Shown piece after piece: positions 1-64,000 of a DNA stretch of 64,000 nt. The notes below the pieces were generated by a model. That model was not told the DNA's origin and searched no databases. It saw only the letters and a program-made list of their open reading frames with translations. Source of the stretch: Romanomermis culicivorax (lineage: Eukaryota; Nematoda; Enoplea; Mermithida; Mermithidae); assembly GCA_963922205.1 (NCBI GenBank), contig CAWUHX010000082.1:434001-498000 (forward strand), given 5' to 3'. The translations under genes were made by a program, and so were the position numbers. Each line of letters starts with the position of its first letter. Positions within the stretch are counted from its first letter, which is position 1.

Positions 1-322
1 GAACCACACATAAACGGACACTTGAATTTTAATATAATCACTAATAAGTTCATCGGGTATAGAGATACACTATTTCGATTCATGTTTTCAGATATCTATC
101 CATTAGATGCATCGATTAGTATCTGCTTCATCAATCTGGAAATCAAAAAGTATAGTTTGACTGAAATGATAGGCACAAATTTGATAAGGCCTTCTGAGTG
201 AAGTCGAAGCCATTCACAACCCACTTGGGTGTTTCAGGCTGCAAAGTCTGTGTTAATACAATGATTGAAATTTTTCTCTCATTGACTTTCCCAATAGAAT
301 GTAGAAAATCAAAAATTCTCAC

Positions 323-383
323 CCTTAACGCAAGTTCCGAGGTAAAGTCCACCACCCGATCTCTCGTAGCCGGGGGCGCACTC
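323..383 (-). CDS. unc-52: Perlecan exon: laminin EGF fragment
   Basis: Twenty codons ([20 protein letters not shown]) of a laminin EGF-like module. This is the last exon that can be supported before the left edge; an apparent continuation at 143-260 falls out of phase. Confidence 0.8.
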
Positions 384-3300
384 CTGCAAAATAAAACGGG
401 AAAATGCATAAGTTTTCAGAAGTAATTTGCACCCTCAACGTACTTCGCACGAGAGACCCTGGTATCCTTCCGGACAAAGGCACTGTTCGACGGCAAAAGC
501 CTGGATTTGTTGCGTATCCGTTGGCACGGCTATGTCGAGCACTACTTCTCCCAAACTGTGAAACAATTTTGCATATTGGAATAAATATGGCAAGTGAATA
601 GAAAACAAAGTTTTACGTGATCAATCTTTTCTTTGTTTTGACGTGACTTGGAAAAATAATTTACAGTTTCTGTGTACTATTCATTCATTTTGGAAAATTG
701 TCAAATTTCACACTTACTCTTTTTTAGATCAACCCTTATTTTTCTTCGATGAACAGATCAATTGGGTGAGGGAGGGAGTAAAGACTAGAACTTTATCCCG
801 TCGCCCGCAGATGTAAGAATCTGAACTCCTACTGTAACTTAACTATAAGCGATAAAAAGTTTCTTTACAGAAACACTGTCCTACATTTCATGTATAATTC
901 CAATTTCTCAGATTCTATCGGAACTCTCTCGAATGCTTTATAGCGACGATCGGCTAGGCCTTCAACTAAACCTCTTCCTTGAATCACGGTTCGAAGTCAA
1001 GTGCAGTAATATTCTTTTGACGCCACCCATTAATTAGAGCTCCTACCATTTTTGGAACTTTCTCGAAACAATCTCTCTTTAAATTCCGTCCAGAATTCTT
1101 ATACAGGATGATACAGGGTGAGCCAAAAAAAGGCGACCGGTACTGACTTTCATAGTTTACAAATGGGTGAAGCATTTTTAATGCGGTTTCCTTCCGTCGA
1201 TAGGTAAAACATCTGGCATAAAAAGTGCAAAGTTTCAGCTAGATTGCTCCAATATTGATTGACTAGAATCTAAAATACTAAACGTTGATTTTTTTTGCAA
1301 ATAAATTTTGAAAAATTGACAAAATCGAAAAATAGACAAAAAATTGAAAAATTGATCAAAGTTTTACAACAGAAAAGTAAATAGATCCAATTATGCGAAC
1401 CATAATTGGATCTATTGTACTTTTCTGTTGTAAAACCAGAGCCATTTTAGTTTGTCTTACTTTCTGCTTCACCACTAATTTTAATCGTTTTTCGATCTGG
1501 TCAACGACAGAATTGATTTTGTTTTGATTTTGCTTTTTCTGCCAATTTCAAAAAAAACTCTTAATTTTGGCGAAATTTTGCCCCATATTGAAACAAGCAG
1601 TTTATGACTTCAATTTACCTGTAACTCACAAATCTGGATGGCTTTCAAAGTATCATTGTGTGTGAAAAGCTTTACAAATTTTTTCTCACAATAGGGCAAC
1701 TTTCACTCTGATTTCACAATTTTTACTCTTGGAAAAATGACCACTTTTACTAAATTTATGTTTGTACAGTAACCATAAATGCTAGAAGCATAAAACCTGG
1801 TCTTTATATCAAAGATAAACTGGGCATTTTAATGCAGCAATCCGCATTAAAAGAGCTTAATCCGTTCAAAAGTTATGGAAGTCAGCACCAGTCGTCTTTT
1901 TTTGGCTCACCCTGTATAAAGTGGCATGCTCAAAATAAGAATCGTCAGCCAGTCAGGCAGTCAGTCAGATTCTGTCGTCCGGTGAACCTCCAGGGAGTCT
2001 ACCCTTCTTCTATTGTATATTTCTATTCATCCGTTATATAGTTATTTCATATTATCTTATGATATTCTATAGTTCTTCCTTTTATACGTACATACTCTGT
2101 ATTCTAAGAAATATCGATGTCCACTGGGTTTTCTTCTCTCCATGACTGCATACCAAGTTACCATCCAACCCATTGTCTAATGTACACAAAATGTTCTAAA
2201 ATCTGGATTCTAAACTAAGCTACAGTAATCCTGTGTGTTAACTTTACGCTCAAGTGTCTTAACCAGACCAATAACCTGCAATCCATACATGCACAAATAC
2301 AGGACGAGATCCATTAACTAGAAGACCAAGTCTGAATCTGTCGAATCCAACATTTTTGGGGTATTTAGGCCGCAAAAGCCTCAAGCATACGAATTTTTGA
2401 AGAATTTTTTATACCACTTCCTGGGATTAGACTGAAAAAATTAATTTCTGGGACAAAAAATATTTGGATTGAAATTTACCGCATGAACTCGGGAAAATAA
2501 ATAAATCGCCGTCAACTACATTCTATTTTTTCAAAACAAGCTTTGGCGCGCAGAAAGATGTTCATGCAAACAATAAACAACCTACATATGAGGAAAAAAT
2601 TTTCTTTATTTAACTGTAGCATTTAGGCGAAAAAGTCAAAAAAAAAAATTTCGGCATGATGCAGATCTGCTGTTTACTCACCCTAACCGATTTTAACGGA
2701 TTATTTTGCTTTTCGAGGCTCATTTGAAAATAAGTCGGCTATACTCATTAAACTGAAATATTAAGCGATTGTATGTCGTTACCTCGACTAATGTTAGAAA
2801 TGAAACATGAAAAACGTTTTTCATCAACCGCCCTTCACCTCGACCACCCTCTTACATCGACCATCCCTTTATCTCGGCTGCTGAAAATCTGAAGTGATCC
2901 TAAGCCTAAGCCCAAGCCCAAGTCTGAGCACAAGCCTATTTGTATTACGTCTGAATACTAAACACTGGTCAATTGCATCACAAAATGCGTTTGAATTCAG
3001 ATTCCATAATTTTAGTTTGATTTACTCTAAAATTGCAGCCTTAAATCGTGATTTATGAAAAAAGCAAAGGTTTTCATACATTAAAATATAACTTGATATT
3101 ATAGACGGTCGAGGGAAAAGGATTGTAATAAAAAAGGTTTTTGATATTAAAATACATTGATCGAGGTAACCGCAATTTAACGCATAACTTGACGTAACGT
3201 TAGGGCTATGGTGATGTGAAGGTTGAGTCGATGGGAGTCAATGATTTTTTGGGTACACAATCAAAAACTCGATATTACACTACCGTGTGTATCGTTCGGC

Positions 3301-6300
3301 TATTTTCAGCAAATGCAGCATCAAGTGGACTGTTTCAAAATTTACCTAGATTTAGTTTGCCCTTGCACGTGAGTCGCTCGAATAAGGAACGAATCTAAGC
3401 CGGCCAACGTCATCAAGAAATGTTCTCTGGTCACTTCTTGACCATCTTCTCTATTCCAAGACGTCTGGATAATAGATTAAAGTTATAGTTATCATGCGAA
3501 TTGTAAAAATTTTTATTGCATAAAGTTCTTACTTCATACATGTCGATCAAAATCTCATTCGGCCGATCGGCTTGAAAATTCCGAGGACCTTGGTGAATTA
3601 GTGTAATTTCGTTACCCTTCAAAACGACCAACGGGTCGTCGACGCGTCGACCGTGGCCGAAAAATTGAAAGAAAAATTTCAATTTTCCGCCGTAAGACGT
3701 TAACTAGAAAAAAAACGGACTTTCAATTTTATGGAGTACGATACAATGCCTAAAGTCGCTCATCATCGTCATCGACCTGGACTACCCATTGAGAAATGAA
3801 AACGTTGGCATACTGTGCAGGTTTATTATCTTTCAGAAAATCTTGCGTAACACCCGACTGGTATTTTTAAAAGTCTAATGGTAACGGGTGTTCAAGAGGA
3901 CGTGTTTAGTGATCTATCTCGTGTTCGTTTTTTAGTTAATGCCTACATGTGTTAAGTTACTAGAGATTTTAATCCCGCCCATAGCAAGATTAAAGAACCT
4001 TCATATCAAATGAATGCTTTATGGTTTAAAAGGGTAAAATATCCATAGTTTTGTAGGTTCGGGAGATCATGTGATTTACGTCCCAAAACCACATTCTCAA
4101 GCTTCTTCGAGAGTAAACTTATCTCTGGAGTTGGCAAAAGAAAGCTTTTCACACTGTGGAAGTCGCAAGTTGTAAGCTCGCTTGAAATGATGATCAAGAA
4201 GACAATTGCAGTATGTTATCTGGTGCACAAATTAAAACTGTCCTGCACTACCCTTAACGGAACTACTGGTTTGGAACGAAAATCTTTTTGATATTAGAAG
4301 GTTTGTATCATGCCACCTTCATTGTTGGTTTATAGGACTGATAATTTTGTCCATAGTCTCAAAAAAGTTTGCTGCACGACCTTGACTACATTGATGCAAA
4401 TAAAGTGAAGAAGTAGTTTGACGCTTGGAAATGATCACTGGTTTTTCATGAACCGGCAAATATTATGGTTGTACTCATACATGCACGTGGAGGGTTTGGG
4501 GGGGTTTGGCCCCCAGCAGATTTTTATTGACCCCTAGGTTGAAGAATATGCTGCTTGGATGTTAGAAGACTTTCTGAGACCTTTCTTTTCATTATCGGGA
4601 GTGAAAAAAAATTTTGTATCCCAACCCCTGTCCTGGCTGACCCCCCTCAGAATTTCTATGCTGTGCATGTATGGTTATACTCCGTTCATTTTCAAATGAG
4701 CCCCAGAATTTAAAAAATCAAGAAATCTTCAAACAGAAGATGATCGTGCATCGCAAGCTGATACGTTCTTTTTCAAAGTTGTATTACTAACTGCTACAGT
4801 CAATCTGAGAAAAAACGGCCGCGGACGCTGGATGCTCATTTTTTGCATTAACATATTGTTTTCTTCATGAGGCTCGTATGGAAAAAGCAGACTGGACGGT
4901 TCGCATAGAACTTGAATAATAAACTGTTTTTCACCCAACTTATCAGCAAAAGATAGTTTCAAAAGAAAGACTTTTCGAGACATTCCACTGTTTTACCAAC
5001 CATGATAGATGTTGTGCCGACCAGCAGGGTGTATGGGTAAAACTTCTTTCCTGGAGACATAAATACCCCCGACTGAACTTTTAAAAACGAAAAATCATCA
5101 TTCAAAAAAATGGTCCTGTGCCTCTAAAAATTGCCAAAAAGTCAGATTTTTTAGCCAAATTTGTCTTTTTAAGGAGCTTATACTCCGTCCCTTAAATTTT
5201 TCCCCGAGTTTTCCTTTCTAGATCCTCCCACCTTAAAAAATTTTGGACAAGCATCTGTGGTGCCGACCTGGAAGTATTTTGTGAAACAAAAATTTTGAGT
5301 GATATCGCTGCAAGGTCAGGAAAGATCAAGAAAATATCCCCTATCTATTTGGCCTATGGAAGACCTGATGATAGAGCTTTGAGATTTAGCTCTCAAATAC
5401 AGATGTGTTCAGTAGCCAAACTCGATAATTCACCTTGTTGCCTCCTAAACGGCTGGGCATCTTCCAATACAGTGTTTGACTCTGTCGATCACCAGGTTCG
5501 ATGCTCAGGTATCCGCGGACGCTGGACAAATCGGCTTGAGTCTGGTCGACATTTCGCTCCCTGATATCGCTTACGGCAACTCCTTGATCATCATACGAAA
5601 AGACAACGCGCTCCTGAAACATTAAGAAGAGTAATCACTGTCAAACAGGAATTATGTATCAATTAGCAAAAATTTTTACTTGAGTTCTGAAGTAGTTCGA
5701 ACTATGGCAATTCCTCGTGATGCCCATGCAAAAGCATCTTATGCAACCTTGAGGGTTACTTGGCGCCAAATAGAACGAATATTCACCGCATTGGCCGCAA
5801 TCAGGGCCGGAGGCATACGTCTGTGTATGAAGAATGAAAATTTAATTGAATTGTAAATATGTTCATTTCGGATTACGTTAGTCTACCCCATTAAATATGC
5901 TCAAATAACCTCGTAAAAATTGGTAAAACATTGAAGAATAAGTCATTTTTGCTTAGAACTGCAAAAGCTGCCAAAAAGAATTGTAACTAGTAGAAGAGAA
6001 CAGCTTTTCTCCTAAAGTAAAAGTCATGATTTCCCATAGAAAAGTGCCTATGCTGAGTGGTTTAAAAAATCACCCGTCTCAAAATGCTACCCTACAGTAA
6101 CCAGAGCATATCTGAAATTCTAATTCCTGGAATTCGGTAGCAAAATTTAGTAGTAGTCTAGGTTAATGCTTTAATATCATTCTTTATTTCCATTCATTTC
6201 CGACATTCAGATTCCTTGATACAGCTTAACGTGAAACCACTAAATTTTGTGATTTTCCATGGATTATTTTTGAACCGATCTCAGAGAAATCGATAAATAA

Positions 6301-9300
6301 TTTTAGGTAAAATAGCGTTGAAAAGTCAAGTTCCGAATGAAAATCGGTCAATCAGATCATAATGGATGAGGATTTGATCTCAATTATATTGAAATAAATT
6401 TTTTATCCTTAGACAGCTCTCAAATTTTGTTGATAATTATCAAAATTAATGTTTGTAGCCCAGAAACCAAACTTCTACTATTTAGTCAGTTCAGTTTTTA
6501 ATGCTGGTAAAACATTTTTACAGTAATCTCACGTCGTAATATACTAATACTGCCGATTACACAATTTTCAAGGAGCGACATAGATGGCAGAAAAAGACTT
6601 TACCTTGAACGAGTACTAATCGGATCTACTGTAGACATAGGTATGAAAAATCAAAATAAGGTGATAAGCTATCTGATGAACAAAGCCCGAGCACTCTAGC
6701 TTGACAGGCTGAAGCACTAGGGGATCTTTTTATGAGCCATTTTCGGATCACCGTACATTTCCGGAACTGTCGAACAAAGTTTCATTTAGAGATAGAAGAT
6801 ATCCGAACACAGTTTAATATTCTTCTGGAACAATCTACCTTGCAAATACATCGTTCCCTATCCTTAGTGGACGTTCCTGCTTCATGGCACCTGGTCTGCG
6901 GTACGGGGCGACAATCTTTGACCGTCATTATTGCGTCGGGAGTGGCCAAAACTCGCCCTTTGACGTTAATGGCTTCGCAGCTGTACGCACCTTGATCACG
7001 TTCCCTATAAAAATGCCAAAAATGGTGAAGATGAAAATTACTCACAATTATGGAAAAGTAATTTATTCATTTTCTGTGCAGTCATGTGAGAAAATTAGGT
7101 CAAATACTTTCTTGGTGAGCTGTGGATTGCACGATCCCGTTCCTTTTTCCTGAAGTTCACTCATTGCTCATTTTTCCTTATTTTACCGCATTCCTCGTTG
7201 ATTGATTTAAGCATATTTGTCCGCTCATTTTATTTTGTTCATCTGATCTACTACGAGTGCACCCGTTTTTTGTTACTTTCATAGAATAAGCCTCATGACT
7301 AATCCTGTAAAAATATGTAATATTTTCAAACGAACCGTGACGATTGAAAACTTTAGATTCCGCTAATGTCAGATTGAGAACAACAAGCCTTTGACAAATC
7401 TCCTGTCAAAGACGCGGTTTAGCAGCGGAAGCTGAACTAAAGCCCCTATTTGTGAACAGATCACGAGAATAAAAAACAAAGCGCAGCGTTTCGAATGCAA
7501 TACAGGTTCATGAATATTCAGCGTGAGGTGTACATCTCAAAATTCTCTGATCCCCCACAAAATTAAAGTCTAAATTTTTGTATTTATGATTAATATTTTT
7601 TCCGCTTCGACAGTTCATCGTCTCATCCAATTTATCACGTTCTATCTTTTGAATATTATGTCAAATAAGTCTCTGCCGGCTCAAACGCCCTCGTTAAAAG
7701 ATCTATTTCCGAACCTGATAATCGGATGTCACGCGAAGCTATATTGATATGGGGTCGAAAAAAAGACTAGCTGAGCTGCAGTTGCTTTAGCTTAGCTCGA
7801 CACTTTATACTATCGCCGTTGAGGTACAGTTCAGCATCAGCTTGTTTCATTCATAAAAAGCATCTTGAGAGAGGTATACTGCAACTGAGTTGTAGCTTAA
7901 CGCTGTATGTTATAACATCGTCGTTAAAGTGCAGCTCAGCTGCACTTCAACTTCCTCGATATTGTTTTGCGTGTGTATTTGAGTTAAGCTGCAGCTAAGT
8001 TTCAACTTAACGGCAATCGCATAATATATAGAATTAAGCTACAGCATCTCGTTTTACAAATGATGGAGGCAGAACAAGTGTTTCGGGGGCAAGAGGATTT
8101 TAGGTACGCAAAATATACATAATCAATTTCTATCATTATGGGAATTGAAGAGTATAATCTTCCTGTAATTTTGAATTGTCAAATTATTTCATAAAACGAT
8201 AGCTGGTGAACATATTGGAAGAAATATTTCAGAATAATTAAACTGAAAATCATTTTTTCAACTGAAATCATCATTATTAGCCTCCGCATCGTCATGAACC
8301 AATTTAGCGTTTTTGATACAGTAAAAAGTTTTCGACTTCTTAAAAATTGCATGTCAAATACAACGTACTTTTAAAGTTGTCGTTGCATCTGCCAACTCAA
8401 AATAAACTAGCGGAAGCAAACAATCAGAAAATCGAATACAAGTGGAGTTTCCATTCCTTAAGTCACGTGTATTTTTTAATTCGAAATAAAACTCATTCAA
8501 TTGGAAAAAGAGTGCCTGCTTTCTGACTCACTTTGCTATGATTTGACTGTTTCTGTGAAACATTAAAAAGAAACAAGACGAAATCTTCCTGAAACTTACA
8601 ATTTTTCAAAGTCATCTTGTGGCTCAGAAGTACCCAAAGAAGCTTCGTTTACGCGTTTCTCACTTGCTGGAATATTTATCACTGCAAAAATAATGTATCT
8701 ATTGAAAAGATGCACAAACTTTTGGGTTTTTGATTGTATTAGATTAATGAAAACAATTTAGGTTAAATAACGAATCTAAAGCATAATAAAGCAAGGTCCC
8801 AAAAAATTAAGCTGCTGAGTGCTGACATTTGTATGATAATTACAAGTTTCATGATAACGTGATTTTTGATAGTTTATAACGAACAGTAACGAGTTGTGAT
8901 TCGAAGCATCAAGCCACAAAAGAAAATTGGAAATTCAACAACAGTATGAATTTAAAGAAACAATTTTCTAGAATAATGGGGATAAAGCGTAAGGATGAGA
9001 CGCTTATGTTCCGATAACTCGAATATCCCGTTACCTCGACCGTCCCGTTACCTCGACTAATGTTGTTTAAAAAAAATCCCATTACCTCGATTGTCCCGAT
9101 ACCTCGACTATTTTGTGACGTCAAAAATTGCACTTATTTGGATAGATCGATAAATATGCAAATCGATTTGGAGTAAAAAGTTTTTAAAATCATGGTTTGG
9201 ATGTGATGAGATTTAAAAAGTATGGAGCATCAATTCTATTATGACTACACTACAAAAAAGAAAAAATATTTGCTTGCGCACATAAGTTAGATTTTGTTTA

Positions 9301-12300
9301 TAAATTAAGGGAATAAGTGCAGAATGATGATATTCCCACAAAAAAAATCAAATTTAAATGGTGTCAAAGTTGAATTCATAATATGCAGCTCAGTCGAGGT
9401 GACGGGATAGAGCAAAAAAGGTTTTATATTTCATAAAAATTCATTGGCTTTACACATTAGTCGAGATGAGCTTTACACATTAGTCGATGTAAGGGAGGTC
9501 CAGATAACGCTGCTGAGCGCTGACAATTTTTTGATCTCAGGCTTTATGATAACGTCATTTTTTTTGTATTTTCACAATTTATAACGAACAGTATCGAGTT
9601 GAGATTCGAATGTCATTAGCTTCAAAAGGAAATATCATTAATATCAAACCCTTTTGAAAACCACTAAACCAAGAATTTACTATCAAATTGATTCCCAATA
9701 GTTCGGAAATTCAACAACTGTATGAATTTTAAGCAAAGTTTTCTAAGATAATGGGAATAAAGCATACGAATGATACGGAAAGTAATTATTTATAGCAACT
9801 ATCTATTATCCAGATCTTTTTTTGATGCACAAAATACCATTTTTCATAGCTTTTTGAGTAAAAAATTTTGCTGTGTAAACAGCTTTGGCTTCACGCATTT
9901 CTATGCTTTTTTAATTTACAAGAAACAAAAACAGAAAAGCCCGGCAGAAATACAAACTGTGCAATTGGATGTTCTCCACCAAGAATGATCAACATGGTCT
10001 ACCATAGGAATCAACTCACGTCACTCCAGAAATGGTCAGCGTGCCGAAACCGTTGATCGAAGTTTGAGTGCAACGTGGCGGATCGCAAACTGGACCCCAA
10101 TTCAAACGCCAACTTATGTGTGGCACGGGTACTCCCGTGGCACGGCAATTCAAAACGGCGGTTTCGCCTATGCAAACTTCCAGCTGTCGAACGGGCGGTT
10201 CGACGACGGTTGGCGGAACTGAAAATGGATGATGACAAGCGAGTTTCATGAAACCATAGCAAAACCAATTTTAATTTTCCATTTGTATTAATTTCAAATT
10301 GAAGCAGAAATCCTATTCAGCTAGTAGTGCAGCCTGTGACTTGACGTAGAATTCATATGTTTTCATCAATATAGCCCAAATATTCAGTCGCGTGTTTGAA
10401 CACGATTCAGTTTGTCATAATCGGTATTTAATTTGGATTTGCTATACTTTGTGATCTTAGTGTAGTTGTTATTGTTGAAACGTGGAAGTGGACTACAGCA
10501 TAGCTTTTCTGTGACACTTTCAACAAAAAACGAATATACAAAATAATTCGTTGATGTACTCTGGAAAAGCATGACTCCTAAAGAAAAAGTCATCTCGACT
10601 AACGTAGATGCAGAGATGTGAGTACGCTTAAAAGAAGAAAACGTTTCTAAGGCAATCAGTCTCCATTTGAATATATTAGATCAGGAGAGTTTACAAATCG
10701 TTTTCTGTGGGACCTTCAGTGTATTTATTTATCCATTCAGAACTTCTGGTACTCACAGACTTCATTATCATGCATTACTAAAGTTAACTTGTCAATGCTC
10801 CCTCTCGAATATTCCTTTTGATCCACAAAAAGCACAATGGCACCCATTTACGAGGCATATTGAACAGATGTTTTTTCACTCATTCAGAACTCCTACAAAT
10901 CCAGAAAATTCATTGTTTAGACTTTTTACAATTTATTTTAGAGAGATAAAAAATGAGCGAATATAAAGTTTCTATTTTCCCTTATTTATTTATTTACCGC
11001 ATCCAACTTCGTCTGAGCCGTCCTGGCAGTCATTTTGTCCGTCGCAATGGTAACTCCTCGGTATACATTGCTCCCTCGCTTGGCATTTGAATTCTTGCGG
11101 AGAACACGATTCACCAGGTTGTTTGACTCCTTGAATTAAATTCAATCGATGTGAATTCATATAGTAAAATTCGTTTTCACTGTAGCAACAGTTTTGACAG
11201 CACATAATTTCTTGTTAATTTATAGTAAGCATGCATGGATTTGATACCACGGGAGGTAGATGTCATTCATTAAAGGATTGGAACGGTACCTTGGCCTGCA
11301 GTGTAATTAGGGTTGATAGGGTTGAATGGCTACTTAGATAATTTATATCGAGGATTTCATCACTGTAGATTTGCCACTGATATGCAATAATGTGTTGTAT
11401 CTTGGCCGAGTAGCTGACCCTTCAGGGAACATTCAGGACCGGACGGGAGGTTGGCTGATATCCTGTTGATAAGGTCCTAGATTAGATCGCGCATGCCTTA
11501 CTATAGTTGTTGACTTGTTTGAGTAGGCATTGCTTATTAGTCACCCGTTAATCTTTTTACCTGAAGTTTTCCTATTCTGTTAATTTTTTGATCATTTTTG
11601 TTATTGTAAAAATCTTACTGTAAAAGTTTCGTGTAAACGATTTAGTCGACAGTAATTATTTTCGTCATTCTTCCAAAAAGCATGCTTTCATCAGTTAAGA
11701 AACTTAAAAGCTTAAAAACTACGATCCAATAGTAAAAATTCTGAAAATTTCATTCACTAATCTTTGAAGACACAAATTATGTAAAAAAACTATTAACACA
11801 AAAATTTAAAAAAGTGACTTGTTCATTTTTTTCGATCAAAAGTGTAATAAAAAAAAATTCATCAAAAAATTAACCGAAAGCGAGACAGCTGATAAAGAAT
11901 ATCGAAGATTGACTGAAAAATGGCGATAGGCTAACAGACAAGCCCTGTAGACCTGCAGGCAACAAGTTTGTTTTAAACAACCTACAAGCCACAAGGTAAC
12001 TCATACAAGTCGGCAACTTGCAGCTACCAGTTAGCAAGTAATAGTTTACATATAGTGGAGCTACGGGGTCCGTAGGGTTGGGTGAGGTCGTCAAGTGACC
12101 GAAAACTTTAGCAGAGACGGTTACTGTAAGGAAAAAAATTCGATTTTTTCGCCTTAAAATTTCGAGTAGGTTAAAAATTTTAATTGTCGACTTTGACATT
12201 ATTTTCAAAAATGAGCAGTTTCTATCTGAAAATTAACGTTTTGCTGTTTTTTTCGCTCAGAAAATTGGGTTACGGTATCCAATCAATTTTAAGTGTATGA

Positions 12301-15048
12301 TTGGCAATTTTAGAGGTCTTACTATATATTGTTAGTCGTATGCTGCACGAGGTGTAGGGTTTCATGGGCTTCCCACAATCGCCATGTGTATAGAAGTCGG
12401 CAATTTGAAACTACAGGTTACTACAAGTTGTAGATGAAAGTCCCTACAAAGCACAAGTCAAAAATGTCATGTCATAGACTTTTCCATAGCGTCATAGCTT
12501 GTGCAGGTAATCAATGTTTATACAAAGACCAAGTTGTACGAAATGTCCGATTATTTTTTTCTTCATTGAACGGCATTTTGGCAAATGCACACAAACCGCA
12601 ACAGACCAAGCGCCTGCGGTTCAAAAAAAGTGAAAAATTTGTCTATCTAGAGACTGACCGATTCATTTTTGGGCTATTTTTCCTGTGTAGAATAATTTGT
12701 CCCTAAACTTTAATCTGTAACCTGTAGAGACTTTCCTCGACAATTTGTAGTAACTTGCAGCTACAATTTTCCGACTTGTGTACTTACCAAGCAACTTGCA
12801 GTTTATAGGTCCACAAGTTTTGTATGCAACCAACTCCAGGGACGACATGAAATAGTAAAGTTCAAAATTTTATGCATTTTATAAATGAAAATTTATGATA
12901 TGCTGGAGCTTTCCAAGCATTAGAAAAAGTGTCTATTATGAAAGGTTCGCGTTCTTTATGCAATTAATGGAAGACTGTTTGGAAAGCTAAAGATTTTACC
13001 GCAATATTGTTCGTCACTCCGATCACCGCAATCATCTTCCATGTCGCAGACCCACATTTTTTGAACGCATCTTCCATTGTTGCATCGGAATTCGTTTGGT
13101 TCGCATCGGCCGCTTTCGACACCTATATTAAAACTGTGTGTTGATGATGAAACAGTCGTTAAGCAGAAAAAGTCAGCTTCGTAACAATTCATTGGTCAGA
13201 GATTGTAGAGTTAACTCGATGCAGAATTTCTGCTGAATTCCGGCAGATTCCATCCTCATGTTGATCCGAAGTTCATCAGACCTCAGAAAACTTTCCATTT
13301 TAGATAAAGTATGGAATTTCCAAGGTCTTGGACAGCACAAATACAACTAAATAGAAAATGATCGATTCTTGTACCACACTTGTTACATGTAAATGACTTC
13401 TTAAATGTGCAGGACTTACCGTTATATAGTAGAAAACTCAAGCCGCATCCGTGAAATATGTTGTCCGGCGGATTTTGGTTGTCGCCTAAAGGGTCATTTA
13501 TACTTGCCCTTTTCGACGGAACGGAACGGACCACCAACAGCTTGAAACGTTCAGCCTGAAAATCCATTTTCGATCGAAAAGGATAACTGCAATTTTCCAG
13601 AAAATGACCGACGGTAACCCGAACCGAACTGAACGAAAATTTCTTTTTTGTGTCGATTGCATTCCGTTCCGTTCCGTCGGAAAGGGCAATATTGGAAAAG
13701 GCATAAATGACCCGTATGTCTAATCTTCCCAAGAATAATTGTGGTATTCATACAGATAAAAAACCTGCATCGAAAGTTGTTCGGCAGATGTATTATAATT
13801 TATTGTTTTCCAAATGAGCCTCGAAAAGAAACAAGATGTTCGTGCAAATACCTGTGCATCCGAAAATGTTGGCTTGTGATACATTGTCATCATCCTTACA
13901 CGGGTTTGTTCGCCTATCTTTTCATTCGATTGCTCATTTGAAAATGAATGGAGTATACGTAGGCTCACATTCAAAGCGTCTATTCAGGAATTGGTTCAGA
14001 ACCACGCATCAATGGCAAGCGAAATCGAGAGGAGGTCTGCTAAATTTTTGGGTCAACTTGAACTACCGCTAACACCGTCAAAAATGGAAATATTCCATTT
14101 TAAATCATTTTTTAAAATTAATCACACGCTCATTTTATGATCTCAAAGGATATTTTTGTCAAGTAGCCCATCCTTGCATCACAAGGAAAAGTTCCGTTTT
14201 TGGATGCTCCAGAACGGATGCAGCGACGTGGAGCATCCTGCTAGAAGCTTCGATTTTGCTTTCAAAATTGTGCCGCATGTCACATGCAAAAAACCCCTAT
14301 GTATACGAATGTAAGACGAAGTTGTAACTTACGCTGATCCTGCCGATTACAGTACATTTCGTCCGATCTATCGCGACAATCGTAACGACCGTCGCAAACG
14401 TTTTCTTTGCGGACGCATTCGCCGTTTTGGCACGTCGATTCCTCCGAACCACATTGATACCTGCGTGGAGGCCCACTTTCGCGGAATTCGAGCGTTTGAC
14501 CTGAAGAAGTAGAAATATGTGACAAAATTGTGTATCAGGATATCAGGATGAGATAATGCCCAACCCAATGGCATGTGTGTAAGGAATATTTGACGATCAA
14601 GGCGGAAAAATATTCGGCATTTTTGCCTCCTAAGTCGGAAAAGGGTTTAAAAATAGTTATTGTGGCGTATGCAAGCAAGCTTTGATTATAAATAGTCGGA
14701 AACATTCTATTTTTTATTCATAATTCTAGAAATTCCTGCGTCGAAAAAATATTCCAATCGTTCAATTACCTTTATCGACGAATAATTCAATCGCAGCTTC
14801 TTTGGATTGGCTGGTCGTCGCCGTACAAACGTAAGTCCCTTGATCATTCGGATCTACGTTTTTGATGATCAAATAACCGTCCCTGTCCGACGAAGCTGTG
14901 CGTGGCAATTCACCGCCGACCTTCGCCCAACTGATGCGGGCGTTCGGATCGCCCAAAACACGACACCTAAGCACTGCTTCACGCCCTTGATCGACGTGTA
15001 CTTGATTAGCCGGATAAATTTCTAGTCGCAGTTCGTGCTGCAGTATTG
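323..15048 (-). CDS. unc-52: Perlecan-like basement membrane proteoglycan, N-terminal half (12 exons, partial)
   Basis: Perlecan is a secreted heparan-sulfate proteoglycan of basement membranes that links laminin, nidogen and integrin-bearing cells; in nematodes (UNC-52) it anchors body-wall muscle. Twelve exons were read on the minus strand: 15048-14770, 14500-14333, 13122-13000, 11129-10998, 10218-10020, 7004-6839, 5820-5680, 5613-5434, 3703-3533, 3464-3346, 555-444 and 383-323. All have AG acceptors and GT donors and all eleven junction phases agree, giving about 617 codons. Domain order is Ig, LDLa x3, Ig (split over two exons), laminin EGF, laminin IV (four exons), laminin EGF. Three LDLa repeats match the short nematode layout better than insect Trol. 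The signal-peptide exon(s) upstream of 15048 were not found, and the gene continues beyond the left edge. Introns are up to 3 kb and full of repeats. Confidence 0.9.
444..555 (-). CDS. unc-52: Perlecan exon: end of laminin IV and laminin EGF start
   Basis: Begins [12 protein letters not shown], the last strand of laminin IV, then [13 protein letters not shown], an EGF-like half module. Donor GAA/GTACGT. Confidence 0.87.
1114..1914. mobile_element. Tc1/mariner-type non-autonomous element
   Basis: About 800 bp flanked by TA dinucleotides, with inverted ends CAGGGTGAGCCAAAAAAAG. The inverted repeat extends about 42 bp with few mismatches and more weakly to about 80 bp (AATGCGG near both ends). 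TA targets and a CAGGGTG-type terminus fit Tc1/mariner. No transposase frame is present. It lies in a perlecan intron. Confidence 0.7.
1362..1435. repeat. Long hairpin inside the mariner-type element
   Basis: Two arms of about 34 bp (TTTTACAACAGAAAAGTA... and its complement) separated by five bases. Only a small AC/A difference breaks the pairing. Confidence 0.85.
2769..2940. repeat. TACCTCGAC-type minisatellite pieces and GCCTAA-like run
   Basis: Contains TACCTCGACTAATGTT and variants (CCTCGACCACC, CATCGACCATCCC) also found at 9000-9115 and 9390-9500. At 2900-2935 it runs into CCTAAGCCTAAGCCCAAGCC, a degenerate complement of TTAGGC. Confidence 0.55.
3346..3464 (-). CDS. unc-52: Perlecan exon: laminin IV domain, C-terminal part
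   Basis: Thirty-nine codons with the conserved end of laminin IV modules: [20 protein letters not shown]. It is too short to show as a long open frame and was found from the conserved motif and splice phases. Confidence 0.87.
3533..3703 (-). CDS. unc-52: Perlecan exon: laminin IV domain, middle part
   Basis: Fifty-seven codons from [10 protein letters not shown] through [14 protein letters not shown] to ILIDMYE. The acceptor is a T-run followed by CTAG and the donor is GAA/GTAAG. Confidence 0.9.
4476..4673. mobile_element. Short MITE with CATACATGCAC ends
   Basis: 198 bp with perfect 11-bp inverted ends CATACATGCAC/GTGCATGTATG. Flanked by GTTGTACT and GTTATACT, an 8-bp target duplication with one mismatch, which suggests the hAT group. 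A related sequence occurs near 59140-59410. Confidence 0.72.
5434..5613 (-). CDS. unc-52: Perlecan exon: laminin IV domain, N-terminal part
   Basis: Sixty codons with the laminin IV core [14 protein letters not shown] and [13 protein letters not shown], which leads directly into the next exon (LTSYGGKL). Confidence 0.9.
5680..5820 (-). CDS. unc-52: Perlecan exon: laminin EGF and start of laminin IV
   Basis: Encodes [10 protein letters not shown] followed by [18 protein letters not shown], the Cys-rich lead-in to a laminin IV (laminin B) module in perlecan domain III. Confidence 0.87.
6839..7004 (-). CDS. unc-52: Perlecan exon: second Ig domain, second half, and start of laminin EGF
   Basis: Carries the Ig F-strand motif [16 protein letters not shown], very typical of the perlecan domain II Ig, and then a Cys-rich stretch ending in RCICK that begins the first laminin EGF-like module. 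Phase agrees on both sides. Confidence 0.87.
7765..8050. repeat. AGCT-rich degenerate tandem and inverted repeat
   Basis: Three diverged units resembling TAGCTTAACG...ATCG(T/C)CGTT(A/G)A...CAGC, the last one inverted, plus a perfect palindrome GTGCAGCTCAGCTGCAC near 7938. Intronic, no coding potential seen. Confidence 0.5.
8806..9780. repeat. Pair of diverged direct repeats with minisatellite between
   Basis: 8806-9000 and 9496-9780 share GGTCC...GCTGCTGAG(T/C)GCTGAC, AACGAACAGTA(A/T)CGAGTTG and GGAAATTCAACAAC(A/T)GTATGAATTT in the same order. Between them, 9008-9115 holds four units of TACCTCGAC-type sequence and 9390-9500 two inverted units. Confidence 0.65.
10020..10218 (-). CDS. unc-52: Perlecan exon: second Ig domain, first half
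   Basis: First part of a split Ig domain: first Cys in AVLNCRATG, Trp in HISWRLNWG, then an extra Cys pair (CDPPRC) seen in the Ig after the LDLa repeats of perlecans. It ends within TISGVT; the second cysteine is encoded by the next exon, 3 kb away. Confidence 0.88.
10998..11129 (-). CDS. unc-52: Perlecan exon: LDL-receptor class A repeat 3
   Basis: A third LDLa module ([20 protein letters not shown]). The intron before it is 1.87 kb and holds a foldback repeat at about 11930-12850. Confidence 0.9.
11930..12850. repeat. Foldback element rich in CAACTTGCAGCTAC
   Basis: Motifs such as AAGTCGGCAACTTGCAGCTA (from 12009) recur in inverted orientation near 12750-12850, and the outer ends (CCCTGTAGACC... 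and ...TCCAGGGAC) are also inverted relatives. About 0.9 kb, intronic, no transposase frame. Confidence 0.5.
13000..13122 (-). CDS. unc-52: Perlecan exon: LDL-receptor class A repeat 2
   Basis: A second LDLa module, with [14 protein letters not shown] then [12 protein letters not shown]. It is a single phase-1 exon, the usual one-exon-per-module layout of domain II. Confidence 0.9.
13491..13713. mobile_element. Short MITE with GGGTCATTTAT ends
   Basis: 223 bp whose two ends are inverted copies for about 40 bp, starting GGGTCATTTAT and including GACGGAACGGAACGG. No target duplication could be recognised. Lies in a perlecan intron. Confidence 0.7.
14333..14500 (-). CDS. unc-52: Perlecan exon: LDL-receptor class A repeat 1
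   Basis: A six-cysteine LDLa module with the acidic calcium cage at its end ([16 protein letters not shown]). It joins in phase to the Ig exon upstream and to the next LDLa exon. LDLa repeats fold around one calcium ion and form perlecan domain II. Confidence 0.9.
14770..15048 (-). CDS. unc-52: Perlecan exon: immunoglobulin domain
   Basis: An I-set Ig domain. The first Cys is in VLRCRVLGD, the Trp in ISWAKVGG and the second Cys in DQGTYVCTA. The acceptor follows ATTCTAG; the donor is AAAG/GTAATT. The exon starts in phase 2, so at least one upstream exon exists but was not located. An apparent in-frame extension upstream with a hydrophobic stretch is intron read-through. Confidence 0.88.
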
Positions 15049-16109
15049 CTAGAATGGAAATTTTATGAAAAGTTTTAAGAAAGCCAAGTAAAAACCAGAA
15101 TTTGATAGCAATGAATTTCCTTGACGGCAAAAAATGTGGACTAGGTCAACCGATTGGGTAACTGTTTTTAGTCATAACAGTTTTGGATCTGCGACTAACC
15201 TGCTAAGAATCGTCAGAAACTCAACAGAAATTTTAGATATTCTTTCTCACAGGACAATCGTAATTCGAATTTGTTATCATGAGCAAATAAAGACGCAATC
15301 AACATACAGAATCGCAACCTATATTTAGCGATTAAAATTTTGAAGCCAGAATCGTAACCGGAATCGAATAGCTTGAATAATTGACTATTAAGAACAGAAA
15401 CTGTAATCTGAAGCAATATTTTTCAGAAAATGCCGATTCTTAATGATTGCGCCATGCCATGCCATGACTTCACTTATAGCTTTTCGATCACATTTATAGT
15501 TGTTGGGCATGTTTTTTGTCACTGATATGGCAATTCTCCTGTGTTAAATCCTGAAATGGCGTGTGCGACTTTAAAACCTGATTTTTTCCTTGAAGTTTTC
15601 AATATCGCGAAGCAAAACTTGAATTTCGTGTTTTTGAGATCTATAAAGAATTTTACACATTTTTTCTTCAAGTTTCGCACTCGTATTTCAACTAATAACC
15701 AAAAAATAAGAAAATCCATGAGCCTTACATGCATTTTCGTGATATTTGCAGTACAACGTTGCGGAACAACTCAAGCTGCTAAATTCACGGTGATTTAAAG
15801 TCAAACAGCAACTCCCAGATAATCTATGGCCACAAGATTACAAGAAATGACTAATAAATAAAAAGCACTAATGATAATAAATAAATCCGTTCAAAGGTTG
15901 GATTGGCTTAAATCATAAATGTTGAAAAAATTTGATGATTTCTCTTCGCATTGAGGCTCGTCGAAGAGGAATATTGATTTACTCAAACATGTTTGGTTAA
16001 AAATATTATTTTCACGGCATAATCTGATTGGTCGCCTTCGACTTGGCCGTGACATAGAGTGTAAGGGCACAACCGCAAACCCTTGTGAAGTTTTTACTCC
16101 ATTTTTCCA

Positions 16110-16310
16110 ATTCACAGCAGGGTTTTTTAGCACAAGTCCCATTAACACTCGTGCTAATGGAAAAATATCTCCTTAGCACACTTAGCACGGTTGAGAAATG
16201 GTACTTTTTTGATCTGAAACTAACGTGTGAGTTTGTCAATTCTAATAACCTGCTTTTTTGTATTATCGATTCATTAAATCATTCTTGATATTGGTTCTGT
16301 CAAAAGGAAT
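16110..16310. repeat. ATTAGCAC-rich dispersed repeat, copy 1
   Basis: Shares TTAGCAC(A/G)CTTAGCACGGTTGA-type sequence, TAATAACCTGCTTT and a TTATCGA(T/C)TCAT(T/G)AAATCAT stretch with 27770-27950 in the same order. Related TTAGCAC clusters lie at 16465-16550 and 19490-19615. Confidence 0.6.
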
Positions 16311-17800
16311 TAAGCTCTCATATGATTCTAATTAAATTGGCTCGGAATAAATTTTTTATTTTGTTGCAGTTATGGAATAAATGTCAGAAAATGATTTTTC
16401 ACCACAATTTTGTTTATATCTTTTATCTTACATTCTTCTCGAACTTTGCTCAAAAGCTTCTCACTTTCAGTCATTAGGACGCGTGCTAATGTCTGATATT
16501 TCTATTAGCACGGCTCTGGTTTCATTAGCCCCGTGCTAAAAAACTATGACTCATAGTGATCCGAAGTTGTGATGAATTGAAAAATCGTCATTTAATTTTT
16601 ACTTCTCTATACAATAATATGTTGACTCTACGACAGAGACAGAGAGAAATTTTAAGAATATCAAGAATAGACTTGCGAAACTTTACGTGCCAAAACGTAG
16701 AATTCATTAGATTTGACAGTAATCTTTCAGCCATTTTACTATCCGAAATTTAAAAACTAGAAGATGAAAGCTTAGAGCTTCACTACATCTACTATCTATT
16801 CAGAAACGTGCTATAACTTCTCGAAAACCTCAACTCCAAGGAGATTGCGTAATGTTGTGACCAATTTTGCAACCTCCTACCTATTGACGTTGGGCAAACT
16901 CACAAATTATATAATCTGCTGAAGTCGTACCCATGAACGATAATTGCCTGGTATGATATTGCCCCTAATAAAAGTAAATGACATCAATGGGGAGACCAAT
17001 CTTGTTTTTTTATTTTATAATTAAAACATCAAAAATTCGGGGTTTTTTAAGCTTAGTTTACCCGCATATCCAACCTGTCACATAACTGGTGTAGCTTACA
17101 AGGTTGGCATTCTAGATTCAAAAATTCTAAAATCATACTTATAATAGTGATCCAATCGTTCACAATGACCAAAATAATGTTAAGCTAATCAAATTTTAAC
17201 AAGAAATTTGTATAAATGTGAAAAATACTTGAAAGTTTGTCTATACCTGATGTCGGAAAGAAAAATATAACACTATTTGGGAAACTAAATTCGAACAGTT
17301 TCTCATTCATTTCATCTGCATCATTTTCCAATTAAAATCCCCCAAAATTGATCGAAATTTTCAATTTTGTAGGTCTCTGAATATTCGAGATGAACTTCAG
17401 ACATCAATATTTCACAGGTGGCTCAAAAAGCCTTGAACATTTTGCTACATAACTTTCGTTCGAGTGCCGATTTGTATAAAAATTTTCACATGTAAATGGA
17501 AAGAATTTCTCTATCGACTGATATAACATTTACGGAGCACAACAGATTTTGAAGTACCGTGTGATATAAGTTTCCAAAGAGAATAATTTTTTACAAAAAC
17601 CACCTTTTCGGCTATTTTTGGTCGCTTGTTCAGCTCAGCTCCTTTCTCATCCCGGTTCTTTTATTTGTTCTAAAATAATACTAATCTGATGTATGATTTT
17701 CGATTTCCGTTCGACAAAAAGCTCATTAAGGTATCTTTAATAGGACTATAGTAATCGAGAAAAATTTCGCGGATGTGTTTGGGCCAAATTTTAATTTTTT

Positions 17801-17926
17801 ACAAGACTCTCAAGGAAGGTACGCAGACAAAAGTTTATTCTGTCAAATTTACTCTGTTTTTTTACAAGACTCTCAAGGAAAGAACGCAGACAAAAGTTTA
17901 TTCTGTCAAATTTACTCTGTTTGGTA
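17801..17926. repeat. Tandem duplication, 63 bp x 2
   Basis: Two units (17801-17863, 17864-17926) beginning ACAAGACTCTCAAGGAA and differing at very few bases. Confidence 0.9.
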
Positions 17927-18062
17927 GATAATTGATTTCTTAGTGCAATAGGGGTTTTATTTATTTGATTTGATCTCTAGTATTTGTTATATCTCACGTC
18001 TCGCCCTCCTAACCAGTAGCATTGTTGTCTTTAAACTAGTACTCTGCGTTGATACCACTGCT

Positions 18063-18162
18063 NNNNNNNNNNNNNNNNNNNNNNNNNNNNNNNNNNNNNN
18101 NNNNNNNNNNNNNNNNNNNNNNNNNNNNNNNNNNNNNNNNNNNNNNNNNNNNNNNNNNNNNN
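18063..18162. other. Assembly gap (100 N)
   Basis: Exactly 100 unspecified bases, the usual placeholder for a scaffold gap of unknown size. Confidence 0.98.
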
Positions 18163-18369
18163 CACTACGGAGTCACACAACCCTGTATATCAGACACGGG
18201 TGAACACGCGCTTTATGCCGTGATATTCTTATATACAAAATCTGTGAAATATTAAAACACTGTTTCAAAATGTTACCATAGTCTTGCTACGAAGTTGCTA
18301 AAAATTGTATGCTTCCCTTAGTCTATCCTCATGTGAGCAGAGCAGGGCCTCTGATAGGCGGTTCTAAAT

Positions 18370-18660
18370 ATTTTAAATCAAGTTTTGATTCTTTTTTTTG
18401 AAATCAAGATGATGTCGCGTGTGTGATATCATGATTTCGCGTACGTCGAAATCTTCATTTTGAGTACGTCAAAAATCTTGAATGCTCATCCGCGAAATTT
18501 TGAATTTTGGTGTGTGCATTTAACTCTGATTTTGGGTACGTCAAAATCTTGATTCCGAGTGGTCACAAATCTTGACTTTGTATGTATGAAATCTTGATTC
18601 TGTCGTCGTCAAAAATCTTATTTTGCCTGCGTAAAATTTTGAAGTCACAAATATTGAAAT
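18370..18660. repeat. AAATCTTGATTTTG minisatellite
   Basis: About ten irregular units of 25-35 bp with the consensus GTACGTCAAAATCTTGATTT. Confidence 0.65.
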
Positions 18661-18678
18661 CAGATATCAAGATTAGAG

Positions 18679-18957
18679 ATGTATGAGGTAACATATTTTG
18701 AAAACATCGCGTCCGGGTCGAAAATTTTAAGAATATCGGGTTCGGGTTCGGATCCGGGTCCAGCAAAATGATCGGGTAATTTCGATTCTTGTTTCGGGTT
18801 CGGGTACCAGATACATCTCTAGTATCGAGTAGCATGTTTTGAAAATATCGAATGCAGATCCGGGTCCAAAACTTTGATTTTGAGAATATCGGGTCCGGGT
18901 CCAACAAAATGGTCGGGTAATCTAGGGTCCTGTTTCGGGTCCGGGTAACCGATGCAG
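18679..18957. repeat. Tandem duplication of a CGGGTCCGGGT-rich unit
   Basis: Two units of about 140 bp (from 18679 and from about 18821), each with TTTTGAAAA(C/T)ATCG, GAATATCGGGT(T/C)CGGGT and GGTCGGGTAAT. Single related motifs lie at 42130-42180 and 43610-43675. Confidence 0.7.
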
Positions 18958-19628
18958 CTCGAATCAAGATGATTTCTTTTTTTGGAAATCAAGTTCAATT
19001 TGATTTTTGTGCTTACTAATCTTGATTTTCTGCGCGAAATTAGGACGATTTGTTCGTAGACATTTTAAATATTGCGATGTAAAACTCGATTTATGATGTG
19101 CGTTTTTGATGATTTTTCGGAAGTATTGGGCACATTTTTCAAATTCAACACAAGTTTTTCAAACCATGACAAAAAAATAAATTGACAATCCTTTTATTCC
19201 CTATGAAAAATGCCAGACAAATTGCCGAAGATTACCGGTGAAAAAATGTTATGAGATGTACTCTAGATAATGATGAAGAATATCAGAGGTTAACAAATAA
19301 ATGCTGGTATATGCTCACGGTCCCCATCGAGAAAAAGTTATAGACGATAATGACTATTCATGAGCTGGCCGCAATTTTGACATTTCGCCCTTTTAAAACG
19401 CACCAAAATGCACTTTTTCTTCCAAACTCAGTAAAAACTTTTCGTACAAACCAAAAAAGGCTGTTTGGTATGACTCACCAACAGAGTTTTTTTTTATTAG
19501 CACGAACGCCATTAGCACGGCCGCTAACTTTTCTTAATTTGTATTACTTTTTTCTTAGCACAACTAAAATTTTCATTAGCACAGACCCAACTTCATTAGC
19601 ATTGTGCTAAAAAAAGAACCATGCTTAC

Positions 19629-26926
<7,298 letters not shown>

Positions 26927-27769
26927 TTTCTTGGCGGTTGGACACGTGGGCGAAAGCTAATGCGTATCGACTGTTGTACGAAAGAACCTACTTGTAAAGT
27001 AAGAAAATCTATTCAATTTAGTGTGTGCCACAAAAAATTTCTCCATTCAACCAACTTCTTTCTTCAAGTTGTATGCTATAGCATGGCGAATGCAAAAAAG
27101 CATAAATGCACGATGTGTCTCTGACTTCAGACCACCGTTTTGGGCCAAACCCGAGAGGGACGGTATGAGTAATGAAGTGTATACTAATCTTTTTTCAGCA
27201 TACCAAGAGATGACTAAATGGGATTTCTGGACTGAACGGCTGTTCGGATTGAACGGATGTTTTTTTACATGAATGTCCACGTGGCTGTTTGGACTGAACA
27301 CTGAACAGGTGGAAATACTACAAAAATCTGGAGGGTTAAAGGTCGGAAGAATGCAATTCTTTCCACACTTGTGGAAAGAGTTCAATTTTTTCCCCACATT
27401 CCAAATTTTTTTCTACCTTATAAGGCAAATTTGAAAAAATAGTGGGTTTGGGGCAAAAAATGCATTTTTATGCGTTCTAGATGGTTTAAAACCCCAAAAT
27501 TTTCGGGAGCTGCAATCGCGTCAGCAATGGCTATAAACTAGGGTTATCTCGGGGCAAACATTAAAGCCGTGGCCGAGACTAGTATAGCATGCAACATTAT
27601 AGGTTACGATTGGTATCATACTTCATGTAATCATTCATAGAAAAATATTTAAGGTGACTATTTTTGTTTTCATTTCATGTTATAGCTATGATACAGCATT
27701 GATTGATAAATTAGAAAGGGTTTGAGTATTGTAGACAAAAAGACAAAATTCATAAAAAAACTGTCATTA

Positions 27770-27950
27770 TTAACCAGAGTTTTTTAGCAAAAGAAAAAAT
27801 ATTTCATTAGCACAGTTAGCACGGTTGACAAATGATACTTTGTTAGTGTCAATGCGTAAGTTGTCCAATTATGATAACCTGCTTTAATTATATTATCGAC
27901 TCATGAAATCATATTTGATGTTGGGACTTTTGTAAGGAATAAGACTCTCA
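27770..27950. repeat. ATTAGCAC-rich dispersed repeat, copy 2
   Basis: Same order of motifs as 16110-16310: TTTAGCA, CATTAGCACAGTTAGCACGG, TTGACAAATG, GATAACCTGCTTT, TTATCGACTCATGAAATCAT. Confidence 0.6.
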
Positions 27951-28113
27951 TCGTATTATAATTAAATTAGCACATTCTTACATTATGCACCTTACTTAAG
28001 TCACAATCTGTTTGTATAAAGCTTTACATGTTGTTTGTACAAAAGTTTACACAGGTCGTCGTTTTCACAAATAACTACTTCATCAATATCCTCAATCTCT
28101 TCGTCGCCTTTGT

Positions 28114-28409
28114 TTTGGAAAAATACTGAAAAATGTTCATTTTTTGATGAAAAATGTCAATTTTTGAACAAAAAATGGTCAAAAATGTCAATTTTCTCGG
28201 CGCTCTGCGCCATGTATACATTTTTCACAGTTTTTTTTTATACAAAAATTACTTTTTTTGAACCTTTTTTTCGGACTTTTTTGCTTAAAAAATCAATTTT
28301 TTTTCTTCAGAGATCCCTCCCCCTAAAATTTTGGGAATCAGTGACTCCCGACCCCAAAAAATTCGCCCGACCCCCTCCTAGACCTCATGGACTCGTTACA
28401 TGTGTATGG
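28114..28409 (-). mobile_element. CATACATGTAA MITE, truncated copy C
   Basis: Matches the distal part of copy B in the same orientation (GGAAAAATACTGA..., GGCGCTCTGCGCC, CCCCTAAAATTTTGGGAAT) and ends GTTACATGTGTATG. The GC-rich proximal 140 bp or so is missing. Confidence 0.65.
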
Positions 28410-28469
28410 TTCTATGTATGATATTAACCACACGTATTTGGCCCAAACGCGTGCCAATTCCCATGGAAT

Positions 28470-29870
28470 ATTATATTTATATCGTCGCAGCAAACATTAG
28501 GTTGTCGATGACTGATGAATGAATATAAATCCTGACCTTGCTTGTTCATTCCGTGGGACTGAGATTAGGAACTGAATTTTCTATTTTTGGTGTTTGATTC
28601 AAATATAAAAATGGACATATCACAATTCCCCGACTTGACCAAACATTTGAACAGTTTTTGACTTAATTTTCTTCCGGAGTAACAAGCAATTATAGACATC
28701 CTCAATTCAATCTCATTGTTGTTTTGTTAATAATAAATTTGTCGCCGAAAATTTAGAGGAAAATAATAAATTCCTGAATAATTCTATAGAGATAATTGAA
28801 TTCTCGCGGCATTTCGTTTCTTTTTGAATCGTAAGCCGTTTTCTCGTAAAGTTTTTCTCATCTCACGGACATTATTTGATGAAAATTAGGGTGCGCCGAG
28901 CACGACTTTTGCATACATTAGTGCGGTAAATATATATAGCCTTAATTATATTTTTATCAAATTTTGGGCCTCAAACCTTTTCCCAGTTTTCAGTATCTTT
29001 CTAGCAAGAAAAAATTTGTGGTGCCATTGGCACATATTTTTTGGGCTGCTGTGCCTACTGGCACAAATTTATCTGCAAAAAAACACTGCTCCGCATTAAG
29101 CATTGCCGGCAGTGTTGACAGATTAAATTTTTAAATAATGCCAGATTTTTTACGAAATAGTGCCAGAAATGTTTTTTTGACTGGTCAAGGCTAACTTTCC
29201 ATGATTTATAGTCGTTTTAGATGCTGAAATCGTAAAAAGTTTTCTCGGCGCTTAGCGCCGAATCTACGAGTAAAATCAATCACTGACTACCTTTATTTGT
29301 CTCGAAAGCGAGCGAATTCCATGCGAATAGTATGTTTATATTATCGCAACATACTTTGAGATTATTAATGGCTGGTAAATGAATAGAAATTGTAAACTTT
29401 CTATGTTCATTCTCAGTGGTATAGGTGGTATTGGGAAGGGAATCGAAAATTTTATTTTTGGTGTTTGGTTCGAACAGAAAAATTGACGTTGTTGGCACCA
29501 TTTTTCAACCAAAAATTTAAGAGACACGATTTATAGACATCCTTAATTTAATCTTTACATCGCTGTTAAGAAGAAATTCGTAGCCGAAAATTGAAGAATT
29601 CTCGCAGCATTCGATTTCTTTCCGAATCATATAAACTTTTTTCCCGATCAGTTTTTCTTATCTCACTGACGTGGTTAGATAAAACAAGGTAGGCACAATT
29701 TTTGTGCGAATTAGTGCGGTGAAAGTATCTTTAGTTATATACTTTCTTTTGGCATAAAACTTTCAAAAGTTTTCAACATCTTTTTAGGGAGAAAAATTTT
29801 TTGTGTGTTACTGGCACAAAATTTTTTGGTCTTTTGTGCCAATTGGCACAAAAGTCCGTGCTAAAAAACG
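28470..29870. repeat. Two diverged direct repeats, 28470-29080 and 29325-29870
   Basis: Both contain TTATCG(T/C)(C)GCA.CA.ACTTT-like starts, ATTTTTGGTGTTTG(A/G)TTC, TTCTCGC(G/A)GCATT and a distal block where TGGCACA is repeated (29010-29080, 29800-29870). A third fragment of the distal block is at 38155-38205. Coding potential not seen. Confidence 0.6.
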
Positions 29871-29982
29871 CCGGTTTCAAATAAAATCACAATTTGACTG
29901 AATGAACAGAAAAAAACTCATAATTTCTATCAATTTATCAGTCATTGACAACCTTGTATAAAGTTTGCTGCGACGATACAAA

Positions 29983-30433
29983 CATACTTGTAATTTGGGG
30001 GGGGGGAAGTGCTATGGGAACCCACCCCCCCAGAAATCGTCGACCATATGGCTAGCTATTGGGCGATCGCCCCCCCCCCCCAGGATTTTCCAATCCAATA
30101 ACTAGCCATATGGTAGCCGTAGGAACCCCCATACTTTTGGTCGGAAAAATACTGACAAATGTCAATTTTTTGATTAAAAATGTCAATTTTTGAACGAAAA
30201 ATGGTAAAAAATGTGAATTTTCTTGGCGCTTCGCGCCATGGATACATTTTTTCGATCTTTTTAGGGGAAAATTACAATTTTTTGAACTATTTATCGGACT
30301 TTTTTCGTGAAGAAATCAATTTTTTTTTCCTTGAGAGACCTATCCCCCCAAAATTTTGGGAATTACTGACCTCCGGCCCCAAAAAAGTCGCCCAACCCCT
30401 CTCCCCAGACCTCGGGGCTCCGTTACATGTATG
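29983..30433 (-). mobile_element. CATACATGTAA MITE, copy B, with perfect 8-bp target duplication
   Basis: 451 bp, ends CATACTTGTAA and TTACATGTATG, flanked on both sides by GATACAAA (29975-29982 and 30434-30441). An 8-bp duplication fits hAT-like (or P/Merlin-like) transposases. Contains GGCGCTTCGCGCC at 30225. Inverted relative to copy A. Confidence 0.85.
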
Positions 30434-31828
30434 GATACAAATACACTATTCGAAGAGAATTAGTTCACGTTTCTGCCGAATACAAGTTGGTAATATAGTA
30501 TTCGATGACTCGGCGCGAAGCGTTTTCAGCCCCTGGCCCCAAAATGACTGAAAATCAAAGAAATTTAGTGTTGAACCATTCAGAAATTTTATGCCGATTT
30601 GCACAAACGATCAAAATTTTTTGCGTTAGGTTTTCCAAATTTTTCGTACCAAAAATTATTTTTTGATACAATCATACAAAAAAAACCACTGCGAACTGCC
30701 ATCTCGGGGCAGAAAGCATTGCGGAGCGAGATCTGTCGTCATTCTGATTGGTCGAGAAAATTTATTGATTTCTACAGTTGTTTCAGGCAAATTTTCTGGC
30801 TTGCTCAGACTTAGGCTAAGGTTCACTGTTTTTTTCCACATTTGCACTATAATGTGGAAAAAATTTTTGAGGTCTTTCCACAAATGGGGAAGAAAAATTT
30901 GGGGTTTTCATATTCAAAAGATGCATTTTGGTGCATTTTAGGAGGTGCAAATCTCAAAATTTTCCGGCGCTCCGCGCCGGTTATAACTTTAATAATTATT
31001 ATTATTTATTACCAAGCTTAGGCGCGGCTTTTAGCATGTCCACCTTTACTTACCATTTAATCTTTACTAGTTTTCATAATCTTAAAGGTATTATTTCGTG
31101 TTTAATTGGCAATCTTGAATATTATATCTTTATATTTGATGACGATATCCGCATTTTTTCCTTCATAGATTTTTCGAGAAAGATCAACACGTCAATTTTC
31201 TAAACTTTTTGAAGCGTTTGTTTCTTTCTTAACGTAAATACAATTTAAAAGCTTCATGGAAGTATTTTTGGAAAATTTATACGCTTCTGACTCATAGCTT
31301 TTCGGACAACTTTATGAAAGGTTACGAACAAATAATTGGTTTTAAAATTTTTTGAATGATGAATTCCTAGAAATTACGATTTATATGAAAACAAAATTTA
31401 AATCTAATTTTTCAGATATATGTTCACTGTTCAGAATGATTATCAGAACGCCTTACAAAGCATAAAAAAACTTAAATCAAGTGTTTATGAGCATTTTCAA
31501 GCGAAAAAGAAAACGAGGATTTTAAGACAAAAAAATTTTTCCACGTGTGGAAAAAGAATTTGACCTCTTTCCACATTTGTGGAATAAAGTTCGTGGAAAA
31601 ATAGTGATGAGGTTTAGTCTTAGGTTTAAGCTTAGGCTAGGCTTGGACTCACGGTTAGGAAGGAGTAGACTACAACCTTTCTACCAATCAAATTGAAGGC
31701 ATGAAATTTTTCGACCAACCAAATTGATGAGAGATGTCGCCAGGGTTTTTTTTGCACACAGAAACCAAATTTCGGGCTGTGCAACCAAATTTTTTCTGCC
31801 AAGTTGCACAGTGCATGTGCAACTTTAG

Positions 31829-32173
31829 GCCGGATACGGCGAATATAATATTTTATATTTGCAGTATACTGTTAATAGTGCATGCTATATAAGACCTACT
31901 ATTAGCCGTACGAAAAGTACAGTATATCTCATCTCACTAATTTTTTTATGACATTTCCATCTTGCAGATCAGATTGTACATTTGTCAGCTGTTACCTATT
32001 CAGCCTGGCACACTGCATACAGTTTATTTTTTCATAATTATCCTGAATTGTGTACAAATTTATTAAAATCTATTCGATTTACATGATAAACTGGTCGATA
32101 TCAATATATGAGGAAACTTTTGTGCACAATATAGCTTAATTTTTCGATGATTTTCAGGATGGATTGTTATGTA
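31829..32173. repeat. MULE left terminal inverted repeat
   Basis: 345 bp, complementary to 34673-35017 with a few percent mismatches. Confidence 0.9.
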
Positions 32174-32318
32174 GAAGCCATTGAACTTCATAATTTGCAC
32201 AAAATGCTGTAGCCGAAGATTATTTACCTGTCCACTGCAGATGCTTCGAAAGCTTCAGTAGCTGGTTCGATTTTTGGTTGCTTCCAAGGTCTCGCCAAAG
32301 CCATTGGACGGCTAGAAA

Positions 32319-32868
32319 GTGAAACTTTTCAGTCATTTTCAGTTGAATCCAGTAAACGTTTTCATAACGATGAAAAGAAATTTGTTTTTTTCAAAGCTTG
32401 TTATAGTTTGCAGGAATCGTATTCGTTGTAGGGCAACTGGCATAGGCCTACGACCCAATCAAAGTTATTTCGGAGCTGTGGGGTGTAGCTGTCGTTTAAA
32501 TATTAATGTCAGTAATGCAGAAAATAAGCTAAAAGTCGCCCGCTCGAATTTTAAATATAATCAAGAAGTTTCTGAAGAATTATTGTCTCATTTCCCACAT
32601 AAAAGAAGATTAGACGGAGATGCAAGGGATTTCATTGTAAAAGCAGCCCAGTTGGGAGCATGTAAAATTGATTGCTGAGGAAATTCGCTCCACTGAAGGT
32701 AAACAAGTGACTAATCATGATATTAGAAACATCATATATGCTGCCCGCAGTTCTGAGAAAGCCAACGAAGTTTCCAAAACCATTTATTTTCTTGAAAATA
32801 TGAAAAAGACTGATCCAGGCTGTATCTCAAAGTTATATCAGACCCAAAATCGAATGTTGTGGATATAA
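32319..32868 (+). pseudogene. MULE transposase, N-terminal part (frameshifted)
   Basis: Two overlapping frames, 32319-32678 and 32668-32868, that a +1 shift near 32660 separates. The first carries RPNQSYFGAVGCSCRLN and a basic FPHKRRL, like the DNA-binding/zinc region at the start of ZSWIM3-type MULEs; the second carries KQVTNHDIRNIIYAAR. A TAA at 32866-32868 and a TAG just before the LDGTYRLN catalytic motif (first Asp at 32926) interrupt the reading. Confidence 0.75.
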
Positions 32869-33113
32869 TCTTTTTTCAAACTAGTCTCATGCGTCAATGG
32901 TTTATCGAATTTCCAGAATTAGTTAGATGGAACTTATCGTTTAAACAACATCAACTATGTTCTTTTTTTATTCACTGCACTAGATAAGAATCGTATCAGT
33001 CGCATTGTTGCTGCAGCATTTTTGAGCTCGGAGACTGAATATCTAGTGACATCTTGTTTCAAACAGTTTAAAATCAGTAATCAGGATAGCGTAGACAAAC
33101 TAAAATTGTTGTT

Positions 33114-33929
33114 TTGAACAAAGATTTTGAGTCCATTAAGGCGGCTCAGAATACTTTCCAGAACGCAACTGTTCTACTATGTATGGTTCATGTCGAGCGA
33201 AATTTTAAGAAAATTGTTCGGGAAATGAAGTTTACCCCTAGTGAGTCATGTGAGATGGGTAAGTCTAATTTGACTTTACAGAATATCAAAGAATGTGCAT
33301 TGACGTTGCTGAAAAGACTATTACACGCAAGAAAGTTTGACGTCTTTAATGACAGTTGGACTGAGCTCCTGAATGATAAATTAATCCCAGGTCATTTCAA
33401 AGAAATTTTCACATCTAACTGGATGAGTTGTAAGGAAATGTGGGCTTGTGTCTTTCGGAAAAATCTCACAACTTTTGGAATTAATGATACTAATCAGATT
33501 GAAGACGTAATAAGTCCGTATTCGCGGATGTTGTTATGCGTCGAAAATCTGATAAAATTTATTTCTATGCATACGTTCAATGCAAAGCATCGGAAATACG
33601 TGGAAAAATGTAAAGGCAAATTTATTTCCAACATTCCTTCATTTGAACAAAGAGAATTTCTGATTCAAACATTTCACAGATTTTGCTGGCTTCTAAGCTC
33701 AGTGCAGAATATAATTTGTTTCAGGGAGACCTTCGAAAATTTCAGATCATCAACAATGATGGAGCGACTAGTGTTTCCAAAACGGATTTTGACTCCAAAT
33801 AATACCATTATACAGGATCGCAAATGTTCTTGCGAATTTTTCTGCCATTTTGAGTTGCCTTGTCGTCACATTATGGCTGTTAGAAATTCGAAAAATTTAG
33901 AAATATTTGATTTGAAACTTATTTCATGA
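33114..33929 (+). pseudogene. MULE transposase, catalytic core and SWIM finger
   Basis: 271 codons. NKDFESIKAA at the start holds the second conserved acidic position of the MULE catalytic triad, followed by LLCMVHVERNFKK. The SWIM finger (CxCx..CxH form) is at residues 238-252, ending PCRHIMAVR. The true protein began upstream, across stops. Confidence 0.82.
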
Positions 33930-34187
33930 CGTTTCCAATGGTTTAAATTCGTTACGTCTGTTCCTGATAACTTCAGTCATGATCCATTGTTGGAAAAAAT
34001 TCCCGAAAATTCTATGGTAATAGGTAGTTCAAAAAATAGAATTTTGTCTGTAAATGAAAAATACAACAAAATGTTGAAACTAGCCAAGCGAGTTTGTGAC
34101 GTCTGCAGCAAATTAAGTTTCACAGAATTTTAAAAGATATATGAACAGTTAAAAAAATTTTTCAATAGCCTGAATACATCTGAGCCT

Positions 34188-34679
34188 ATGTCGATGGTTA
34201 TTTCAAAAACTGATGAACTGGTGGAAAAAAGCTTCGATTTGGACACAGCAAATGCTGAAACTGATGTTGGCATGACGAAAACTGGAAGCATCGTGAGCGA
34301 TCTTTTACCATCAGTGTCAAACCACAATGTTGAGACGAGATCTGATGATTTTAGTGAGGCTTCCGAGTTCAAAAATGATCAATACTCATCAGATCAGTTA
34401 CTTTCTTTTAGAAAACAGCGTAAGATCATGGGTAATGTAAAGGGTTTGACAGAGAAGCAAAGGTGTTTTCGTAAAAAGCAAATAAATCAACTTAAACTCT
34501 CTGATGCAGAAGCCAATAGTATTAACTGTGGTGACTTTATTACGGATAATATTTTGAATAAAGTATCGGATTTGATCCAACTATTTTTCGACAGCGATTA
34601 TCCATCTCCACCAACCCAACGTTTGAAAAAACAAATTGGCCGTTTTGTGCAAATTATGAAGTCAATGGCTTGTACATAA
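34188..34679 (+). pseudogene. MULE transposase, C-terminal part
   Basis: 163-codon frame rich in Ser, Asp and Lys (FRKQRKIMGNVKGLTEKQR). Position between the SWIM finger and the right inverted repeat argues that it is the transposase C-terminus; no known domain seen. Confidence 0.55.
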
Positions 34680-35017
34680 CAATCCATCCTGAAAATCATC
34701 GAAAAATTAAGCTATATTGTGCACAAAAGTTTCCTCATATATTGATATCGACCAGTTTATCATGTATATCGAATGGATTTTAATAAATTTGTACACAAAT
34801 TAACATAATTATGAAAATATAAACTGTATGCAATGTGCCAGGCTGAATAGGGAACAGCTGACAAATGTGCAATCTGATCCGCAAGATGGAAATATCAATG
34901 AAAAATTAGTAAGATGAGATATACTGTACTTTTCGTACGGCTAATAGTAGGTCTTATATAGCAGGCACTATTAACAGTATACTGCAAATATAAAATATTA
35001 TATTCGCCGTATCCGGC
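34673..35017. repeat. MULE right terminal inverted repeat
   Basis: 345 bp; the last codons of the downstream open frame (34188-34679) run into it. Confidence 0.9.
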
Positions 35018-35186
35018 TAATAGACACTGCCCTACAGCTCTTTTGAATTGATTAGGTTGCAGGGTTTTCTGTCCGGAGATGCATTTTCATGCGTTCTAAA
35101 AGGGAAGACAGAAAATTTTCCAGCGCTTCGCGCCAGGTTCCAATTCATTTATGATTTTTTATATTATTCTAGTGCGCGGTTAGAAA

Positions 35187-35241
35187 AGTACTGTGCTCGA
35201 TTTCTAAGATTTTCTCTCTAAGAGAAATTGAGCACAGTACT
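35187..35241. repeat. Short hairpin, AGTACTGTGCTC
   Basis: 55 bp folding back on itself: AGTACTGTGCTCGATTTCT pairs with AGAAATTGAGCACAGTACT across a short loop, with one mismatch. Confidence 0.85.
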
Positions 35242-35642
35242 AGATTCTAGTTTCAAGAAAACTTTATGCTCAGAAAAACTTGATTTTTGTTACTCAATCT
35301 ATTCATATAATCGATGTGCAAAAAGTATGATTGGTTGCCAAATCCAAAGCTATTCTACATATGAATTGATAAATTCGAGTCAGTGAAAAGTTTAACAGTG
35401 ACTACAGGAATAGTGAGGAAAATCCGCTCTTACTGTTGCTAGCTCATCAGACCTTAGCTCGTGCCAGTCAAAGACTTTTTGCCCCATGAGGACCCCGAAA
35501 ATTTTTTCCTCATGAGGAAAAATCTACTTTTTTAGTTTTTTTGCTTCAAAATCATTTCTGATGTGTTTTTTGAACGTTTCTCATTTTTTAAATAGATTTA
35601 TTCGTCATTAGAAAAATAAATTCGGAAAAAAATTTCATGAGC

Positions 35643-35852
35643 TTAGAGGCGATTAGAATCGCGCGGATATAAGCTCAAAAACTCGTTACATCGTTTTTTA
35701 AATATATGAACATTAGGAGCGGACGTAACATGACTAGGTAACATATTCCACATATCAATTTATCTATTACAAAAATCTTTTTCGAGTAATCGCTCACGAA
35801 ATTTTGACTTATATATAGTTAAAGCCATATAATCGTTTTGTGAACCACCTCT
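35643..35852 (-). pseudogene. CR1/Jockey-type LINE, C-terminal tail of ORF2
   Basis: On the minus strand reads NDYMALTIYKSKF..., an in-frame TAA, then IDMWNMLPSHVTSAPNVHIF and KKRCNEFL. The pattern WN.LP..V..A.....FK is the conserved end of CR1/L2/Jockey-type ORF2 proteins. It lies 3' of the RT fragment at 36454-38001 on the same strand and is probably the same element, split by an insertion. Confidence 0.7.
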
Positions 35853-36179
35853 GAATAATGATAATAATAATATTTATTCGGTCGATTGTAAAAAAGAATA
35901 CAAAAAAACGATTAGCAAAAAACAGTTAATAAAGAAAAAAATTTAATGCGGATAATAAAGTGTAATACTCGACTATACAGGCGACTGAAGGCGAAAAAAC
36001 CCACTGACTCAGACGCCTAATTAATTACCCAATAAAATTTGTTTTTTAAATTTTCGGCTAAATTTTATAAGTCGGTTCCCGGCCTTTTCCTAATTATTTT
36101 ATATGAGTTGTTTGTTAATTTTGAGCATGAATTTCTGTGACTATTGAGTAGACATTTATTTTTCCTTTAAAATTTTCCT

Positions 36180-36246
36180 TAGGCTTAGGCTTAGGGTGCA
36201 GCAGCTGCGCCTGGAGGGCGCAGCGCTGTTGTACCCTAAGCCTATG
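36180..36246. repeat. Hairpin with TTAGGC-type arms
   Basis: AGGCTTAGGCTTAGGGTGCA and its imperfect complement TGTACCCTAAGCCT flank a GC-rich stem (GCAGCTGCGCC/GGGCGCAGCGCTG). The arms begin with two TTAGGC-like units. Confidence 0.75.
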
Positions 36247-36309
36247 CAAATGAAGTTGTTAGTTAAAATAGTATCAAGGGTCTTAAAGGAATATAGTGTT
36301 TATACTTTC

Positions 36310-36385
36310 TGGTGAAATTCTGTAGTGGTAAACGCATCAAGTCCATAGGCTGGGGGACCAGGTTCGATTCTTTAAGTATATAGGT
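36310..36385 (+). repeat. tRNA-like SINE head (A and B box)
   Basis: GTAGTGGTAAACGC resembles a tRNA D-arm/A box and GGACCAGGTTCGATTC contains a nearly perfect B box (GGTTCGATTC), about 35 bases apart as in RNA polymerase III tRNA promoters. The flanks do not form a good acceptor stem, so a tRNA-derived SINE is more likely than a working tRNA gene. Confidence 0.5.
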
Positions 36386-36453
36386 AGGATTTTTTGTAGT
36401 GACAAGGACTATGTGAGATATGTGCAGATTTTATGCAAATGAGTTCCAGAATG

Positions 36454-38001
36454 TCATGAGCCCCTGGATTTTCGACCTGATCTGGATAGCTGGCATCTTA
36501 AGGGATCCGAAAATGCCAGTTTGGACCATAAATGGGAAGGGAACCGACTTGTAAAAAAATTCCAAATTTTCCAATAAAATTTCTGAACTTTTTCTACCCT
36601 TTGTATTTCACCCATTAAATAAGGATTCCATATAGGACTACCATATTCAAGGATTGGGCGAACATAAGTTTTAAATGCCCTGATTTTTAATTCATTTATA
36701 CTTGAGTTAAAATATTTAAAAATTAGATTTGATACCCTAGAAGCCTTCTTGATCATGTAACCACAGTGCGGAACAAAACTGAGTTTTTCATCAACATAAA
36801 CACCAATACCTTTCATTTCAGTGACAGTATCAAGATCACGTTCACTAATTTTGTACTGATTGGATGGATTATTTTTCCCCAAATGTAACACTGCACATTT
36901 GGACAATGACATACTAAGTTGCCATTCCTCAGACGATTTATAAAAGTTGTTTAAATCGTCCTGCATTAATGCTGAATTGCATGCATCATTGAAAATTTTT
37001 GCATCATCCGCAAATAGATAGAGATCACTTTTAATTATATCACTCAGATCATTTATAAATATTAGGAACAATGTTGAACCTAACACGCTTCCTTGAGGAA
37101 CACCACTAATTATTGAAGTTGGAGCAGAAGTGGCATTACTTAATTTTACACATTGCTTCCTACTTGTTAGAAAGTTGCAAATCCAATTCATTGTGAATTT
37201 ATCAATTGTATATCCTTGTAGTTTTTGTAAGAGCTTTGAATGTGAGACAGTATCAAATGCTTTCTTAAAATCGACATATACAACATTAACAGGAACTTGA
37301 TAATCCAACTTCTTCACCCACTTAGTTTTACATTCGAGAAGTTGTATGACACATGATTTATTCTTTCTGAATCCAAACTGCTTACTACTGAATAAGGCAT
37401 ATCTGTCAAGATGACCTACAATATCCTTATTAATTATTCCTTCCATGATTTTGCATGGTACACTACAAAGTGATATGGGCCTGTTATTTTCAACTTTGCT
37501 ACGGTCCCTTTTTTTCAGGATTGGAACAATGAATGATGTTTTCCATAAATCAGGTAATATGCCAGTCCTATGAGAAATCTCAAAGATAACACTAAGAGGT
37601 TCAGCAAGAACAGGGTGTAACTTTTTCAGAAAGTAGGCGCACAGACCATCAGGTCCAAGAAAAAATGTAGGTTTTAGATTTTTCAGTGCCAACAAAACTT
37701 TCATGAAATCAAATTGAACTGACTTGAGATATTCAAATCCTTTACCAGCAAAAGGAGAACTTTTTCGGTCATCAACAGTAAAGACAGTTGCAAAATATTT
37801 GTTGAAAATATCACATTTGTCGAAGTCACTACTAGCTTCGATATTATGATAGTACAATGTCGGGATCGTTTCTCGCTTTACGGTTTTGCTTTTGACAAAT
37901 TCATAAAACTTTTTTAAGGAGGGATATTTCAATAGAGTTTTCTCTTTCTTAGCATAATGGATATTCATTTCGTGTTTAGGTTTCTTTGAAATTAACTTCA
38001 A
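36454..38001 (-). pseudogene. CR1/Jockey-type LINE reverse transcriptase (5'-truncated)
   Basis: 515 codons. RT motifs in order: FFLGPDGLCAYFLKKL, NNRPISLCSVPCKIME, QFGFRKNKSCVIQLL, VYVDFKKAFDTVSHSKLL, GVPQGSVLGSTLFLIFIND and the catalytic LFADDAKIF, then thumb-region ILEYGSPIWNP and VEKVQK. After this the frame is lost. No endonuclease domain is seen upstream (a trace of open frame extends to about 38040), so the copy is 5'-truncated. Motif style is that of the CR1/L2/Jockey group, not L1 or RTE. Confidence 0.88.
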
Positions 38002-38434
38002 CCTGTTCTTATTTTCAGTATTCTGTTGTTGGCATATATAGTCCAGAATTTACGTTTTCTCAATCTTCTCAAAAATAAAGGTAGTTTCGCCCGTTTAAGG
38101 TAGTTTCTCCCGTTTCTCCCAAATTTTTTTCCTCAAAACACCGAGGAAAAGTTTCTTGTCTTTTTGTGCCAATTAGCACTAATGTCCGCGCACAAAAACG
38201 CTGACAATGAACACTGTTTTTCTTTTTCCTCAAATGGGGGCCCAGGATAAAATTTTGTCCCCATATTCCTTCTACTAGTTTGTTGCTTATGCCCCACTGT
38301 TCAAAATTCCGGCATTTTGGGTTCTTTGCGAATTTTTGGACGAAAATTGACATTTTCTATTCATCTTCACAAATACCATTCTTTCGTTTGATTTTTTCCA
38401 AACATTGTTAACGTAAATTTGGAATATGTAAGAC

Positions 38435-38512
38435 TTTATTTCAGGCTATAGTCGATAATCATTTTTAAACAGCTCAATTGTTCGAAGCGCGGTTAACGCT
38501 AAGTTCTTGCCT
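38435..38512 (+). promoter_or_regulatory. Splice acceptor and short 5' leader of the kinase gene
   Basis: TTTATTTCAG ends at 38444, 68 bp before the ATG at 38513. It could be the 3' site of a leader intron or a spliced-leader trans-splice site if the host is a nematode. Confidence 0.45.
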
Positions 38513-41500
38513 ATGGCCGATCATATTGAACATTTTGATGTCTCGTTGATGAATTTGGATGAACAGAATTTGGTCATCGGCGCGAAAAAGATTCTTCGTT
38601 GGATCAAAGCGGATTGGCCGGATCAGGAAACCATGTACAAGGTAATATTCAGCGGCAGATTCCGGTTCTCATGGATTTATGCATATATCAGGATATACCA
38701 GTTCTCAAAAGTTGACTTTTTCGATGCGTATGAGTATATGTTTTTTTAGACTTGGGACGAAGAAAATCGCGCGAATCGTATTGTCAAATTTTGGAACAAT
38801 AGCGACCATAACGAAAAAAATGCAGTTCTAGTCAAAATATTCGGCTCAAAAACTGGTCTTATTATAGACAGGTAACAAATTACAAGAAGAACAGATTGAT
38901 GAGGCTCAATAGGTTTAACAGTTTCTGTTTTCCTAGACAAACTGAACAGTTTTGCATGCGAATGGCTCAATTGTACGATTTAGCTCCGCCTTTTTATTGT
39001 ACATTTAATGACGGATTTGCTTACGGATTTATTCCCGGTCAACCACTAACTATCGAAAATTTCGGAAATGAACAAATTGGCAAGTAAGTTATGTACTGGA
39101 AATCGAATTTGCCTATGAAGAAGAATTCAAACGCTGAATTTGTTTAATATCTTCAGGAATTGTCAATTTTGAAATAACAAAATTAACGAATCGAAAAACG
39201 TATTCTAAATTCCAAACTTACTCAATCATCCTCATATTTTCAGAATATCATACGTGTTCTGTTTGAAAAACGTTGCTTTCTTTAGGGATTGATGCGGGTT
39301 AGCTTTTTTCTACCATATATACTAATTCTAAAAATATTGTCAAAAATTTATTAGCTGTAGCGAACTACACTGAAATTTCCGAGGTAAAGAACAAAGCCTC
39401 TGTACAGATGTAAACTACGTTCGCACAAATGTGTTCGTATGTAACAGAAGCCACTCATCTTCAGTGTAGTCGGACTCATTATTATAGGTGAATGAGTTCC
39501 AAATTTCCTGTCGGCTTTTTAAGAATTTAATATAATGTGGTTTTCAGTCAGGAATATCCTATGCTTTATTTTCAAAAATTGAAAGATTGTGAAAGACTAA
39601 TACCTACTAGACACGAGAATCTGCCTTTGATCAGACAGAATCCTGCTGTGACTTAATAAGTAGTCTCTCGAGTTCCCCCGCGCCCCAAAAAATGTTATGT
39701 GATGGAAGTGTGGGAGTATTTTTTGATTTTTTTGCAGTGTCTTTTTAATTCTCTATTAGCATAATTACTTGTTCACTCTTTTAGACTAGTCGCGCAAAAA
39801 TTGGCGTGCTTTCATTCTGTTAGACCCGTCAGTGTTCATCAAACAAACATGTTTGATCACTGGAAGGAGCCAGTTTTCTCTAGGCACGCGAAAAAATTTG
39901 CAAAAATAATCGGCGAAAGATTCGATATTAACGACAAACAGTAAAATATGAATAATTATTCTCACTTTGTTTTTTATCGCCTGAATTTATCCGTAGATTC
40001 GTTGACAATTTCGGTAGCGTGAGTCGAATAAAGTCGGAAATAGCATTTCTGGAAAATCACTTGCAAAATTTGAATTCGCCCATCGTCTTTTGCCACAATG
40101 ATTTAGCTTTGAGAAATATTATTTGCGACGGAAGTGAGTAACAGTCGTATAGATGAAGTAAATTGATATAAAGTTCTCAGGAATTCAACCTATTTCGATG
40201 ACCTAGAGTTGTAAAAATAACTGTCGGTTTTTTTTGGTTATTTAAGGCGTAGTCTATAAATTATTTTATTCAATGTTTGAGTCACTCAATGAACAATATT
40301 TCTTAAGGCTTTTGCGATACTAACCATTAGTTTTCGATTTTGTATACTGAGGGCGGATTTTCGGTCACAAATTATGATTTAGTTGATTGGACTAGATTAA
40401 GTAAATGACTATATTATATCGATTACACTTTTTAGATGTTACATTCGTTGATTACAAATTCGCTGGTCCGAATTTTCAATCATTCGATGTTGCGAATTTA
40501 TTCATGAACGTAACAGGTACGTATGCACGGCAAAAAATAAATAATTTTTGAAAATAAATTTACCAACGCAATCTCGATTTTGAAATTCGATGACGAGAAA
40601 AATTCACAGGATAAAACCAATTTAATCGATCGCTTAGAGATAAATCTGCGTTGATCAATGTTGACTTCTGCAGTCGCCCGTTAGCCTTTCTGAACGTTTT
40701 TAGTCACAGTTCGAGCTCATTCCGTCATTTTCATTACGAAAATAAATTCTGATGATTTTTGCCTTGAATCGCTATGAATCTAATTTGTCTTGAAAACTTT
40801 TATTCGGATAGATGCGTTTCGTTCAAATTTTAGTCAGTCGAAAAATTATTGAGATCAGTATGATTGACAACAGGATAATTGATAATTGCCAAATTCGTTC
40901 TGATGCTTGAGAAATTCAGCGCTGAAGAAGTTCAAAGATGAAAATTCGCATTTGATAGAAAAATTGTCAAATTTTGGAAAACTCATCGAAACTCATATGA
41001 GGACGTGTCATTCAATTTTACTGCCTTTCGAAAACAGATAAAAATTTTCTGACAGTAAAATATTACCAGCAGCTATCTGGACTGTTTTATGATCATGATA
41101 TTAATTTGTGATACTTTGGGTATGACAATTCATCTTATGACCATGCTTTCGTGATATTTCATTCACATCTTTTACATTATATTTGCAGTATCAATTTAAA
41201 TTGTTAATTTACAAGGTTTCAAGTTGTTTTTGCGTATATTCCAGAAGCTGGAGAAACTGACTGTTTGGAAAGCGAATTTATTCAAAATTGGCTCAAAGAA
41301 TATTTGATCGTTTTCAACAAGCTAAATCGCATCGCAGTTCCTAGCAATTCCGACGTTCAAATTTTAAATTCTCAGGTCCATGCTTCATTTTTGGTGAGAT
41401 CATATTATCATTTGTTTTCTGAGTCACTAGTTGACGTCAGTGGTTGTGAGTGCCTTGCTTGAATTTGATTTTCTATTATTGTTAAAAAGTTTTATGAAAG

Positions 41501-41870
41501 TGGCTATTCTCGATCAAATTTCCTGCCGGAAAGGATCGTTTAGTCGACAAAATTGTTTCTTATGTTAATTATGAAGTCATCGTCAACGCTTGTCTACTGT
41601 ATATTATAAGGAACTTGAAAATATATTAATACAAAATGCTAGTCCTCAACGAAACTTTTTTTCAGGCGTCATATTTCTTTTGGTCACTGTGGTCTCTGGC
41701 TTGGTCATTGATAGCCGAAAATCCGAAAATTGACTATTTTGAGTAAGTTTTCCAAATTAGACTTTACAATGTTTTTACTAAATGCTATCATTTTCCCATT
41801 GTTTAGGAAGAGTCTAGTGCTAATCAGAAGATATCAACAGATTAAAACTAAATCGCAAATTGTTATTTGA
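38513..41870 (+). CDS. ETNK1: Ethanolamine/choline kinase, complete nine-exon gene
   Basis: Phosphorylates ethanolamine (or choline) with ATP, the first step of the CDP-ethanolamine (Kennedy) pathway to phosphatidylethanolamine; cytosolic. Exons: 38513-38641, 38750-38871, 38937-39083, 39785-39940, 39997-40133, 40436-40516, 41245-41375, 41666-41742, 41807-41870 (TGA). They total 1044 nt, 347 residues, and every phase agrees. Motifs: AVLVKIFGSKTGLIIDR with the start of the next exon completing IDRQTE, APPFYCTFNDGFAYGFIPG, the Brenner motif IVFCHNDLALRNII and the choline-kinase motif VTFVDYKFAG...FDVANLF, then YFFWSLWSLAW near the C-terminus. The GFAYGFIPG and FFWxLW features favour ethanolamine kinase. 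The usual Glu of the DYE motif is Lys and the usual His of GNHF is Leu. Confidence 0.93.
39997..40133 (+). CDS. ETNK1: Kinase exon with the Brenner phosphotransferase motif
   Basis: Encodes FVDNFGSVSRIKSEIAFLE and PIVFCHNDLALRNIICDG. Asp in HND is the catalytic base expected for the family. Acceptor CCGTAG at 39991-39996, donor GTGAGT at 40134. Confidence 0.92.
40436..40516 (+). CDS. ETNK1: Kinase exon with the choline-kinase motif
   Basis: Eighty-one bp encoding VTFVDYKFAGPNFQSFDVAN and LFMN. Metal-binding Asp is present; Lys replaces the usual Glu two residues on. Confidence 0.88.
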
Positions 41871-44391
41871 TCGAATAGAGAAATGTTAATCATTCGTTAT
41901 TGCTGTGCCTTTTAAGCTTTTTGATCAAGAGTGCCTTTTCATACGTAGACTTGTTTGTCTTTCCAAATCTCGGAGCTTTATCCTATAAATGTTCAATTAA
42001 TGTTTTACCCCTTTCATGTGCGTCATTTTGTATTTATAATTTTTTATTGTATCAGAATACATGTATACAGTGTCCGATGATGGATGAACTACGAATTATG
42101 GGATGCAAGGGTTAGTGAATTCCGCTTTGTTCGGGTTCGGGTATTAATCCTGTTTACCCTGTTTCGGGTAGTAGATGGAAATTTGTACGACTTTAATTTC
42201 TGAAAGATGATTTTCTGAGGTAACTGAAAAACGAATCGTCTCCACACTAAAATCTTCAGGCCGTGCAGTTAGTCATTATTTGAGTCGCATCGCATGTCCT
42301 CATTGTCCCTTATTTTCTGATGATACTGTTATGCAGGAAAGCTACTTGACGATGCCAAAAAAGTTGTGACCAGATTTGCAACAATAACAATGACAGAATT
42401 TGATTCAGACCCAATAGTTGTAAAGATCATTCGTTGCAAGGCTGGGTATTTCTAATGTTACAGAAAACTTGGTTTTTAAAAATTTGAGTTTCTGATTTTA
42501 CCGTAGGAAGGACGGTACCTGAATTTCGTAGGTCTTATTGGCAAATTTGTCTTGAATGTATTGACCCATCAAAGTCGACAGCTTATGTAGCTTCAAATAC
42601 TAGCGAACAGTTAGAAAAATTATAGTTGCGTAACATGGGTACTGCAAATTTTCGAAGTTTGGCGCCAAACGGAAATCAAACAGCATAATGCGAACAGTAG
42701 CCCTAAACTAGAACTTTTCAGCAAATATGTTGACATCATTCGTTAAAAGAAAACTAGAGATAATTATTTGACAAGTTTTCAAACTTGAAATATTGAATAA
42801 CTTTGTAAGAAAGAACGTCTTTAGGTGTTGAAGCAGTTGAGTAAAAACGTAAATGGTCCATAACAGTATATGAAAAAAGGACAGTTCAATCCACGGGATC
42901 TATTTACGTGCCCCGTTGCTGGCTGCAAAAATTCGTTTCTATGGCAACATTGAAAAAAAGGAATTGGCCAATCATAAGTACGAGCGAACAACCGATTTTA
43001 CGTGATGCAGCCACAACAATATACAAACAGCAGATAGAAAGTAAAAAACTGGTGCGTCGACATTCATGAACATAGCGGGTAGGGGTAAGACCCCTTACCT
43101 GAGACCCTGGCCACCCCTCTGAACTTTTTCCAAGGCAGCTTTTTTTTATTGTTGTGCATATTTTGTATGAAAAACAGGCTTGCAGAACTTTTTTTTGTTT
43201 TTTGCTCGCCCACCCCTCTACTCTCCTGGATAAAAAGTCCAAGGGCCTCCACTGGAAAATTATTGCCGTGCATGTCTGTGCGTCGGCTTCTAACTCTTAA
43301 CGAAATATTGCAGCAACGTGGAGAAATAAGTGCCGATGGTGAATCAACTGAAAAATCTTATTGGGTGGGCTTTGAATGGAAATGCACGTACGTGAGTTGT
43401 GTTAATTAATCAATGCTTCTCATAAAAAAAATATTCAATTTGTCACTTTCATACCTTAGATCAGCCAAAAAATGATTACTTGTTGAAACTAATTAGCCGA
43501 AACGCAATAGCTAATATTGACGAGTAAAACTATTTAGTAGATTGATTCTTAGGGTAATTGGTGCTCTAAAAGTGCCATATAAAATAAACCCGAGAAGAAT
43601 TGTCGAATTTATTCGGGTTGGAGTATCTGAGAACTAATTTATCTGGGTTCGGATACCCGTTGCACCCCGATGTTACATAGTCAACCCGAGCTCGCTGCGG
43701 GTCTTATTGCATGATGCGCACTATATACATTGCACTGTGTACTGTAGTCCATTCTCTAATGAGCATCGAAATTGGGCCATAATGCTTCCAAGATGGGCCA
43801 AATTCTCCGTACATGCCATATAATTTATCAAATTAGGGTAAATCAATTTTGACGCACTACTTTGCAAGGAAGTATAACTATAGTCTGTTTTTCTTGAAAT
43901 GCTTCTAAATAATGAAAGTAGAAAGCAAGCAGCATTTTAGATTTTCACGATTTTCTAATAAAGAATATATCATATAGGGCTGGAAATTTCTGAGCATACT
44001 GACCTCACTTTCAATAATTCTTCGAGTGAAAAATTTTAGGGGAAGAACTCTATGTAAACGATTTTGCTAACAGTACTGATTTGTGTCACTTTTTTATTTG
44101 GAAACATTTTACAGGAAACAGACTATAGGTACTTCACGCCTATCTGGCATTTCTTCTCACCATGTAAACTGCTAAATTCACTATTTTCCAGGCGTAAAAT
44201 AATTCAGTCCACTAAAATGGCCCGAGTTCAATCGGCCTCAAGTTTGTGTATAAAAATCGCTTTCATGTACCCACTTTTAACAATTAGAAGTTACTTAAAC
44301 ATGACATGAATTTTTTGTTCTCACTAAATGTACTATAATCCGTTTTGTCTGGTGATGGGAGTTTAGGCAATGGAACATTATTCCTTTGACC
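41871..44391. other. Spacer between kinase gene and LINE
   Basis: No gene supported. Single GGGTTCGGGTA-type motifs occur at 42130-42180 and 43610-43675, and a MITE-like repeat at 43062-43277. Open frames here (for example 41900-42115) have no recognised domain. Confidence 0.55.
43062..43277 (-). mobile_element. MITE-like repeat, copy 1 (CATGCACGGCAA end)
   Basis: Read on the minus strand it begins CATGCACGGCAA and contains GGGGTGGGCGAGCAAAAAAC and GGTCTCAGGTAAGGGG. It matches 59399-59660 on the plus strand in the same order. Confidence 0.6.
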
Positions 44392-44592
44392 GGAATTTTG
44401 CATAGTACGAGTACGTTTTTTTTCGATTTTCTGCATGGTTGTTTATACGCGTCTCTCTGTGTAAATTTGCATCCACTTCCTTGTAGTACAACTATATATG
44501 GCCATTTACCAGTGAAACAGTGTGGCGAGTAATTTGTGGATAATTTATAGCTGCGAAATTCCGAAGAAAGGAATGATTCAAAACAAAAATGA

Positions 44593-45415
44593 GTGAACTC
44601 AAATGGCGATGAAGAAACGGATTATCGAAAGAAAATTAGTAAACTAGAAGAACAAATCCACAAACTTGAGAGGACCGTTGAACAACTCGAAAGACAAGCA
44701 AAATCCAAGGCATTCTGGATCTTTAACTATCCGGTAAGGTATATCTTGAAGAAAGTGTGGGAAAGCCTCAATAGGAGAGGGTATTAATTGGTAGTAGGAG
44801 TAGTTTTGATCTTTGCAAGAGCAGAAATAAAAAATAATCACCTTAACATCAGCAAGCATGAGAAACGAAAACCATGAAATCATCGCTCAATCTAATTGAT
44901 CTGGAGGCTCCATTTAATGTAATCTAAGTGGATATCCATATGAGTCAAAAAATCTTTCATTGGACAGTAAGCAAGCTGACCCTGATGTCAGCACCATCTT
45001 TTTATATGAAACTCATCTCTCATTTGTCTGTCTTTCTTTTATTTTTTCCTTTTTTTCTTTTCCGCTTGATCTGATCCCCATGGATCAGAAGATGAACAAC
45101 GCAAAGAAACGTGAGAAAATTCGCCAATTTTGCCACAAAGGTTTTAATTTACCTAAAGATTGGGCGAAAAATCTCGAAATCCAATGGATCGGATATTATG
45201 AGTCAAAGAGCCCTAGAAATCTGATCAATATTAAAGTTGATTTGATGCGATTAGAAGACAAAGAAACGATTTTAGCCAATGGAAAAAACTTGGCTGAATG
45301 GAACAAATCTCAGAAACTGTCGATTATTGTTGCGCCAGATTTGACCAAACAGCAGAGGGTGAGCCAGAAAGAAAAACGAAAACCAAAGGAAAAAGGAAAA
45401 GAAGGTATTGCATGA
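44593..45415 (+). pseudogene. LINE ORF1-like region (coiled coil and RNA-binding part)
   Basis: 44593-44787 encodes a heptad-like coiled coil (ISKLEEQIHKLERTVEQLER). 45083-45415, within the frame 44960-45415, encodes NNAKKREKIRQF ... NIKVDLMRLEDKETILANGK ... IIVAPDLTKQQR, which resembles the RRM/C-terminal part of L1-type ORF1 proteins (K-x-Ile-Leu, then DLT..R). The two parts are in different frames with about 170 bp of unclear sequence between, so ORF1 is probably broken. ORF1 proteins coat LINE RNA. Confidence 0.6.
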
Positions 45416-45712
45416 TTTTTTCGTTTATTGTTGCCCTATGATACTGATTTTTTTTGGTTTTTTAATTCTTGTTCGTTTTGTTGTTAATTTAAAAGAGCTG
45501 CATGAATTACAATCATCTAGTTTCAAAATAAAGAGGTGCTAGTAGTGCAGTTTCGAGTGCAGTAGTGCACATTTTGACCGCAGTAGTGCAGACCTTTAAA
45601 CTATGATATAAAAGCAAAAAGACAAAAAGACCTTGTAGCCTGTAACAATGGAAGAAAATAAACAGAACACAAGTAATATGATAATGATACTACAATAGTG
45701 GATTTGTTGTGA

Positions 45713-46058
45713 ATGGCTTATAATGTGAGGATACTATCTTTGAATATTAAAGGAGGAAAAAATGAGGTGAAGAGAAGGTCAATATTGAATTATTGTAAGG
45801 AAAATAAGACAGACATAATTTTTTTACAAGAGACACATTTTTCAGCGGAAATAGAAAAACCGCTAGTCCTCTAGTGGGGGGCGGGCCTGCAGAAGAAACA
45901 TCTTTTTTTCTCACATGGTGAAACAAATTCAAGGGGAGTAGCAATTTTACTCAATAACACATTCAATTTTGAAATAGTTGAAATCAACAAAGATGATGAA
46001 GGAAGGTTTCTGATGCTCAAACTAAAAATTGAAGGTACTCTCTTTGTTTTAGTGAATG
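45713..46058 (+). pseudogene. LINE ORF2 endonuclease, 5' part (before the LTR element)
   Basis: Starts with ATG at 45713 and reads RILSLNIKGGKNEVKRR, DIIFLQETHFS (metal-binding Glu in QETH), an in-frame TAG at 45872-45874, then NSRGVAILLNN and LFVLVN. It stops at the LTR element; the last bases AATG are the 4-bp target duplication. Confidence 0.88.
46055..46058. repeat. Left target-site duplication of LTR element
   Basis: AATG, repeated at 55402-55405 directly after the 3' LTR. Discounting one copy keeps the LINE endonuclease frame open. Confidence 0.9.
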
Positions 46059-46962
46059 TGTAACATACCTGCTAAAGCAGTACTGTAAATATGTAGCATA
46101 CTGTATGTGATAGACATTTATTAGATATTATTTTATTTTCGCATTTTATCTTCTCAAGGGTGTCTGAGATTCACACCCAAACATTCCTATAAAATTACGT
46201 GAAGTACTTTATTTTGATCCGTTCACACCCCGGTAGCCCAATTAAGATGCCCCAATTAATTTGCACAAACGGCAGCTGTTCCCCTAGAACCCACACTAAA
46301 CTACACATTCCACAGCTACCGTAATCCCCCATAAAAATCGTAAACAACACCTGCACACAGTAAAATATGTAGAAGCCCCGCCAGACAGTAGTCTCAAGTG
46401 TAACAGTAGCGGCGGCCCCACAAAGCATGTGTATACAGAGAAACTGATACAGGAAGCATGCACAGAAGCACAAAGGTGTGGCTAAGCCCACCGTAGGAAG
46501 CAAGCAAAGCACAGAAAGCATATCAGGAAAGTACCAGGAAAGCGTTAGAAAGGCGTAACTAAGAAAAGCATAAAAAGCGTAGCAGGAAACGACGATTGGC
46601 GGAAGAAGATGGACAGAAGCTCGACCTCCCGCGATGCCCAGGGAGTGGCCAAAAACGTCGTATAAAAGAAGAAGCAAAGCGTGATTTTATTATTCTTGTG
46701 GTTTTACATTTTTTCGACTTCCGCGCTCGCCCCGTCCTTTTTATATATCTGCAAGCGGCCAATTGTACGAAAGCAACTTAAACCGAGGCCCCCGTTCGTA
46801 TTATAAATCGAGACGCGTTTTGTATTGTCGATGTTCAAGCGACCATCGATCATTCGTGTATTTTCGTATTATCTTACTGCCCGCGACTGTCCCGTTATTC
46901 CGTCCCCGCTGTATCGACCGTTGGTTGAAAGTAAAGTACCTCACACAAATCTGGTCGTTACA
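46059..46962 (+). repeat. 5' LTR
   Basis: 904 bp, starts TGTAACATACC and ends GTCGTTACA. Differs from the 3' LTR by about 27 substitutions (eye count), mostly transitions, and one 6-bp indel. The TATA-like box is TATAAAAG at 46661-46668. Confidence 0.95.
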
Positions 46963-46967
46963 TATTT

Positions 46968-46980
46968 TGGTGACAATACC
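46968..46980 (+). other. Primer-binding site (likely)
   Basis: TGGTGACAATACC starts five bases after the 5' LTR. TGG at the start matches the complement of a tRNA CCA end; the particular tRNA was not identified. Confidence 0.55.
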
Positions 46981-47205
46981 ATACCGTTAACCACTGGAAC
47001 TCCCTGCCCCCAATTAGGTGTACTCTTATCCGGGCATTTAGAAGCATTAGATAATACAGTAGTAATCATTTCCTACAGTAAGACAGTATTCATAGAAAGC
47101 AAACTGGAAATCCCCTCCAACGAAACATTAAGCGATACATTTAAATGAATACAGCGTGAAGCAAAAATTGAAGCATTTAAGCAGAAATCCCGACGTAAAC
47201 CAAGA

Positions 47206-48966
47206 ATGACCCACCAAACGCAAGATCATTTAGGAGAAATCGTTAGAGAACAGATAAATGATTTATTTTCAGAACATTTTCGTACCCTACGCACACAATT
47301 GAATCAGAATACATTAAACCCTACCCTAACAGACGATCTAAGAACAGCAAACATTTGTAATAACATGGCAAATAATTTCTACGCGAAACCTACAGTATTC
47401 ACCGGTGGCATGACCCAACATTTTGGTGAATGCAACAAAAGATTAGTACAATTCATGGCACTCCAAGGCATGAAAGGTACAGACGTACAGTTAAAGTTGG
47501 CATGTTTAGAGATTCATTTAGGAGGAGCCGCATTGGCAAAATTCAAAAGTTTAGCAAATTCCGAAAACCCTCCCCACACATACGAGCAGTATAAAGTCGC
47601 ATTACAGGCATTTTTTCCAAACAATAGAGATAATGAGCTACATCAACAATTCTTACGTGAGAGAAAACAAAAGCATTCAGAAACAGTAACTGAATTCTTA
47701 TTTGATCTAGAACATCTCACAACCCTGGCCTACCCTAACTTTAACACAGATGCACGAGAAATGATCATAAAACCCCTCTTTGTAGAAGGCATGCAAAACG
47801 AAATCAGGGAAGCAATTAAGTATAGACAGTTCGCAACTCTAAAAGAAATGTCAGACGAAGCAGCTTACATTGAACAGCAAATCCTTAGAAATGAGTTAAA
47901 GTCCAACGCCCTTCCATTTATACCCCCAAAACCCGAACCCATCTTTTCCCTAACCAGAAATACAGATCAACAGGACCTTTTGCATCAGTTAGAGCAACAA
48001 GTAAAAGATTTACAGTTGCAGATCAAACAAAAACCTCAACCCCCACAACAAAGTAGCTACAACAATTTCAGTAACAATACTTTCAGCAGGAATAATGCTT
48101 ACAGGAACAATACCACCCCTAGGCAACCCACATGCTTCCAGTGTGGACAAATCGGACACGTAACTCGTAATTGTAAATCAGTAGGCACCCGTGAATCATG
48201 TGAAATCTGTTTTCATAATAATCACAGTACGCGTGATTGTAAAAGCCGATGCATCCACTGCTCCCAAACAGGACATAGATCTGATAACTGCCTTCCGAAA
48301 CCCTACTCAAAATTTCAATGTTTTATATGCAAGCAGAGAGGTCATACAAGCAGGTACTGTCCAAATCAGCAGAGTCTTAATATTCAAAATTGCATTGAGT
48401 ACAGGCAACCCCAATCCCTCATGGACATTGATGACCCGGCATTTTACTCAAAATTACCCGCCATAACTAACGGCCCTCAGACTACTTTAGGAACCATTAT
48501 GCCCACTACCCACCGCCGTAGTGACAAATACGTCCTCAACCTGGACGTACCGCATTGGTGCGCCATGTCACCACCCCCCACGCCTGAAGCCGCAATAATC
48601 GAAAAATCCCCACCCACCATCCCCGTAGGCTACAAAATCCCCTGCAAGCAAGACACCACGCCGCCCACCGCCCCCGAAACCCCATCCAAAGCAGGCCGCA
48701 ACTTACTGTCCCTTTTACAGGGCCTGACCCCCGAACCCTACCAATTCCGCCCCCGCCAAACACTATTACCAACCCCCACAAGTAAGCAAGTCCAAACTCC
48801 ATCCCATGACTCAACTTCTAAAGTTTTACAGAATGTTCAGATTGCAAACCGGCCACCCCCCCAGCTCAAAATCGCAAAAGGACAACACCAAAAGCCCCAA
48901 CACCAAACCGACCACAACGAAAACATACAGTGCCCCGCCACCTCCACTAAAACATTCTATTGGCGG
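47206..48966 (+). pseudogene. gag: LTR element gag with four zinc knuckles
   Basis: A retrotransposon capsid region of Ty3/Gypsy type is at about residues 60-230 (KPTVFTGGMTQHF, YEQYKVALQAFFPN, EFLFDLEHLTTLAYP). Four nucleocapsid-type zinc knuckles follow at residues 310-323, 332-345, 349-362 and 372-385. Then comes a long Pro/Thr-rich linker (about 430-585). The same frame is open upstream from 46825 to a TGA at 47146-47148, so the original start could be earlier than the ATG at 47206. The frame runs on without a break into the envelope-like region. Confidence 0.9.
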
Positions 48967-50700
48967 ATGTTTCGTATTTTTCTTTGTATAATAATCCCCA
49001 TATCGTGTAGTGCCCAATTTCAGATGTGTGGAACTTCATTGAGCGGTCACTCAGTCAGCATACCAAAACTTGTATCATGCATGCCCCCTTCCACAGTAGA
49101 CAAACCCGTACAGACATTCAGAAAAATCTATATCCCCTCCACTAAGCCTCACATTACAGATGCATACAAATGCAGTGTTCGCAAACGGAAAATTTGTATT
49201 AATACAGGATTTTTTGGATCAAAAGGTATTGTCTTCGACCAAACCGAAATGCAAAATCTAACCCCGCATGTTTGTAAGGCAATCATTATAGACAAAGAAC
49301 ACAGCAGTCAAAAATTATACGAAACCCAACCAGGATTTTGGTCAACAAACAACTCCCTAAGCGTAGAATACACATGGTGTTGTACAGACCACTGTACCTC
49401 GGTCACTAACGTCATCATAGAAATCGGACAAATAGCATCTTGGAATGGAAAATCTATGACAGGTACATTAGGTGACCTGGGGTCATGCAAACCGACACAT
49501 TGTGTCACAGCCGATGGATCCATTATCTGGAATGAAACAGCATTTGAAAACTTATGCCCCTTTGAATACAAAAATACACATCCAATAAAACTCACGCAAA
49601 CCCACATGATAATAGAAGAGCTACAAGGTGCATTCTCCGTTAAAAACACACTCTTTTCGAACCCCAATTGCCCAGAAATCCAAGACAGCATTCTAATTGA
49701 ACAAGGCATTATTGTACATATAGACAAAAGCACACCACATCGTAACGCATTTTTAACCCCAAAAACCAACGAAACCCATACTACACTATATGATTTTGAT
49801 GATTTTGAACCCATTAATGCGAAACTAAATTATCTAGCAGACAAAATCCAGGAATTCTAAATTCAAAATTTCAAAAACATATGGAGTGAATTATGCAGAC
49901 AGGCACAGCGTCACCTTGATCTCGTATGGCAAATTTTACGCCTTGATGCAACCCTTGGAACGCGTGCATTCCTACAGCGAACCGACATCATAGCAGAATT
50001 CACAGGAGAAGCCCTCACCGTCTGGCCCTGTAAACAAGTAAATGCATCTAAAATCTTTTACAACCACAAAATCAACCAAACATGCTACAAACTTTTACCC
50101 ATTCTCGTAGTAACTGAACTCATGTTTTCAAATCCAGGAGGCAACGATTTGACTCCTTTTTCACAAACAGTTGACTGCCATCATATGCATGTAGCCCTTT
50201 ACAAACAGAATGATACATGGGTCAGTGAAACAGGATCCCCGCATGTCACAAATTTACCCTTAGAAATCGTCTGGAACCAAAATTTCTCCCTTTTCCATTT
50301 CAATACACCCGCCATATTTTATGATCAACTTGCAACTATTTCAACCAACTTACTCTTTTTGAAACAATACATTTACAAAACTCACACACTCGAAAACCTT
50401 GTTAAAAAACTCGTCAATTACACTGCCCAAATGTCCCTCAATTCCGATACAGTTTACAACATGATCTCAGGCACTGGCCAAGCACTCGGAAATACCCTCT
50501 CTGGCGCCGGTCAAGGCATAGAACATGTAATAACTGGTACCACCCAAAGTCTCACAGACGGATTAAACAATTTACTCAAAGGACCCCTGCAAATCATTAT
50601 CAATCTAGCCGTTATAACTGTAGTTATTGCAGACGTCTTTTACTCTTTTCTCATTCTTCGAAAGTATTTCCCTTCTTCTAAGCCTCATGCCACAAATGAA
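48967..50700 (+). pseudogene. env: Envelope-like glycoprotein region between gag and protease (interrupted)
   Basis: Begins at an internal ATG (48967) with a signal-peptide-like hydrophobic stretch (residues 588-605 of the long frame) ending in a small-residue cleavage-like site. A Cys-rich ectodomain of about 520 residues with many N-glycosylation sequons follows, then one strong transmembrane segment (50587-50668) and a short basic tail. An in-frame TAA at 49858-49860 interrupts it; the frame continues unchanged on the other side. The layout recalls the glycoproteins that LTR elements have captured from chuvirus-like mononegaviruses, but that assignment is inference. It is not the errantivirus position, which is after integrase. 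Confidence 0.75.
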
Positions 50701-51621
50701 CATGCATATGAAATACCATCCAACAATCGACGTTTACATGAATCCATTCCCCCATCGTTCGGCCATGCCCTCTCAGAACTAGCTAATCGTCGTGGGGCAC
50801 AAACGCAGCAGAAATACGTCTTTGTCGATATTGATACCCCCCGAACTCCTGCAATCGAACTCATTAATCAAATTCACCAATCTGCATCAAACAAGCCACC
50901 CCAAAATGTACCCGAAAAACATACCCCTCATATTCCAATCACACTCAACGGCAAACTAATTACAAAAGGCATGATTGACACTGGTGCAGTCTACTCCCTC
51001 ATTGATTCACGCATCGCTCAAATCTTGCAGTTAGACACGAAACCCCCGCTAGCCCAAGCAAAAGCAGCAAATAATCTCCCGATTCACTTTGTAGGAACCA
51101 CTTTTGTCACAGTGACAGCCCAAACAATCCAGGAAACAATAATGGTTCATGTCCAAAAAGATTGCACAGCAGACATCCTCCTAGGCAAAAACTTTCTCAG
51201 TCGATTTTCAGAATATACTATCAACAATCAAAAATCTCAGGTCCAATTTGGCAATGTCATACTACCTTGTGATGGCCTAGAATATAGCCCCCTTTCGACT
51301 CATGGTGGAACTTATCTAGAAGAGAAATTAGAATTACCACCCCGTACAGTAACCGAATTCACGGTCTTCTTGCACAAATCGTACCTACAAGTTAAACAGC
51401 TTGAATTAACTCTGAAACCAAAACAGAATCCCAAAGTCCACTTTGCAGCCTGTGTCTCTGAAAATCAAAACAGTCGCATACGCATATCGGTCCTAAACAC
51501 ACAAGACATAGCTCAAATTCTTTACCCCGGAACATGCATTGGTGCAGTCTCATGTTACATTCCAAAACAAAATGCTCCCGCTAACGTAACCCCCTCCAGG
51601 AAACCAGCCCAATGGTTTTGA
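50701..51621 (+). pseudogene. pro: LTR element aspartic protease region
   Basis: Retropepsin-type active site GMIDTGAVYSLID (DTGA, catalytic Asp codon 50977-50979) and the distal DILLGKNFLSRF (a variant of the ILG...L flap-end motif). Same frame as the envelope-like region, ending at TGA 51619-51621. About 70 residues of linker (with HAYEIPSNNRRLHESIPPS) come first. Confidence 0.85.
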
Positions 51622-52310
51622 TACATTCACATGGTTAAAAGAAAATGTTAATTTAACCTCCAGTGACCTCACAGAAGCGGAAAAAAACGCAACTCCTACG
51701 CGCCCTATCGAAGTATCCTACATTATATGCTAAATCCAAAATGGACATAGGTAGAACCACCCTTGTTTCACATACAATTGACACCAATGGCTCCCAACCC
51801 GTACGTAGACAACTTTATCGGACTTCCCCAAAAGAAAAGCAAATCATACAAGCAGAAGTTGAGCAACTCGCAGCAGTAGGTGTAATAAGCCAGAGCAATT
51901 CTCCATGGTGTACCAACACAGTTTTAGTCCCCAAAAAAGGAGGAGGCCATCGTTTATGCATTGATTTTAGAGGCCTCAATAAAGTAACCAAAAAAGATAC
52001 CTACCCTTTGCCCCGCATAGACGAAATTCTAGACACCCTACGTGGAATGAAATATTTTACCTCCCTTGACCAATCCAATGCATATTATTCCATTCCCATA
52101 GCACAAGCAGACAGAGAAAAAACGGCCTTTAATTGCTCAGCCAGCCAGTATCAATTCAACTACCTCCCCTTCGGTCTCATCAATGCCCCAGCCACATTCC
52201 AGAGGTTAATGGATGTCATTCTTTCGGGACTGCAATGGAACACATGCCTTGTATATCTAGACGATGTTTTAGTCTTCGCAGATTCACATGCCCAAATGCT
52301 GGAACATTAA
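51611..52310 (+). pseudogene. pol: LTR element reverse transcriptase, first part
   Basis: RT palm motifs HRLCIDFRGLNKVTKKDTYP, YFTSLDQSNAYYSIPI, LPFGLINAPATFQRLMD and the catalytic YLDD. A short coding segment (51611-51680) precedes it in another frame (FDTFTWLKENVNLTSSDL); the frame changes at a run of seven A (51681-51687). A TAA at 52308-52310 ends the frame just after YLDD. Confidence 0.9.
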
Positions 52311-52858
52311 GACACTATTCTTGCCGGATTCTCACACGCAGGCCTTAAGCTAAACATACAAAAATGCAAATTTTGCCAGCCCCAAGTCCAATACTTAGGC
52401 CACGTGATTTCTCAGCAAGGCATTTCACCAGATCCCCATAAGGTTAAGGCCATCTATGACATACCCACACCCAAAAGCTCAAAAGAAGTTAAGTCATTCA
52501 TTGGCCTACCCTCGTATTATCCTAGATTCATCCCAAATTGCTCCCAAGTTTCTAGCCCCCTCACAGCGCTACTCAAAAAGAATTCAGAATTTTCCTGGGG
52601 CCCTGAACAGCAAAACGCATTCACTAAACTCAAAGAATTGTTAATTCATGCCCCAATACGGCAGCATCCGGATTTCACAAAACCGTTTATTCTGCAAACC
52701 GACGCCTCAAAACTCGGAATCGGCGCCATTCTCAGTCAGCTAGATAGTAAAGGTCAAGATCGTCCCATTGCCTTTGGGAGCCGCACATTGAAACCTCGAG
52801 AACGCAACTACCCGATAACTGAGTTGGAAACCCTTGCAGTAGTAGAGTTTGTCGCCCC
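52311..52858 (+). pseudogene. pol: LTR element RT end and RNase H start
   Basis: Same frame as the previous piece after the TAA: LKLNIQKCKFCQPQVQYLGH, VISQQGISPDPHKVKAI, then RNase H motifs LQTDASKLGIGAILSQ (first Asp) and NYPITELETLAVV (Glu). A frame change at the C run 52855-52858 follows. Confidence 0.9.
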
Positions 52859-54052
52859 TACCTTTTCCAGCAACATGTTATTGTACACACTGACCACACA
52901 GCAGTTCAGGCAGTCTTACAAAAGGAAAACCCGTCCCCTCGCATTGCCCATTGGGGATTAGCCCTCAGCGGTATTCAACTCAACATTCAACCTAAGAAAG
53001 GCACTGCTAACCGCAATGCAGATGCAGTCTCTCGATTCCCCTCACATACAGCAAAGCAATCCTTAGACATTGAGCGACTCGAAACCCGCCCCGAAATATC
53101 AACAATCAATTCTGTTCTTGAGGCCGAAGCAACTGAACAAGAAGAGCAACAGAAAAATTTCACCCAACTCCAACGCACTGATCCAACTGTCAAAAGCATT
53201 TTAGCAAAAATCGCCCAAAAACACCCCCTTACCCTGATCAAATTCGCAGTGCATCAAAACATCCTCTTTCATATAGTCGACAAACAGGCAAAACAATACA
53301 TTCCCAAGTCACAAGTCCAGCATCTCATAACCTCACATCATGACAGCAAATTCACAGGTCATTTTGCTGCCCGAAAAACTTTACACTTGCTCAGACAAAA
53401 ATATTTTTGGCCCCAAATGAGCCCTGATATCAAACGTTACTGCAAAACTTGCCACCCATGCCAGACACAGAAAGCCCTCAGGCACAAAGTGCATGCAAAT
53501 CTGGTACCAATTCAGCCGACTGGCCCATTCGATAGAGTCAGTGTTGATTGCATGGGACCGTTACCCCTCACTGAAGACGGCAACCGATTTATTGTCGTTT
53601 TCATCGATTATTTCACAAAGTATGTAGAGGCATTCCCGACCCCTGACATCACTGCAGCCACTATTGCCAAGTTATTCGTAACCAAAATTGTTTGCCGTCA
53701 TGGGTCCCCAAAAATCATCCATTGTGATCGTGGCTCCGATTTTGTATCCGATCTCTTCTCACGGATAACTAGTTTATGCAATACTCAGAAAATTCATACC
53801 ACCCCATACCATCTCATTGCCAATGGGGAAGTTGAGCATTGCAACCAAACTTTAGCCACCCGTATCTGCATGTACATCAATTCAAATCGCACTGATTGGG
53901 ATACTTATCTACCCTATGCCGTTTTTTCGATCAACATACACAAAAATGATAGCACCTCGTATCCCCCATTTGAATTACTACACAGTAGGCAAGCAAATCT
54001 GCCATCAGACGCAGCTTTAAATTTTTCCCCATGTCCTACATGGTTGATTTAG
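52859..54052 (+). pseudogene. pol: LTR element RNase H end and integrase
   Basis: Open in one frame from the RNase H tail (VYTDHTAV-like IVHTDHTAVQAVL, with the Asp) through the integrase zinc domain (HHDSKFTGHFAA ... CKTCHPCQ) to the DDE core: VDCMGPLPL, HCDRGSDFVS and NGEVEHCNQTL supply D, D and E. Ends by frame change near 54030. Confidence 0.9.
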
Positions 54053-54473
54053 ACGATTACGCCCTTCATGTACAATCGCATTTTACAGCAGCACTCCCAA
54101 CCGTGCAGAAAAGTTTACAAAAAGCCCAAGACCACTATACCCGTCAGTATAACAAGCATGCTCAGAACATACATTACAAGGCAGGTGACCTTATTCTTTA
54201 CAAAAATCATTCGTGTAAACAAGGGCTGACTCCCAAATTGTAAAAAAATCATTCGTGTAAACAAGGGCTGACTCGTGTAAACAAGGGCTGACTCCCAAAG
54301 ACTCCAAAACGGGCCCTATACAGTTACAAATTTCATGTACCCCAACGTTACACTTAAACACCCCCATAAGAATATTACATTTACAGTGCATGTAAATGAG
54401 ACAACCCCTTTCTACCCTTGGAAAGCAACTATCGAATCTACCCCCACCCTTCCTCAACCTCGAAAGCCTTGAA
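54031..54473 (+). pseudogene. pol: LTR element integrase C-terminal domain (duplicated and broken)
   Basis: 54031-54243 encodes a basic helix and the KAGDLILYKN strand of the integrase C-terminal domain. A local repeat of AATCATTCGTGTAAACAAGG units (54205-54300) introduces stops. Beyond it NGPYTVTNFMYPNVTL and a short tail ending at TGA 54471-54473 continue the domain in another frame. Confidence 0.75.
54205..54300. repeat. Short tandem duplication in integrase tail
   Basis: Two and a half copies of a unit containing TCGTGTAAACAAGGGCTGAC, the likely cause of the loss of frame. Confidence 0.85.
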
Positions 54474-54490
54474 CGAGGACTTTCAACTCC

Positions 54491-54503
54491 GGAAGGAGGG
54501 AAA
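54491..54503 (+). other. Polypurine tract
   Basis: GGAAGGAGGGAAA abuts the 3' LTR and would prime plus-strand DNA synthesis. Confidence 0.9.
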
Positions 54504-55401
54504 TGTAACGTACCTGCTAAAGCAGTACTGTAAATATGTAGCATACTGTATGTGATAGACATTTATTAGATATTATTTTATTTTCGCATTTTATCGTCTC
54601 AAGGGTGTCTGGGATTCACACCCAAACATTCCTATAAAATTACGTGAAGTACTTTATTTTGATCCGTTCACACCCCGGTAGCCCAATTAAGATGCCCCAA
54701 TTAATTTGCACAAACGGCAGCTGTTCCCCTAGAACCCACACTAAACTACACATTCCACAGCTACTGTAATCCCCCGTAAAAATCGTAAACAACACCTGCA
54801 CACAGTAAAATATGTAGAAGCCCTGCCAGACAGTAGTCTCAAGTGTAACGGTAGCGGTGGCCCCACAAAACATGTGTATACAGAGAAACTGATACAGGAA
54901 GCATGCACAGAAGCACAAAGGTGTGGCTAAGCCCACTGTAGGAAGCAAGCAAAGCACAGAAAGCATACAGTACCAGGAAAGCGTTAGAAAGGCGTAACTA
55001 AGAAAAGCATAAAAAGCGTAGCAGGAAACGAGGATTGGCGGGAGAAGATGGACAGAAGCTCGACCTCCCGCAACGCCCAGGGAGTGGCCAAAAACGTCGT
55101 ATAAAAGAAGAAGCAAAGCGTGATTTTATTATTCTTGTGGTTTTACATTTTTTCGACTTCCCCACTCGCCCCATCCTTTTTATATATTTGCAAGCGGCCA
55201 ATTGTACGAAAGCAACTTAAACCGAGGCCCCCGTTCATATTATAAATCGAGACGCGTTTTGTATTGTCGACGTTCAAGCGACCGTCGATCATTCGTGTAT
55301 TTTCGTATTATCGTACCACCCGCGCCCGTCCCGTTATTCCGTCCCCGCTGTTTCGACCGTTGGTTGAAAGTAAAGTACCTCACACAAATCTGGTCGTTAC
55401 A
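54504..55401 (+). repeat. 3' LTR
   Basis: 898 bp, starts TGTAACGTACC, ends GTCGTTACA; TATAAAAG at 55100-55107. Lacks six bases near 54966 present in the 5' copy. Confidence 0.95.
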
Positions 55402-56345
55402 AATGTCTACACCCCCATACGAGAAAAAGAACAGTTCAAATTTTGGGATGAGATATACAGAAGTCTTAAAAACATAAATATTGAAGATTCCCCTGTAATA
55501 ATTGGAGGGGACCTGAATGTAGTGATGGACACCAAAAAAGACAAACTTGGAGGTAACATTTCATATAACAAAAAGATGTATGTGCATAAACTCAAAGAGC
55601 ACATGAATTCACTGCAAATATCAGATGCCTATAGATGGAAAAATCCAAATCAAAAAAGATATACCTGGAGTCAAATTAAACCACATCTGGTTAAATGTAG
55701 ACTAGATTATTTCCTAATTTCAGATGCATTAATCAATGAAACTGTCACATGTGATATAATTCCAGGACTTCAGTCAGATCATAGTGCTATTTTTATAAAT
55801 ATCATTGGTAAGCTATACAAAAAAGCTGGACCAGGATATTGGCATTTCAATAATTCCTTACTTGAAGACGAAAACTTTAACTCAATCATTATGAGAATTA
55901 TAGAAGAAACAAATATAGAGTGTAAAGAGCAAAACTTAGATCCTTCAGCAGCATGGGAATACTTAAAGTATAAAATACGATGGAATACAATGAAGTACTC
56001 AAAAGAGAGAGCAAAATCGAGGAGAAACCATGAGGCAGAACTTAGATTGAAACTCGAAACATTTGAAACCACATCGGAAAATTCAGTTGATAAGTATGAT
56101 GAGTATCTACAGATCAAGGACAAACTCCAAAAAGAGATGGGGGAAAAAGCAAAATTTATGATTGAAAGAGCAAAAACAAGATGGTATTTGTATGGAGAGA
56201 AACCTAACAAATATTTTCTGAACATGGAGAAAAGAAATTATAGCAAGAAAACAATTGTTAAACTTAAATCTGATGAAGGCATTGAACTGGATAGATCAGA
56301 AGATATACTCAAAGAAACTTTAACTATTTCAGCAAGATATATAAG
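55402..56345 (+). pseudogene. LINE ORF2 endonuclease, 3' part, and linker to RT
   Basis: Resumes right after the 3' LTR in the frame that would follow 46058 once one target copy and the LTR element are discounted: VYTPIREKEQFKFW, IIGGDLNVVMD (GDLN), RRLDYFLIS-like CRLDYFLISDAL and GLQSDHSAIFIN (catalytic SDH). A long Lys/Glu-rich linker follows. The frame shifts at about 56336-56344. Confidence 0.9.
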
Positions 56346-58862
56346 GGAAAAGACCTGCCATCAAATCTATCCAACCTTCTAGATGATGAAGATATAAAAG
56401 CATTGCCAAAACTATCAGAAGAACAAAAAAGTGAATTGGAAAAAGAGCTAACTTTGGAAGAATATAAGAAAGCTTTGAACAGCATGAAAAGCAATAAGTC
56501 ATCTGGAGATGATGGCCTCACAGTCGGGTTTTATAAAAAATATTGGGATATTTTAGCAAACCAGTTGAAGGAGTGCTATGAATTTTTGTTCCATAATGAT
56601 CAACTTACTGGATCTCAAAGAAGAAGTATGATAACTTTAATTCCTAAACCAAAAAAAGATTTGGAGAACTTGGCAAATTGGCGACCTATATCACTAATGA
56701 ATGTGGACTATAAAATATTGGCCAAAACCTTAGCAGAAGGATTAAAAAAGAATTTAAAACACATTATACATGAAGATCAGAAAGGCTTTGTACCATGTAG
56801 ATATATTGGTGAGAATATAAGGTATTTGCTAGACTTAATCGAATACTATGAGGACAGAGATGATAGTGGATATCTAATATCACTAGATATAGAAAAAGCC
56901 TTTGACTCCTTAAATAGACAATTTATGCTTAACACACTAGAAGCTTTTAACTTAGGAAAAAAATATATAACATGGATGAAAGCTTTGTATGAAAATTCAC
57001 AAGCTGTAGTTATAAATGCTGGTTTGACAACTAAACGCTTTGAACTACGTTGTGGTATCAGGCAAGGGTGCCCAATATCGCCTTATCTTTTTATCTGTGC
57101 CATGGAAATTATGGCGCATATGCTAAGAAACTCCTTGAGATTTTCAGGACTCCTAGTAAATGATCAAGTACATAAAGTTTGCATGTATGCTGATGATACT
57201 ACAATATTAGCAAGAAACAAAGAAGATTATAGTGAAGCACTAAAATTAATTCAAAAATTCACATCCCACTCTGGTTTGAAAATCAATGTAAATAAAATAC
57301 AAGTATTAGGAATAGGGAAAAATAAAACAAAAAAAGGTAAATTGAATGACAGTGAAATAGTAAATAGTGTGAAAATACTAGGCATCACATTCTCATATAA
57401 TAAAGAAGAAAGGTACAAGGAAAACTTTCATGATAAGTTTGAGAAATGCAAGGAACAGTGTAAATTGTGGCAATCAAGACACCTGACCATCTATGGGAAT
57501 ATTGCAGTATGGAACTACATAATTATTCCAAAAATTTTGTACAGTCTGACAAACTTGCCTGTTGACAAAAAAACTATCACTAAACTAAAAACCCTATTAA
57601 AGAATTTTCTGTGGAATGGACATAAACCAAAAATAAAACATGGTGTCCTAATACAAGATTATGATAAAGGTGGAATAAAGGCCCCAGATATTGAAATTGT
57701 GATACAACAGATGAAAGCGAAATGGCTATTAAGATTGCTAGAACCTGGAAAATGGAACAACTCGGCCCTTCAACCCCTAGATAAAATAGGTGGACTAGGA
57801 AATTTATTAGACGATAATTTCTCCCTAAAAACACTAGGTTTACACATAAAGTCCTTCTATGGAGAGATTTTGCAGTTAATAGCATTAATGCCTACAACTA
57901 ATATTAATATTACAACTCCGATGGATGTAATTGCACAAAGAATAAATAATAATAGATTTATCTTAAGTAACAAAACATCCATATATTTAGACAACCTCAG
58001 AGAAACAAAATTCAATTATCTCCTCAACTGGTTCAAGGAGGACTGGAATTTTAAAAGTTGGAAAGATTTAAAAGGGGAACTATGTAACATAAAATGGTTT
58101 GACTATGCAAGAATAATCCATTCCATTCCTAGATCCTGGAAAGCTATAATTAAAGAATCTGATCTGCTAAAAAGGGAGATTAATTTCGAACCAGTCATTT
58201 TTGATAAAAAAAAAACAGATAAAAAATCTAAAAAAATATCTGATAAAACAGAAAGAATGTATACCAACAGGACAAAAAAATGGAAAGCAAAACTAGGATT
58301 AAATGACGAGGACTTCACTAAATCATGGAAAACGCTATACAAATTAGGTATCAATAACAAGAGTAAGGAAATACAATATAAAGTTCTACATAATATCATA
58401 ATCACCCCACACTTATTAGTGAAATATAGAATTAAAGAATCCAGTGGTTGCTTTCAGTGTAATGGAGACGATGATATTTCACATACATTTCTGGAATGTC
58501 AACAAGTTAAATCTCTGTGGAAAGAGTTGGAACATATAATGAATAAAAATGGTGATAAAAATATGAAGTTTACTCATAAAGAAATAATATTTGGATATGA
58601 ACTAGAGGTAAAAACAGAACATAATAAAATAATTAATATTATAATCATTTTATCAAAAACCTTCATTTATAGGAAAAGAAGAGCAGAGGAAGACCTCAAT
58701 CTAACAGCCTTTTTGAATTTTGCAATGAGTGAAGCTAACACAATGAAATGTAACAAAGAAATGGAAAATGTGTTAAAAAGAAACAAAACCTTCATTTTTA
58801 AGAAATGGAATAACTTCAAATCAATAGGCACCTTCTCAAAAATACAAAAAAACTTGACATAA
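56346..58862 (+). pseudogene. LINE ORF2 reverse transcriptase and C-terminal region
   Basis: About 835 codons in one frame. RT motifs: SSGDDGLTVGFYKKYW, LITLIPKPKKD-type MITLIPKPKKD, NWRPISLMNVDYKILAK, QKGFVPCRYIGENI, LISLDIEKAFDSLNR, LRCGIRQGCPISPYLF and the catalytic CMYADDTTIL. The C-terminal CFQC(x)8HTFLEC is the Cys/His motif of L1-type elements. The stop at 58860-58862 is 70 bp before AATAAA. Confidence 0.93.
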
Positions 58863-58945
58863 AATTCCTCAAAAAATAAGAAAATTACATTATATTTCTG
58901 TTTTTGTATGTTTTTTCTGTTTGTACTTTCTCAATAAAAAAAAAA
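58863..58945 (+). terminator. LINE 3' UTR with AATAAA and A-tail
   Basis: 83 bp after ORF2; AATAAA at 58933 merges with the A-run, typical of L1-type retrotransposition from a polyadenylated RNA. Confidence 0.8.
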
Positions 58946-59139
58946 ATTATTCCTTTGACCATAGGTGTAATCCAATTGCATCGTAAATACATAACATATA
59001 GAGGTTTCTTTCATGACTAGAATAGACGTCATAAGATTGAAGAGAAAGTTTATTGGCAGTCTAAATAACAGGCATATGTAGCCCCAGATCCGGTCCTTGA
59101 AGATTTATCCGCAACCAGAAGCCCCAACCCAATCACCCA

Positions 59140-59660
59140 TGGCAATATGCGTAAGGCGGCTTTGGGGGGTCTAGGTCCCAGCAGATTACCCCCCCCCCGG
59201 CATCGATCAAGATGGTGATAAAAGAAAATGAGAGAAAAGACGTCATAAAAATGAAAATAATGCTGTGTAGTTTAACGATTTTTCCAGACAAAACATACGG
59301 TGTTGACCAATTTTCACCATTTGGCCGATATATATAGATGGAAAAACATGCTGCATCAAGAAAAAATTCTATCCCATCTCCCGTCCTGGCTGATCCCCAT
59401 GCACGGCAAGAATGATCCAGGAGGAGGGTCCTCAAACTTTTCATCGAAGCAGCTGGGGTGGGTGAGCAAGAAAACAAAAAATAAAGCTCCGCAAGCATAT
59501 TTTTATACAAAATACCCTTAAAAATCATCAAAGGAACTGTATTCGAAAAAGTTCAGTGAGGAGAGTTTGACGATTTTTTCAGGCCATGGAGGGGCATCCA
59601 AAGTCTCAGGTACATAGTAAGCTTTCCTTCCTCTGACCCTTCTCATGTGCATGTATGCCC
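59140..59660 (+). mobile_element. Two adjacent MITE-like repeats
   Basis: 59140-59398 resembles the 4476-4673 MITE (CCCAGCAGATTA, GTCCTGGCTGA) with extra sequence in the middle. 59399-59660 starts CATGCACGGCAAGAATGATC and matches 43062-43277 inverted, ending near GTGCATGTATG. Confidence 0.55.
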
Positions 59661-59934
59661 CTAACGCCTGTATTGCCATGCCGTGCACGAGTGGACGGGT
59701 ACCTAATCGGAATGTGGAAACAAACCTGCCTGCCAGAAGATGTGCTATCATAGATGCAGCGGACGACGTTTCGACATAATTTTTTTTCCATGTGGGACTT
59801 TGAACGCCATGGATGTTCAAGCAGAACACAACCTATACTGTTTTTTCGCAAAATAATTGTAAATCGAAAACATCACACAATTACACAAATTATAGTGGCA
59901 ATCATTCCGTAAGGATTGCGGATCCATTGTCGCT

Positions 59935-60035
59935 TTAGAAATTTTCGTGATCTCTTTTAGCTGCATCGATCATTCCGTTCAACAGGACTTGCCATTCAAT
60001 GTGACTCTTCGTACCTTCGTCAAGCGAATCGACAT
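59935..60035 (-). CDS. Unrecognised gene, last exon
   Basis: 101 bp; acceptor GATTCTTAG, joined in phase to the exon above; stop TAA at 59935-59937. Confidence 0.7.
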
Positions 60036-63000
60036 CTAAGAATCACACGAAAACGTTTTTACATTTTAGATGCTCAAGTTAAGTGGATGTAAAGAAATAT
60101 TTTTTTATTGAAACCTTGTTCCACAAATTCTTTTCTTTATGCCACTTAAGTTAAAAAACTAGTTCAAAATAAGAATAAACCGCTCTATATGTGCTCATGA
60201 TCAGCTTTACTCGTCGCAAATGTTCTGCTGCATGGGATTTGAAAGTTTAGCATAATTCCTCCAACAGTTTTAGTAAACGTCCTGCCCATGTCTCATTTTT
60301 GATATGTATCAGCCTACCTACTGGATCCATGAGGACTTCACAAAAATTTTTGGTTGTATAGACGACTGTTTCTAGGTCAAAAGCTATTTTCAAAAATTTA
60401 GTTTCGATGTTTGTTCAACTTGACCTGAAAGCTTAAAAATCATTCAAGTAATATTATTTTTGGAGGAATTAACCGAAAATTTAAGTTTTATATCTTTTTT
60501 CTAGCATGCAAAAGCAACACGCGGTTTCATCTTACCGACTAAAACGCCAAAAAATTGATGACCGTAATCCAACATTCCAAGACGACCCAATTTCAGGGAA
60601 AAAGTAGATAGAGATTTTCGAAAATTCGTTAGATTAAATATTTAAGTACTGGGTTCCAAAACATTAATAAGTTTTTATCAAATGCTTGTGAATTACAAAA
60701 ATGGAAAGGAATAGTACTTTCTCCGAAAGCTTCTACGTATATCAGATTTTGTTGCCCACAAATCGACAAACTTACTTGGATTTATATTCGCAACTAAATA
60801 CAGCTCATATGACTCTAGCAGTTTTTTATCAGAAAATTAAAAAACGGCGGAACAGTTACTTGCTGCATGGTTTCGAAAGGCTGATCAGTAAATTGTAGTC
60901 ACTATCAACAAAATTACTCATATCTTACCAATTTCTGACGTACGAATAAGAGATGTCGCTTTATCGGTTATAATTTTGGGCAAATCGAAACGACGTCCGA
61001 AATGAAATTGATTCGTCAAAACGTTGCACAAAACCTTTTTCGCGCCGGGCCCATTGTCATCCAAGAATTTATCCCATTCTTGAGCAGAAACTTCCGAATA
61101 ATCTTCTCGTCCACCGCTCATCATACTGATTAATGAATCTTAAAATACAAAGTTCGCTTCCGAATGCTCAAATAGCCTGTTCTTGCAAAATTTCTGGTCT
61201 TTATTGTTGGAACTTACAGAATATTTGTCAACTGTTTCCCTTAGCGTAACATATATTTGGAGAACTCAAAACTGCACTGTTTTCACACGAAGTTTATGTC
61301 TTTCACACACAGTAGCATACCTGATATTTTGAATCGGTATCTCATGGTCAAACTGATAACTTCCTTTTTAATGACGTTTTCCATTTTATTCAATGACATG
61401 TACAATTTTTCTATGTACATGGTGTTGCGACACAATAAGCGTATTGTATCCTAAAGGAGTTAAAGAGCTTGTATTTATTCCGTACCATAAAACACAGGGA
61501 ATTTGATTCTGTAACTACAGGAAAATTTTAAAAGTGAAAAAATAGCTTTTCCCTAAAAATCTAATCTTAAAATGGGGACTTTTAGTTCAAATGTTAGCTT
61601 CGCTTTGTATCTTGATCCTCAAATGTAAACACATCTCATGACTGTTTTACCCAAGACATTGTTATATTACGAGTACGTACATCTGAATCACATATAAGAA
61701 TCATGGAAGCTGAGCTTTAATAACTTTTTAATACACTTATTTACTTTTTTATGTTATTTTCGGCTGAAGTATATGTCGCATAGGACCCAAAATTTGTTAG
61801 CATCCTCAACTACTTTTAACAATTTTTTCAAGAAAAGTTTCTATCGTAAAAGCTTTGTGTAGACGATTTTATAAAAAATCAACCTATAGATTAATGTCCC
61901 AATTATGCATAGGTGCTACAGGACCTGAATTAAACTTACCTTGAAAACAGTATAATTGCACTAGAAAAAAAACCAGATCCTATAGCTATGTTGAACTAAA
62001 GATCATGATGTGCTTCAGTTTCTCGAATATCATATTATGCACTTTTTTTGTTAAATCTTTTGGGCACGATTTTTAAGCATCAATCGTTTACAAAACCAAC
62101 TGGGAAAATTTTCGTTAAAAAATCGTTGGAAATTCTTCTACACTTGCTATACTTGCCTCAATTTCGATACTATTCCCCATAGAGCTCGGTCAGGCATTTT
62201 TTAGTCATTTTAGGGCATGGACCCCTAAGAATTTAGAAATGGCTCCTAAAATTTTAGGTCTAGGAGCCATTTTGAATCTTAAAATTTTGATTTGTGTATT
62301 ATACTTCAGTAAATAATAGTTATTTTCATTCAGATTTAAAGTTAGTACCTATTCTGCGGGCTCTAAAATCACGAAACACCAAAAAATTTTCGGCACTTTG
62401 CGTCGGATTTCATTCTATAATTCTTCGGACAAGTCTGTCCACTGTTTTTTTACAAATCAGACTTTTTAGAGAAAGAATTTTGAAAAGCCGAAAAAATGTG
62501 GAAGGTTTGACATGGAAAAAATAAATTTTGGTGCATTTCAAAGGTCAAAATTTCAACTTTTCCAAAATTTTTGTAACTAAAATTTTAAACATTCTTGAGC
62601 ACTACGGAAGTGATTTTCAGAAATTTCAAGTTAAATTTTAATTTTTTCAATGAAATGAAAGTATGACTACATTTTTTATTTGGAAAATGATGAAGACATG
62701 TTCTTAAATAGAAAATTTAAACCACGTGTTTATTGGATAATCCTTAGATTGATTTTCCATAAGTTTAGAATATTAGAATCTTTCGACGCTGCACGCGAGA
62801 AGGATAGGAAACAACAGATGAATAAGAACGGCAACTGCATTTTTCAATACTCATGTTCCAGAAAGACATGAGCTCAAGTGCTATTTTGGAAGGAGGATCG
62901 TGCAAAAATACACGAAATATCGCGTTTTTTGCGAGAAATTTTTTTAAAGAGAGATTTTTTGGCCGATAATTACACATGTCTAAAGAGATCCTGTACATAC

Positions 63001-63627
63001 AAAAAAAAACAGTGGTTAGAAACAAAATTTGAAACAGTCTTCTATTTGAACATTTATCAACTGATTAAATATTCATACAGTTTAATTACATTCCGCAGTA
63101 TGTTACAAGCCTGTTTTTTGATATTCTTCGATCTTCGAAATTTCTGGCTCCCAAAATTTCAATTTGGCTCCTAAAAATTTAGGCTTAGAGGCTATTTGCC
63201 TGATGATTTTCGAACCAAAAAAACCTGAGGTCAGCACATGCACATTTCGTGTCCGAGAGTAATTCCGAAAATTCGTGGCAGTATATAAAGAAGCTTTTTT
63301 CGTGTTATCATCAAAAAATTATGAAGTTAATATAAATTTCCTAATTTCACTAAAGAGCAGACAAAACCTGAGCGATCAAGGACTTGATTAATGTGATTAA
63401 TGGCATATCGTCAATCAGGCAAATACAGCCGGATTTCACTGATCGGGTAAGGAATTATTGTAGTTCAGCACATACGAATAGGATTCTTGCCTTGCGCCGA
63501 TTTTGTTTAATCATTTGCATAGCTTGGTACTGATTTCGCTGAATTTTTTCCAAATTTACTAGATACACTTGTTCGCCATATAAAATTTGTCGAGAAATTC
63601 TCAAATAGTGGACCAATTGACCGCGAT
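59935..63627 (-). CDS. Unrecognised conserved-looking gene, 3' exons (partial)
   Basis: Three minus-strand exons. 63627-63476 (RGQLVHYLRISRQILYGEQV ... NLEKIQRNQYQAMQ), 61138-60929 (SLISMMSGGREDYSEVSAQE ... FHFGRRFDLPKIITDK) and 60035-59935 (VDSLDEGTKSHIEWQVLLNG, then MIDAAKRDHENF and TAA). The last two join in phase with GT-AG ends. The first does not join the second in phase, so at least one exon between is missing or its donor (GTATGT at 63475, or GC at 63490) is misjudged. Composition (amphipathic, Glu/Lys/Asp-rich) is that of a soluble cytoplasmic or nuclear protein. I do not recognise the family. It continues beyond the right edge. Confidence 0.65.
60929..61138 (-). CDS. Unrecognised gene, penultimate exon
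   Basis: 210 bp; acceptor TTTTAAG, donor ATTG/GTAAGA. Encodes WDKFLDDNGPGAKKVLCNVL and LTNQFHFGRRFDLPK. An ATG ATG pair at 61124 could be misread as a start, but the frame is open back to the acceptor. Confidence 0.7.
61139..63475. other. Intron(s) of the unrecognised gene with a foldback repeat
   Basis: About 62190-63205 has inverted ends (TCAGGCATTTTTTAG...GGCTCCTAAAATTTT and its diverged complement near 63135-63205), suggesting a foldback element. Inside, 62380-62600 resembles the TTTCCACA/GGCGC repeat family of 27.3, 30.8 and 31.5 kb. No further exon recognised. Confidence 0.5.
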
Positions 63628-64000
63628 CTGAAATGAAAAAAAAAAGAAATTTTATTATTTATGACGCGGATTGATATAAAAGCCTTTAGTCTACTCAGAT
63701 TTCAAAAATTAGAAAAGTAGTTTACCAAAGACATACGTCGAAATGAGACACATGGAAACTCATAATCAGCCACTATGAATTACAATATTAAAAATAATTA
63801 ATTTTGACAGTAGGGGAGATCTACAGTCTGAAGCCAAGCAGATTCTTGCCAAGCCTACAGAACATTTAAGTCTATGTTTTTGGGTACCTATATCTCAACG
63901 AGCTCCATCGATCGGGGCCCAGTTTGTTGTCTTTTGGCACAAAAATTCCGCTAATTTGTAAGAAGTCAATGTGCGAACTCCAAAATTGTAAAAATTGTGT

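What the first reader, a model, noticed from the sequence alone, without database searches (positions are those of the whole stretch)
48967..50700. Envelope-like glycoprotein placed between gag and protease in a Ty3/Gypsy-type element
Seen: a signal-peptide-like start, a Cys-rich sequon-rich ectodomain and one transmembrane segment lie after the gag zinc knuckles and before the DTGA protease. Known: retroviruses and errantivirus-type Gypsy elements place env after integrase. Inference: a glycoprotein gene was captured into the middle of a Gypsy-type element, creating a gag-env-pro-pol order I do not know from described lineages.
Basis: partly seen in the sequence, partly recalled or inferred. 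Interest (0 to 1): 0.88.

Follow-up and report, generated by a model that had tools for sequence, protein, structure and literature searches.

The report
Retroelement with envelope gene mid-polyprotein
A multi-copy, recently active Ty3/Gypsy-type retroelement carries a virus-like membrane-fusion envelope gene in the middle of its long reading frame, between capsid and protease rather than at the end, and other diverged families in the same genome share this layout, which could mean that capsid, envelope and enzymes are made as one membrane-threaded chain.

Summary
The element spans 46059-55401 (two LTRs, 4-bp target duplication) and reads LTR-gag-env-protease-RT-RNaseH-integrase-LTR. The segment at 48967-50700 is a viral fusion glycoprotein of the Monjiviricetes_fusion family (E=1.2e-14 on its second half), probably class III. 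This copy is broken: a TAA at 49858-49860 lies in env, and pol is split over several frames. In the same genome, 39 of 39 further copies read keep the order, and 16 of those 39 are open in one frame through the 5.7 kb read (gag-env-protease-RT). All 84 gag-RT pairs that could be linked have the env-containing spacing (4373-4451 bp). Env is under purifying selection like that on gag and protease (pN/pS 0.056). Three more subfamilies, with env 36-55% identical, have the same order, so it is not recent. Best explanation: env is made inside a Gag-Env-Pro-Pol polyprotein, with an internal signal sequence and one transmembrane segment, as in flavivirus polyproteins. A spliced env mRNA is not excluded. 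Gypsy elements with type III glycoproteins are already in print. My searches found no report of this gene order, but the key survey (Chary and Hayashi 2025) was not readable here.

The parts
46055..46058 (+). 5' target-site duplication AATG
46059..46962 (+). 5' LTR (TGTAA...TTACA)
   Evidence: 96.35% identical to the 3' LTR; 20 of 20 other copies checked have a matching 5' LTR at the corresponding place, 4 of them matched over only part of its length or in pieces
47206..48360 (+). gag: capsid (Retrotrans_gag/Ty3_capsid) and four CCHC zinc knuckles (48133-48360)
48361..48966 (+). proline-rich, less constrained linker between nucleocapsid and envelope
   Evidence: pN/pS 0.345 in 16 open copies
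48967..49014 (+). signal-like hydrophobic segment at the start of env (MFRIFLCIIIPISCSA)
   Evidence: FLCII core kept in 39 of 39 copies; ATG at its start absent in 10 of 39; position
49015..49857 (+). env ectodomain, first part
   Evidence: tblastn match in 39 of 39 copies; no Pfam hit alone in this copy
49858..49860 (+). in-frame TAA: env is broken in this copy
49861..50586 (+). env ectodomain, second part; Monjiviricetes_fusion PF24664
   Evidence: E=1.2e-14
50587..50658 (+). transmembrane segment
   Evidence: position; hydropathy peak in one other copy
50659..50886 (+). cytoplasmic tail/linker running in frame into the protease
50935..51204 (+). aspartyl protease (DTGA at 50971-50988)
   Evidence: PF13975 E=6.6e-9
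51657..52409 (+). reverse transcriptase; pol is split over several frames in this copy
   Evidence: PF00078; best solved relatives Ty3; frames
52596..52969 (+). RNase H (one domain type)
   Evidence: PF17919, PF17917
53300..54325 (+). integrase (H2C2, rve core, GPY/F motif at 54311)
54491..54503 (+). polypurine tract (read by eye)
54504..55401 (+). 3' LTR
55402..55405 (+). 3' target-site duplication AATG

Best explanation
An LTR retroelement of Ty3/Gypsy type acquired a fusion glycoprotein of chuvirus/mononegavirus type (probably class III) between its nucleocapsid and protease and has kept it there, in the gag-pol frame, through several subfamilies. Env is most likely made as part of one Gag-Env-Pro-Pol polyprotein. 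Gag is translated in the cytosol. The hydrophobic segment after it acts as an internal signal sequence. The ectodomain enters the ER lumen, and the single transmembrane segment stops transfer. Protease, RT, RNase H and integrase are then made in the cytosol next to the membrane. Signal peptidase on the lumenal side and the retroelement's own protease on the cytosolic side would release Gag, Env and Pol. The gene order, shared frame, selection and conservation across subfamilies are shown. The topology, the cleavages and any particle or infection function are inferred.
For: Order kept in 39 of 39 copies read and in four loci from three more subfamilies. 16 of 39 copies are open in one frame over the whole 5.7 kb. 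59 of the 150 scored RT matches lie in open frames of at least 2400 aa, most often 2486. All 84 linked gag-RT pairs, drawn from the best 150 of each and including the window copy, are 4373-4451 bp apart. Env pN/pS is 0.056 (0.032-0.088), against gag 0.097, protease 0.055 and RT 0.029. In the 16 open copies 16 Cys and 9 sequons are invariant, and the only two hydrophobic peaks above threshold, scanned in one copy, are the signal-like and transmembrane segments. No dedicated ATG is kept at the signal: it is absent in 10 of 39 copies (9 read TTG, 1 GTG), including 4 of the 16 fully open ones, and no Met directly precedes the segment in L068 or L069. No stop codon separates env from protease in the 16 open copies, so an env mRNA spliced only at its 5' side would read on into Pro-Pol. 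Homology: PF24664 at E about 1e-18 to 4e-20 on copies with open env.
Against: No transcript or protein data. In 29 of 39 copies an ATG does precede the signal segment, as in the window copy, and TTG or GTG could serve as weak starts. Of the four loci read from other subfamilies only L068 is open from gag to protease; L069, L070 and L071 each have one in-frame stop, in L070 and L071 between the knuckles and env, so fusion to Gag may not be universal. The copies without the ATG do not group on trees. A membrane-spanning Env in a 1:1 ratio with Gag and Pol is unusual for a virus. The splice-site scans were crude: L068 and L069 had more acceptor-like sites than their codon shuffles (5 against 1.83, 3 against 0.96), and L070 has a strong donor in its gag linker and a strong acceptor within its signal region (7.61 and 8.99 bits).
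Confidence: 0.6

Rival explanations
1. Env is made from a spliced subgenomic mRNA (an upstream exon joined just 5' of the signal segment), as in insect errantiviruses, or env is an optional intron spliced out in frame to give Gag-Pol. The mid-frame position is then only a genomic arrangement.
For: Insect ERV Env is typically made from a spliced RNA, in one subclade spliced from within gag (PMC12992720, passages seen). This would explain why an ATG at the signal is dispensable. A weak donor in the linker (codon 596, mean 3.06 bits) scores 3 or more in 12 of 16 open copies, and the window's 5' LTR holds a donor of 5.89 bits. L070 has a strong donor and acceptor, and L068 and L069 have more acceptor-like sites than expected.
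Against: In the 16 open copies the only donor site of 5.5 bits or more is reached in 2 copies, but a codon-matched shuffle expects only 0.2-0.3 per copy, so this is weak. No acceptor of 3 bits or more lies in the linker just upstream of the signal in at least 12 of 16 copies, and none is shared there across the other subfamilies. The 5' leader of the other copies was not scanned. Splicing at the 5' side cannot by itself separate Env from Pro-Pol, because the frame is open through both.
Confidence: 0.3
2. The glycoprotein is a passenger or fossil with no function, carried along by hitch-hiking.
For: The window copy is broken in env and pol, and 23 of 39 other copies have stops or shifts in the piece read.
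Against: Purifying selection on env like that on gag and protease, and 15 invariant Cys columns across four subfamilies.
Confidence: 0.04
3. A one-off insertion of a viral glycoprotein into a single Gypsy copy, or an assembly artefact.
Against: 39 of 39 copies read, on many contigs, 84 of 84 linked spacings, three other subfamilies.
Confidence: 0.01

Closest known systems
Errantivirus-type, env-carrying Gypsy elements (Metaviridae), including those with type III fusion glycoproteins (Chary and Hayashi 2025, not readable here, cited in PMC13172572)
   Same: Gypsy-type pol plus a viral fusion glycoprotein; type III envelopes in Gypsy elements are already reported (PMC13172572, passages seen)
   Different: [quoted passage not shown] here env lies between gag and protease in one frame
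Anakin, a BEL/Pao element with a chuvirus glycoprotein (PMC7642597)
   Same: Glycoprotein of the same broad viral type captured by an LTR retroelement
   Different: Different retroelement superfamily; other env-carrying BEL elements named there (Roo, Tas, Cer-7) have the glycoprotein downstream of the polyprotein. PMC10084718 says it found no clear evidence of such capture by Gypsy (passages seen)
Lokiretroviruses (PMC9040795)
   Same: Env described as similar to Mononegavirales fusion glycoproteins
   Different: Dual RNase H, sister to retroviruses (passages seen); here no second RNase H family (PF00075) was reported at E<=1. No Loki sequence was compared
Chuvirus/bornavirus glycoproteins and herpesvirus gB (class III fusion proteins)
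   Same: PF24664 match; weak BDV_G and gB matches; Foldseek hits of a homologue's low-confidence model
   Different: Those are stand-alone genes of RNA or DNA viruses
Flavivirus-type polyproteins (capsid, internal signal, envelope, transmembrane segment, enzymes; recalled)
   Same: Proposed membrane topology
   Different: Unrelated virus; analogy only, not tested

Membership tests
Ty3/Gypsy (Metaviridae) | Pol order PR-RT-RH-IN with Ty3-like RT | tested here: met
   Pfam order; top solved relatives 4ol8 (recalled as Ty3 RT/RNase H) and 7q5b, named Transposon Ty3-G Gag-Pol polyprotein
Ty3/Gypsy (Metaviridae) | LTRs with TG..CA ends and short target duplication | tested here: met
   window copy only
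Ty3/Gypsy (Metaviridae) | RT phylogeny placing it inside Metaviridae | not tested
   no reference set of Gypsy lineages at hand
Errantivirus / canonical env-carrying Gypsy | env gene downstream of integrase | tested here: not met
   window copy: no env-sized frame between integrase and 3' LTR; env lies between CCHC and protease
Errantivirus / canonical env-carrying Gypsy | F-type (baculovirus-like) Env | tested here: not met
   Pfam gives PF24664 and no F-type family at E<=1
Errantivirus / canonical env-carrying Gypsy | Env from spliced subgenomic RNA | not testable with these tools
   no RNA data; splice-site scans inconclusive
Retroviridae / lokiretroviruses | Dual RNase H (tether plus new RH) | tested here: not met
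   only PF17919/PF17917, no PF00075 at E<=1 in the pieces of this broken copy
Anakin (BEL/Pao) | BEL/Pao pol | tested here: not met
   Gypsy-type RT and integrase
Monjiviricetes fusion glycoprotein (PF24664) | Profile match over the curated cut-off | tested here: met
   53.6 bits on one half of the window env, 67-72 bits on seven natural env proteins scanned, cut-off 27
Monjiviricetes fusion glycoprotein (PF24664) | Match over the whole profile | tested here: inconclusive
   matches lie between positions 200 and 500 of 653
Class III fusion protein fold | gB/VSV-G-like structure | tested here: inconclusive
   model of homologue P0001, not of the window protein, is weak (pLDDT 42); the 50 PDB rows shown are all herpesvirus gB, best E 1.0e-12 but target-normalised TM-scores about 0.3

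The most novel reading that the evidence does not exclude
An old lineage of reverse-transcribing elements builds capsid, envelope and enzymes from a single membrane-threaded Gag-Env-Pro-Pol polyprotein, with flavivirus-like topology reached independently. Env, Gag and Pol are then made in equal amounts and delivered together at the membrane, without splicing or frameshifting.
Probability: 0.48. Interest if true: 0.88.

Novelty: new variant of a known kind. Interest (0 to 1): 0.78.

Why it matters
Env-carrying retroelements and retroviruses are usually described with env last, often expressed from a spliced RNA. A lineage with env inside the gag-pol frame, kept under strong selection and present in at least 150 scored, closely related RT matches, would show another way to become a potentially enveloped retroelement. 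It also makes a clear, testable prediction about polyprotein topology. Because a related envelope may sit in a different retroelement context (a possible BEL/Pao relative, P0002, weak evidence), the same glycoprotein family may move between retroelement lineages.

Tried and rejected
Protein database searches with single env halves found nothing at E<=1e-3; only the four-subfamily alignment found relatives, 4 among 4623 candidates. Viral contig scans found no confirmed relative, nor did bacterial/archaeal genome contigs or plasmids. Solved-structure sequences gave nothing for the second env half or for a natural env, and one non-significant hit for the first half (Glycoprotein G1, E=0.11). I first read the lack of splice donors as active depletion (1 conserved site of 3 bits or more, none of 5.5, against 7.97 and 1.74 expected from the window). 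A codon-matched shuffle gave about 2.6 and 0.2-0.3 for this family, so I dropped that claim. Trees of gag, env and protease-RT pieces did not group the copies without the env ATG, so they are not shown to be one lineage. The structure model was weak. Minus-strand frames in the LTR and env were not pursued. NCBIfam gave nothing useful. The host species was not identified, and the order was not searched for in other animal genomes, which are not held.

Full report
What is there. The window lies on contig C82 of a 359-Mb assembly. The element spans 46059-55401. Two LTRs of about 900 bp are 96.35% identical, begin TG and end CA, and are flanked by the 4-bp duplication AATG. It sits inside the endonuclease frame of an L1-like non-LTR element (L1-like judged by eye). 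A polypurine tract precedes the 3' LTR. Pfam reads, in order: gag with CCHC knuckles, Monjiviricetes_fusion PF24664 (E=1.2e-14, second env half), aspartyl protease, RT, RNase H, H2C2 and integrase core. There is no env-sized frame after the integrase. The env frame of this copy is cut by a TAA at 49858-49860 and pol is split over several frames, so the window copy is a fossil.

Other copies. An env DNA query gave 40 scored matches out of 1158 first-look candidates, the 39 others at 94-95% identity and nearly full length. I read 5.7 kb around all 39. The order capsid, nucleocapsid, linker, env halves, protease, RT is the same in 39 of 39. 16 of 39 have one uninterrupted frame across the whole piece; the other 23 have stops or shifts. 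The 39 copies are 88-99.8% alike, median 96.3%. Because these copies were found by env, I also used gag and RT queries, with 150 scored of 3218 and of 7223 candidates. Of the 150 RT matches, 84 could be linked to a gag match within 8 kb, and all 84, the window copy included, are 4373-4451 bp apart, so none lacks env-sized sequence. These lists hold only the best matches (94-100% identity), so more distant env-less relatives are not excluded. 59 of 150 RT matches lie in open frames of at least 2400 aa, most often 2486, the length expected for the whole gag-env-pro-pol frame. Two copies tested for age have LTR pairs 99.55-99.56% identical, so they inserted recently.

Selection. Over the 16 open copies pN/pS is 0.097 in gag, 0.345 in the linker, 0.244 in the signal segment (0.083-0.762), 0.056 in the env ectodomain, 0.119 in the transmembrane segment and tail, 0.055 in protease and 0.029 in part of RT. 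In 100-codon windows the stretch holding the end of the linker and the signal reaches 0.76. Using only open copies favours low values somewhat, but env resembles gag and protease. The ectodomain has 16 invariant Cys and 9 invariant sequons.

Deeper conservation. PF24664 was scored over its cut-off 68 times in this genome (68 scored of 2320 candidates) and in none of 14 control genomes. I read four loci from places that matched the profile differently. L068 and L071 have nearly identical translations and count as one subfamily; L069 and L070 represent two more. All four have at least one CCHC knuckle upstream. PF24664 was found in three of three env proteins scanned (L071 not scanned). Downstream, a protease match was found by tblastn in L068, L069 and L071; L070 has only a weak Pfam match (E=0.0057) and a DSG motif. 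The gag of L070 was not recognised by Pfam. Only L068 is open from gag to protease; L069, L070 and L071 each have one stop in the same frame. Env of L068, L069 and L070 is 55, 42 and 36% identical to the window family, with 15 invariant Cys columns. The order is therefore shared by diverged subfamilies and is not a single insertion.

Outside this genome. With the four-subfamily profile, 4 proteins among 4623 candidates matched. P0001 (36% identical, 6995-bp public contig) has env followed in the same frame by a DSG motif and what I read by eye as the start of RT (Pfam protease E=0.1 only, no RT match). This is a probable second case of env-protease-RT. P0002 begins with a weak DUF5641 match (E=0.015), which I recall as the end of BEL/Pao integrase, so a relative of this env may sit after integrase in a BEL-type element.

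What the protein is. Four copies with open env match PF24664 at E about 1e-18, with weak gB matches in four and a Borna G match in one. A low-confidence model of P0001 (mean pLDDT 42) still finds herpesvirus gB in all 50 PDB rows shown (best E=1.0e-12, TM-scores 0.17-0.33), and among the 50 viral rows mostly chuvirus, rhabdovirus-like, nyavirus and herpesvirus gB glycoproteins. I take it as a class III fusion glycoprotein; the fold itself is not established here.

How it works. In the 16 open copies there is no stop between gag and env or between env and protease. An ATG at the signal segment is missing in 10 of 39 copies (9 TTG, 1 GTG), 4 of them fully open, while the hydrophobic core is kept in 39 of 39. 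L068 and L069 also lack a Met directly before the segment; L070 has one. The simplest reading is an internal signal sequence in a polyprotein: Gag cytosolic, ectodomain lumenal, one stop-transfer segment, enzymes cytosolic. The main rival is a spliced env RNA, normal in insect relatives (PMC12992720). A crude splice-site score gave no donor-acceptor pair shared by the subfamilies, but a codon-matched control shows the donor test has little power, L068 and L069 have somewhat more acceptor-like sites than expected, and L070 has a strong donor and acceptor of its own.

What is known. Passages read: Anakin is a BEL/Pao element with a chuvirus glycoprotein (PMC7642597). PMC10084718 found no clear capture of such a glycoprotein by Gypsy. 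Lokiretroviruses have Mononegavirales-like Env but dual RNase H (PMC9040795). [quoted passage not shown] that paper is not held. Searches for 'gag-env-pol' with 'LTR retrotransposon' gave 0 papers, and six phrases for an env between gag and pol gave one unrelated paper. So type III envelopes in Gypsy elements are known. In the searches made here the gene order appears undescribed, with the unread survey as the main caveat.

Noticed in passing
G000 C180:404-17640, C26:1369857-1379952, C2:2952066-2961096, C122:531827-540862, C149:528164-537207, C25:197813-206684: Copies of the element repeat head to tail at 8.37-8.42 kb spacing, suggesting arrays that share LTRs (recombination or insertion of one-LTR circles).
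   Followed up: no
46195-46686 and 54640-55125, minus strand: A minus-strand open frame of 163/161 aa is kept in both LTRs of the window copy.
   Followed up: no
44918-46058 and 55406-58862: L1-like non-LTR element (endonuclease, RT, zf-RVT) split by the provirus; its endonuclease frame continues across the insertion (by eye).
   Followed up: partly
31825-35020: Inverted repeats of 380 bp (94.7% identical) flank frames at 33090-34679 that look like a MULE/SWIM-type DNA transposon (type judged by eye).
   Followed up: no
36454-38049, minus strand: Frame of 531 aa that reads like a second non-LTR reverse transcriptase (by eye).
   Followed up: no
L068, L071 and the window family, between transmembrane segment and protease: A short motif PPS[FL]G.AL.ELAN is shared by these two subfamilies in the Env tail; possibly a cleavage or assembly site.
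   Followed up: no
L068 and L071, protease region: The protease active-site triplet reads DCG in both copies of this subfamily instead of the usual DTG or DSG.
   Followed up: no
P0004: A related env fragment is filed under a gammaproteobacterial metagenome bin; probably eukaryotic contamination.
   Followed up: no
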